A program made the translations under genes and the position numbers. Positions 1 through 64,000 of a DNA stretch of 64,000 nucleotides are shown in pieces; the first letter of the stretch is position 1, and every line of letters begins with the position of its first letter. The notes under the pieces are model-generated. The model was not told where the DNA came from. It made no database searches and was given only the letters and a program-made list of their open reading frames with translations. The stretch is from the NCBI RefSeq assembly GCF_026151205.1, contig NC_087078.1:9192675-9256674 (forward strand), written 5' to 3'. The stretch is from Bolinopsis microptera. Taxonomy: Eukaryota > Ctenophora > Tentaculata > Lobata > Bolinopsidae.

Positions 1-597
1 TTTCTCAATTCTCTCTTGTACTGAATTAGTCATTATAAAGGTAGTGAGCAGAAACAGAGCTTACATTTATTATTATATAAGTTAAATGGTACGCTAACTA
101 TTTGAAAGGTAAGTCTACCAATAAATTCACGTTTATATAATATATTATCATTAGAGTATTCAAATGGTATTAAAATAGTATTAGTCTGGAGTCTGGACAT
201 TTTAAGTTAGTTACGGGTTACCATGATAGCTGGATAAAAGATAATATCTCGAAATTTCAATTAAATAACGCTAAAAGTAGCCGTATAACCAAACCCCGCG
301 CCGCCAGTTCCCAAACCTCGTGATGCCCATATAAGGTCCTTATATATAACAAGGAGACCCCGAGTGGTCGACCCTAATGAAACAGATAGCTTAAAGCTTT
401 AGATCGTTATTAAACGCTTGTGATTTATTATATTTATGCTTTATTATATAAGTGCTTGTAAGGTAAAGATTAGAATTAGAAGGTATTGCCATAAAAGTGA
501 AAAAACGTTATATGGAAACATTACTCTATATATAATATGGTAGTGTTATTATGCGATGGTAACATTACCTTATATGGTAACAATAAAGGACACTCAC

Positions 598-2238
598 CAG
601 AACGCCATGCTGGTAGATAATGTCCTCCAGTTTTCCCTCAACTACAAAGTCTGAGAGTAAGAACACGTGACTATAAAGGCTGCCCAGGTCGTGTTCACAG
701 AGTCTCAGTGTTAACTCTGACATAGCGCTCATTAGGTTATCCCATCTCTTATACAGCTCCTCTAGTTGTGGTACACAACCCGACAACTGGGGGGTAGAGA
801 GGTGTTAGTAAACACGTGATCTGACACGTGGGCAGGTTATCTGACACGTTGGGAGGTTATCTGACACGTGGGGAGGTTATCTGACACGTGTTAGATACTC
901 ATAGATAGTCAATCGGCTATCAATCAAGTCGTCAGATCAATTTTCCGTTCCAAAATAGATGTAACATTTAAAAATTAAAGTGATAATGAGTACTTACAAG
1001 CTGTTTATAAAAGTCAGGACACACAGCCGTCTCCGTACACAGCGAGCACTGTTGCATCTTAACTATCTGAAATAGGAGACAAATGTCAAACACAAGGAAA
1101 CATTTTTAACGGTTTTCCGGTAGGGAAAACGGTTGATTGGACTATGGAGAATTCAATTTACCTTCCGTGAAATAATCATAACTATAAATCAAGTATATTA
1201 TAATATATAACACCCACGTGATGCCCATATATATAAGGAGATATAGAGACACATGATGCCCATGTGAGGAGATGGCTGTATTTAAGTATTTAAACGTCGC
1301 CAGTCCTTTACCCACTGCCGCACTGCGAGCTAACCATCATGAAGTATTTCTAACTACTTATACAACAATGAAACGTTTATCCCTTATTTGTATGAAAAAT
1401 CTCAAATTGTTGTTTCTGCTATAACATTGGTCCTAATTTTTCCGTCTAAGTAAGTACAAAATGCTCTTAATCCTCTTAATACCGGCTCATATTCAGAGTG
1501 TAGTGTTTAAGGAGAACGTTAGTCGTTAACTTAAATAATAGCAGAATACACTAACTCTCACATTTCAACATAACAAACCACCGGTCCCTCTGTAATTTGG
1601 TGAATCACCGGACCCTGTATATAATACACATAATTTATTACTCTCAGTAACTTGTTCTGCAGAATCTCACTGAGAATCCCAGAGTTATTGGTAGGGGAGA
1701 GGTGGAGTTCCTTTAGAATTGGGTAGTAGTAGGGTCAGGGACAGCTGGGTGGGTGAGAGTAACACGTGACTGGGTGGGTAACACGTGACAGCGTGTGAAG
1801 TATGGACACCTGGTTAGGGTGTTACCTTGGTTGTTACCACATATTATTATGTGTATAGTTTATTTAACACGAACTACTCAAACCTACTATTTGAGAAAAC
1901 AGGGTAACATAATCTCTAAACACATCATACTAGAAACATAATGACAAATAAAAAGAACTGGCTACTACTCAAACAGCAAGTTGGAAATATCAGGGCAGTA
2001 TGTAGTATAGAGATCCAACAACTCCGCGCCCCACCATGGGAAGGAGATGTTGTCATGTGTTATTCCAACTGCTAACTATATTCTCAGCATTGAGGTTACT
2101 TTGTGGGAAGCAATTAGAACTGAGTTTAGAATCTAACACTGTTATAGTAAATGACAACAGGCTAGTATTACAATTTACAATACCACTAATGATACACAAA
2201 AACACTAAATAAACCATCTTCCGAATATACATTTCCAT
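598..2238 (-). CDS. Unrecognised gene with signal-peptide-like first exon, 3' end off the window
   Basis: Family not recognised. Proposed exons, in order on the minus strand: 2238-2184 (MEMYIRKMVYLVFLCIIS, a signal-peptide-like start ending in phase 1), 2138-2077 (less certain), 1710-1642, 1066-998 and 786-598. The last three are each in phase 0 with good sites: AG before 1066 and 786, GTAAGT after 998, GTGAGT after 598. The 1066-998 exon carries a Cys pair (CSLCTETAVC), and the 786-598 exon encodes a leucine-rich helical stretch of 63 aa with Cys at both ends. The gene must continue left of base 1. The second exon is doubtful: another frame (1991-2080) is also open, and choosing it needs either a different acceptor or a frameshift. 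The two rightmost-strand exons (786-598 and 1066-998) are the surest. The architecture is broadly like the neighbouring gene at 4236-14431, but I see no clear sequence identity. Confidence 0.45.
821..890. repeat. 20-bp minisatellite containing CACGTG
   Basis: About 3.5 tandem copies of ctgacacgtggggaggttat lie in the intron between the exons at 786 and 998. Each unit carries the palindrome CACGTG or a one-base variant (an E-box-like core). More CACGTG sites lie nearby, at 1208-1300 and 1757-1790. Confidence 0.85.
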
Positions 2239-2790
2239 TTGGCTTCGTCAGAGTTTTGTTGGTACTATACCGAAAAAACCATGCCCATAACTTTAGCCGT
2301 TTTCTTGATTAATCCGTTCGGAAATTACCCACAGACACACAGACACACACTGCACATTTTGGGATTATTAGTATAGATAGATTATATAGCGAGTGTATTG
2401 TAACAGTTGTCTCAAAGGAGTATAATGGTGGGCAGCTGTTACTGATCTATATCACTATCTCCTTAAAGTGAGCACTTCAACATTGAGAATATTTTCTTCA
2501 GATAACAACGACAAAAGTCGCTAAATGATTTTTATCGCAATTTTTGCCATTATACCTTCCAGCTGCTTCCCCTCCATTTACAGCCGTGTTTACCCACGAG
2601 CTGCCCATGATATAAGGAGATGTAGAGACACGTGATCTTATATAAGGAGATGTAGAAACACGTGATGCCCATATAAGGAGCACTCCATTTCCAGCCGTGT
2701 TTACGCAACACTCACAAGTATCAATATAGTGATGAGTATTGAGTAGGGCGGGAATTGTAGCAACAGCTAGTGTAATGGGTAAACAGCACC

Positions 2791-2890
2791 TCATAAGGTA
2801 GTGGCACCATGGTGACACTACCATATAAGGTAGTGACACCATGGTAACACTACCATATAAGGTGATGTTTCATAACCAGTACCATGGTAT
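2791..2890. repeat. Local dispersed palindromic repeat (ACCATGGT / CATATAAGG)
   Basis: Consecutive units read 'ggtagtgacaccatggtaac' followed by 'actaccatataagg', a self-complementary pattern centred on CCATGG. Related copies occur near 539-580, 6046-6090, 10575-10615, 10912-11075 and 12475-12570. All are within the first 13 kb; I saw none on the right side of the window. Confidence 0.7.
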
Positions 2891-3575
2891 TGGTAACAGG
2901 TGTTTTTTGCAGGAACATGTAAGTTGTGTAACCATGGTAACGTGATACATTATTACGTGTATAATTCCCGTGTTACACGTGTTGTAGGGACTGTTCCAGT
3001 TCACAGACTGGAGATAACTTTTATTTGAACTGATATTTTTAAACGGAGCAAGCTAGACAGTGAAATTTCAACATTTCAAAGTAAGTAGTTCTACACTGAG
3101 TTACTAGAGACGTAGACAAATGTTATTTTTACTGTGTTCGACTGGCAGTACGGGGCATCACATGTCTCTACATATCCTTGTATGGGCATCACGTGTCTCT
3201 ACTTAATTATAAGCTATAGGGCTATAGTAAATGGTTTTTGGATTGTGTGGTCTATAATTTTTTAGTAACAAATATCCTGTTTTATCAATAATAACATACT
3301 ACCAATCTTGATATCATAATGACTATTGCACACTTAACTATTGTTCACTTTTCCTGAGCCCCCAGGGAGTACAGCTACACTTATTAAATGCTATTATACA
3401 CACCACACTAGTACCACCCTACTATAATACACCAGCTACAACTCTACAATAACCTGTCCACTCAAAGCTCTGAATTGAAAATGTAGTTAAATAAAAGTAA
3501 TGACTGTTGTATAATGTATATTTTATATAGGGGTCGCCCCCTGCCCAGTGCCCCCCCCCCCCTCTTCCTACACCC

Positions 3576-3630
3576 CTGGGGGAGGCTGTGTAGGGGGAGG
3601 CTGTGGGGGAGGCTGTGTGGAGGAGGCTGT
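3576..3630. repeat. GGGGAGGCTGTG minisatellite
   Basis: Four to five copies of a 12-bp unit (ggggaggctgtg with small changes), preceded by a C-run at 3551-3562. Confidence 0.75.
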
Positions 3631-4171
3631 CAAGTGTCAGTCCATATAATGATGATTATGTGCGTGTTGGTATAAATTGAGAGGTGCTTGCTAGCTTCTC
3701 TGATGGCTGGAAGCTCTGTTTGATAAACAGTACAATAATCAGGAAGCTTGAACGATTTGTTCTCTTGAGTTGTATTATTGTTGTCAGTGGTGATGATATA
3801 CAATATCCAGCCCCTCTCTCTGAGTCATGATCTGTGTCACGCACAGACTCAGGTAGTCACCATGGTTATCAAATCATTTGCATTTTATAATCCTCATGTT
3901 GATGAGAACTTGGGCTAATAGTAACGTTATATTTTATAAAGGAGCACAGACCAGACTCATAGTTATAACTTATTTAATGGTTATTCGTATGACGATTAAA
4001 TATACAAAATAATGTACACTGTAAAATCATTACTTTAAGGATTGATATAATAATCGTATCAACTCGTTAATACGAAAATGGCGGTGACTTTTAATCATAT
4101 ATTATGCACTATTTAATGTAGTTATTCAGAATTTTGATGAAGAATATGAAGAATATGCCAGCTCAAAACCT

Positions 4172-4177
4172 TTTATT
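4172..4177 (-). promoter_or_regulatory. Poly(A) signal AATAAA for the gene at 4236-14431
   Basis: TTTATT on the plus strand reads AATAAA on the minus strand, 59 bases past the TAA stop at 4236-4238. The position is right for a cleavage signal. The motif is common by chance in AT-rich DNA, so support comes only from its place. Confidence 0.4.
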
Positions 4178-4235
4178 AACACTCTTTCTGATAAATACTA
4201 AGAATACGAAATTCTCTGAGTAGATTACAATTAAA

Positions 4236-7200
4236 TTAAACAAGTTTAGAACAACAGATACAGACTACAGTTGGTAGATCATTGTTCTGATACGTGGTCC
4301 TAATGAGGTAGACTAGGTAAGTAATGAGGGAGGTGATGTCTGCTATGTGGGTTATACCGGCTACTATCAGAGTCCTTCTCTTCCTGCGACACTGGAAACA
4401 AAACTAGTTTCCAGCTAGCTGGGTAAAATACTACGATTTAATAAACTAGCTTTAAATTAGCTGGGCATTCGTTTGTAAAAGCATTGGGGCCTGAGCGAGG
4501 AAAGTTTAACTTTTATTCATAACGTTATATCTTATGAGGGCGCATAGATAAGGTGCAGATGTAATGTTGAATGTACACTAGGTTCCAAGAATAGTGGTGC
4601 GTAGTACGTATTTTTTTGGAAAACAAATATAATAATATATAACAATATAATTTACAACAATGTATATCGACCAGATTTGAATCATCCAATTAATTGAGTC
4701 CATAGGACTCATAATTAGCTAAGCTTTGATACAAAGCATGCGAACTCAAAGTCGCTTTCACAACTTTTGTCAACAGAATTGACAGAAGATCTGGTTCCTC
4801 TTATACACAGGAGAACCAGCTTCCTGATAATAAATGAAAGTTTACATCTTAAAAAATTTACAACATCTGAATAATTTTGTTGAGATTTATATGCTATTTT
4901 CTCACACAATAATCTAAAGAATGTTCTCGCTTCTGGCCCGCTGCCACCCGTGACAGAGTACACCAGAGGACAGAAACTCCCATGTTCTACATTCAGAATT
5001 CTCTCGTTGTATAACCTCCGCTTCTGAGTCTCAGCTCTCTCGTATATTTTTATTACAAGGTACGTAGTATCTGTGATTAGTTAGGGTTGCTCCTTTGTAA
5101 AGACATCTGTAACCATGTACCCCATGTATCTTGACAGGGGGTTGTAATATCCTTAACTCGCTCTACTTTAAATATTACATTGTAGTTTATAGGTTCAGGT
5201 AAATGGGACAATATAAGGTGGAGACGTGACGTCATAATAGGTGAAATTAGGTGAAATTAGGTGAAACTCATTCACTTTTACTGTCCTGTTTATTATCTTT
5301 TTATAGAACAGTATATTTTATACAGCATTGGTAACACGATGTGATCAAATTGTTGCTACACAGTAGAATTAGTATTCCGACCAGATTGTGTTTAGTCGTT
5401 AATAATAATGCTTATTATATATAACAATTTGGTCACGATCTTACATTTCAGGTTTAAAAAGCCACTGCTGCGATATTATCGTATTCCAACCCAAAGTAAA
5501 AGTTAGCAGAGACATTATTTAAATCTTTTCCATCCTGTAGTACAGAGACTAGAATCAGAACAATGTAGTCCTTGGGGGCGTGGCCGACACTTGTTGACGC
5601 GCACCAAGGACTACATTGTTTCTGATTCTAGTCTCTGTACTACAGGATGGATTTAATGTATATTCTTATCGCACGTTAAGAGAGACTAGGGCAGTAGACA
5701 TCATGTGCTCCTTTATAAAATCAAACGTCAGGATCAGATCTGAAAGCTTATTGCGAGTAGCTAACTAGCTGATCATGTTTGTGAGAACACTTTTCTTTCT
5801 TTCGATATAATGTCTAAACTACTGTAAGAAGTACATATTCAGTACATTTGTCATTTGACTATTGGAAAGTGTAAAAACGAAACTTTTAGCAGTTCATATC
5901 ACATGCACTAACATTGTGTAATAAACAGCTGTAAGTTTTTCCGGCAATTTTCGCCTAAATCCTTAAAAGTAGCAATAGTTCAGGATCCCAATCAAGCTCG
6001 ACAGTGCAGTGTGTATAGAACAGCAGGAGATAGTGTGACCTTATATGGTAGTGTTGCCATGGTAACATTACCATATATGGTAATATACTCCCTGTGGGGC
6101 CAGGAACATTGGAAATTAGTTAATAAGATGCAGTGTGACTGTGATATCAAGGTGATAAAAGCCATCAGTTTATTGCAATTTTACTTGATATTCAGATTTA
6201 TCTACTACTGAATATCAAATAAATTGTGGGGGGGGTCCAACCCGATCATTTCCGATCATTCCGATCCCGATTTTGGCCTCATCAACCCTCATATCGGAAA
6301 AATCGGGAAAATTTAAATCTTCCCTCTGAGGTTTCTAGGCGATATAGGTAGCTATTTCTGTACTTAAATATGACAAGAAATCGATTGGTGGTGGTCCCAG
6401 AACCCCAAAATAGTTTCTTGTTCCAAACAAGAATCGTTTCGTCCGAAAAACAACACACTGTCGTATCAACTCTTGTTTGACAGAAACATCCACCCCGGTC
6501 CACAATTGAAAGAGGTACGGTTGGTAATAATAATCGTAACAAATAGCGAACGCTTTAGTAACTTTTGATTTAAATTGTCTCCACAATTTGTAACAGGCTA
6601 TCTGCAGAAATGGGTAGCACGGTTATCTCTTAGATACAAAGAATAGTTTACACAATTTTTAATAACATTAAAAGGGATGAAAATCACTTTTTTTTAATCA
6701 AAATCTTTATTTATCATGTAACAACTTTTCCATAGTACTGGAGAGTAAAACTATGTTAAACAAAAAAATTCTACAGCACATTTTGAGTCAGTAACAGTAA
6801 CATGTCAATATGTTACAGACTCACATGCGTTTAAAAACATTTTAGTAACAATAAATTGTGTAAACTGATGAGGAGGAGGATAAGGACTGAAGAAGAGGAG
6901 GACTGAGGAGGAAGAGGAGGAGAAGGAGGAAGACTGAGGAGGAGGAGGACTGGGGAGGACTGACGAGGAGAAGGAGGACTGAGGAGGACAGAGGAGGAAG
7001 ACTGAGGAGGACCAGGACCAGGACTAGGACGATGAGGACGAGGGGGGGGGGGGGCCAATGACTACCAATGGAGACTTTTGGGGACTAATGGGGGACTAAA
7101 AATCATGGGGACTAGAGGTCAACTCGTTGACGTAATTCACCATTTGTCCCCATAAGTCCCCAGAATTTTGACAGTTATTTATGGTTTTCAAGTTAGTTAG

Positions 7201-7430
7201 GTACTCTAACAGCCCTCAAGTAGCTCCCAAGAAGTCAGGAATGTCCAGTGACCATTTATAAATATTAAAGACTTCAGTCTTGAGAAGTTTACGATCTGGT
7301 CTGGAGAAGCCAGATTTTTTGAAATCTAAATGGGGACTAATGGAGACTTTTGGGGACTAATGGGGACTAAAAATGGGGACTCGGGGTAAAATCGTTGACG
7401 TAATTCTCCAAGTCCCCAAAAGTAGTCATT

Positions 7431-7478
<48 letters not shown>

Positions 7479-10400
7479 ACGAGGACTAAGGACGAGAATG
7501 AGGACGAGGACTAAGGACGAGGACGAGGAGGACTGAGGAGGAGGACTGATTAGGACGAGAAGAAAGAGGAGAAGGAGGAGGAGGATGAGAACTGAGGAAA
7601 AGAGCAGAGAACAGAGCAGACGACTGCTGGAGGCAAGAAGGATGACTTGGGTAGTTCCAAACTGGGGAGGAGGGGCGGAAGGACCCGACGTACGGACAGC
7701 CATTCGGAGGATGACTGAAGCATGCGCAGGGCGGACTGCAGGCCGAGGCGACAGGCCTATGGGTGAGGGAGGAGGGGCGGACAGACGCGCCAAGTAGGCG
7801 ACAAGAGGGAGGGGCGGCCCAAGCAGGGCCGGCCTAGGCCGGGGCAGGCAGGCGGAGGAGCGGACTAAGGACGAGTGAGGACCTCCCCGGCTGAGGCCGA
7901 GCGCGTGGCCGCGGACGGAGCGACCTGAGGCGGCAGGGACTGCTTTTTATCGGGTGGCGGCTCCGGCCGAGGAGTCGGAGGAGGCTGAGCCCCGGCGGCC
8001 TGCGGCGGGAGGAGGATCAGGCGACATTGCGCCGGACGGGGGCTGCTGACAGGCGGACTGCGGCGGCGGAGGCTAAATGCGGCGGCAGGATCAGGCGGAG
8101 GCACCTCCAGGCGGAGTCACTCAGGACGGTGGTGAGGCGGAATGAGATGAAGGACCTCCGGAGGCAACTTGACGAGGCGGCCCTCCAGGCAGGAGACCTG
8201 ACGAGGCGCGGCACGGACAGCTGCGGCGTAGGGACTCAGGAGGAGCAACTGCAGAGGCGGAGACTCCAGGAGAGGGACAGAGGACGAGGGCCTCATGAGG
8301 AGGAAGACGGGAACGAGGACGAGGAACCTCAGGAACCCCCGAGGACGACCAAGTGGAGGACTGAGGATGAGGACAGATGGCGGAGGAAGACGGAGGCGGC
8401 ACATGCAGGACGGACGTAGGCTTCTCAAGAAGCGGGACAGTACGAAGGCGGCCTGCGGAGGAGGTATGAGGAGGGAGGAGGAGCCTGATGGCGGAGGAGG
8501 AGGACTGTAGAGTCGAGGCGTCGGGAGGCGCATTGGCAGCGCTGGAGGACTACGGAGGCCGCACTGGACGCAGGACGCCCTGGCACATAACACGGCCTAG
8601 AGTGGCGAACGGACGACTGTGCGCAGGAGGCCAGCAATTTTCGGTCAGGCACGACAGCACAGGCGCCATGAGGCCCAAAGGATGAACCGCGCGTGCAGGC
8701 CCAGAGTCCGAGCGCCCAGGGGGCGCCTGCGGCGGTCCGGCCACGGCGGGGCCGACGGTCGGCCGCCTGGGTCACCTGGGGCGCCGGGTCCCTGCCGTGG
8801 CTGCAGAGCCGAGGCCGCTTACTGCGCACGGCACAGAGAGCGGCAGACCGGCCATGCCGTGCGGAGGCGCGCGCAGGGAGGACAGACGCGGGATGGCGCG
8901 CGCGGCGGCCTGATGAGACGGGCCCGAGGCGGTCATAGCTCAGCTGTCGGCGGCAGGCTGCGGAACCGTCCGGCAGCGGATGCACCGCCTCTGCCGCGGA
9001 CAGATGGAGGGCGATTGGCCAGGCGACACGAGGCGAGCGGCAGCGGCGGTATCACTGCGTGCGGGGTGAAGTAGGCGGGCCCCGGCGCGCCGGGTCGACA
9101 CCTGCGGACCTGGGAGTAGGACCCAGAGGCGGAGGGGCCTGCGCGGCCCGGCTGGAGCGCGGCCCTGAGGAGGAAGGACGAGGACGAGAGTCCCCCTGAG
9201 GAGGACTGAAGAGGGCACCGCGGAGAGAAGGCCTCTGGAGGAGGACGGATGACCGCCTTAGGGGCGGGGGGCAACCATACATATACAGACGTGGGGGGCT
9301 AGGGGAGGCGGGTGTGGTGAGGACAGGTAGAGAACGAGGCCAACTGGGTAGGAGATGTGGGGGCGGCGCAACGGTGGGGGGGGGGAGGGTGTCCCGGTTC
9401 GGTGAGAGGGGGGGGGACAGGCGGGGAGGAGGACATCCTAAATGTTTGGAGGGACTCCACGATGTACATAGACAGGGGGACACTGGTGAGGGGCGGGACT
9501 CCGATGGTGTTTTTTTATTAGTGTATCACTCGGACGTGGTCTGTTATTTTTCTGTATTTTTTGTCTGTTTTTGTCCGAGTTTATTTTGTCCCCCCAAAAT
9601 ACTTTTTTTGGGTCCCGGAGTTTTATAAAATATAGGGTACCGAACGGACACGAAACATGGATTCCCCCAGCCAAGCATGTGGTTACGATACAAAATGTAC
9701 TTGACTAATACATTTAAGGTGCAGTGTACTAGTGATATTATGGTATGTTTAAAGACGGGACCACAAAATGACAAAATATAACCCGGTACCTAGTGTTGTA
9801 CTATTAATACATAATAACAAGTAACAGGGAAAAAATTAATGAGCAGAAACAATCGATCTCACGTCAAGAGGCCAAAGCACCTGGGTCTGGGAGTATATGA
9901 CAACTCCAACTAGTAGTGAGCATACTAGCCCCTGCAGTGGAAAAACTCATAAAACATACTATTGGGATGTCCAATTGGTTTGTTTTCTCGTAACAATATA
10001 GCATATGTAGGGGTTCTGGTTGAATTATATCACTTCTGAGAGGTTTTAGAGATCGATTCTGTAAATTTCTCAATTTTCCGATTTTTTCCGATTTTTCCGA
10101 TTCCGATTTTGGCCTCATCAACCCTCATATCGGACATCGGGTTGGACCCCCCCCCCCCAATTGTACAACATGTAAACCTAGCAACCACTCACCTCATCAA
10201 TACAATTCCTAGTCTGCTGAGCTTTAACCATGTTCTCAATAATGGTAACCATGGTACCCAGTAACGACATATACTCGTGTAGTGACTGTGTAGAGTTTCT
10301 CATCTGCGCTATCACTTCGTCTGATACCTGGGAGTTGTGTTGTGTAAAAGTGAGACTAGTGAAAGTGAAACAGAAAGTGAGACTAGTGAACGTGAAACTG

Positions 10401-13400
10401 AAAGTAAAATCAGTTATAATATCTGTAACAAACCTTAATCAAGATGGGTAGACCCCGGTCATGTAGTCCACAACACAAGATCTCTGAACGGTGTTTAGTC
10501 CCAGAATATGTTATTTTCCTTTTATGTTTCTAGGAAACTTCCGAGGTGGCACCTCCGTCTTACTGTAATGAAACTGTTGGTAACCAAGGTAACATTACCT
10601 TTTATGGTAGCATCCCGGCCCTTGCAACCCCTAGCAACTATTATATTATACGGTAATATGACTACTATAATATAAACAATTAGCAGTTCTAACCTGAGAA
10701 CAGTGTGCAGTATCTGAGAGGAGAGTCCCCGGATATAACTATCTAAGTCATCTGATTTATCATGTCCTAGAAATAGTCGATAACAGTCTATCTATTGTAG
10801 TGTTGAAGGCAGGCAGAAGGAGGGAATAGGTGTCTCCTAGTCTTTCTGATAGGTTAACCTTTAGTCCACGTGAGTCCACGCTCTACTTCACCTGGAATTC
10901 AGGATGTGTTACTGTGTAACATAACGTTATATGGTAGTGTTTGCCAAGGTAACATTACCTTATATGGTAGTGTTACTGTGGTTACATAACGTTTATAGAG
11001 GGTAGTTTTACCAAGGTAACATTACCTTATATAATATGGTTGGTTACCAAGGAAACATTAACTTATATGGTAAATATCTTTAAAATTCTGGGACCATCAT
11101 AATATTATTATCATTGAATATGATAAATAGGCTATTCATACGGACAAATTATTAGATGAGAAGGAGTTATTTTCCCTTACATGTAATACTACTACAGCTG
11201 TGAGCAGTTTCTTAGTAATTATAAAAATGGACGTTGAGCTAGACTCGCTTAGATTCCGTTCACCATCAAGGCCCAGTTACATTAGTTACCAATATTAACC
11301 ACTAGTTTACCAATAGTAACCGGTTACACTAACTAGTAAATATTGGTTATCCAGATTCCAGAATTTAGGAGTCTATTATAATAGACATATAATAATACCC
11401 GATGTTGAATAACAGATATAATACTGAATAATATCAGTATATCACCTGCATTCTGATAAACTAACTTTTGGACAGATACAGTATTAAAGTTGCCTAGAAA
11501 CTATAAGAATAATCTCCTTCATAAAGTAAAGTATTACCACTACAATCTACCAAGCCACCAGACAAGCTCAACACTTAATAATTAGCCTCGAATAAAAGAC
11601 AAGAGTAAATATCTTGGTCAGTAGTACGTGACGGGTGTAGAATAAAGCGAATGTTGTAAAGAGTAAAGATCTTATTAAGTAGTAGAAAATGAGTGTAGAA
11701 AATCATAACAAAAGCTAATTATATTCAACACTCAATATAATCCAATAAACATAAATTATATTCTCTCAATAAACGTATCTTTTTAATAATTTTATCAGTG
11801 ATATGTAATATGCAATGTAATGTTTTAAACTTGTAAAATTTGTCAGGTTTAGTTGAGATTATAGTATAACAATATCAAATACCTCCGAGCCGATTCCATG
11901 GAAATACAATTTTCAAGAAATCAAGTAAATCTCCTTGCCTGACAAGCTTTACAAGTTTTACAATAACACTCTTAAAGTAATTGTAAAAATCAATAATGGT
12001 CCCCCTTATCAGACAGTGAGACTGTAATAGTGTATAAATTATACATGATACCCTGTCTTCATAACAGTTAACAAAGCTAGACACATTAGTAGTATTCCCC
12101 CCCCCCCCCCCTGTCTTCATAACAGTTAACAAAGCTAGACAGTACACAGTATAGTAGTAGTAGTATTACTTCCCCCCCCCCCCCCCCCCAGTTACTTTAC
12201 TGTTAGTGTTATAGTCTCTCTCTTCAGACTTTTACACCCTTGTTTTATCACTAAAACATTCTAGCAGTGCAGAAGATAACACATGTCCCTCTAGGGTGAG
12301 GCAAGTGCCGTATAAAGTGTGCTGTAATGGTTATAGAGAATACTGTGTACTACAGTGTTCAGGATCATAGTATCTGCTTTAGAGATTTCTACAAAGTCCA
12401 ACATTTGTATCAGAACTAAACTGTTGGTTTTACAACTCATTTCTTACCTGTGTGGCGGAACAGGGCACACTTAATGTCCTTATATGGCATTGTGACCACC
12501 TGGTTACATTACCTAATAGACAGTGTTACCATAGCAACACTACCTTGCATGGCATATTGTGACCATTCTACTCATCCCGCCAGTTTACACCACATGAACA
12601 TTATCAGTCTACAGTGTGGGGCTAATGATAAGGTAAGATAGAGATGAGAGTTAACATATCGGGTTTCAGGGACACTTCACTGTCTGACAGCAAACGTGTG
12701 TTCAATAGTGGGGGGAGCTTTACAGTTTACAATAGAGCTCAAGATACAGTGTGTGCTCACTGTTCATGTCTACACACTCCCTGGTACACACTATTAAACA
12801 GTGGGGGGGGGGGGGGCTGTGTCTAGGTATGTCATGCCCATATATGGAGAAACCCACAATAGCAAAGCGAAAAAGTGTCAAACTTGTTCATCTGAAACGG
12901 GTTATGAAAACCAGTCTGCTAGGGTCATTGTTATGTTAATTTCCTCCAATAATACAGGTAATTATATTAAAGCAGAACAGTGCACATAGCCGTTCCTATT
13001 ACTGTTCTATTGAGTAATCTGATTAAGTTGTGTTCTGTTTATGTCTTATGACTCTTATTAGATGATTCTTTAAAGAAGATTTCTGATTTTTTCTGAATAA
13101 ACTCAGTGATGATGATGTTCTAACGAACAACACGGCAGAGGCAGTCTCTTATTGAGTGTTTGTTTATGTTAGACATAATTCTTGGCATATGGTCAGTATT
13201 ATTGTAGCTACAGAGACTTTATGAACACCCTGTAAATGAAGTATTGTGAACTATGAGATGTTATGTTTACATAGTTTTTGGAGGAAAAACAAGAGAAAAT
13301 GTAATAAAATATAGTTAAAGCTTACCCTGGATATTTTGATAGTCTTTTCTGATTATACCGTCCACTCCCTGAAACTTATCCTTTATCTGCTCCAACTGTT

Positions 13401-14431
13401 GAACTAGAACATTACTTTGGCTCTGGCAGCAGTTGTGTTGTGATGAACAGTTATACACTGAGGGGGAGATGTGTTAACTCCGATAAAGTTAGATAGTTTC
13501 GCAAGATCAATCTTCAAATAATTTAGCTAAGTGTTATTTAGAGGTTCTATGTTGAACCAGGTGTTCTTTTAATAATTTGATACGCAAAAATGAAAAGAGG
13601 GTGTGGTTTCCAGCGGTTGACATCATACTTGAACCTTAATATTAGTTTGAATCCCTCAACAATACGAATACTTGGATTCAGATGAAGTCCAACGCGATTG
13701 TTGGCCGAAGAATATAAAAGTATTTAACTTTAAGTTAAAACAATTAAAGCAATAACATCACAGAATAATTATGCTATTACTTAAATTACCAAAGCAACCT
13801 GAGTAACGTTAACGTGGCTCCTGCTATATTTTAGTTCAGCACAATTAATTATTGTATAATAAAGTTTATTTTTCTAGTTCAGTAAGTTGTCATCTGGCCA
13901 CACATGCAACTTATATTGCAATACCATTTTTTGTTCATCAAAAAAATGTCTGTGTAATTTTGCATGGCTGAAATATAACGCTCTCATATAAAATAACTAA
14001 TCGCATTTCAAATAAAAATGGATGCAGCTAACACTAGCATAACCAAAAAGTAAAACAAGAACTTACATGTTTCATTGGTGGAACAGTTAGGTAAAGGATT
14101 GCTGAATTGGGAGGTGTTGGTAAACTGGTTGGTGTTGCCGAAGGGGGTGGTGGTATAGTTTTGTGAGGTAGCTTGAGTTGCATTATGGGGAGCCGGAGGG
14201 AGTGTAGAAAACACTGGAGTCAGCAGAACTGAAAAAATACATTGATTTGAATGTCTATGATGGAGATCAAAAAATCTTTATTATGACTCTATTTTATGTT
14301 GAATAATAATATGTTACCATGACATTGTACGTAACATAATTGAATCAAAGTGTCACCATGGAAACAACGTATATTTTAGTCGTACCTGAAAAAAGTACTA
14401 CTATCGGCAGTGCGGCTCCATGTTTACACAT
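4236..14431 (-). CDS. Secreted or type I membrane protein, N-glycosylation-rich, six exons (243 aa), family unknown
   Basis: Six exons join with matching phases: 14431-14386, 14228-14067, 13457-13326, 10766-10694, 10355-10193 and 4391-4236 (stop TAA). Residues 1-23 form a signal peptide (MCKHGAALPIVVLFSV, then LLTPVFS). Residues about 24-70 are Thr/Asn/Pro-rich with several N-x-S/T sites, a stalk-like segment. A Cys cluster (CSSQHNCC) at about 73-80 follows, then helical, heptad-like sequence to about 185. Exon 6 begins CRRKRR, then a hydrophobic stretch (TLIVAGITHIADITSLITYL) and a Cys-rich end (VVCICCSKLV). Donors are GTACGA, GTAAGT, GTAAGC, GTTAGA and GTGAGT. I recognise no family. The hydrophobic segment after a basic patch could be a membrane anchor. 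Intron 5 (4392-10192) carries the 3.9-kb G-run TIR element; intron 3 is about 2.5 kb of repeats with no exon seen. Confidence 0.7.
4729..5050 (-). mobile_element. Retroelement C-terminal fragment
   Basis: One frame on the minus strand reads through about 100 residues containing VEHGSFCPLVYSVTGGSG, then FLRCKLSFIIRKLVLLCIRG. The pattern 'VEHGSF.PLV...GG...Y..V...R.(K/R)L.F.....L...RG.R' recurs at the C-terminus of metazoan retroelement ORFs in my memory. A related stretch (YSDAVGYIRKRLRFEILK) sits in this window at about 35750-35870. It lies in intron 5 of the gene at 4236-14431 and is 5'-truncated. Confidence 0.55.
5529..5651. repeat. Near-perfect 47-bp inverted repeat (hairpin)
   Basis: The left arm 5529-5575 and right arm 5604-5651 are reverse complements apart from one inserted A. 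The 28-base spacer (5576-5603) is GC-rich. It may be a foldback element or very small MITE, or an intronic hairpin of the surrounding gene. Confidence 0.85.
6868..9310. repeat. GC-rich degenerate GGAC/GGAGGAC satellite-like core
   Basis: The left part (6868-7041 and 7485-7610) is nearly pure purine: degenerate repeats of gaggaggactg and ggacgag. To the right the same register gains C and becomes gcggac/ggcggag-like and very GC-rich (about 7.8-9.3 kb). Long open frames occur in several frames on both strands, but they are low-complexity Arg/Pro/Ala/Gly strings. They follow from the lack of AT-containing stops, so I do not call them genes. The array is interrupted by the element at 7044-7476. 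Confidence 0.7.
7044..7476. mobile_element. Nested 433-bp G-run TIR element with a 44-base C tract
   Basis: The left end is a G-run then CCAATGACTACCAATGG. The right end, reversed, is a G-run then CCAATGACTACTTTTGG. The C tract at the right end is 44 bases (7433-7476). Both sides are bordered by GGACGAGG (7036-7043 and 7477-7484), a possible 8-bp duplication. Because that motif is also the host repeat unit, it could be chance. Internal copies of 'ggggactaatggggactaaa' lie near both ends in direct orientation, and 'tcgttgacgtaattc' is also duplicated. Confidence 0.65.
10912..11075. repeat. Cluster of palindromic TTACC(A/T)TGGTAA-type repeats
   Basis: Four loosely tandem copies of 'ccaaggtaacattacctt' alternate with 'atatggtagtgttacc' in intron 3 of the gene at 4236-14431. 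They belong to the family noted at 2791-2890. Confidence 0.65.
12052..12190. repeat. Tandem duplication ending in poly-C tracts
   Basis: 'ctgtcttcataacagttaac' followed by 'aaagctagac' occurs twice (from about 12052 and from about 12112). Each copy ends in a long C-run (about 12099-12111 and 12173-12189). It lies in intron 3; the rest of that intron (11080-12050 and 12200-13325) shows nothing beyond short repeats. Confidence 0.75.
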
Positions 14432-14495
14432 TATATAACAACATGATCTGTGGCACCTGGAGTAGGAGTTCCTCTGGAGGTATATTTCCAAATCA

Positions 14496-15027
14496 CATCT
14501 AGAAAGTAATACCTTCACACCTATTAGAAACGATCAGTTTATTAGAAAGTAATACCTTCACACCTATTCTTATCTTCTTATGAGGATTCGTTGCGACGCA
14601 ACAAGGCCATCGAATGAGTCGACCACCTTTGTTATTTTACTTCGGCATTACCTGCATTACAATGTAAACCAGCACTTTCAAGGAAGAGCTTTACAAGAAG
14701 CCGAAGGATCGTTCCTAAGGCCAGCAACGTTAAGGCACTATGCCACACTTTTTCGCCCGAGGCTTCGCTGTGTTGATCAAGCACAGCTCCTCATTTAACC
14801 CTCACACCCGATTTCTCGAGCATTCGGCTGAGTGAACCGTGGGGCTACATAGACCACTTCGGGATCCTTAGCAGAGCGTCAACGACGCTCACCCCACGAC
14901 TAGGCAGGCAGTGGGATTCGAACTCGCAATCTTACGATTACAAATCCGATGATCAACCAACTACGCTACCTGGCCGCTACGATCAGTTTATTAAAAAGTA
15001 ATACCTTCACAGTTCACACCTATTCAA
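14496..15027. repeat. Short tandem unit into which the SINE is inserted
   Basis: A unit of about 35 bp ('gaaagtaataccttcacacc' plus 'tattagaaacgatcagtttat') occurs near 14497, 14533 and 14993. The SINE at 14583-14975 separates the second and third copies. Confidence 0.6.
14583..14975 (-). mobile_element. tRNA-derived SINE
   Basis: On the minus strand the head reads ggccaggtagcgtagttggt (A-box-like). The B box gcgagttcgaatcc is at 14927-14914. Then follows a body of about 300 bp shared with the copy at 31392-31745: 'cccacgactaggcaggcagt' on the plus strand here corresponds to 'actgcctggtcgtgggg' there, with further agreement to 'ccgaag'. The tRNA part is too divergent to be a working tRNA. 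Confidence 0.85.
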
Positions 15028-15079
15028 AACAATCTGAAGGTTATTTTATATAAGGAACTTCAAGCATCATATATTTACA

Positions 15080-15490
15080 TCTACTGGTAATATGTATATT
15101 ATACAGTAAAACCCCGATTTATCGCAGAGTTTAAAAAGAAACATTTTCAGATACACTTTAAAAGATTCCAGTGACATGCAATTCTTAATTTCACGAGGCA
15201 GCTCATTTCATAATTTAGAGCAAACTTTCTGAAACGATCTTTCTCTAGGTTCAGTCAAATAGATAATAGTCTCTTGAGTCTTGACACCACTTTAGGGTTA
15301 GACAGGTTCCTCACAGAAGAAAATGCTAAAGCCTGACGTAAGGTAGCAAAATATAATCGTATGAATGGGATTCCTAGCACAGCTGCATTTTTCATTTTTA
15401 TCCAAATCCAATATCCATTGTCTACAGACACAAAGACATATTTGTTTCTGACCTAGCCCATTATGAATGCTGTTATTCCCATAGGAAATT
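15080..15490 (-). mobile_element. LINE C-terminal fragment
   Basis: The minus strand, with frameshifts and a stop, encodes LTEPRERSFQKVCSKL then NELPREIKNCMSLESFKVYL. This matches the '(R)SF...A...WN.LP..I....S...FK..L' ending of many CR1/L2-like LINE polyproteins. It is strongly decayed. Confidence 0.6.
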
Positions 15491-16109
15491 CTTAGACAGA
15501 TGAGGTGAAGGAGTATTATGTTGAGATCAAAGCTAAATTCCAGCTAGCGGTTGGGTAAAAGGAAGAAGGTTTATGACGGCCAGGCTGATGGTTAAACAAC
15601 AAGGCATCGCATCTACCTTATAATTAGACCCGATACACAAAATTAATATCTAGTCGTTTCCAATTCAGTGGGTCATTGGCCCAAACTCCAGGAGGTTACA
15701 AGACTTAGTAAGTTCAGGTCGAGGACAACTTTGATTAAGCATGATCCTTGGTACCAGTTATATCAGTCTTAAGGAAAAACACAATGATTATCTGTGGTTT
15801 CATCCTTATGTAGCAAAGAAACGTTCTATAAATCTTACTCCACTGGGAAGTATGAATAAATTAAATTTGTTTAATGTTGTTTTTATTCATGATTAATATT
15901 TGATAAATTTGATGAAGAAATAGTTATTTTTCCATGTAGTGTGATGATACTTTGTAGACATTAGTGATGATGTTATGTCATAATTTGTACTTTACTTTTA
16001 CTACTTTAATTCATTTGATAAACTTCCTGTGATTGCGTCACTTAGCTAATAAACAAATACAAACACTAGACTAGACCATGTATGACTTCAAATAGCCATG
16101 TGTATAACG
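15491..16109. other. No gene seen
   Basis: AT-rich sequence without a convincing exon or recognisable element. It may continue the decayed LINE at its left. Confidence 0.5.
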
Positions 16110-16322
16110 CAGTGGGCGTAACTTAGGGCCCCGCTGTGCAGGGGGGGGCGCCGGTACAACGGGGGGGGCGCAATTTTTTCCTGGACCATTATTAAAGCCC
16201 CTATCACTAAAAAAGACAAAACAACACCCGCCTTTAAATATTGTGAGTAATTTTCCCAATGTCCAATTTAATAGCGTTCGTGGCCCCGCGAACAAAAATA
16301 TTGGGAAACCCATTTAAATGGA
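16110..16322. mobile_element. Left part of a hAT-like MITE
   Basis: Starts CAGTGGGCGTAACTTAGGGC and soon reaches gctgtgcagggggggg then gcgcc. This matches the left end of the complete element at 36258-36525 (cagtggcgtgacgaagggcc ... gctgtgcggggggcgcc). The right end is missing; the large G-run element begins directly after it at 16323. Confidence 0.55.
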
Positions 16323-16594
16323 GGGGGGGGTGTCCATGTCCGTCTATGTCCGCTATGTCCTGTCCCTTTTTTGGATTCTATGGGAAACCAACGACGCTGT
16401 TATTTTTTGGGACATTGGCCGGACACGGAACGGACTTGGCGGGACCCGGACGGACAATGGCGGACCCGGACGGCCATTGGCGGACTTGGCCTGACATTGG
16501 TGACATTAAGCGACACATTGGTGGACATTAGCGGACTACACATTTTGAGGACTGAAAGAGTTACTGCAATGCGTACATGAGGGCGCGGCTGGGC

Positions 16595-18930
16595 TGAGAC
16601 GGAGGACATGGCATGAGGAGGCTGGCCTGAGGAGGATAAGGCTGAGGAGTGAGCCCTGCGGGAGGACTGCCAGAGGAGGAAGCCTGAGGCGTGCACGGGA
16701 GGCGACACGCATCAGCCCCCCCAGGCTGGCGGCGTCTCGCCGGAGGCCCCATACAGGCGGACCTAGGATGAAGGAGGAGCACAGAGGGAGGCATGCCCTG
16801 CAGCGGGAGGCGGCCACCGCCACACACGGCCACCGGCGGCGGCACATGACAGAAGGAGGAGGACTGAGGCGGGGAGTTGGCTAGCATGGAGGAAGGCTTG
16901 CAGGCGCTGCCTGAGGGCGTGGACCGGGCGCGGAGGCGGCGCGCGGCGGACCGCGTGACTCGAGGCGGCGGCGCCCCCGAGGGCCCCCACCGGCTTACGC
17001 CTCGCATACTTAGCGTTTTATGGCCCCCCTCACGCGGTCCCCCGCGGGAAATTGATAAACGGAGGCTCTACATTTAAACTATCCATACAAATTTGTACCG
17101 CGGCGACCATGGGACATTATTTCGAGCGCGCATTTTCGTAACATGCCGCGCGAATCCTTATAGATCCAGGCGGAGCCAAGGACGTCTGCATTGCGGCCGG
17201 AGCCGGGCTGACCCCGGCGAGGCAGTAGCCCCGAGGCGGAGGAGACCCGCCGGGCGGAGCACCCCAGGAAAAGGCCCCGGAGTAGGAGAGGTAGGCCTGG
17301 GGATGAGGCGCACACAGATGAGGACCTAGATGCGGAGGACAGTAGGGGCCGGCGGCGGAGGCGGAGTGTCCCACGGCGGGCGGGCGGCCGCGGGCCAGGG
17401 TATGCATTCCGGCCGCCCCCGGCGGCCCCCAGCATGCGGAGGAGGGGGCGGGAGGGCCCCCCCGGCGGCGGAGGCGGTGCCAGTGCCGGTCCGGGATCAT
17501 GGGCCTGACGATGCCAGGTCACGGCGGCGTACCAGATGCGACCTCATATTTCTGAGTGAGGCGATGCTGCGGCGGATGGCTGGGGCGGCAGGCTGCGGCG
17601 TGCATGCCCCAGCGGCTGCAGAGCTTGCGAGGGCGGGGGACGTGCGGCCTCCTCGGGCGGCCCCCGGCGTACGCGGGCGGGAGGACGGACTCATGAGGGG
17701 CGGCCATAGGCAGATCTGACGCGCGGCGCCTGCCGGGCGCCCTGGAGGGCTCGGCGGCGGCATGCCCGAGACACGGCGGAGCCCGGCTCCCGGCTGGGGG
17801 CCTAGGGAGCGGCCCCTGTTGCGTTGCGGCGGCCTGGCAGCTCCGGCTGCTGTGCGGCGTCCCCCCGGCTGCGGTCGGCCCCAGCGGGCCCGGCGGGTCT
17901 GCCCGCGGAGTCGATCAGCCGCGGAGGCGGCGGTCCGCCCGGCGGGCGGCGGTACGACTGCGGCGCTGGCTGTGCGGCATGCCAGCGCGGGTGCCCGGGG
18001 CCCCCCGGCGGATCGGCCTGCGCTCCGGCCCGCGGCGTGCCCGGCACAGGCGGCGACCAGCGCCGTGAGGCGAGCCCTGAGGCGGGGCCATCGCCCTGCG
18101 GAGGCCCAACGGCGGCGGCGTGCGGCGGTGCGGCGGCCGAGCCACGTAGGTCTGCCGGGCGGTTGGCCCAGGGCGCGGCCTTCTGTGATAATGTGGCGGC
18201 GGTCGGCCCAGCATGCCCGTCTGCGCGGCGGCCCCCCCCCGAGGAGGCCGGAGCGGCCAGGGGACGCGGCGACCGCCGGCGGCGGGCAGCAGCGGCGGGC
18301 GGCGGCCCCCGTAGGCGGAGGACTGCGGCGTCAGGGCTGCGGGGGTCGGGCTTACCAGCGGCGTGGCCGGCCGGCGGCGGCTGGCCTCCGCCACACTGGC
18401 TGGGCGGCGGCGGCCCCCGGTGCGGTCGCAGCGCCGCCGGCTGCTCCATGCGGGGGCCAGCGCCCTGCGGCGGGCCGTCGGACTGTGCTGCGGGCGTGCG
18501 GCTGCTGACAGCCACTGCGGCGGCGGCGGGGGCCACCGGCGGCGGCCCTGCGGCTGCGGCAGGCGTGGGGACTGCGGCGCCTGCTAGCGGCGGCTGCCCT
18601 ATGCGGCGGCCAGCGGGCGGCCGCGTGGGCCGCGGTCATCACGCTGCGCTGCGGCCCCCTAGGACGGCCCCCAGCGCGTGCCTTCCGCGCGGGGCGGCGG
18701 ATTCAAGGAGGAGATGCAGGCCGGAGTGCCTGGGGCAGGCGGGCGGACAGTGGCGGCCCCAAGCGATGGCGGCGCCCTTGCTGACGCATGCGGCGGCGTA
18801 CGGGGCGGATCGGCCATGCGGCTTGGTGCCGGCGGGCCGCGGTGAACTCTGCCGCACCTGGCGCCCCCGTGGTGGGAGAACGGAGGGCCGACTATACGGT
18901 CGGCGGCAGCCTCTCCCAGTACTTTCCCCA
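16595..18930. repeat. GC-rich degenerate gcggac/ggcggc core
   Basis: Dense gcggcggag/ggcggcgg-type sequence, at the extreme nearly lacking A and T (17.75-18.7 kb). Left of it, at 16420-16540, degenerate copies of 'ggacattggc' and 'ggacttggcg' form a bridge from the terminal decamers to the core. Frames of 240-376 codons are open on both strands at the same place (for example 17762-18508 plus, 17802-18536 minus). They encode Ala/Gly/Arg/Pro strings, so I treat them as artefacts of composition. Confidence 0.65.
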
Positions 18931-19144
18931 TTATATGTCCGCTCTATTTTTTAGTTACCCGTTATGCACCAACTCGGGTACCGACCGGACAACAACAAGC
19001 ATCCCCCTAAAGACCCGCAAAACTTGCACAACAATTTTTTTTTTAGCAATTTAGGTGTCCATTAATGTCCGCCTATTCCGCCTATGTCCGTCTATGTCCG
19101 CCTATGTCGTCTATGTCTGTCTATGCCGTCTATATCCGCCTAGG

Positions 19145-19208
19145 TCCGTCTATGTCCGCCTCTGTCCTGTCCTTTTTGGATTCTAGGAGACAAGCGGACA
19201 TAGACGGA
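19145..19208. repeat. 15-bp perfect inverted repeat near the element's right end
   Basis: tccgtctatgtccgc (19145-19159) and gcggacatagacgga (19194-19208) are exact complements with a 34-base spacer. It lies in the subterminal decamer array. Confidence 0.85.
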
Positions 19209-19344
19209 CGTGACACCCCCCCCCTTTTATGCTTCAAGGGGTGCAAAAAGCTGTAGGGGGGGGGGGGGGCGAGAAAAAAGTACCCGACGCGTACTGCGGT
19301 TGCGCGCTACTGCAATCAAATTAAACATGATTTTGAACCAGAAA

Positions 19345-19755
19345 CATACTTAGGAGTGGTTAAGATCCCCGATGCTCGGAAAAAGCTTAACAAGGTTTCG
19401 TATTAGCTGCCACAATCTTTACATTGAGAGGGGCCGTTACGAAACCCCCCTAGTACCAAGAGAACATCGATGGTGCACTTTTTGCTTTTTCAGCAAGGGG
19501 CTTAAACCTATTGAGGACGAAATTCATGTTCTAACTGACTGTTTACTCTACTCCTCAGTTAGAGAAAAATTTAACTTCCATCCCAAAAATATTACTGACC
19601 TAGCCGGTTTGCTATCCGATAAAACTCTAGACCCTACAAAATTTACTGCCACAGCAAGAGCAATCCATTCAATTCTCTCTGTGAACGAAAATTTTACAGC
19701 CTACTATAAGAGCCCAGATTTCCACTCAAATACTGGCCAATGCATAATGCTATAG
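19345..19755 (+). mobile_element. LINE C-terminal fragment
   Basis: The frame to the stop at 19755 has LTRFRISCHNLYIERGRY then a C-x2-C-x13-H-x4-C pattern (CTFCFF ... IEDEIHVLTDC). This is the zinc-binding end of many LINE polyproteins. The 5' part is missing. The fragment at 21715-22090 belongs to a similar type (IERGRYDKTP, CNYC). Confidence 0.65.
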
Positions 19756-19884
19756 GACCTCAAAAATAGTATTATAAAACATTTCTATTTTATCCCTACA
19801 CATTTGTAAATAACTAGAATTGTGTAACCTTAAATTATTTCAGAATTATAACTATTGTGAATTCAATAAAATAATTATCACTTT

Positions 19885-19916
19885 TGTATCCTTGTATCCT
19901 TGTATCCTTGTATCCT
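19885..19916. repeat. 8-bp tandem repeat gtatcctt
   Basis: Four perfect copies of gtatcctt/tatccttg, just upstream of the Penelope-like relic. Confidence 0.8.
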
Positions 19917-19934
19917 ACCTACACTTTAAAAGCT

Positions 19935-20640
19935 CCCACCCAAATCTATTCCGGTATTGTGTACTCTCAATGCCTTAGACTCAGAAGGATCATCAACTTA
20001 ACTGCCAAGAACGCCTCAAAGAACATCTCTTCAACCTCAAAAAAGCCTTCCTTGCTACGTGATTCCCTAGGAAAATGGTTGAGAACATAATAAGGTTCTC
20101 AATTCAGCAAGATCACTGTTACGCAAAGTTCAGACTCCTGATGACCAGACATCTTTACAGGTCTTCTAATCAGGGTCATATCTACTCATGGTAGTGATGA
20201 TGATCTGGTGTCTGTGACTAAGAAGAACACCTCTCAAGAACAAGGAGTTTCAGTGAAAGTGACACTGTTGAAACAAGCCATATGCCAAGATGCAAATGCT
20301 GCGAACTTGTCGAAGGCAGCCATGAATTCAAAGTGAACGGCAAGAAGGTTAAAGCTTCCCCTGGAAACTGCCTGAGTTACAACATCATTTATCTGTTCCA
20401 ATGTAGCTTCTGTGGAAAGGCTTACGTCGGTCGCACTACTCACTCTCTACGGGTTAGGACTGGAGAACATAGGGTCGAATATTATAAACTGTTAAATGGT
20501 GATAAGGTAGATGAAACAAGTGATGAATATAGTTTGGGCTTACATTTGATAGATCGTGGTTTTAGACAAAGGGAGGATTTGAACAACATTTTTAATGTGT
20601 CAATTATTGATAATTCTTATACAATAAAGTAATTGATAAT
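19935..20640 (+). mobile_element. Penelope-like element relic with GIY-YIG endonuclease end
   Basis: The upstream part has the C-terminal RT signature YSGIVYSQCLRLRRI. After frameshifts and a small deletion comes a 116-aa frame (20282-20632): a Cys cluster (CKCCELVEG), then NIIYLFQCSFCGKAYVGRTT and LRVRTGEHR. The IIY ... YVG ... R pattern preceded by Cys residues is typical of the GIY-YIG nuclease of Penelope-like elements. A second copy lies at 35529-36235. Compared with it, this copy lacks about 120 bases before CHMP and is not interrupted by the foreign fragment. Confidence 0.75.
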
Positions 20641-20982
20641 TCTAGTCCTAAAACTTTAGAAGTTCGTGAACATAAATATATTTAACAACTCAAGACTTTA
20701 AAACCTTTGGGAACAAACACTATAAATCCTTTTGGTCTTCCCTTACTCCTAACATCTTAATTTTAATTATATAACCGTTTTAAGAGTGTTCAGATTTTTA
20801 AAAGAATTTTGGGTTTTACTAACTTTTTACAATTTTTAGGCTTATGTCACTATACTATGTCACTATACTAAAGATGACGCCTTGCAACATTTTTGATGAT
20901 AGCCAGTAAATTGATAGTTTAATCTCAGTATTTACAACAAATCATCTAGCTTGATTGATTCAAAGGGATAATTAAATTCCTT

Positions 20983-21502
20983 AATTGACGATGTCAATCC
21001 TTTGCAGCTCAGCGAGGCCCACTGTACTGGCGCATTTTGCCGATCTAACGAACATAGTGGTCGCGAGCTGACGTGCATTACTGGATGCCCGGCTTAGTAG
21101 TGCATCGCGCTACAAAAACATTACGTGACTTAACCTTAGTTACCTGGGGACCCCAGGCTATTGTGTTCATAAACATAATAAAAATTCGGCGGAATGATAG
21201 GCTGAGCGCCGCCCAGTAAAACCTTAGCCGCGCGGGTGATACTTGTGAAATATTTGTTTCAAATACCGCGTCGACGAGTCCAATTCGGCGGGCGTCTTGG
21301 TAAGTTTAAAATCTACGAGACTTAACTTCAATCGCTTTCTTTTCTTTTAAAGATGATGTATACAACAAGCAATTATATGCTAAGTAGTTTACTGCATTTA
21401 TTTATTATTATTTTCTTACTGCATGCAAGAAATGATAAGAGCGCCGCGCAGAATAGGAATAACAAGCAAGGTAATGTTTAAGGTTGATTGACGATGTCAA
21501 CC
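20983..21502. repeat. Pair of TTGACGATGTCAA-headed repeats
   Basis: The imperfect palindrome (t)tgattgacgatgtcaa occurs at about 20983-20998 and 21483-21499, and again at 47618-47636. Each is followed by sequence rich in short palindromes (gatcg, gcgcgg). It may be the head of a small non-autonomous element. The stretch between the first two holds no gene. Confidence 0.5.
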
Positions 21503-21683
21503 CATTACATTGAGATCGTTGCTCGATGCGAAGCAAGAATGCTATTGCTTATAGTTCGCGCGGCGCGTCGAAGCGGCGAAGTCCTCCAATGTTTATGGTT
21601 TACAATATCTTATTGCATTGTTATCATTATTTTAACAGCGGCCGCGTGCTACTGAAAGCGAGAGGGCTCTGGTTAGAGCAAGC

Positions 21684-21741
21684 CCAAGGCAAGTGCTACG
21701 AAGTAGCACACGCCGGGCTTCAGGTGCATCTACGACACCTG
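21684..21741. repeat. Two adjacent hairpins
   Basis: gtgctacgaagtagcac (7-bp arms, 3-base loop) is followed by caggtgcatctacgacacctg (6-bp arms). They lie just before the LINE fragment's readable frame. Confidence 0.7.
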
Positions 21742-22090
21742 AAATACCTTTTTGGTATAAACAGAAGAGCAGTCAATGCTACAGCCTGTGGAGAAACTGG
21801 CTCATACTCAATCATTATTGAAATGTTGAAACTATCATTCTACAGTGAAGTCAAAACAGAAATTGCATGGGAGCCCTATCTAACACATGCTAGATCTTTC
21901 CAGGGCAGAAGGGCAACCAAACAGATTCGCTCCAGTTCTCATCACTTTAAATTAATTGAAAGGGGAAGATATGACAAAACTCCACTTGATGAAAGGACCT
22001 GCAACTATTGCGAGCTGAACACCAACCAGCTTTTTTTTGTTGGGGACTGGCCCGTGGTACCAGCCAATGTTTACTCAAAAAAATATATAT
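21715..22090 (+). mobile_element. LINE C-terminal fragment
   Basis: The frame includes LKYLFGINRRAVNATACGE, then FKLIERGRYDKTPL and a CNYC half-motif before it degrades. Wording and order match the C-terminal third of LINE polyproteins, and it resembles the fragment at 19345-19755. Confidence 0.6.
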
Positions 22091-22849
22091 AACATCAATG
22101 GTAATAAGAAATTCATCCCCGTGGGGCACATGCATAAATAAAAATGTAAAGGAAATCTCAAACTATTCAATTTAGACTCTACCGGTAAAATATGCAAGGA
22201 AGGTTTATAACTTAAAGTTTTATTTTCTAATGGTTAGTAGGTAAAGATTAAAAAAGTAAAACAAGACTGAGCACTTCAAAATTTGTAAAATTTGTAACTT
22301 GATTTGAAATACGCGGCGATAATAAAAAATGTCCAATGTTGGCAGTGTAATTTATGAGATATGCGACGTTTATTGAGTGATGCATAAGTGTGTGCATATA
22401 ATCTAAGATGTAGAGACAAGGTTATTATCGGCATTTTGGTTTATGTTACGCTTTGATTTTCTTAGTCCTGTTATCTATATTATATTTTAAACTTGACGAA
22501 ATTTCCCCGGCAACGGGGACATAGAAGAAAAAACACCGAAAATCGACCTCAAAATGACCCTCTGGTGAAATCAAACCCAGCTCGCAAATGGAGTTGAAAC
22601 CTCGCCATTTTTAGCAGGGTTGTAGAAAAAGGATAGGAATAGGCTATAGCATTCTTAGAATTTTGATTTAGGCTTTAGATTTTTTATAATTAACGTCGGA
22701 AGTGAGGTAAAATAACCGTTAGAATAATGTCGTTATTTTAGCAAAGGTTTACTGCGCTGTTGCGTAGCAACGTTAAAATGCACGTGCGCGAGCAAAAACA
22801 TCTTAACTACGCGCGTTGTTATGCTGTATGCTACGTCATAATTTCAAAA
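22091..22849. other. No gene seen
   Basis: AT-rich sequence, probably old repeat debris. No exon-like frame with splice sites was found. Confidence 0.5.
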
Positions 22850-22859
22850 CTAGCTCACA

Positions 22860-24239
22860 TTTACGCTCACGCTATGACTTATATTCATAACTTTGGTTGT
22901 GATTGGTATTTTTTGATGCGGTAAAAAGTATCGTTTTGGGAATCCGAATACTAACAACGCTGTCGCCATTGTTAGATAAATTCCATTATGTCTACAGTAT
23001 AACAGAGCTATATGATGAAGAGAAATTAAAACACAACTGATTTTTAAAATTTCCTCGAACAAAGCTTTGTCAAGAACACACGATCCTAAGGATATCTTGG
23101 TGCTGTCAAGTCGGGGCAATATTGCAAAGAATATCAAATGAGACGATGAGGGACCCGACATTTACCGAAATGATTCAAATGTGTAATTCATATATTTTCA
23201 GTGAAGCAGGGTTCGGGAACTAAAGCATATTTGTTGGATTGTTTGACCATTGACTAGCGATGACCGATAAATACCTATATATATTAATGAATGGACACAG
23301 AAACAAGTTTAAAATTGATAATGAATTGTCATTTGAGAAGTCGGCACTTTCCATGCATTGTTTTCTAGCGCATAAATCTGATTTCACTATGGGAGTTTTT
23401 AAATTAGGTGTAGTAAGAAAAGTCCGACCAACAGCACTTGATAGAGAAGAGAGCATTCTTATTTCAAAATTTAGAACTAATATTTTTGGGTTAAATAGGA
23501 TTGTAGTTACTCGCTGAATAATCTGTTATGCTCTGTTGTCCATTCTACCTAGCACATTGAGCGCTTTAGTAAAGTTTCAGATTAAAATCTGTTTTAAATT
23601 TTCAAGTTGTTAACTTTTAAATTGCTTTCATTAGTCTAACCTAATTTTATTTTTATAGGCTAGTGATGTAAATATACGAAGAATTCACCTATATTTGTGC
23701 TGTCTTACTATGTGTCCAAACCAAATTGATGTATATATATTTATAACTTTGGTTGTGATTGAAATTTTTGATGCGGTAAAAAGTATTGTTTTGGGGCTAT
23801 ATGATGAAGAGAAATTAAAACATAACTGATGCTTAAAATTTCCTCGAACAAAGCTTTCGACTAGCGGCGGGTTTCTAGTACAAAATAACATGAAATTAGG
23901 CCATTCGTCTTCGATGTTTTCATTTTGCTGATCGATGAGCATAGTTTTTATACAAGTTTTGTAAATGTTCAGGTTAAATAGACTAGGCGGGGAAGTTGCT
24001 GCAACATTATATCGGTTTATTGCTAATAATGGACCTTTAAAAAATACTGAGTTGTTGTAAGGGTGTTGACCATACTTTTCTGACCATTGTGTAGTGAGAA
24101 TAGAATCCGGGTTAGTATTAAATAATGGTGCGCTTTTGGGAATTGTTTTCTTAAGAGACAATGGTACTAGATTAGGGAAGTTTTTCAATTTATGCATTAA
24201 AATGAGTGCGTTCTTTACAATGATACTGTGTACTGTCAA
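22860..24239 (-). mobile_element. LINE 3'-end fragments, duplicated around a Penelope-like fragment
   Basis: The minus-strand frame at 23685-24239 (184 aa: SVFFKGPLLAINRYNVAATS, PPSLFNLNIYKTCIKTMLID) looks like the C-terminal end of a LINE polyprotein. Its last part is repeated at about 22893-23068: 'ttttgatgcggtaaaaagta' and 'tatatgatgaagagaaatta' occur in both. Between the copies, on the plus strand, lies the short frame at 23260-23517. Confidence 0.55.
23260..23517 (+). mobile_element. Possible Penelope-like/GIY-YIG C-terminal fragment
   Basis: An 85-aa frame ending with LDREESILISKFRTNIFGLNR. The 'E..LI..F.T...GLNR' ending recalls the C-terminus of nuclease domains in Penelope-like elements. 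The catalytic part is not visible, so the call is tentative. Confidence 0.4.
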
Positions 24240-24718
24240 TATTTTATGTGAATAAAAGCCAGACTTGGTACTTGCTGGGGGGATACCGTCCTTGTACCAG
24301 TAATTGACGAAACCAGGTAATACTGCTCGAAGGCCCAGTTACTTGTTAAAGAAGTTATTTCAATTTACAGTTACTGATATTACTCAGAAATAGAAAAAAG
24401 ACACGTCTAGTATTTAAAGGAAAATAAATCTATAGCAATAATAAGTCAAATCTTCATTAAAGCGTATTCTCATTCTCATTATTGCTAATGTCCCCTCCAT
24501 TATCATTATTGATATCCCCCTGCTGCTGACCGTCAAATTCGAAGTTGTATTGTTGTCTTAACAAGGCTTTCATTTTGTTAAAGCTTAACACCCCATTACT
24601 CTGACTAGAAATTAATCAAGTCAGTTAACATAGAATTGTGACAGTTAAAGCTAGTTTTACAAAAGCTCTGAGCTGTAACAATTCTACTTGGTTTGGTTTC
24701 TTGTGACGGCACACAAAG

Positions 24719-26473
24719 ATGTCTATTAAACTGAAACCTAACAAACCAAAGGTTGTGTCAATTGCAACAGTTGACACTGCAAAAAACAACCAACTCGAAA
24801 GTTTGTATTGTAATCTATTAGAGACTACAGACTCAGTTGTTTTGTCAGCCTCAAACAAAAAGATGCTCACAAACTGTATAAAAACAAGTCACATATACAA
24901 ACAGCTTCAACTATTGAGTCCAAGTTTAGAAGTTTTATTTTGCTTTGATGGGCAATCACACTTTCTTTGCTCCTTTGTTGAACTTTCAGATACTGCTCAC
25001 CAAATTTCCCTGCCTAAAGATATTGTTCTTGCATACTCTGGCAAAACATTAAGCTTTGAAGACAAAAAGAAAGTGCTATACCAGATGCACATAGGAGAAA
25101 AACTACACGATGTAGCAGATGTCCCATGGTGGGCCTTAACACTCCCACAGATGATTGCAGTTGCCCAAGAACGACTTGAAAACATTGTTGAAACAAAAGT
25201 AAGAGCACTTTCTTACCCCTACACCTGGCTGGCAACCAAACTCAAGTCTGGTATAGAATTCAAACAGCAGTTTGGAGCAACTAGTAACTTTGACTATGCA
25301 CTCTTTGCATTTTCTATGAAAACTCCCTTGGATTGTTCCTGGTCCTGTATCAAGTTTGCCGAGAACAAAGAGTATGTCTCTCAAGTCAAGACTCTATTCA
25401 CAAAGATGCAATCACCACCTCATGATACCCATTTAAAGCCACGTCTCAAAATATCCTTACAAAACTCTGCAAATCAAAAATCAGGACCCAATAACAAAGT
25501 GGGAAATCAGCAACTCCTAATGAAAAGTCCTACGTCTGTGAGCACACTGAGCTCATTTCAAATCGATCTTGAATCAGACTTTTCACTTGTTCCGTCCATA
25601 TTAAAGAAAGACTTGCATGTTATCCAAGAGGACTCTGGGATGATATGCTGCCATTGCCAGAATGAATGCAAACAGGAGTTGCTCACATGCGGATACTGTG
25701 AACTGAAAGTACATTACAAATGTTATGATTCACAAACAACAACAACAACAACAAAAAGATCTGGTGAAACTAGAAAGAAGCCAATGGCAGACTCCACATA
25801 TAGAAATATATGCAAAATTGAGAATTTGCATTGGCTTTGTAATTCATGTGACTCTCCAAGCCTACTAAACCACATTCTGGATCTAGCCACCGTAAAAGTT
25901 AAAGCTAAAATCGCAGAGTTGACCAAAAAAGATGGGGAGTACACAACTATAATGAGAAAAGATATGGACACGCAAACAACAATTCACCCCTATAAACAGC
26001 TGTCTGATAGCGCCTCCATAGATGACTCGGCCCCAACTGAACACATCTCAGATCTGTCAGCTTCAGATACATATGATAACCTCTCTATCTTGTGCAGCAA
26101 ATCTGACAGAATGTTCAGCAGCAGTCTGTCCTTGAGATCCATTGAGTCCAATACACATCTAGAAGACTCTATTATAATCAAAACACCAGACCTCAATCCT
26201 CCAGTTCAGCAAAAAATTTGTTGTCCAATCCGAACCTCAACACCTGAAAGAAGAGATGAGGAAAAAAAGAAAAATATTCAGGTAGAATCACAAGATAGGC
26301 TAGTTTGTAATAAAGAGATGGTTGACCCATTGACATTGTACTCAAATATCAGTAGTTCAGAACAAAATGTCGACATCAACAGAACTCTGAGTGACCAAGT
26401 TGATGTAGGTATTAGCATCGCAACACTCTGCAATCTGCTCTATCGAAAGATCTATGTCACAAATGAAGGCTGA
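24719..26473 (+). CDS. LINE ORF1, N-terminal part with PHD-like finger (584 aa)
   Basis: Reads from ATG at 24719 to TGA at 26473. Residues about 1-240 are not recognisable. Around residues 303-385 lies a PHD/RING-like zinc pattern: ICCHCQNECKQELLTCGYC, ELKVHYKCYD, then LHWLCNSCDS. The remainder is Ser/Asp-rich. The frame ends inside a probable coiled coil that carries on in the next frame (MSQMKAEMKDLRESETKHFE) from 26454, overlapping by 20 bases. A one-base indel in this copy near 26410-26455 is the simplest explanation. Programmed frameshifting is possible but has no visible slippery site. The likely role is RNA/DNA binding in the retrotransposition particle. Confidence 0.75.
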   Translation: MSIKLKPNKPKVVSIATVDTAKNNQLESLYCNLLETTDSVVLSASNKKMLTNCIKTSHIYKQLQLLSPSLEVLFCFDGQSHFLCSFVELSDTAHQISLPKDIVLAYSGKTLSFEDKKKVLYQMHIGEKLHDVADVPWWALTLPQMIAVAQERLENIVETKVRALSYPYTWLATKLKSGIEFKQQFGATSNFDYALFAFSMKTPLDCSWSCIKFAENKEYVSQVKTLFTKMQSPPHDTHLKPRLKISLQNSANQKSGPNNKVGNQQLLMKSPTSVSTLSSFQIDLESDFSLVPSILKKDLHVIQEDSGMICCHCQNECKQELLTCGYCELKVHYKCYDSQTTTTTTKRSGETRKKPMADSTYRNICKIENLHWLCNSCDSPSLLNHILDLATVKVKAKIAELTKKDGEYTTIMRKDMDTQTTIHPYKQLSDSASIDDSAPTEHISDLSASDTYDNLSILCSKSDRMFSSSLSLRSIESNTHLEDSIIIKTPDLNPPVQQKICCPIRTSTPERRDEEKKKNIQVESQDRLVCNKEMVDPLTLYSNISSSEQNVDINRTLSDQVDVGISIATLCNLLYRKIYVTNEG

Positions 26474-27566
26474 AATGAAAGACTTACGAGAGAGTGAAAC
26501 GAAACACTTTGAATATCTAAAGACGAATTTAACGGAGAATATGGGAAATTTGTTAGCTAAGGGGGTTCCCGTGATTAACAAAGTACCCTCAGACCCACAA
26601 GCCGACAGTGGCATGGATGAAGCACTTCGCACACTGCATAACATAACGGAGGAACATAAAAGCATCCTAAAAGAGATGAACAGAGTAGAGTTCAAGAGAA
26701 CTGCAATTGGACATCAAGGTGTTTCTACAAGACACACAAACCTGGATCTTTTCAGTACCATAGCAGAAGATAAAACATATGAGGGCAAACAATACTACAT
26801 TCACCAGCCATCAGAAACCACTGTTAATGACTCCATGACAGTCCTAGTCTCAAGAGGACTCTCAGGAAATTATCTTAAAAACAGTGCAACTATTAAGAGA
26901 AACTTCAATAAATATTTTAAAGATATGGCCATAAAATCGACATTTGTCACCAAAGGTGGATCATTGATGATTGAGCTCACATCTAAAGAAGATGCAATAA
27001 GAGTAGAAGGATCATGGAAAGGTGATTTCTTTGCAAACAGTAACATGACTACAGAATGCAGGATCTTAGAAAAGCTAAGCTGGGCAGTCATTCTCAAAGG
27101 AGTACCCACAAACATTCAGGATAGTGATCTAACAATTTCTGTGGAAAGGTGTTATCCAGGAGCTAGGGCAAAAAGATTTGTGACACGGGACAACATTTCT
27201 CTGATCAACTTTCAGACTAAGGAAGACTATGAGAAATGCTTAGGAAACGGGTTAAAGCTCGGACAGGTAATTTATACTGCGGAAGAGTATAAGCCGAGAA
27301 GGAGAATCATCCAATGCTACAATTGTTACAGGTTTGGCCATGTTGCTAAACTTTGTACCCAAAACCATGCAACATGTAGCAAATGTGGAGACAATCACCA
27401 CTCCTATCAATGCAAGAGTAACCGAAGAGACTACTGTATTAATTGTGATGTCTTTGGCCATGTAGCTACAAACAGAGATTGTTCAGCATACCAAAATATT
27501 GTCATGAAACTCAACATGCAACCAAACAAATGTTCAAAATCACCCACACAACCCAACAGTAGATAA
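26454..27566 (+). CDS. LINE ORF1, C-terminal gag-like part with three CCHC knuckles (370 aa)
   Basis: Begins in the frame that continues the coiled coil. A nucleic-acid-binding (gag/RRM-like) middle region follows, then three zinc knuckles near residues 283-345: CYNCYRFGHVAKLC, CSKCGDNHHSYQC, CINCDVFGHVATNRDC. The stop TAA overlaps the start of ORF2 as TAATG at 27564-27568. Such stop-start overlaps are known from the R1-clade LINE SART1, where ORF2 is made by termination-reinitiation. That mechanism is inferred here from layout alone. Confidence 0.8.
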   Translation: MSQMKAEMKDLRESETKHFEYLKTNLTENMGNLLAKGVPVINKVPSDPQADSGMDEALRTLHNITEEHKSILKEMNRVEFKRTAIGHQGVSTRHTNLDLFSTIAEDKTYEGKQYYIHQPSETTVNDSMTVLVSRGLSGNYLKNSATIKRNFNKYFKDMAIKSTFVTKGGSLMIELTSKEDAIRVEGSWKGDFFANSNMTTECRILEKLSWAVILKGVPTNIQDSDLTISVERCYPGARAKRFVTRDNISLINFQTKEDYEKCLGNGLKLGQVIYTAEEYKPRRRIIQCYNCYRFGHVAKLCTQNHATCSKCGDNHHSYQCKSNRRDYCINCDVFGHVATNRDCSAYQNIVMKLNMQPNKCSKSPTQPNSR

Positions 27567-29935
27567 TGATCTTTGGCCAAATAAATATAGCAAAGATGTC
27601 AACTAACTCTGAGATGACACTTGACAAGTTTATCTACGAAAATGAGATACTCTTGATGGCGGTTCAAGAAACAAGCTCTTGGACTCAATCAGACGGAAGT
27701 TTCCTTAATAAAAAGGTATTTCATAAAGCTGGGGACATAAATAAAGGGACAGCTGGGGTAGCGCTCGTCATTGATCCTTCACTACATCCAGAGTTGGTCT
27801 ATGACCTTAACGTAGAAGAAGTTGATGCTGTTTGGTGCCAAATAAAAGTTGAAGGAAAGAGATATTTGGTGGGATCAGTTTATTGCAAACCTTGCAATAA
27901 CTCGAATGATTCAATAAGAAAATTTGAAGGACTTCTGGCCCACATTGATAAAGCAAGAGAATTTAAGGCTAAATATAAATTCAACTCTCTTCTCACATAT
28001 GGAGACTTTAATGCAAGACATCATGACTGGGGAGATCATGTTACCACGCAGCGAGGAAAGAAGCTTCTAGACTACGTCGAAAAGGAAACCCTAACGCTCT
28101 GCTCACCATACGACTGCACATTTGTCTGTACAAATGGAGGAAGTGTTATTGACTTAGTGTTAGCCGAAGGCCCCATCATCTCAAAGTTGGGAAATCAGTG
28201 GATGGATAAAGATGTTGAATTATTTTCAGGTGCCCCAAGAAGAGGTCACTATCCGGTGCTTCAAGAAATCTGCAGAGGGATCCCAAAATCAGACACTGTC
28301 CCCAGAGTGTGTATGGACTGGAAAAATGCAGACTGGAAAAGATGGTCAAATGCAATCGAGACTAACTGTCAACATCTTCGTTCGGCCCCAGAGTTATTAA
28401 ACCAAGGGGATCAGCTATGGCAACAGTTATTACATAAAATACAGGAGGCTAACCGAATGTTCATCCCTCAGAAGACAGTATCCATTCATTCAAAACCCTA
28501 TTGGTGTCCTGCACTTACAACTCTATCTAATGAAGCTCTAGAAGCGAAAGACAGATTCAAGCAAAGGTCAACTCCCAGAAACAAGGCCACACTCACTGAA
28601 AGCATTGAATCATTCAAAAAAGCGCTGATTAAAGAAAAGAATGAATGGATTCGTGACAGAGTTGAAGCACTAAACACCAAAGACTGCACTCAATTCTGGA
28701 GAAAATATAAACGAGTTTTTGGGGCCAAAACTGACAACTTCATCTGCAACCTCAAAGACTGTGACTTGCTGGTCACATCTGAAAAAGATAAGGAAGAGCT
28801 GTTATTTAATACTTTCTTCACAGGAAAACACCTTCAAAACCAACCCAATGACCAAGAGCACGAAATGCATGTAAATAATGAGTTCAGTAAATTAAAGAAT
28901 GTTAGCAGCAAATCTGCAAGTAGTTACAGTGAAGATGATCCGCTGAACAACCATATTTCCATAGACGAGATAAGATCAGCTATAGAAAGGCAAGAAACAA
29001 ATGACAAATCATGTGATGCAGACAATATTCACCCCACCATCCTCAAACACATTAAAACAAATTGTCTTCACGTCTTGCAGATCATATTTAACTGGTGTAT
29101 GAGCACAGGAAAATGGCGGTGGAAATCTTCCGATGTAACATTCTTGAGGAAAGAAGGAAAATCCAGCTACATGTTACCTGGTGCTTATAGACCGATTTCC
29201 ATATCATCCTACTTTGGAAAGATTTGTGAAAGAGTGCTAGATAAAAGATTGAGACTCTTCCTGGACATTGAAGGAACTCTTGATGAAGATCAGGAAGGTT
29301 TTATTGGAGGGAGATCAACAACGCGATATCTTTTCAGAATGCTGGCTAACCTTGAGGAAGTTAAACGACAGAAGCTGGCATGTATAGTGCTTTTCCTTGA
29401 CTTCGAAAAGGCATTTGACAGTGTTCATCTTCCATCACTATGTGTCAAACTATCAACTCTCGGTATTCAAGGAAATATTCTTAACGTGCTGAGAAGTTTC
29501 CTGTTCAACCGGACGATATGTCTAAAAGTGAACAACTATAAAGGAGAAAAAAGAAAATGCACAATATTTGGACTACCTCAGGGGGCTGTACTCTCACCTC
29601 TCCTCTTTATCCTATACATAGCAGACATGACGCACAACACCCCGGAAGAGGTAAAAAGATATCTAAGCTGCTACAAATTTGCTGATGATGGTACACTTAT
29701 GATTTCCTTTGAGAACATCTCCGGATGCCATGAAAAAATGCAGATGGTATGTGACCACCTTAGCAAGTGGTGCATCAAGAACAAGCTAGTAGTGAACTGT
29801 GATACAAATAAAACAGAGGCAATAATCTTGAAAACTGCAGCCTATAATCTTATAATGAAGAACAGAAACCTGCAGAATTATGTATTAATGGGAAAAGCAT
29901 CAACTACGTCAAAAGTACGAAGGTCCTTGGGGTAA
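27566..29935 (+). CDS. LINE ORF2: endonuclease and reverse transcriptase (789 aa before frameshift)
   Basis: Residues about 1-230 form an EEP endonuclease: GQINIAKM at the start, VQETSSW, YGDFNARHHDWGDH near 150, VIDLVLAEG, RRGHYPV. RT motifs follow: LFLDFEKAFDSV at about 610 (motif A), FGLPQGAVLSPLLF at about 667 (motif B), YKFADDGTLM at about 704 (FADD active site). The frame stops at 29935, but the protein clearly continues in another frame (ELCINGKSINYVKSTKVLG from about 29873). A one-base change near 29865-29880 therefore breaks this copy. Endonuclease and RT residues look intact. Confidence 0.85.
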   Translation: MIFGQINIAKMSTNSEMTLDKFIYENEILLMAVQETSSWTQSDGSFLNKKVFHKAGDINKGTAGVALVIDPSLHPELVYDLNVEEVDAVWCQIKVEGKRYLVGSVYCKPCNNSNDSIRKFEGLLAHIDKAREFKAKYKFNSLLTYGDFNARHHDWGDHVTTQRGKKLLDYVEKETLTLCSPYDCTFVCTNGGSVIDLVLAEGPIISKLGNQWMDKDVELFSGAPRRGHYPVLQEICRGIPKSDTVPRVCMDWKNADWKRWSNAIETNCQHLRSAPELLNQGDQLWQQLLHKIQEANRMFIPQKTVSIHSKPYWCPALTTLSNEALEAKDRFKQRSTPRNKATLTESIESFKKALIKEKNEWIRDRVEALNTKDCTQFWRKYKRVFGAKTDNFICNLKDCDLLVTSEKDKEELLFNTFFTGKHLQNQPNDQEHEMHVNNEFSKLKNVSSKSASSYSEDDPLNNHISIDEIRSAIERQETNDKSCDADNIHPTILKHIKTNCLHVLQIIFNWCMSTGKWRWKSSDVTFLRKEGKSSYMLPGAYRPISISSYFGKICERVLDKRLRLFLDIEGTLDEDQEGFIGGRSTTRYLFRMLANLEEVKRQKLACIVLFLDFEKAFDSVHLPSLCVKLSTLGIQGNILNVLRSFLFNRTICLKVNNYKGEKRKCTIFGLPQGAVLSPLLFILYIADMTHNTPEEVKRYLSCYKFADDGTLMISFENISGCHEKMQMVCDHLSKWCIKNKLVVNCDTNKTEAIILKTAAYNLIMKNRNLQNYVLMGKASTTSKVRRSLG

Positions 29936-30957
29936 TAGTAGATGAGGACCTCAATTTCAAGAAACATGCGTCTCAAAAACTTAAAGAATGCAAAAGAAAG
30001 TGGGGATTAATAACAAAATCAACTAACCGCAACTATGGTCTAAACGTTTACAGCCTCACTCTCCTCCTTAAGACAATGGTCCTCACTAAACTGTTCTACG
30101 CAGCACCTATTTGGCTTCACAAGTGTCTCAATCAATTTAAAAGCTTCTGGAATAAAATAATTCTAAAAATATCTGGATCAGTCCTGAACCCACAAAGGGA
30201 ATTAACCGAACTTGCTCTCCACCTACCACCACTGGATGTGCAACTCGAAGCTCTCTCGGTTAAATTCATGTGCAAAATACTCACACAAGGTGACAATCTT
30301 TCAGCTACCCTCTACCAAGTTGATGAAAGCAGAATACCAAGTTTTCATGTCCTAACAATGTCACTGAAAAAGTACTTCCTCTGGAAAGAAAATAAGTCAC
30401 ACGGAACCAGAATGATAGACCTAACGCAGCAACATTTCAAGGATCTAGCCTATTACACTCAGGCAGACATAATGAGCTACAAAAATAAGATCTGGATTGA
30501 CAGCATCGAAACAAATCTGCAATGCAGAACTGTCAGTAACAACAAGGAGACCAAAATACTCGGTGTGATCACAAAGATCAAAAACAGTGGGCTGCTCCTA
30601 GACAAAAACAACTTTTTATTCGGGCACAACACGAGTAAAAATCTGGACAGCCGAATAATGGACTACATTCACGGCAGCTCACCACTCTTTGCGAACATCC
30701 AAAAGATCATGGGTGGTGGCAGTGGTGAGGCCTGTCGTTTCTGTAACAGCTTCATTGATTCCCCCGTACACCAGCTCCTATTGTGTCTGGAGGTGCAAGA
30801 CACCAGTTACCTGCAACTGAAAGAAGAGCTGGGTGGGGCAGACTCACATTCCTATCTAGATGAAGTGTTAACAAAAAGCAGCACACAAAAAGCATTCATT
30901 AGGAGAGTCGAATTTCTTTGGGGACAAAATGATGCTCTCCAGGATTTATCCGACTAG
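29936..30957 (+). pseudogene. Frameshifted C-terminal part of LINE ORF2
   Basis: The shifted frame is open from about 29873 to the TAG at 30955-30957. It reads VLGVIVDEDLNFKKH, then the RT thumb-like LFYAAPIWLHK, and near the end C-x2-C-x8-H-x4-C (CRFCNSFIDSPVHQLLLC), the zinc-binding motif common at LINE C-termini. It cannot be translated with the upstream part without correcting one base. Confidence 0.8.
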
Positions 30958-31391
30958 AAAGATCATGAAATAAAGACTCTGCAAACATCTCAGAGAAATA
31001 TTACCACCATAAAGAACAAAGAGGGAGTATCCTGGACCCCGAAATCCACCACTTTTCTGTACTTTCAGAGGTACCAATGTGGCAGGAAACCAGGGCTCAT
31101 GCTGCCGCTGAGCTAAAGCAGTAGAGGGGATGGCGGCTTCTCTAGGATCTAACACGTCCTGAAGCAGACCAACACTATGTCCCAACGCACTGGTGTTGGG
31201 ATGTCTGCCCCCGGTGCCTGTCCGGGTCAATAAAGCAGTCAAGCATCATGTATGTTATGTTGAGCATTCTCAACCAACAAATGTGGGAACTCCCACGGAA
31301 GACCAAAACAGATCTAAAGAGACACTTAACAACATTGGAAAATAGACTTCAATTTGTTTATATAATTTATAAAGCGTATATTATTGCCCAC

Positions 31392-31745
31392 GGCCAGGTA
31401 GCGCAGTTGGTTAGAACGCCTGTCTTACAATCGTTAGGTTGCGAGTTCGAATCCCACTGACTGCCTGGTCGTGGGGTGAGCGTCGTCGACGTTCAGCTAA
31501 GGATCATGAGTGGTCTATGCAGCCCCCCGGTCTACTCAGCCGAATACTCGAGAAATCGGGTGTGAGGGTTAAATGAGGAGCTGCACATTGCAGCAAAGTC
31601 TCGGGCGAAGAAAGTATGGTACACACTACCTTAACCGTCACTGGCCAAAAAGATCCTTCGGCTTCCTGTAATTGGCTGGTTGCACTTGTGTAACAATGTG
31701 GCTGTTGGAATACACCGAAGTAAAATAAGTGTCTTGATAAAAAAA
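31392..31745 (+). mobile_element. tRNA-derived SINE
   Basis: The head is ggccaggtagcgcagttggt (A box), with B box gcgagttcgaatcc at 31441-31454. The body is shared with the minus-strand copy at 14583-14975. The end is 'tgtcttgataaaaaaa', a short A-rich tail. The tRNA-like part keeps a TTAC loop sequence but its stems are imperfect. It sits between the 3' ends of two convergent LINEs. Confidence 0.85.
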
Positions 31746-31753
31746 GGGGCCTG

Positions 31754-34700
31754 TTAATAATTTATTAAATTATTAGCTATTTTAGATTTAATAATAATAA
31801 TAAATCGAAGGCCCATTTTCTGTTTTACAAAAAGTGATTCAATATGAGACTTGGCAGCAAAACCCCATACAAGGCTGCAATAATTAAGGTGTGACTGCAC
31901 AAAACTTTGATAAATTTGAAGACGTGCTTCGAGAGGCAGATATTTTTTAAGTTTGTACATGACTCCTATGTATCTGGACATTTTCATTTTCATGGCAGAG
32001 ATATGATGGGACCAGTTTAGTTTATCATCTATTATAACTCCTAAAAAACGGGCTTCTGTTTTCTCTCAATTGTAACACCAGAAATTGCCACATCACGATA
32101 ATTAAGATTTCTTTGTCGAGAGAAGATCATATAATTTGTTTTCTTAAGGTTGAGAGCTAAACCATTATTATCTACCCACTTAACTAAAGCATCGCTAAGA
32201 GTTATTAGTTTATCGTAAACTTCATTAAGATTTTCTCCTATCAGGAAGATGTTGGCATCATCTGCGTACATAATGAAATTGGCTATATCTGATATTTGCG
32301 GCAGGTCGTTTATGTAGATTATAAAGAGTAAAGGTCCTAGTATTGACCCTTGAGGCACGCCGTATAAAATTTGGTTGGTTGAGGATTTTGACGAGCCAAT
32401 TGATACAAACTGTTTCCTGTTAGTGAGATATGACTTAAACCAGTTTAAGGCTTGACCCCTTATGCCGTAATGGTCCAGCTTGCGCAAGAGTATGGAATGA
32501 TCCACAAGGTCGAAAGCTTTGCTGAAGTCGATTAAAAGAAGTAAAGTTACCTGCTTTTTAGACGTTGAATTAAGAATGGTGTCTTTTGCGTTGAGAAGAG
32601 CATGTTCACAAGACCTACCCGGGCGAAAACCGTATTGGTTTTCACATAGTAATATGCTGTATTTATCTAAAAAACTTATAACTCGGTTATGCATTAGCTT
32701 TTCAAATACTTTAGAGAAAGAAGCAAGAAGAGATATTGGTCTGTAATTTTTTATGTCAGATTTAGATCCACCTTTGTGAATTGGGACCACCTTCGCTTCT
32801 TTCAAAGCCTGTGGAAAGATCCCCTGTTCAAAAGAACTGTTGACAACGTGGGCTAGTACACTAGTAAAACTGGGACAACTGTTAGCGATTTTTAGAGGTT
32901 CAATTTTAGTGTCTAGTGTGGCTTTATTCTTAAGCAGGTTTATGACGTCCTGAATTTCTGTGGCAGTGACTGGCTTTAAGTAGATACTACTTGGAGTGGC
33001 GTTGCGAAGTGTGCTATGGGTTCCACCAGGATCAAAAGTGGTCCTACTACTAATTTCAGACTTAATTTTTGGAGCGATGTTTGAGAAGTAATCGTTAAAT
33101 TTTTCTGCTACAGCTGCCGGAGTGCTGATTGAGCCGTCTTCGTCAGTCAGTTTTATTGAAGTAGGTTTAGATTTTTTCCTATTTAGAAGACTGTTTATCA
33201 TTTGCCACTGCTTCTTAGAATTTTCTTTGTTTTGCTCAAAAAATTTTTTGAAGTGCTTGTTTTTAGCTTTATCGATGTGTCTATTACAAAACTTCTTCAG
33301 ACGGTCATATTTACTGCGGTTACTATCAGATGGTTCCTTAACAAAATCATAATATGACTCATTTTTACGTTCTATAGCTTCTTCGAGCCAGGGCAGCATC
33401 CATGGTTTCGGATTAACACGTTCATTTTGTCTTCGTGATTGTCTTTTTGTAGGATAGGCAGACTCGTAAATCTTATTATAAGCCGTATTTAAATTATTGA
33501 ACTGTTCGTTGGCATCATTGGTATTGTTAAAAATTTCTGACCAACTTTCATTTATAATTAAGTCTCTGAATTTTTGATTGTTGGTGTCGTTAAATCTACG
33601 TGTTTCAGTTTGAGATACATTTTGTGAGTTAGACACAGAGCGGTAGCTGCTGGTTGGCGTGTTATCAAGATTTATTGTAGTGACTATTGCTAAGTGATCA
33701 GACATATCTGTCGTTAAGACGTTACAGCTTATTGTATCCTCAAGATTGTTTGTGTAGATGTGGTCAATAAGCGTGGCACTATGGTCCGTTAGGCGAGTTG
33801 GGCGTGATACAATTTGAATAAAACCGTAAGAGGACGCAATATCTATAATGTTCTGACATGCTTGGTCGCTGCTGTGCTTCAGTAAATCAAGGTTGAAATC
33901 TCCATGAAGCGTCATATGTTTACGGGTGTGTCTCCCTAGGTTGTGCAGCGTATTTTTGAAAATTTCTAGAAACGCTTCAGGTCTCCTAGCGGGAGAACGG
34001 TAAACATTGCCAATTATTTTCGTTCTGTTGTATCCTTTGCACTGATGGAGCTTGATAAATTGGAATTCGCCACTAGTATTAGTTGGTTCAGGGTTTGGAG
34101 TGAAAATATCAATTTTATCATAATCGACTACACGTTTGTGTACATAAGTGGCTAGCCCCCCACCTTTTCCAGATGGTCGAATTGGATCCTGGATAAATGG
34201 TTCATGAAATCCATCTAAGGTAACGTCGTTTATTCCGTTCGGTAATTTCCCTAAAGTGCAATTAGTTTCGTTAAAACACAATATATCATACTTATCATAA
34301 GTCTCAATATCATCACGTAGTTGATCTATATTCTTAATAAGGGATCTTATGTTCATAGAAAATGTTTTAAGTTGAGAGCAGGTAGATTTTTTCACGTTAC
34401 GTTGTTGTTTGTACTGACAACTAGTTAGGAAAGATGAAATATTGCTCCAAGTTGAATCTTGATGCTCTTCGTTGGTCATGGCGTCGCCAATAAGATTAAA
34501 TCGACTATTCTGATCGTACGGATTGAATATGTCACTATTAAGTTTACTGTAGTCGTCATAGATTTCATAGTAGGTTGCGTGAAATCCAGGAATGATACTT
34601 TCACAGCAACTCGTACAGCCTAAATTATCCTTAAAACATTTGACATGGACATTACTTTGGCACCATGAGCACGTGCGAATATTTCTAATAGAGTAACACC

Positions 34701-34761
34701 AGCCGCTGCAGCTTGGACATTTGATCTTGACTTTGTTTTCAGATGTAACAGTGGGTTCCAT
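31754..34761 (-). mobile_element. LINE with PHD-like N-terminus (CR1/L2-like), 3' end missing
   Basis: A 906-aa frame runs from ATG 34761 to 32041. The protein continues in another frame to about 31790 (GVIIDDKLNWSHHISAM, then YKLKKYLPLEARLQIYQSF). A one-base loss in an A-run near 32052-32062 accounts for the break. Residues 15-53 form a Cys/His-rich finger (CPSCSGWC, CSWCQSNVHVKC, CTSCC). Endonuclease motifs: MNIRSL, FNETNC, HGDFNLD at about 287, TDMSDHLAI. RT motifs: LLIDFSKAFDLVDH at about 743, YGVPQGSILGPLLF at about 797, MYADDANIF at about 830. The C-terminal thumb and zinc-finger part is absent beyond about 31790, so this copy lacks its 3' end, unusual for a LINE. Confidence 0.85.
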
Positions 34762-35487
34762 TTATAACTAAATATTATGATTATGATACTGATAGTATAT
34801 AAAACTATAGTTCAAATCAGATTCTTTCACGAGAACCGGAGGTCCTGTATGCTACAGAATCGTGATATGATTTAAAAGTAAATTATATTATTTTATGCTA
34901 AAATCGGATAATTAAGTGAAATAAAGTGTCCTTATCTAGGGCCTTATCAGTATGATTTAAATAACTGATTTGGCTAAAAAATAGAAATCGAATAAAGTGG
35001 TTGCTTTTGTGTTGTGTAGTTTTGTGAGGTGTTATTTGTATTTGATTTGTTTGTAGCGTTTACGTAAACGTAACGTAATCGAGGACGAAAATCATATGCT
35101 CTATTCCTGTCCCCTAGGGAAAGGTCCAAGTACCAAGGGACAAATTTCAAAATTTCAGTTGAAATCTACTCAACAATGTCGGTAATGGTAGCTTCAATCT
35201 TGCCTCCACGTTCATGTCGCATCCCGATCGCAAAGATAATCTCAGTGATGAGGACGTATGTTTGATAAAACTCTCGACCAGAACCTTAACAAGATCTACG
35301 GACTCAACCCTCAACTTCAAAGACAGTCTGAAAGCAGATATCTAGTTTCCTTTTTCTGTATTCTTTTTCTTCTTTCTTTTTTTTCCTTTTTCCTCTCCTC
35401 CTTTTTCTCCTCCCAGCTTTGAATCTGTGATGGATGTGATGGAAGGCTTGCGGTCACTTTTATCCCTATGGCTATGGGCTCCCGGCC
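34762..35487. other. Flank between LINE and Penelope relic
   Basis: Probably the LINE 5' leader (to about 35050), then undefined sequence with a pyrimidine-rich tract at 35346-35420. No gene was supported. Confidence 0.45.
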
Positions 35488-35528
35488 GTACGCAGTGGCG
35501 TGAAGAAGGGCCCTGATGACCCCGCTGT
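35488..35528 (+). mobile_element. Truncated copy of the hAT-like MITE end
   Basis: cagtggcgtgaagaagggcc and the bases after it match the left end of the complete element at 36258. Even the upstream flank is the same (gggctcccggccgtacg). It breaks off at the start of the Penelope-like segment. Confidence 0.7.
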
Positions 35529-36235
35529 GCCATATCTATTCCGGTATCGTGTACTCTCAATGCCTTAGACTCAGAAGGATCATCAACTGCCAAGAATGCG
35601 TCAAAGAACACCTCGCCAACCTCAAAAAAGCGTGTTACCCTAGGAAAATGATTGAGAACATTAGTAATAAGGTTCTCAATTCAGCAAGATCACTGTTACA
35701 CTGGAATTTCAGTGAAGCTGAAAGACTGGTTAAGAAGCTGGCCAGTAAGATGGAGTACCACACTGGCCAGAGGTACTCGGATGCTGTAGGATACATTAGA
35801 AAGCGCCTTCGCTTTGAAATCCTAAAAACAACAGTGATTTCTCTCCGTGGAGACAGAGGTGCGAGAAAAAACATTGTTGATATTATAAACAGTCTAGATC
35901 TTAACTTGGAGCCACAAGGCCAAGGGTAATTTTTGATTGTTTAGCAAACTTTTTTAATTCTTAAAGGGTAGATTTTATATAGGGTCAATTCTATATTATG
36001 TGTATATTGTTTGAATAATTTTATATTTTATCAAAAAAGATTTATGTGGTTTCAGTGAAAGTGACACTGTTGAAACATCCCAAGAGACCTCCTCAACAGC
36101 TTCCACGCCTAGGAAGAAAATATTCAGTTACACCAAGAAGACAGGGCCAAGCCTAAAATCTTGCCTCGTCAAATTGAAAGAACTTGCTTTAGGAGCTAAA
36201 CATGGTCCAACCAGCAAATGCCATATGCCAATATG
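35529..36235 (+). mobile_element. Second Penelope-like relic, interrupted by a retroelement tail
   Basis: Starts with the RT C-terminal signature IYSGIVYSQCLRLRRI and runs in frame to NKVLNSARSLL. Here it diverges from the 19935-20640 copy and reads a different retroelement end (SEAERLVKKLASKMEYHTGQ, then YSDAVGYIRKRLRFEILK) to a stop near 35928. At about 36050 the Penelope sequence resumes (TTTCAGTGAAAGTGACACTG is shared), encoding KKTGPSLKSCLVKLKELALG and GPTSKCHMP, and it ends before the nuclease domain. Confidence 0.7.
35701..36046 (+). mobile_element. 5'-truncated retroelement tail inside the Penelope relic
   Basis: About 75 codons plus a short AT-rich 3' end with a final A-run (tcaaaaaaga). 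The encoded pattern resembles the fragment at 4729-5050. The left junction falls after gatcactgttac, where the two Penelope copies stop agreeing; the right junction is at about 36047. Confidence 0.6.
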
Positions 36236-36257
36236 GCCATGGGCTCCCGGCCGTACG

Positions 36258-36525
36258 CAGTGGCGTGACGAAGGGCCCTGATGACCCTGCTGTGCGGGGG
36301 GCGCCATCTTAGGGGGGCGCAAAAGCGTCGTTTGAATGACTTAACTGAGGTACTAGCAAAACTGCGCATTTTGCTCTAGAAACACTTTGTTGGAGATTTT
36401 ACCAGTTTATCCTCAAAAATCACCTAATTTGTTCAATTTTAGGGAGGAGCGCCAAAAGGGGAGGGGGTGCATTTTTGGTGGGGGGGGGGAGCACCAACAC
36501 TCCAACAGGCAACATTACGCCACTG
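36258..36525. mobile_element. hAT-like MITE (268 bp)
   Basis: Termini are CAGTGGCGTGAC and ATTACGCCACTG, inverted repeats with CAG..CTG ends. The flanking 8-mers are gccgtacg (36250-36257) and gctgtatg (36526-36533), equal at 6 of 8 positions, as expected for an aged 8-bp hAT duplication. The inside has G-runs and no frame. Related ends lie at 16110 and 35488. Confidence 0.75.
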
Positions 36526-36899
36526 GCTGTATGTCCATGTAGGAGCTGTGATAGGGTTACAGTGACTGCTAGTAGAAAAAATATGAAGGTTCCACCAGTA
36601 GACATAAGTATCGAAAGCAGGGCATTGACTGGACCTCCGAAGCGGGGTATCCGTGAGGACCCTGGTCGTAATCAGCTCTGCACTATTTCAGTGTATCCAG
36701 ATGCCTGAAATCTCGGACACTGCCTAGTGCCTATGTACGGGGTAGACAGCCACAGATGATTTTTTCTGTGATTTTTTGCCTCAAACTTTGCCTCCACAGT
36801 TCACCGGCTGTCAGACACTGGCTAACTTACCGCACACGGTTTATTTTCTGCGTCTTTACCATAACCGTGTGTACCGTTTTTTGCCGCCCACTCTGCTGT

Positions 36900-37005
36900 T
36901 CTCGCGTTTGCGCTCACCCCCCGCCCCCCCCCCCCCCCCCCCCCGTAATCAACCGTAAGCATTTGGAAACCCCCTCGGCTGATTACGTAATATGTTAACG
37001 ACCCC
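36900..37005. mobile_element. Right part of a Harbinger-like MITE
   Basis: Ends ...ggctgattacgtaatatgtt aacgacccc followed by TAA. This is the mirror of the left end of the element at 38370-38535. A long C-run lies at about 36925-36943. The other end was not found. Confidence 0.55.
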
Positions 37006-37149
37006 TAAGGATTTTGAAAAAGTTTATACTTTAATGTTATGTCAAAATTAGTTTTTGAGCAAAAATGTATAACCGAAATTGCCATATTAGTTGTTCTCAT
37101 CATAAAATCACATCAGGTAATTATGAATAATGTGCTTGTGCTGCTACAG

Positions 37150-37597
37150 TAATCCTGAAGATGGCAGCTCCGATGACCCAAAAAGTAAACTTCTGTCGCC
37201 AGATCCGCCAGTAAAATCCCAGGCCGAAAACAAAAAATCTAAATCTTCAAAGAAAGAAAAAAAGGTGAAAAAAGAAGATAAGAGCAATAAAGAATGTCAA
37301 AAGAAATATTCAACATCCCAAGATTCCAATGTGGTCTCCAGTGTGGAGGAGAAGGCTGCAGAGCCCATTCAAGAAACTGATAAAAGTTTGTTTCCACCTG
37401 AATGGAACACCAAGACAGCCAAGTTTGCTGCTAATACCTTCGTGGGCATGGGACTAGCTAAGAGGGATGAAACGTTGAAGAAAACAGATACCAAGGCAGC
37501 GGAACTTAACAAAGATACAAGGAATTTTCGTTCATTATCAAGAAAGCTCAAAGACAAACAAGCTGAAAAGTTGAAAAATTCAAAACTTCCTTGGTAA
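37150..37597 (+). CDS. Last exon of a lysine-rich protein gene (about 149 codons), family unknown
   Basis: The acceptor tgtgctgctacag ends at 37149. The exon enters in phase 2 and reads NPEDGSSDDPKSKLLSPDPP, then a Lys/Ser-rich tract (KKSKSSKKEKKVKKEDKS) and a more ordered part (LFPPEWNTKTAKFAANTFVG, MGLAKRDETLKK, NFRSLSRKLKDKQ). It stops with TAA after KLPW. Steady codon usage and a charged, low-complexity N-part followed by a conserved-looking end suggest a real host exon, perhaps a nuclear or ribosome-associated protein (inference). No upstream exon was found; they would have to lie beyond the retroelement block to the left. AATAAA occurs near 37869. Confidence 0.6.
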
Positions 37598-38369
37598 ATA
37601 AGGTCTTATTTTATTTGAATTGCGTTAATTGTTTGTTAGATGCATCGATAACGTTTGATTGAAGATGCATTATGTCGGAATAATTGTTTGTAATTTAATT
37701 TGATAGATATCCTTTAATTTAACTATTTGACTTTCATCTATACTATCCATTTGCTTATTTTGCATAGACCAATCGAGGTTGTCATAGACAGCCCAAGTAA
37801 CAAATTTAAATTTAAATTATGATATCTATTATCGTCCCATGCTATGGAACAGATTGTTATACACTCATAAATAATAAATATACTAGATACTTCAGTACAG
37901 GAAGCTCGTCCGTAGCTACAGGTCTGTGTAACTGTGTAACATTATAATTTGGCCTTTGGGTGCCCAATCAAGAGCTAAATATCTAATGATGCCCTGTACT
38001 GTGGGATATTTGTTAAATTATGTACTGCTTTACTTGAGATTATAAACGATCAAACGATGTCTGTGAAATGTAATATCATCATCTTTACACTGTTATATTT
38101 GTCAGCCTTTATTAGTGACCCGGTTTTACAAATTTTCTGTAGGCCTTTATTGGTTGGCAAGTGTGAAAACCTGTAACATTGATTTTATAGATCATAATGA
38201 CCGCCTAATTAGCAAATTTTATTTCACAACTAGAATAACATACGTATGTAGCTGCAGGAAGGTTGCTGTTTTCTACCAATTTGTTGGATAAAATAACCTG
38301 AACGGGAAATTATCACAAACTTGAGACATGATGCTTGTATAAAAGTGACACCAATTTGTTTTGTCATAA
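37598..38369. other. Intergenic, no gene seen
   Basis: AT-rich region between two plus-strand genes. It probably holds the 3' untranslated region of the left gene and the promoter of the right one. No clear core-promoter motif stands out. Confidence 0.5.
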
Positions 38370-38535
38370 GGGGTCGTTCACATATTACGTAATCAGCCGA
38401 GGGGGAGGGGCCGGGGGGGTTTCGAAATGATTCCGCTAATGTAATTTTGATATAATAACTATGTGTAAAACCGATTACGGAGGGGGGGGGGGGATAAAAA
38501 TTGTCTAAAAATTTATTACATATGTAAACGACCCC
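38370..38535. mobile_element. Harbinger-like MITE (166 bp)
   Basis: Termini GGGGTCGTTCACATATTACG and, reversed, GGGGTCGTTTACATATGTAA are flanked by TAA on both sides (38367-38369 and 38536-38538). TAA/TTA duplications are typical of PIF/Harbinger. The inside has a G-rich run and no frame. It lies about 140 bp upstream of the ATG at 38674, so it could be part of that gene's promoter. Confidence 0.75.
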
Positions 38536-38673
38536 TAAAGAAACCTATAAATGTGTCATCATAGTAATAAATCTCAAATTTGCACATCTGTGCTACCTTA
38601 AAAACTAAATAACATTTCATCTCAAGCGATAAGAACCTGATATAGTTGATGCAGCGATCTGATCTGTAGCTTG

Positions 38674-41600
38674 ATGGAATTTTCAGAAAATGAACTTTAT
38701 TACTCCAAAGAAGAAACAATCTCAGATTCAAATTCTCCTCTGCTCACTTTAAAACGTGAGAGAAGATCGACAGAGGATGCAGAGGGAGATGATCCATCCT
38801 CTTCAGGTGAGTAAACTGGTAAATGGTAACTGGTAACTGGTAATTGGTTACTGGTTACTGGTAATTGGTTACTGGTTACTGGTAACTGGTTACCAGTAAC
38901 TACCTCAACTCCCAATAAACATAGTAATATTTTATTGGCTATTAGTCTATTTTTCTTTGATATTACTGACCAGAGGACTTGTTTTGGGTGTGTTTTCAAC
39001 ATGTTTTGAACTTGAGAACAAGTTAAAAAGATTAAACAGGGCATGTTTTGACGGTGTCCCTACTCCCTGCATACACACACCTATAATTTCTAGCTCTAAT
39101 TCTTTACTGAGTTCAGTGTTTCTCATTGTTTGCATTAGAGGGTAATGAGTTTAGCACCAAGCTCTACTGAGTTTCTCATTGTTCGCACCGTGTATAAAAC
39201 TCATAGGCTTAGCGTCCTAATTTACACTTCTTTTCATTACATCCACTTATATTATCATTATTTTTCCAGCATCTTTTGTCTAAATTCCAAGTAGGAAGAC
39301 GCACACTGACGTCAGCATCTCAACTTCAGTACATTAAATTGTCGTTATAATCACGCCAAACTTTACTAGGCAACCTGCGCCATCTGAATTTTAAGAATAT
39401 ATTGACGATTTGACTAGAGACCCAGTAATGGCCGTAACATCAATGTTACCATTACAACGCTATAGTTTTATATATTTTACCATGTTCATAATTATCAGCC
39501 CTGCACACTCGAAAATCATTTTTGAGGCATTAGCCAGAGAGCGTACATAAAACGAGCATGTAATTATCGCGGAGATGTCCTTTAGTCATCAAACCCGTTA
39601 CCCGCGTATTGCAGATGGTGATTCGTCGTGTGGTTATGATATGTTAAGCTACAAACCCCATTTTTATTTACAACTTTATAATATTATACTGAATGTTAAT
39701 GCAGAGAAACGAGTCACATACTACGATAGGCTCCTGCTCAGCAATGATAGACAGTGTAATCATGAAACTGGCTACTAGATAGTCTGAGATTTACCAGACT
39801 GAGATATACGTAATGTATCACGTTCTACTGTAGGTCGAATAACTATCTAGATACATAGACTGCTGTAAGCTAGTGAGTGCTATTTTAGATTGGGATACCT
39901 TGCTCTAATACCCTTGGAACTGAAAATTCCATGATTACGACAGGAATTTCTCAGTAAAACAATATTACATGGTTCTATAACATATAATTTCAGATTTATT
40001 GCATATGATGGACCTAGAACTAGAAAACGCAGCGCAACCCGTTTCTTTAAACGATATCAGCTCGGATAGCACTGATAAGGAAAATAACGAGCCGAACAAA
40101 TCCGCAGATGACAGTACGTTTTACTGATAAGATTTCTTATTCTGTTAGTTTATCAGTTATCTATTTTAAGTGACAACTCAATTTGTTTGTTGAACAGTGT
40201 TAGGTTATATACAATATAATTATAAAAGATAAGGTTTTTATCTTCATTTTACTGATCGTGGGAACATTTTAAAAGATATCAAAAACTTGCTAGGCAGTAC
40301 ATTAATACTAAAACAGTTGTTGTTAAGATTACACGATTTACAAAAGAAAAAGTGAGCGAAGAAAAAGTGACGTTTTGTGCAATTTCCGCATAATTATTTA
40401 CTCTCCGCACCCAAGCCTAATAATATTCATACTCTGTATTTAACAATATAAGCGATTTACACAGATTTAAACCTTATCTCTTTCGACCTTCACAACTCGC
40501 ATACATGGTGAATTGGCTGAAACAGAACAGAAACGAGATTTATTATGTTCAAGCAAGTCAGGAAAGTCTATGAGTTAAATCACGTGATGCGTCCAGATTA
40601 TTCCACAGGTTTGAGATGTAGTTTTCCCTTGATACTTGCTCGAGTCCGTTCAAAGTTAGCTGCTTCACCTTCTTCTTGTATGAAATACTCTGAAAAGTTA
40701 GCCGCCATTTTAGGATATCATTCACTATGCACTAATTGCATTGTGTAATGTGTCTATTATTACATCACATCATATTCCAAAGCGTCAAACTATTTAAGAT
40801 TGCCATAAAAAGCCAAAAGCGAAAGTATAAAATTGAAAATGTTTGATTCTCTTGAACTACTGAAATTTTTTTAAATTTTTTTTTTAATTTTTAAAAAAAA
40901 TAAATATGCAACCTACTAAAACCAATGGAGCCCTCCTCGGGTCATTCCTCTCGCATTTGCGAAAGTCGTCCCGAAGGTGTAAAAGGAGGACAGGATTTGT
41001 TCCCGCCAAGCTCTTACATCGCTAATTGTCGACCATCGGCCTTCACTAAAGGTAAGTTTTTTTAGAGTGGAGGCCGACAGTCAGCATGGGATGCAGGGCC
41101 AAGCGGGAAACAACGTCAAGGCCCCCTTCCACTTGGGCCATGTTGGTTTTGGCAGATACTGTGGTAATAAAATATGAAGTGAATGAGTGAAATGAAGTGA
41201 GTGAAAAGGGTTTAAGAGAGGAGGCTGGAGGAGCCTGTAAGGAATTTAGGAAAGGAAGGAAGCAGGGCATGTACTACAAAAAAACAGCTACTAGTAGTAC
41301 TACAAGATTGTAACAATAACCGATAAAAATTAAATAACATAGACAGCAATAAAAATGGAGTGGACATATTGCCCTAATCGGCCAAGATCGACACAATAGA
41401 ACTTTTGTGACCTATTTTATCTCCTGTAAGTGATAGCTTAAGAAGTTTGATATACCCCTGCCAGATCGGCAAGTCTCCTGCCTGAAATTTTTTGCTAATG
41501 TACCATTTGGCAACGATATTAAAATAATTTATAATTTGTGAAGTGTGATTACAGATTATAAAATTAATTTTAGTGGGATCTTCGTAATTACTATCGATTT

Positions 41601-44600
41601 TCCTTTTAATAAAGTCTTCAAGTATTGTGATGAAGCTATTTGTGTGAATACAATGGAGGTAAATGTGAGGAATTGTTTCTAAGTATGTGTTACACAGGCT
41701 ACACATGGGAGTATCTGTAACAATTTTCATCTTATGTCTCATGTATCTACACGTTGTGATCCTCATTAAGAGTTTGTATTGAAATTGAATCAACTTAAAG
41801 TTTTTAGATACTAAGAAAAACAGGTTGCTTAGAACGACTGCCCAATCGATGGAATGGCTGTTCAAGTCAACAACCCATTGACGTAAAGGAGACAGCTCGT
41901 TTGGACAAATAGAATCGTACATTTTATCCCGAATTTTGCTTCCCTTCACCTGCCCAGTTGCAGAATGTAAAAATCGAAGTTTTATATTCGGGTCAACAAA
42001 TTCGATATTCCTTGAGTTAATCGTGGGACAGTTATATCTCCGTATCCCCATGATAATGTTACAGTAATCAATTTTGGAAATCGTATTCGGAGACAGCTCC
42101 CACTTGTTCATGAACATATCGTAGTTAAGGACTGTACTTTGATCTATAGAAAGGAAATCTGAGATGTAAAATATTCCCTTATCAATAAGATGATTGTTCC
42201 AAAGTTTGGACCCGATGTCAGTTATTGCTGGGTTGGACCACACACAGTGATCAATAGAACCCAAGGCTGCATTAGCCGAACTAATCTTCCACTCAGTGTA
42301 GCAATCAAGTACGTCCTGTGTAAAATTACAGTTGATATTTGCGAGACCGTTTTCTACAGAGATGGTGATATGCTCGGGAAATTTCAGTTGCATTATCATA
42401 ATATCTTTCCAAGTGTGGTGAAAGGAATCATTTAGTAGCTTTGAAATAAGACTAGTTTTAAGACCTATAATAAAATCGGATGAAAATTGAAATACACAAT
42501 TAAGCACTTACGCCGCTTGAGGAAATTAATCCCGTAATTGATAAGTTGATACTATGGTGTTTACTGTTTATAAACTACTAGTAGTAGTTACAAACCTGGC
42601 GGAATACTGGTGGGATTCTCCATTTGCATTTCCAACTCTGTTCTAACTGTACTCTTCGTGGAAAAGCATTTCCACCCTGCAGTTCTACCAATTATATCAA
42701 CAAAGTAGAGTATGTAAAGAAGTGTAGTTAGGAGGATTAACCAATCGTACACCGAGACTGGTGCTATCCTGGAAATATTCATGAGTTAAGAGATTCAGAA
42801 AGTGTTTTTAAAGTGTTACCCGCCAAAACTTCATGAGCGTTTTGGGAGCCGTATATTACACACCAAAGTAACTATCGAGGTAATTTAAGTGTTAAATAAT
42901 AATGTTCAATTATAATATGGTTAATGGTTGAGAGCTTACCTGTGTTTGTGGAGGTAACTACTGAGAGTCTTGTTGATTTCTGTGATTTGAGTCTTCAGAG
43001 AGCTTTCTAAATCTGTCGTCTTCAACTTGTCTAAAAACTGATCTGGTTTGATTCTCATATCCTCTATATAGTCAGATATAGAAGGAAGAGTAGTTGTGGC
43101 CATGTTATACTGCGTGGTGTTCATAACCTGAATCTCTTTCGTCATGCTCTGCTTCATTTCTTCTACCTCAGTCTTATAATACTCCAACTTATCCGCGATC
43201 ATCTTCACTTTCCCGTCAAAATCCTCCTCTGCTTTCCTAGCCTGGTCAGCAAGTAATGCACTGTTATTGACCATTCCATCTTTCATCTCCAATAACTTGC
43301 TGTAGTTCGCCCTAACACTATCTAACTCTTGTCGCAGAGTTTTAACCGCCTTCCCCAGTGTAGCGACTAGTGGGGTATCTGTGTTTCCTGTGGCTGGTGA
43401 AAGGAGGATTTTATCACTGTTTCCAGTTTGTTGTTGTGTCACTCCCGCCCCAGTTCCGTTAGAGTCAGATAATATCTGTCTCCAGCTGATATTGTATAAA
43501 GCCCCATGCTCCCTATCTCATATCCCCACTCTGTGTCTTTCAAGCCTGTAAGTTAAATGTTGGTTGTTATTTCTTGGAGTGGAAAGTGAAATCTACAGCG
43601 GCTGAAATCCTGAAAAATATGCTGACTGCTCAAAGTACATCCAGAAAAGCACAGAATTTGTAAAAACCAAATAACAGAGAATTACATATTTGTCTACATA
43701 TAATGTTTATTGTTTATGAAGTGGCACTGAAAATTACACATTACATTCCATCTTACCCATGGTGTCATTACACAGGTCGAGGTGTTTAGTAACATTTATA
43801 CACAGCTGGTAGTTAGCGTCAGGAGTGAGGATATTCATGTTGTCCCGGAATATCCAGTAAGTGGGACTGGTAGAGGGCTGGAGTGTCTCGTTCAGATAAA
43901 GTCCGTGGTACATGTTCCCTATACGGGAGAAGTAAGATCCGTCTGCTACTATCAGGAGGAGGTAGAGATAGAGGCAAATATTTGTCATTCCTGAAATACT
44001 GTAGGTATAATTGTTTAGGTAAATACTTTATTAGGTAAACGTTTACTTTTTGACCAGGTCTAGGTGGTTGGTAAAGGTCGTGTTTTGATTTGTTTAACAA
44101 TGGCAAGATCGGAATTCGGACATGTAATGATGAAAATCTTGCAGTAATTTCCAACCATTAATATTCGATGTCACCCAATTTGATTTGGCGTATTGTGAAA
44201 AATCGGCCAAAATTTACTGCTCTATTATCGATTATAGGAAAAAAGACAATGTTAACAACACGTAAATCACTTCCAAACAAAAGCTAAAGAAAGCAAGCAA
44301 TGTTGATAAATGAAACTCAAAACTCAAATCTGACGTGGTTCAAGTTTCATTACAAGGTTTGGTGTATGATATCACTGAAAATATTGCTTGCTGCTTCATA
44401 CCATTTACACGATATAACCGATAAAACTTGCTTTCAATGCATCGTGTGGGTCTGATAGCTTTTTTATTAAAATTCAGACTTCAATCATTAATGTTAATGA
44501 GAAAAAGGTCAGAATCTCAATTAATCAATCGGTAAAACTTGATCAATTATCAATATTTAAGTTCGGTGAAGACATTACAGTGCTAATCTCTCTTAGAGTA

Positions 44601-46245
44601 GCGCTGATTTCTAACTTTAGAGAGTTTTTCCAGTTAAACGTGTTGGTGACCGTTAAGGTCAGAATATCAAATTTCGTGATAATCTCAGTTTAAGTAAGAA
44701 TATACTGTACAACCGTGTCCTTTTCCGAGGTGTACTACTATTTGGTAATATGGTCGTGATATCATGAATGTACAGGGTGGCCCAGAAGTAACTACCCACA
44801 CGCAACCCTTTAATGACTCACGTAATTCGTATCAGAATTGCTTAAAAATTTCAGATGAGAAAATTCTGAATAATGTAGTGGGGCAAAATGTCACGAAGTA
44901 TTATGTATTGTTGTCTTTTGGTAATATCTCATTTATTCCAATTTGGGATGCCGTATTTGTAACCAACTATTCTTTAAAATGTTTTACTGTTTTATAAGTT
45001 CTCATCTTTGTATTACAGGAGATACAGATTCATTTCTAAACTGCCTCTGGGAGACATCTATAAGAAAGTGGAGATGTATGAGAAAACCTGAGAAGAACTT
45101 GAGACAAGCTATATTGTTGAAAAAGATTATTATCAAGATTTCAAATTTGAAGAAAAAGGCCTGCAAGAAAAGACGCCTTGAGGTACTGATTTGCAATATT
45201 TTTACCGCGCTTTTTCTAAATTTTGAAAGTTACGCTATAAGTAACCAGACACTCAGTGCCAGATTAGTTTTTGAATTACTCTAAATTATTGACCAAAAAA
45301 CGAAACCAAAACCTCAAGAAGGCATTCACTCTTCTTCGGTATTTTACCAGAGAAGGGATACCTACTAATTACATATATAATAATTATAGTAGGAACTTGT
45401 ACTGGTTTCATCGGCTGAAAGTGGTGTCTTTGTCCTGTGATCACATAATATCTACTATAAAGCTATAATACTACGGACTTGCTAGTACAGTCCAAATACA
45501 CACAAGCATAATAAGGGGGAGTGTAATATAGAATCAGACGCCAACTTCCTCTGACAGCACTATAAATTACTAGTCTCTTCTATAAGTTCGAGTTGTCACC
45601 ACACAAAATATCAAATCATAAAATCTTTGTAAATTTGACCCTTCACCCACGTCAAACATTCCTATATAATACGTAGATCTACAATCTTGAATATTGTCAT
45701 TCACAAGAGCAGCTCACATCACAACCATCTGGTGGTTGTTATGATTAATATTACGTGAATTATTTCGCAACAATGGTGTAATATTTCACAGTTCAAGCCA
45801 GCATGGTTAATTGGTTATTAACAACTGTAAACTGTCCGCATAGACTGTCCTCTAACACCACATCATTGATCATTTGTTAACATTCTCATTAAATATTGAG
45901 TCTTGCGTTGAGAACTTGCTACTGACGCTCTTTCAATTGAAGGTGCTCATTAAAGCTAGGTTGTGACAACATTTTTATATGATTGAATAATGAAGTGAGA
46001 GTTTCCACAACTCCCGCCGAATTTCCACATTTGTTCCAAGTATATACCGCGGCCGCGAAGTACAAATAACATAATTTTATCGAAATGACTATAGTGTTTT
46101 AGCCACTTTGATATTTAATTCGGTGCGCGAACTGCGCGCATTGAAAATAATTTTAAGATGGAAATAATTTCAGGATTCAAGAAAAGAAGTTACAACGAAG
46201 AGGAGCAAATCAAAAGCATTGCCCGTCAAACCATGGGAGGAATAA
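38674..46245 (+). CDS. KEN-box protein with basic C-terminus, four exons (162 aa), family unknown
   Basis: Exons 38674-38806, 39994-40113, 45019-45182 and 46174-46245 join with phases 1, 1 and 0. Donors are GTGAGT, GTACGT and GTACTG. The protein starts MEFSENELYYSKEETISDSN and has an acidic/Ser-rich first half with STDKENNEPN (KEN at 73-75). A lysine- and arginine-rich helical stretch follows (ETSIRKWRCMRKPEKN, AILLKKIIIKISNLKKKACK at about 95-139), ending KSKALPVKPWEE. A KEN box followed by acidic/proline residues is a known APC/C degron, so a cell-cycle-regulated nuclear protein is plausible. I recognise no family. The last exon is also open in a second frame (FKKRSYNEEEQIKSIARQ), but only the first frame fits the preceding phase. 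Intron 2 contains the oppositely oriented gene at 42588-43988 and a LINE fragment. Confidence 0.65.
38820..38901. repeat. Heptamer array (ggtaact / ggttact)
   Basis: About eleven units of a 7-bp repeat occur in two orientations of similar composition (taactgg, ttactgg), beginning 13 bp after the exon 1 donor of the KEN-box gene. Confidence 0.8.
40920..42507 (-). mobile_element. 5'-truncated LINE (Tx1/L1-like end)
   Basis: A 377-aa frame at 42507-41374 encodes the C-terminal part of a LINE polyprotein: LGSIDHCVWSNPAITDIGSK, LRQWVVDLNS, and the zinc motif C-x2-C-x8-H-x4-C (CSLCNTYLETIPHIYLHC). No RT active site remains. The stretch from 41373 down to about 40920 reads as its 3' untranslated region, with A-rich sequence at the end (T-runs at about 40865-40915 on the plus strand). 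The border is uncertain. It lies just downstream of the gene at 42588-43988. Confidence 0.65.
42588..43988 (-). CDS. Type I membrane protein with coiled coil (about 339 aa), three exons, one apparent frameshift
   Basis: Exons 43988-43757, 43545-42940 and 42768-42588. Residues 1-16 (MTNICLYLYLLLIVAD) are a signal peptide. A compact extracellular part follows with N-glycosylation sites and a Cys pair (QLCINVTKHLDLCND, then YTISAGDRYYLTLTEL). Next is a long coiled coil (about 110-270; for example ALLADQARKAEEDFDGKVKM). Exon 3 has a membrane segment (YDWLILLTTLLYILYFVDII, about 287-307) and a 30-residue tail. Exon 2 is split between two frames. Adding one base in the G-run at 43448-43451 joins them and also makes the exon 2/exon 3 phase fit, so one missing base (mutation or assembly error) is likely. 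Signal, Cys-paired domain, coil, membrane segment and short tail recall p24-like proteins, but I see no p24 signature. Confidence 0.65.
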
Positions 46246-46939
46246 CTCTGAACTGATGGGAGTTTAAAAAGTGCAAAACTTTAAATAATGGAGAGGTTTT
46301 TGTTTATTCGAGCATGTTCCATAAATGTTGTATATAAATTCAGTTAAATATTATATCTATATATTATATCTATATATTATATCTATATATTATATCTATA
46401 CATTGTATTTATTTTTAAATTGTGATAATATAGTATAAGTTGAATTTTAATAATTTTTCTATATTTCGTACGTTATTTTTAATGAAGCAGAAGGAAATTA
46501 CGCTTATACTGTATACTTTATTGTTGAAGAAACATTTGTTAGCATTTTTACTTCAGTTTTTAAAATATTGGTACGGGATGGACTCATTTCTAATCAACTG
46601 ATTAATACATTTTGTGGCCCACCGACCCATTAACGCTATAAAATAAGACGTTGAGTACTGTACTACAACTTGAATACCAATGTTCAAAAACCCTTGTTTC
46701 GTTTCCGGAGCGGGAAAATAGATGCTTAGAAGTGTAACTTAAAATATACAGACCAAAAGTTTGTGAACAAAGTTTTCGGGTTTACTCATTCAAATTAAAA
46801 AGTCCAATTTGAATTAATAAAAGTGAATATAGACAAATCCTCTTAGCAATGTTAGGGTTCTCTTCATTTTTGATCCAATATCTGAATGTCTCTCACAGTT
46901 TTTCACAGCAATCATTATAAAAAATTAAAAAAAATAGTC
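46246..46939. repeat. Convergent intergenic region with a 13-bp tandem repeat
   Basis: Holds the 3' flanks of the KEN-box gene (plus) and homeobox gene (minus). At 46350-46400 there are four copies of ttatatctatata. Nothing else was recognised. Confidence 0.6.
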
Positions 46940-48357
46940 CTAATGATAAAGTCTGCCACTGTTGGCTGAAACTGGAGGCTGATGATTGTTGTAATTGGCG
47001 AGAAGCTGTTGAAGGAGAGGGTGAGAACCAAATAACATCTCTTGTTTGTTATCTCTCTTCCATTTAGTCCTTCTGAAAGTGTTGATCGAGCTTATAAGAG
47101 TGAACAGACGAAATCATATGTAAATCAATATGATACCGAAAGCAAATCTCATTGTTACCAACATGTTGGATAAAGAAAACAAATATTTGCTAACTCCTAA
47201 AACATTACGAGCTTATACAATTACAATAATCAATTTATAACTAGATTTAAAACCCGATTTATTAAACAAAATCTTTAGGTACCTGTTTTGAAACCAGGTT
47301 TTTATCTGACTGTCGGTTAAATCGAGATGTTTAGCGAGAACGGCTCTGTCGATCAGTGTGACGTACATCTTGTATCTGAACACTGTCTCCAGTGCTGTTA
47401 GCTGTCTCTCTGTGGGATGTTGGATTGAAAGATCACTCCTGATCCTAACAAGTAACAGAACTTTTTTTTAGGCAAGGTGGCCAATACAAATAATTCGAGA
47501 AGAGGCCACAGCTAACCGCAAAATTTTGATCAACGAAACCAAGTGCGGGATTTTCAGATATCAGGACATTTTAAAACTTTTTATTCGATTCAAAGGTCAC
47601 AGTATACACTATACAACGTTGATTGACGATGTCAACCATAATTCCAGCTCGTAGAGCTCTTGATCATTAATGCTTCGATCTCGTATCGTGGATGTGTCTG
47701 TGAAAAACATTAATTTGAGCTCAGTGGTGAATCGCACTACAATCTAGTAGTAGTATCTACTTGTCACACGTTGTACTTGTAGACCTTACCAGTACCTGCC
47801 GTGCACGAATGCGCGGCTGTAATCTAAAAATAAATATTTCTGATACCAGAAATATGACTGTATAGTACTTTTTAATTAGTACATCCTAATTATGAATTAG
47901 TACTACTACTTCCTAATTACAAATTAGTACTTCCTAATTAGAAGACGGTGAACGCTATGGTGAATGGTGATGCACAATTCTTGTTGAAGGTTAATGACCG
48001 AACTATTAGTATTTGGACGGTGCAGAAATAGCGAACAGGAAATTTGAATGATTACGCGCTGATGTAATTTTTACACAATAGCTATGTGTAAAACTAAAAC
48101 TGATTATGGGAGGGGGGGGGGGTAAAAATTGTCTAAAAAGTGATTACTATTACTATACTATTACGTGATAAGTGAACACTGAACGACACCTTATTTGAAC
48201 AAAAAATAAAACCTGTAAAAGATGTACGCTGTTTTCGTTTACACTTCCCCGCTGTTTTACTAGCAGATTCCGCAGCAGCTTCATCACACGTGACACTGGC
48301 CTGTGTCATGTGGTTGTCTCCTAGAAGCTGTTTTATACTGAACTGATGGGACGACAT
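46940..48357 (-). CDS. NK-like/Bar-like homeobox transcription factor, three exons (134 aa)
   Basis: Exons 48357-48213, 47409-47283 and 47072-46940 (stop TAG) join in phases 1 and 2. Residues 6-13 (FSIKQLLG) are an Eh1-like repression motif. The homeodomain spans about residues 40-99. Its N-arm is KRKQRTSF (R5, F8), helix 1 has L16 and F20, and the recognition helix reads DSQIKTWFQNRRTKWKRDN with I45, Q50, W48, F49, N51, R53 and T54. 'KTW(F/Y)QNRRTKWKR' is closest, from memory, to BarH/Tlx-type ANTP-class NK-like proteins. Introns cut the homeodomain after position 9 and inside codon 52. The tail after the homeodomain is short (EMLFGSHPLLQQLLANYNNH). It should bind TAAT-type sites and, through Eh1/Groucho, probably repress. 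Subfamily assignment needs a tree. Confidence 0.85.
47618..47700. repeat. Third TTGATTGACGATGTCAA-headed repeat
   Basis: gttgattgacgatgtcaacc, as at 21482, followed by a self-complementary 'agctcgtagagct'. It lies in intron 1 of the homeobox gene. Confidence 0.5.
48045..48192. mobile_element. Decayed Harbinger-like MITE copy
   Basis: 'acacaatagctatgtgtaaaa', a G-run with 'gggtaaaaattgtctaaaaa', and the end 'gaacgacacctta' correspond to the element at 38370-38535 in the same order. It ends about 20 bp from the exon 1 donor of the homeobox gene. Confidence 0.6.
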
Positions 48358-50297
48358 ACAAACGGGGAGTCACTCAGATTATACTATGAATTTATGGACT
48401 GATTTGATGGACCGATATATATAAATATAATATATATATAAGTGATAAGGCTAAGACTAGATGGCCGGATATTACATATTACGACAAATGGTAAATTAAT
48501 TTAAGCTCTTAAGGTCCGGGAGAGCACTTAGCAAGCTTGATGGAATCTTGCCTCTTATCTCATTTTTACAGTTAATTATTTTAGGGAAAAGCCATATTGT
48601 TGGCGTGGCGTTATAATAATCGATAAGTATTTGATATCATTACGACTGAATGATTTTAGCATGGTACATTTACAATAATGGAATTTAATTTCTGTAAATT
48701 TAATGTACCGTCGTCGCAAATGGACTGACATAGGCGGATAACAAATAATAGACAAAATTAAATTTATAAAACCAATCATAAAACTTTTTGTATAACATTA
48801 CTACAAAATTATAGATAGTGGATGGTTCTGCTAATGACCACGGATCAGATTATAAATTCGGAAAATGTTCTAGAGTTTACCCTCAGAGGGATGAACCCAG
48901 AAATTCACTCGATGAACTATCGATTGCAGGTATGAACCACAAAATTTGGATCATACTAAAAATACATTGAGACCAACAATAGAATTAGATGAAATTTTCA
49001 TTACCGGTCAAGTAAAATTCATTCCAAAACATTCAAATTATTATTTATCGTCCTTTACTTTTCAACGTTAATAAAACATTCCTCGTACGCCGCTCAATTG
49101 ACCATTGCAAGTAAGAACATATTTATGCGAATATTAAATTTACAGTTTCTGAGCCTTCAAATCTTTTCCAGTTTCCAACTCTGTAAATAACTGCTACACC
49201 CTTGTTGAGATCCACATTCCACACTTATAGGTATAGACAAACGCACAATCTTGACCACAGAAAAGCAAACTGCAGTGCGAAATAATTTGACACAAAAAGA
49301 GAAAATCTTTAACCATCGATCACACTCATAATTCCTCGGCAGTTGATTTACAAAAAAAGTATGTACAAAATGTCAAAAAAGAACGGAAATTATGCTCCAA
49401 GATTGAATTTTCTCGGTCGATAATAAAGCAATCGTTTCAATGGAAACCAATCGCAAAAAAGGGATTTTTTAATATCAGAAGCAGAATAAATTTGATTGAT
49501 AAAGTTTTTCAATATTTGTTCATCATTTTTGAATACATATTACAGAGTTTCTGAGCGGTTTGATTAACTTTTGAAAACAGTTTTAATAATATATGACGGG
49601 AAATCAGAATATCTATTTGGAACAATATGAAGGGTTCCGGTAAGAAATTTTCCAACACCATTGTAATCTTTCAACATGTAAGTTAAACTAATAATATTTT
49701 AAAAACGTACAAAAATTAATGATATATAGTCTACACCTACCAACCTAGTCATAAAAGTTAATGATTCGTAAGACCCATTTAAATTATTTTAAGTGACACT
49801 TAGGTCCTCGGTGTCCATTATTTTCTGTCAAAACAGACACGCAACATCTAACAAAAAATTAAGAATCAAATATCAAAATTTCTCAGCTTACAAACGGCTT
49901 CAGTCAAGAGCGATTCATTCGAGAAATAATGAATGCTATTTCACACTCAGCTCCGCATAACATTCCATGCTCATGGTAAAACCTAAAATTCTTCAGGAGC
50001 TACGTTTTAAAATCAGTAGAAACGTCTTTTCAGACAGCGAAAATTCCAGTCAATGACGGCTTGTTTATCACTGGGAACAATTACAAATTCTGCCAAAAGA
50101 TGAATCGGAGCCTAACGTATGAGAAAATATAAAATATTGGGGTGCAAGAGTTTAGTTTAAGTGTCGAGGAAGTCGACCCTTACAAGTCGGTCTACTATCA
50201 AGTTTCTGCCAACTAACACCAGAAGATCCCAGATCCCGGAAGGGGTATGAGAGATGTAAGACCCCCTCACCGCCGCCCTCCAGTCAGCGAGCCTCCC
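48358..50297. other. Upstream region of the homeobox gene and 3' flank of kindlin
   Basis: About 1.9 kb of AT-rich DNA. It should contain the homeobox promoter (nearest 48357) and the kindlin 3' untranslated region (nearest 50298). A 67-codon minus-strand frame at 48576-48779 looks like repeat-derived sequence. I see no other gene, and no convincing TATA box or poly(A) signal can be singled out. Confidence 0.5.
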
Positions 50298-53200
50298 TCA
50301 CTGCCATCCTCCGGTCAGCTTGTAGAACATTTCCTTGTCTAGCTCAGTGTCCGACTCCTTGCGCAGGGTCAGGAAGATGTAACCACCAATGTATTCGTGC
50401 ACGATCTTGATTTCGGATGAGTTGCATTCAAATGCGTGGGAGTCTCCGTCAACGTTAAACGTTAACTTTCTGATCTGTAGAAATTGTGATTTAAGACCTA
50501 GATACAATTGGGAGATCGTTTCAAATCATGCATTTTAGCTTAAAATATGAATCTCAGTGTATTTGTGGTTTAACAGAAGCTGTAAGTTTGCAATCTAAAT
50601 TTTAAAATCAACAACAATCTAAAAAACACCAACCTCCCAGTTAACATTCCAGCTCTGCAGAGAAGTCCAGTGCCAGGTCTTGAGAAGCTCATGTGGGGGC
50701 GCCAGGTCAAACTTGCTCATGTGGGTTCTAGATATTCCCAGTAGTTCCTCTTTTTTAGACTTATCGAACTTGACGATAAAGTAGCTGATTCCAAAGTCCA
50801 TCAGTCTCTCCCACTTCAAGATGTAACTGTTGGAATAAATCGTTAGATAAGATGGCAGAGGAGTTACCGTCAGCAGAATAACAGCTGTTTTAAGGTAAAT
50901 ATAAGAGTTGGCAAGATCACAAAAGACTACTTAAATAAGGGAAATTTACTTGAGTCTAAGTTCGGTAGCGGTGTGATCTCGTCTGGGTAACATGTTGTGA
51001 GCATCAAGGATCAAATTAGCCAATTGTTCCGGTCGGTGTTTTCTTCCAACCCTCGCCGAGACAAAGTCTTCAGTTTTTATCTACGGGAAGTTGTCCTTTA
51101 GTTCACACAAGTTAATACTCATTTTTCAGAACATATCACTTGGATTGTAATAAATTATAATTGAGTTTTAAACGCTAAGGAACTTACCTCGTCAGAAGTG
51201 ACAACAGCTCGCTTGTTCCTGTTTAGTTTCAGGGTCTGGGAATGCTCCTGCATGTTTGCCATCGTCTTTACGATGTCGATCTCACTGTCGTAGGTACTGT
51301 CGCTGATTGGCTTTCCCTTGCTAGCCAGACGGCACGCTGCAGTCCATTGGCAAAACTCTTCTTTCTGGCAATTATATTTTGTGAGTCACATTCATTACAA
51401 AATACACGCTGGATATGCAACGATAAAACTTTTATTTCCATGAGTAAGACTAGATTATTAGTTATTATCAGTAAACGACCGGGGCTAGGATTTGGCCGGG
51501 GCCGGGAATGTCCAAATTTTGCCGGGGCCGGGAATTGGCCGTTCTGGAATTTGGCCGGGGCCGGGGCCGTGAATTTAATAAATCCACGGCCAAGTTAGAA
51601 CTTTTCAGGACTTAGGATCTGAACTTATTTTTACATGACAATATAATGTTCGAGTATCAATTGAACAGTTTAGAAGGTAATTAGATTTCATATATATTTT
51701 GGTAAAATAATTTTGTTCAGCTGAAACAGTAAATAAAAGTTGGCACTCTTGACATCATCCTTTCAAAATTGAAATCCATTTTAAGATTTATATGAAAGTT
51801 TTAGGCCGATCTCGATCAAAAATTCCCGGCCAAATTCCCGGCAAAAATTGAAAATCGGCCGGGGCCGGGAAGAAATAGCTCCCCCGGCGCCGGGATTTCA
51901 CGGCGCCGGGAATCCCGGTCGATTACTGGTTATTATAACTATAGGTTAACACTCACATCTCCGAACAGAACGAGGTATTCTTTTCCGCCAGGAGGTTTGA
52001 TGTGTAGGATGTATTTTCCTTTTCTGACATCCACTTCTGGAACAATCGAGCAATCTGAAAAAATTTCGTCAGAGCTCCGTGCAACGGTCAAAGAAATATT
52101 TTAATGTGAGAGAATGAGGTCGATAATATTGGTTAAACAGCGTTTTAAGAGTGTAATACCTTTAAGATCTTGGACGAAATCAGGGGGTCCAGAACCTGCC
52201 GCATCCTTAAAGAATGACATGGTTGTATCTGAGGGAAAGAGGTGATATTTCAGTTAAGTCGACTAAAATAGATCTGAAAGAACATTTCTCGTATTTGTTC
52301 TTGAATATGATGCGCGCGCGTAATGGCCGTACGTCACACTAAACAATGACGCACAATTTTCAGTACAACGAGATTTGTTTCGCGCGCTACAGTAAACTGC
52401 AAGTAGAACTATAACATTTTAGGCGCGGGAATTTAGCTAGCCGCCACTCCGTCGGAGACAGAACGGGAAATTAATTACGCATTGAACTTCTCTTATTGTT
52501 CTGAAAAATTGGTGCCAATAAAGTTATTAAGACTGGGTCATTATCATTGATTTAAATATTTGCTTCCTGCAAAGTAATTATCGGGGAATGTCAATTATCA
52601 TAGAATATAGAAATACTCTTACCTCTGAATGTAAACTTGTGCATCTTTGGCTTGGCCAAGAAGAAGAAAATCTTGTTCGGCCTGAAAACGATACATGATT
52701 AAACCAGTCTAAGAAATCACACACTTAAAGAAAAAGTGTATTTTTCGAAAAATTCCTTTCGAAGAGTTTTCTATGAGGACCGATTAGAACACTAAAATTT
52801 CCGGTCACCGGCACTTACAGTATAGAATGGAATGTACATTGCTTAAGAAAGCCTTATCAGCTTAGAGAAAATTACGAAATAGACTGTTCAAGTGTTCACT
52901 GCTGTGCTAATTGTTCGGTTGGCTTCCCTTTTCTCGATTTCAAGTTAGAAGATACAAAAGTCAACTAGTTTTACTGTTAATTTCAGAGACTGGAGAGAAG
53001 AAACCAGTACAAATGTGATGTATTGGAGGTCACAATTACTACCACCAGTCATAATTAGGAATATTACATATTATTCTAAATTTAGCCCGAACACTAGGCA
53101 CCAAATTGTGACTCCTCAGTCAGAAACATTACAAATTGTGTTAAAAAAGTGTTGTGACGTTGGTTCTAGTTGGCTAATATAGTAACTCAAGTGTAACTTG

Positions 53201-56200
53201 CAGGGAAACACACAAACTGTCGGACACAATGTGGTCATGTGTCAACATATCGTGCTTCCAGTCATGGTACCGGCTTTAAATTAAACCACGCCCAAAACTT
53301 CAGTCGCAACACAATCGTCGTAATATATTGCTGAGTGGAGGCATTATGATGTCACCAAATTGAATTAACAAAATGTCTGCTGTGCTTTTACTTACTTCTT
53401 GAATTTCAGGTTTGCTTGTAGTTCTCTGTTGTAGTTAGGGAGCACTGTGTTGTTCTGAAAAGAAAATATTATCATTATTTTGATATGTCAACTAGCGCGA
53501 AAAACATTTTTTCGGCGTAGGAAGCTAATGTTAACGGCCTTTAATAAATAAATTCTAACATTTATATTTAGAAGAGTACCTATTGTCACATTATGCTTTT
53601 AATTAAATTTATTCAGATGTATCAATAACAAGTGTTTAGAACCCCCACCCATTAAAATATGAGGTCTTATTAGATCACTATTGGTGTTCCCGCGCCTTTA
53701 TACAGTAACGGCTTCACATATTAAATCATCCTCTGACAATGGTATCATGACGTAACATACTGATAAAAGTATTGACTAGTAATAAGATGTACCTGACAAT
53801 ACATATAATATATATAATATTACCGGCACGGCCTACACCCTGTTATAAGTCACACTGGCAATGTCAGCCGGATTGTATAAGTGAAATAAACTACTTTCTG
53901 CAGCCGTTCTAAAACTTTCTAATAGCTTTTTCCGTATTACGCATGGCAGGACAGGCTGCTGTTAACCAATCAGAGGATGGTGTCATGTCACGTGATTGGT
54001 ATCGACCAATTGGAAGTGCTGTATTAACATAGTGGCGGTGGCAGCTCGACATTTTTAGCTGGCTGTAAAATTTTGAAAGTTTGAAACCAATGAAATGAGT
54101 CGTAATGAATTATTTCAATAATTAAATATTTTAGACACTGTGTCTGTAAAGTGCCTATCTAAGGCTTCGTCCACTGATAATACATTTATAAACGTGTTGT
54201 GTGTCTACAAAATAGTAACTCAGATGTTACACTCCATATCACAGAACACTTTGGACGGTTCCACACAAAATCCACGGTGTCCAGACGTAATCACACTTGA
54301 TAAGTCTCCATTATTATAACACGTGACCTCACACGCGTGACCTCACACGCACTTCTAAGAGTCCCTACTTCACATTCACTGGTGTCCCAGTACACTGTGC
54401 AGTCTAGTGGTGGAGCAATACTGAGAGGTGTTAAATGTGTGATATACGCCCACTGTTACATCATTTTATAATGTCACACTGATTACTGTTCTCACTGATA
54501 CAGATCAAACTGCTGTAACGTCACTTTTAGAAAACTAATATTACAGCTCAGAATATATCATGATATGTAATATCTGTGTTAAGTCCGAGCTGTCTTTGTT
54601 GAGGGGTGTTTAAATTTCACGCAGTAATTCATGTTTAATATCACCAGACACCAGGTTTGTTTGCAATGTGGGTGTTATATGATTTTAACAGCAAATTTAT
54701 TACATTTATTGAATACACTAAATATAAAGACAGAAAAATACCTTTAATCCACTGATGTGACATTATTTGAATATGTAAAATTAGTAACGTTATATCATCA
54801 ACACGAGGTTATTGAAAGAATTTTAGGATTTAATAATATCCGGTAAGGATTGTGGAGATGATTATTATATTGGGGAATGGAATTTGCACATTATGCACAG
54901 GTTTCGGGGTTTTCCCAAAAACTCCCATGTTTAAAGTGGTCTCGTATTTCGACTGTGGCTAATTAAAGATTGTCAGCCATGATTACTCTACACTCAGCGG
55001 GACCTCAACTTTAGAAACATTTTTCGATACATTCACGCATTCCAGTGTAGCTTATTCGTAATGTAAAATGTAAGGATTCAAAATTGATGATGTGTTCGAT
55101 GATAGATGACGTATGTCCGAATATTTTTCGACTCATATCCAAGATTGACGAGCTTTTACAAAACCAAAAGATGGTAAAGTAAAGACTATGAACAACATAC
55201 ATATTATGATAACAAGGCGAGTTACACACAGAAATATAACCAACAAGCCTTACTCCTCACAATATCAAAACTCACCAGTTTCTCCAGATCAGGATCGTTA
55301 GCTCCGAGGGAGACCTCCAAATCAGCCAAAGCAGAGTCCAGGTCATCTTTACCGGGTGCCATGGCCGGGGCTAGTTTTGGGGGATTCCTCACTGCTTGCT
55401 CAACTGCAAACTGAGGGGGAACTGGGTTAATTTCCTGCCAAGTTTATATCCCAGCTTTTTGCGGCTGCTTGCATCGTTATCATGAAGTAATTCACAACCA
55501 CAAAGAAAAAGTACCATGAAAAGGTAACAAAGTTAAAAGATAAAGCTAACCTGAAGAGCAGCGAACTCAAGACACTCTGACTCAGTAGGTACAACATCTT
55601 CAGATAACACTGATCTGATAGCTTGGTGGAACAGAGCGTTTATACGAGCTTCGTCTCTCTGGAGAGGAGTCGGGTGTTAATATCTTGATAATATCTTGTT
55701 AATATCTTGTTAATATCTTGATAATATCTTGTTAATATCACACAATCACTGAACACTATATTGGAAAACGAACATAGTTTTTAGAAGGAGCTTTGCCTTG
55801 TATAGTGTATACCCGACTCAATTTCTTTCATTAATAAGCATTCTAACAGAATGTCACCCGACCCACGTTGCCGCCTGGAACTATTAATGTAAGGAAATAA
55901 CAGCTGTTGTTTTAATGAACAAGTTGTTAGAAACCTTAATTAATTGCTTTTTAGAGCCTCGCGAAGAACATTAAAAACATATGTGATTATTATGTTTCTG
56001 CTAATTATAACCATACCCAGAACCTTGTTTGATTAAGCGTAGTAAGAAGTGAAGAATTGGGTGTAGTTTTGCGGTATGGAGGTGACATTTAGGACAACCT
56101 TGAAGTACTAATTAGCGATAATTAGGGGGTAATTAGAGGGTTATTAGATGTATAGGAAGCTAGTTAGAAGTCAGCAGCTGCAGACTTCTACATTAACTAC

Positions 56201-59200
56201 ACACAGTCAGTAATTCATCTATACATCACTAAAAACTAGTACACTAACATAGATAGCAATCAGGATGTTTTCCTAGACAGAATGAAAAGGGCTCTATTTT
56301 TATTGCTTTAGGTTTATTACTGATCAAAGTTTCAAATTCAAATGTAGGATATATAATATATTGTATAGCCATAGGTCGTGCTGTTTCATTTATCTTTCTG
56401 TCTAAAGTAAAATGCCTTGAGAGAAGTGACTTGAGGGAGCTGTGCAGACAGTGCAATAGACATGTCTCCTTTATAAGTTATTATTCTATTATAGTTAGAA
56501 AAGAATAATATTTTACAAAGGAATATATAATTCGCCTACATACTTGCATAATTTATATGCCGCTACGAGCATTGAACCATTGCACAATGCAATGCTACAC
56601 ATACAATCGCGAACACGTTCAATACAGTTGACCAGCTCATATCAAGCGAGTCCCTACAATTTCCTAACTTTCACACTAACTATCACCGTTAGACTGTTGT
56701 TTATAAATGCCAAGGTTAACATGTCAACTACAGAACACCTGTTATAATCTGCTCCATTCTGCTGGCGTTACTAGTCTGGTCATTTAGTGACATTGCACAT
56801 TAGCGACATTACACATTAGCGACATTACACATTAGGGACATTACACATTAGGGACATTACACATTAGGGACATTACACATTAGCGACATTACACATTAGC
56901 GACATTACACATTAGCGACATTACACATTAGGGACATTACACATTAGCGACATTACACATTAGGGACATTACACATTGACCCGTATATTATAGTAGAGGG
57001 CTGAACATTTTTTTGGGCCTCATGGAACCTAGTTTTTTTTTCTATATAGGCCCCAGATTATTCAACAAGCTGAATTATGTATTACTCTCTACAAGTGTGA
57101 GTACATTATATTACTACTCTTAACTCAGTCTCACCGAGTGAAAAGAACCAAATTACCCACCAACATACAGTCGCCAATCACACAATCACACAACAACTAT
57201 CACACAATCATACTTACACAGTTACACGGAGGGGTGTCATAGTTAACACAATGAAAACTCTATAACAACCCCCAAGTGACTACAATGTAGTCACGTGATT
57301 ACAATGTAGTCACGTGATCTGACTACATTGTAGTCACTACACGTATTATAATCGCTACTCTGATCAGTTACACAGGCTGGGAGATTTGTTCCTGAGCCTG
57401 ATATGTAACGTGTAAACTTTAACAATAGTTTATTAATCAAGCTTTAATAACCTTTAATTAATTAGTCGCGTGTTTGAATTTTGTTGGATGATATTTCATA
57501 ATGGTGACAAAAGCCCGCTCTATTTTGTAATGCTGGCATGAACAGTGAACATCACGTCTGAATTCTACATTTTACTTCTGACTTCTGTTATGTTGTGGAG
57601 TTTTATGGATGGTCTGTCCAGGACAGATTTACAAGAGGGTTCAGAGCTCCATTTGTATAACATTATTCAATATTGAAGGTCTTTGATTACCAAACAAGAT
57701 GATATCAGTGACATTTTTAGGTCAAAACTCAACAGTGAATGATGTAGTAGTACTAACTAGTAGAACTATAGTATGACGCACATATTGTAGGCGTTATGTC
57801 ACGTGACTAGGCGGTTTCAACACGTGACACGTATTAAATCACAAGTTAGCACTCCCGACATTTGTAGACATGGAGAATATTGTGGCTGACACTCTGACCA
57901 TGATATAACTGACAAGTTTTGTGTGTGAAGGAGAATTTACAGGGTGGTAAAGTTTTAGAGACAGAGTTAGCCGTTAGGCATGGGATAAACATGGTGGTAA
58001 AGTGTAGAGTCTACACTTTACCACCCTAACCATGGGATAAATATGGTGGTAAAGTGTAGAATCTACACTTTACCACCCTACCCATGGGATAAACATGGTG
58101 GTAAAGTGTAGAATCTACACTTCACCACCCTACCCATGGGATAAACATGGTGGTAAAGTGTAGAGTCTACACTTAACCACCCTAACCATGGGATAAACAT
58201 GGTGGTAAAGTGTGTAGTCTACACTTTACCACCCTACCCCGTAACTGTAGACGTTTCAGAGGAAGAGTTAGTGAGATGTGAGAGGTGGGTTTCAAATTGA
58301 GGGAACCCGAGATGGTATAGTGTTCTGAAAAACAACAGTTTACCCAGCGCTGGGAATCCACATCCCGTCAGGACAACAGCTGGTGTTGACTCTGAATGAA
58401 CGAGGCAATCCTGCTAGCACGTGATATATGAGAGAGAGAACACGTGATATAGATGAATTTACCTGTTTGTTGAGATCCAGGAAAGCAAAGTATTTGAACC
58501 TCAGGAGCAACATGTCCCCTTCTTGAACGTCCTGAAATGTAAACAATCGTTAGTATGTTTGAAAAGTAAACAATCGTTAGTATGTCACATGTTTAGAGGA
58601 TGTTACACAAATATAAAACCGGTTTTAGAAATTATTATAACAAGCATGTACCACAATTTAAATGAAGCGTGTACCACAAAGTTTGAATAAAGACAGAGTT
58701 TTGAGGAATAACATGCAAATCTTATGAGAAGTCTTAAACTTCACACGAAATGTCAACAAACTACTTAGCGGCTTGATAGAACGTTCAAATAACTATTCAC
58801 GGGGATTTTATTTTAAGAAGCACCGCAAAGTGCTATTTCAAATGTCTACTGAGAATGTGTGATATAATGTAGCACTGAGAAATATTGCGCTACTTTGACA
58901 AAAACTAATTAATTGCTACGACTGAAATAAGGTGCAATGAATTCAACGCAAATTTGATCGCCAACAGGGAATATGTTTTATACACATTTACCAACTACTA
59001 ATACTATAACTAAACAGTATTAGAGACTGGTCATGGTAGTGAGGTTGGATTCTAGCTTTTAATTTGATAAACTATTCTGTATCCAATAACCTTGGCACAG
59101 TGCTGTGTGTACTAACACACAGCACAGGACTCTGTGTATATATTTTCAGCCGCATTGTGTTCAGATAGTACTCACACTTAACACCCGCTTAACAGGTTTA

Positions 59201-62200
59201 TTGAATTTGTAACGTGAACCAGGAGCGAACCAGGAACTCTCGTTACCACCTGACCAACCCTCACCTGACCCACCATCACCTGACCCCCCACTTTCTACTT
59301 CCACAGTACGGAGATACACAATACAAATGTTATAGAGTGGAACAAACAAATTCATGAATCAGATATTCCCGAACAATATTTGTACAGGACCCGCCCTGCT
59401 TAACTTTCCCAGCGCACATTTACAACATTATAAAGTTTATTTCCCAGCAAAATGTTCCGTTTTGTTCGAAGTTTACACGCCGGACCAGGACTTGAAGTTT
59501 CACAGTAAATATTTCCAAATCCACATGTTTACATGTTTAATACGCCGTGAGAGTGAGAGTTGTGTAAATTATAATAATTTCTCAAAGGTCATCGTGCGAG
59601 AGGAAAATAACGTGGTTACTTTTAGCATGTTATCCAAGTGGGTATATCTAGATTTACTAGAATTTGATTAATTAATTACCTTTTAATTACTTTTTAATTA
59701 CTTTTAACAGCTACTTAAAGTAAAATGTTCCATGATTTTGATTGGAATCATAATTTAACCCTTGGAAGAGAATTTTAGAATAGCCCATAACACAGAACAT
59801 TTTAAAGTTCCTTTTTAAAATGTATCGCCCGTGAACACTGCTCGATTCAATATAATAATCATAAATGATTGAATTTAGTTCTAGATTATACTGCACGTGT
59901 AGCCATAGACACATTTTAAATGTGTCACAAGACGCAGTACATGTATTACTATTGCACGTCACGGTGCATGTTTATTATATAGCTATACAGAGAGAAAACC
60001 TATAGCATTGATTTAATAAGCACGAAATACACATATTTATAGCTTCAACATTATTCACTAATCTAATACAACAGCCAGAGAAGCTCTCCCACAAATTACA
60101 GACAAGCTATTTAAAGAATTGTCCGGGATGTGTTTGCACCTGATAAATGTTATGTTTCCAACTTATTCAGAGCACCGACTTGCACGAATACCGACAGAGT
60201 TCGGACATTTTCAGTTGATGTAAATTTATTTATTTGTCACGTGGATTAACCACATCACATTGGTACAGTGCGAGGTGTTAAATTTACAGCGAATGAGCTT
60301 GACGCTAGTAATTCAGTTATCGTAGAATTATGCCGGGTTATTTCTGCACCGCCCACGATAAGTGCGTGAACTTGATGTACAAAACACTTTGGAAGCCAGA
60401 GAAGCTCTTTTTCATTTGAAATCCTAAAAATAGAGCTCTTAATTCTCTCCGATTACATATTCTAACATTATATGTGCGTGTTTAGCATGTAGCAATTTGG
60501 TAAAGTACTGCTAATAGTGTCGAGACACTGAGATTGTCTTTAATGCGACTAGAATATGTTTGAAAAGTGATACCTTAAGTAATTCAGATCTTCAGATCAA
60601 CATTAATTGCATTATGTTAAGTGCAGATTAAGAATATATATGCGATTTATTCTCTGTCTACAAAATTATGCAAATATTTGCCTTTTTGACGTATCCATGA
60701 AGCCACCGTTCGATCATAACTTTATTGCATTGCTAAGAAATTCTTTAGGCGCTACCAACCTTTCTCCGGTAGAATTACCACAATTAAATGAAAAAATAAC
60801 AGAACACTTATTAACATTGAAAGTGAAAGTGTAAATGAAAGTAAAGTAACATAATATCGTACCTGTTCCATGAGAGACTTGCTGCTGTCCAGCCATCCCG
60901 CGTTCATCATGGCTCGCTCATCCATGGTCTTACCCTCCTTGATGTCAATATGATCTATCTCATCAGGAGTAAGCTGGCACACGTTAGCTACTGATCCGTG
61001 AGGTGACAGCGTCTCTCCTGGGAGGGCAGCAATTAGGAGATTGGATAATCTAGTTATTAATTAATTATATATGTTATAACAATACACATTTGCATTATTA
61101 AAGAGTTTCAATTTGACATGGTTTTTGCGTTTAGTAGTACAATTTTGCTCTATATACTATGTACAATGAGACTGTTGATACTCCTGTGTGTTATTTAAAA
61201 CGCCAAAATGATTACAGCCAACAGGTTCATAAAAGAGCAGATATATTCTGCTTGGAAACATGGGCCATAGTGTTGAGTATGTACTATGCAATTACACAAA
61301 TCAATTACTGCTGATCAAAACTTAAGGTCAAAATTTGGGTATAATTTAGGCAAACTCCGGTTTCAACATTTCAAAGTAGAAACGTCAGACCATATTTCCC
61401 TCAAAATTATTTTCTTTTAACATTTTGAACAATGTTCAAATGATAAACTCCGACTCCTCACAATTATTGTAATAAAAATTACACGGGCAATTAAACCCGA
61501 GCCAATTTGTCAAAATATCCCCAGTGATTTTGGGAAGCCTGGGACTTACCATTTTCGTCCACGGCTGGGATTGCAAGATAACATTAACGTAATGAATGTA
61601 CATACATAGGTGGCGAAATATTATATTTTCACACGATTCACCTAATACTACTTTTAAATAGTCTATTTCAACAGTATTCTGGTTCGACCCTATTCACTAT
61701 TCAGTCCCCCTCAATTTAGTCAGCAATACTGTATCCCCGTTAAACTGAGGTTTAGATTTATATTTAATACACGTATATTGTCATTATAAGGGGATTCGAA
61801 ATACCCTGGTGTACACTGTACATTATACATACAATATGTAAACTATGTGCTACAAGCAACTTTCGATAACACGTGCTACTAGTACTAAACTCACCATTTG
61901 AAGCACCAAAAGTATCCATCTTATCCTGGGAAGCACCAGCATCCTTCTTTGGTTTGGGCTTGTTTGCCTTGCGGACACGGAAAGTACGACGAGCTGTGAC
62001 ATTCCTCGCATCCTTCAAATCTTCTTCCTTAGCACACCTGTGAGAGGAAACTTGTGTAAATAAATAAATAAACACAGCATTTAACACACAGCTTTATAGC
62101 CGCACGTACTACATTGAGTACGTTACACGGTTTATTATACAGGGTGTATTATACAGGGTTCTGTGATAGCTGATAGGCACATTCCTATGGGTACACTCGG

Positions 62201-64000
62201 AGCATCTAGTCGTGAAATAGCAGGGAAGATGATATCCTGGCTACAATGTTGTATCCGTGCGTGTTATTCGTATCTGAGCACTTGTATTGTAAGTCTATAT
62301 CTCTATATATCTCTATATAGCTCGGCATATGGTACAGAGATTAGAACAGTGCATTTGTAGTGTTCTGTAGAATATTCTTAGACAGGTAAGTGAAGCTGAG
62401 GCAGTGAAGCTGAGTTGAGTTAGTAGCAGGTTAATTAACAAACTCAATTATAATACTCACATACCAGGAGAGGTATACAGTACAGACAATATAACTACAT
62501 CGTAAACCTAGTCTAATTCCAAATGTACTGAGTTCAACAAGATACTACTACAGGAGACCTGCTCTAATGAAATTACAGTCCTAAGATATCTCCATACTAT
62601 TAAAATATCAGATACAAGGCATCTGTGTGTGTGTGTGTGTGTAATGTACAGATCTACGGAGTGTGTTCTGTTTGTTATATGTAACCAGCCCTCCGTGCGT
62701 TCTGTATCGCAACCTTACAACCCTCGCGATGACATATCACCAAAATAACTTTAAACATCACAACAAGTCACGTGTGCTGACCGTCTGGGCTGTGATTGGC
62801 TGGTTTTAGTCTCGTGGGCGGAATGGGGTGTTGTGATTGGTGAGTGTGGTAATAGTATTACATTGTCAAGAGGAGTGCTGGGCGAGTACACGACACATTG
62901 TATTACGAGGAGGGAACAAGCTTTTACCAGCACCTCTTCCTAATTTCCTGCGAATCTCACTAGCCGAGTAGTAATATTATGGGAGTGTGTGTTACAACAA
63001 GGAACTGTAATGCTCGGATTAGATATCATATTTTCATAATGTGTGAGCGCTGAGTGAATTACTCCGAATATAATTACAGGACAAGGGGACGAGAAGGGAA
63101 GGATTTTACTCTTTCTCAGTTTTATGTTAAATTAAATCAGCCGTGAAACAATTCTTAATAATGTATGAAATACTTCAAGAAATAGTGTCGCTCTGTCAAA
63201 TTCTACACAATAAGGTGTAAGGTAAAAGCTTTGCGATTATTTTCACTACAAGTTGAGCAGACTGGTGTCAGTCATGACGTGTCACAAAGAATGTTACAAT
63301 TTGTACACGTGAGGAGACGAGTTGTACTCAGATCATGTGATAACAAAACAATCTTAATATAATTGTTACATTGTAATAATAGTGTAACAAAACAGAAATA
63401 ATAAGATCGTAACAGTGTAATGTAACAAAACTATCTAGATATTATAGATAACAAGTTTACCTAAGTAAAGAGAGCTCCTCAGGATGTCGTACCCTCAGAT
63501 CCCGACAGATAGTACACACTACCGAGAACAAAGTGTTACTGAAATCTGCTTTCTCCAAATCTAGCTGAGATCTGTCCGGCAGCTGGATTGACAACTTTTT
63601 ACTGGTTGTCGTGAAGATCACTTTGTTACCTGAAAATTCGTACAAATTAGTTGTATTATTGTATCTACTGTTAAATTTAAAATCATTAGCGGTTACTTTA
63701 CCTGCGTTGTTGAGTAGTATCTCATATCGATGTGGAAACCTTGTCTAGTATAATACATTGGAAAACTTTTGAAGTTGTAAAATTGGAATTGCACAAATTG
63801 TTGCACTATAACTGGTGTACTGACGAGCTATGTTTTAGTTATTCTAGTATATATAACATAATATATTATGTTCAAGGTATATGGAGCCAACCCCAGAATT
63901 GTTCGTAAGTTACAAGTCAGAGGAATGAATCGTAAATTTACGTACCTGCATCAAGGCCATATGTGTTGAGTGTAGCACGAGGAGCTATCAACCAAGTCTT
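50298..64000 (-). CDS. FERMT: Kindlin (FERMT/UNC-112 homologue), 16 exons visible, 5' end off the window
   Basis: Exons: beyond 64000-63946, 63629-63461, 62037-61895, 61564-61550, 61017-60863, 58531-58463, 55658-55551, 55410-55276, 53454-53396, 52681-52623, 52228-52160, 52054-51957, 51364-51188, 51080-50950, 50826-50634, 50474-50298. All phases agree; 603 residues and a TGA. Order: end of F0 ([19 protein letters not shown]); F1 ([10 protein letters not shown]) with a Lys-rich insert ([10 protein letters not shown]); F2 ([37 protein letters not shown]); PH domain inserted in F2 (TTMSFFKD to [20 protein letters not shown]); F3 ([42 protein letters not shown]). Kindlins bind integrin beta tails with talin at adhesion sites. 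The usual Gln-Trp integrin-contact pair reads Ser-Trp here. Exon 4 is only 15 bases. About 70-90 N-terminal residues lie beyond the window. Confidence 0.95.
51469..51928. mobile_element. hAT-like MITE in a kindlin intron (460 bp)
   Basis: The ends CAGTAAACGACCGGG and, reversed, CAGTAATCGACCGGG are inverted repeats. The flanks are exact 8-bp duplications, GTTATTAT (51461-51468 and 51929-51936). The inside carries repeated ggccggggccggg near the left and its complement-like forms near the right, with no frame. The right end is about 20 bp from the donor of exon 51957-52054. Confidence 0.85.
53455..55275. other. Kindlin intron, 1.8 kb, no element recognised
   Basis: AT-rich. It contains paired 'acacgtgacctcacacgcgtgacctcacacgc' type repeats at about 54318-54350 but no supported gene. 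Confidence 0.5.
55678..55739. repeat. 11-bp tandem repeat ttaatatcttg
   Basis: Five to six copies of (t/a)taatatcttg, 20 bp upstream (in gene direction) of the kindlin exon 55658-55551. Confidence 0.85.
56788..56977. repeat. 16-bp minisatellite gacattacacattagc
   Basis: About twelve copies in register. The last base alternates between c and g, giving 'attagcgac' and 'attagggac' forms. It lies in a kindlin intron. Confidence 0.9.
57276..57337. repeat. Compound palindrome of ACTACAATGTAGT and CACGTG
   Basis: 'gactacaatgtagtcacgtg' is repeated directly and then in inverted form (gactacattgtagtc), giving a foldable 62-bp block. It is in the same intron as the arrays at 56788 and 57993. Confidence 0.8.
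57993..58233. repeat. Five tandem hairpins with exact 52-bp period
   Basis: Each unit has the arms ggtggtaaagtgtag and ctacactttaccacc around a 3-base loop, joined by 'ctacccatgggataaacat'. Hairpins start at 57993, 58045, 58097, 58149 and 58201. Most loops read agt or aat; a few single-base changes are present, and the last copy has tgtgtagt. It lies in a kindlin intron about 230 bp from exon 58531-58463. Confidence 0.95.
58532..60862. other. Kindlin intron, 2.3 kb, no element recognised
   Basis: Contains two modest open frames (59161-59355 minus, Gly/Ser-rich; 59354-59671 plus, 105 aa) that I do not recognise. Neither fits the kindlin phase or has a partner exon. Otherwise AT-rich unique-looking sequence. 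Confidence 0.5.
62038..63460. repeat. Kindlin intron with a (GT)n microsatellite
   Basis: The GT-run is at about 62622-62641. The rest shows no gene or recognisable element. Confidence 0.6.

Follow-up and report, generated by a model that had tools for sequence, protein, structure and literature searches.

A young transposon family with G-run ends and a purine minisatellite core, and a most likely artefactual GC-extreme core in one assembled copy, in the ctenophore Bolinopsis microptera

Can a transposable unit carry a GC island of its own making? The question is raised by an insertion of 3.9 kb in a 64,000-nucleotide stretch of the Bolinopsis microptera genome (contig NC_087078.1 of assembly GCF_026151205.1, positions 9,192,675 to 9,256,674 of the forward strand; hereafter the window), in which AT-rich ends enclose a core of extreme GC content. 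A sequence-only reading of the window took the core to be a property of the element and knew of no described family like it. Comparison of copies across the genome suggests instead, with a probability of roughly 0.87, that two layers are superimposed here: a real, young family of terminal inverted repeat (TIR) elements with a purine core, and an artefactual GC-extreme core in the window copy as assembled. The signatures in the sequence, taken together with the published assembly method, point to an error of sequencing or gap filling as the most likely origin of this core.

Table 1. Features of the two GC-extreme elements, in window positions.
Feature	Positions	Strand	Basis
Left target duplication AATTGT	6222..6227	.	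exact, read in sequence
Left TIR, G8-TCCAACCCGAT	6228..6246	+	sequence and genome-wide pattern counts
Left AT-rich flank, common to copies	6228..6868	+	copy comparison
Left copy of 57-nt subterminal direct repeat with CCGAT motifs	6242..6298	+	repeat family D13
Purine minisatellite core, first clean part	6869..7041	+	sequence, shared 12-mers
Nested G-run TIR element, 435 bp	7042..7476	.	own inverted ends and GGACGA duplications (7036-7041 and 7477-7482)
Purine core, second clean part	7477..7600	+	shared 12-mers/14-mers
Corrupted stretch: GC-extreme noise to ~9430, then insertion-rich right flank	7601..9850	+	boundaries approximate
Right flank	9431..10158	+	copy comparison
Right copy of subterminal direct repeat	10078..10134	+	repeat family D13
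Right TIR, ATCGGGTTGGA-C12	10136..10158	+	read in sequence
Right target duplication AATTGT	10159..10164	.	exact, read in sequence
Second GC-extreme element, family B ends G8-TGTCCATGTCCGTC ... GACGTGACA-C9	16323..19224	+	no exact target duplication; overlooked by the sequence-only reading

The G-run inverted ends and the AATTGT on both sides were correctly identified in the sequence-only reading (Table 1), and the AT-rich character of the ends was borne out by composition. Two features inside these boundaries had been overlooked. The 57-nt subterminal repeats lie in direct orientation with 91% identity, and the C44 tract terminates a separate, nested 435-bp element that is itself repeated in the genome (221 first-look candidates, 40 scored).

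A search with the terminal 113 bp returned 228 first-look candidates in the source assembly, and all 40 that were scored are 99-100% identical over that length (13 at 100%, the window copy included, and 27 at 99%). Genome-wide, the exact 16-base TIR pattern GGGGGTCCAACCCGAT has 103 forward and 103 reverse matches, against 0 + 1 for the same pattern written backwards, a frequency that is not due to chance. The sequence-only reading had staked its proposal on the ends recurring elsewhere, and many other loci do carry them. We refer to these copies as family A. Sequence was retrieved for 20 of the 39 other scored copies, chosen by near-perfect left ends, so this sample is biased towards clean copies.

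Both ends were in view in 18 copies, that of the window included, and an exact target duplication of at least 5 bp is present in 15 of them, one of 4 bp in 1 and none in 2. Three copies whose right end lies beyond the retrieved 5 kb (L004, L008 and L016) were left out of the duplication and right-flank counts, and L029, with no right end in view, was left out as well. Six further copies, read at both ends, have duplications of 7 bp (L054, L058 and L059), 4 bp (L055) or none (L030 and, as read by eye, L060), so that 18 of the 24 copies read at both ends have at least 5 bp, the duplicated sequences differing between copies. A target C or G fuses with the terminal runs and makes the length ambiguous; visual reading of the 12 copies free of this ambiguity gave 6 bp in 3, 7 bp in 8 and 8 bp in 1. 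The duplication is 6 bp in the window copy and 6-8 bp, mostly 7, in the family.

Since homopolymer ends are error-prone, one might suspect that assembly produced the entire element or that the resemblance arose by chance. We give this next to no probability, given the many near-identical copies in different flanks and the exact duplications of differing sequence, which extend to two mini-elements of 97 bp (L058) and 91 bp (L059). These consist of scarcely more than the two ends and a single copy of the direct-repeat motif, and could stem from recombination between the direct repeats. Terminal inverted repeats, duplications of near-constant length and dispersed near-identical copies, as in a non-autonomous TIR transposon (MITE-like, large), are all present, and family A is apparently a young, multicopy, non-autonomous DNA-transposon-like family, as judged from its sequence.

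What do its members normally carry? Core boundaries could be set in 16 of the 20 sampled copies (L002, L005, L012 and L016 were not delimited for core composition), and the core is an irregular GGA/GAC/CTGA minisatellite of 1.6-4.0 kb. Its composition in 15 of these 16 is A.35-.36, G.49-.50, C.06-.07 and T.08-.09 (85% purine), and GC content in the non-window copies stays at about 51-62% per 200 bp. The sixteenth delimited core (L020) is split by a nested insertion of ~1.7 kb with a frame that we read by eye as non-LTR-retrotransposon-like. In 18 uninterrupted clean copies, 61-97% of 14-mers are common to other copies, so that the internal tandem array is homologous between copies; L012 and L020, which have nested insertions and shared fractions of 0.41 and 0.38, are excluded from this range.

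The window copy departs from this pattern. Its purine GGAGGACTG repeats do climb, as the sequence-only reading described, to 59-80% GC per 100 bp, but "almost pure GC" overstated the case, as positions 7701-9150 are 70% GC. Base frequencies are A.14-.26 and C.23-.33, against A.35 and C.07 in clean copies, the change being mainly from A to C. The GC core is unique in the genome: 781 bases match in full only themselves, and the 12 other matches span at most 69 bases. Near position 7600, inside the purine tract, the proportion of 12-mers shared with other copies drops over a span of 200 bp from 0.74 to 0.06, and it recovers only at 9600-9850, outside the core. None of the 20 other sampled copies has a GC climb in 200-bp profiles, and no intermediates between clean and noisy cores were seen among the sampled copies. 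In all 20 comparisons, the noise at 7701-9150, taken without the clean stretch at 7477-7600, nevertheless gave a better alignment to purine cores than the same sequence reversed; because reversal preserves composition and not words, this result shows shared words rather than strict collinearity. Purine words thus persist through the GC noise. Aligning copies, as the sequence-only reading had advised, supports its purine repeats and finds its GC-extreme core in none of the 20.

A second GC-extreme element, bounded by ends of another type (family B), lies 6 kb from the first, and its noise reaches 88% GC. The family B end gave 797 first-look candidates, of which 40 were scored; the 39 others match the window end at 90-92%, over partial length only. 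Nine copies were retrieved and eight were usable. All eight have purine cores, mostly 54-62% GC outside local insertions, and exact target duplications of 6 bp in seven and 5 bp in the eighth. The window B core shifts to A.08 and C.38, and 1,601 of its bases match only themselves. Over the 85 bases that follow the G-run, the 8 clean copies show no difference in any of their 28 pairwise comparisons, whereas 6 insertions, 3 deletions and 1 mismatch set the window copy apart from every one of them. The left flanks of families A and B are unrelated, yet B cores have 16-44% of their 14-mers in common with A cores, and the right-hand core junction is homologous between the families over roughly 100 bp. 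Core exchange or capture between the two families would be the simplest reading of this likeness.

Could the GC cores then be foreign DNA, or genuinely different captured cargo? Other interiors do exist in family A, such as the unrelated interior of ~4 kb in L060 and the nested insertion in L020. This reading nonetheless seems extremely unlikely to us: it needs two unrelated families, 6 kb apart, to have captured similar yet non-matching GC DNA, the purine words continue through the noise, and Pfam gave no match at E 0.01 for the 10 frames scanned of the 13 stop-to-stop frames of at least 150 aa in the two GC stretches.

The disturbance of the window A copy extends past its core. Its right flank holds 10 private insertions among 19 right flanks compared, 16 of which have 0 or 1; those of L002 and L005 were not delimited, so that core sequence enters into their counts of 3 and 4. 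In comparison with three clean copies, the window right flank shows 14 insertions, 1-2 deletions and 14-16 mismatches. Six of its eight one-base insertions repeat the neighbouring base. One 8-bp insertion among the 14 is also present in L030 and is a real variant common to both. The left flank of the same window copy is clean, with 1 private insertion and 2 private substitutions. Among the 21 left flanks compared (L016 was left out), 19 have no private insertions, and private substitutions reach 13 in L012 and 10 in L005, free of noise, against 2 in the window.

A third noisy copy, L030, also belongs to family A. Its left flank holds 6 private insertions, its shared 12-mers drop near 2990 and are back at about 4290, and a GA microsatellite that starts ~0.55 kb upstream dissolves into CG/CT noise as well. 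The noise of window A has 2.2% of its 14-mers in common with other copies, L030 0.8% and window B 0.4%. A genome-wide search with a GC-noise pattern gave 677 + 633 matches, against 759 + 688 for its control, mostly from another repeat; four places sampled among the first 100 listed included a single noisy copy of family A, L030. We rejected a corruption of all GA arrays, which was seen in 0 of 20 arrays sampled from 227 pattern matches (50-bp profiles). Purine tracts are well assembled in all 20 of these arrays and in 28 of 28 sampled element copies. The noise is thus clustered, affecting both window elements and, in L030, the neighbouring GA array too, in contrast to 0 of 20 sampled GA arrays.

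Further downstream of two GA arrays (L035 and L037), the profiles show scattered windows at 62-72% GC.

Such clustering, with a change mainly from A to C in both window elements, could also be seen if the GC islands were real DNA, a few loci having had their polypurine tracts hypermutated (A down, C up) or subjected to GC-biased repair. We regard this as very unlikely, as the private insertions extend into flanks that are not purine-rich, the other flank of the same copy is clean and intermediates are absent from the sampled copies. A locus-restricted, insertion-rich, A-to-C-biased rewriting of polypurine tracts in transposons and a neighbouring GA microsatellite appears highly unlikely; were it true, elements that are otherwise young and near-identical would contain unique stretches with up to 88% GC.

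An assembly error would fit these signatures better. The B. microptera assembly is described as made with wtdbg 2.4, TGS-GapCloser and Pilon, and PacBio CLR and HiFi libraries were made for that study, whose text does not state which of them was used for B. microptera (PMC10232365). TGS-GapCloser is described as closing gaps with chosen pieces of error-prone long reads that Pilon or Racon has corrected (PMC7476103); an artefactual core would mean that this correction failed. HiFi data are reported to be weak at GA-rich tracts, where coverage is lost (PMC9186530, PMC9668749 and PMC9241371). In the window copy, some 1.8 kb of the purine core, together with ~0.4 kb of the right flank, would then consist of poorly corrected long reads, GA-rich tracts being difficult for PacBio chemistry, and noisy long-read filling of such a tract may have turned a purine repeat into apparently unique, GC-extreme noise. 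This comparison does not support the self-made GC island as a property of the element: cores elsewhere are purine, the GC core is unique, it starts inside a purine tract and private insertions sit beside it. The misassembly that the sequence-only reading had itself named as the danger appears to fit the signatures of the window core.

Several observations weigh against an artefact. The C/G richness of the error is not accounted for, the cited GA papers reporting missing coverage and not GC-rich miscalls, and most sampled purine tracts were assembled well, the clean copies having been chosen by near-perfect ends. L012 and L005 have more private substitutions on the left than the window copy and yet no noise, and correction is described as part of the gap filling (PMC7476103).

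How would family A move? No transposase is visible in the frames listed for the window, as the sequence-only reading had noted, nor in those of L020, L055 (part), L056, L057 and L060. A search for an autonomous partner took in L054, L055 and L056/L057, all of them long TIR pairs, as well as the variant L060, and did not find one: two purine stretches are seen in L054, the purine core of L055 gives way to 2.7 kb of other sequence, L056/L057 combines two different end types and was not counted as one element, and L060 has its unrelated interior with no transposase seen. We dropped the idea that this interior is a captured reverse-transcriptase fragment, as Pfam gave one match (RRXRR), below the curated cut-off. 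The profile of the P-superfamily transposase (PF21787) had no match, and had none in 14 control genomes either. Target duplications of 6-8 bp fit more than one transposon superfamily. A transposase from elsewhere most likely recognises the G-run TIRs, and perhaps the subterminal CCGAT motifs as well, and would act in trans by cut and paste, its staggered cut leaving the target duplications. The purine minisatellite would be a passenger whose length changes by slippage or unequal exchange.

The GC island should not pass for biology and looks like a trap set by gap filling through GA-rich tracts; further stretches of the same assembly may hold such noise, as L030 already does. What stands is a young family whose ends carry G-runs and whose purine minisatellite is strand-asymmetric; related cores in families with different ends make the exchange or capture of satellite cassettes between transposon families testable. 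A limited search of the open-access literature on ctenophore transposons and on purine minisatellites in inverted-repeat elements, judged by titles and the starts of abstracts, showed no description of family A among the papers listed.

The proposed error has a partial precedent in the papers on HiFi GA-tract loss, which likewise report unreliable GA/TC-rich tracts later filled by less accurate reads, but describe gaps or missing coverage where we propose that corrupted sequence persists (PMC9186530, PMC9668749 and PMC9241371). The element resembles Tetris/DAIBAM, a foldback element of Drosophila virilis, described as a non-autonomous inverted-repeat element that carries a variable number of tandem repeats and whose autonomous partner was likewise not found (PMC4079207). 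Tetris differs in its TIRs, which reach 1,735 bp and hold the ~220-bp repeats within them, whereas the family A TIR is about 19 bp and its irregular purine minisatellite lies mid-element; its duplications are given as 8-10 bp, against 6-8 bp here (PMC4079207). Satellite-carrying Helitrons of the oyster Crassostrea gigas are described with conserved ends flanking a mobile central tandem array, as in family A, but are rolling-circle elements, in contrast to the TIRs and target duplications seen here (PMC8268682). Transposons with tandem arrays are already described in these accounts (PMC4079207 and PMC8268682).

The purine minisatellite core that usually lies between the G-run ends of family A is replaced at one locus, L060:41-4510, by an unrelated interior of about 4 kb, in which a scan of four frames returned no Pfam match above the cut-off. 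Elsewhere the purine core is retained and interrupted, by an insertion of about 1.7 kb at L020 and by a short AT-rich insertion at L012, and these split cores show that nested insertions do happen in purine cores. Mini-elements bearing family A ends are listed in the table, together with features of the window.

Family A mini-elements in fetched loci of the same genome, and features of the window
Feature	Location	Strand	Length	Details
Mini-element	L058:94-190		97 bp	family A ends; exact 7-bp target duplication
Mini-element	L059:92-182		91 bp	family A ends; exact 7-bp target duplication
Long frame, non-LTR retrotransposon-like	window 27563-29935	+		endonuclease and reverse transcriptase domains
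Long frame, non-LTR retrotransposon-like	window 32041-34761	-		endonuclease and reverse transcriptase domains
Tandem repeat	window 57979-58236			52-bp unit, 5 copies; inverted repeat inside unit

At locus L030 (contig G000:C5, at about 6.81 Mb), CG/CT-rich noise takes over from a GA microsatellite at L030:1535-1920, and the same locus holds a noisy family A copy at L030:2089-4922. The terminus of another element, ATGCCATTTTGTGCCATTG followed by a long C-run, lies at L030:160-275, which suggests that G-run ends are widespread in the Bolinopsis microptera genome. G-runs also occur immediately outside the window's copy of the differently ended family B, at 16138-16165 and 19254-19268, and may belong to an older G-run element into which this copy inserted.

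In another ctenophore, Mnemiopsis, PMC12221973 reports DNA transposon insertions in loop promoters, along with a GC-rich motif containing two CpGs.
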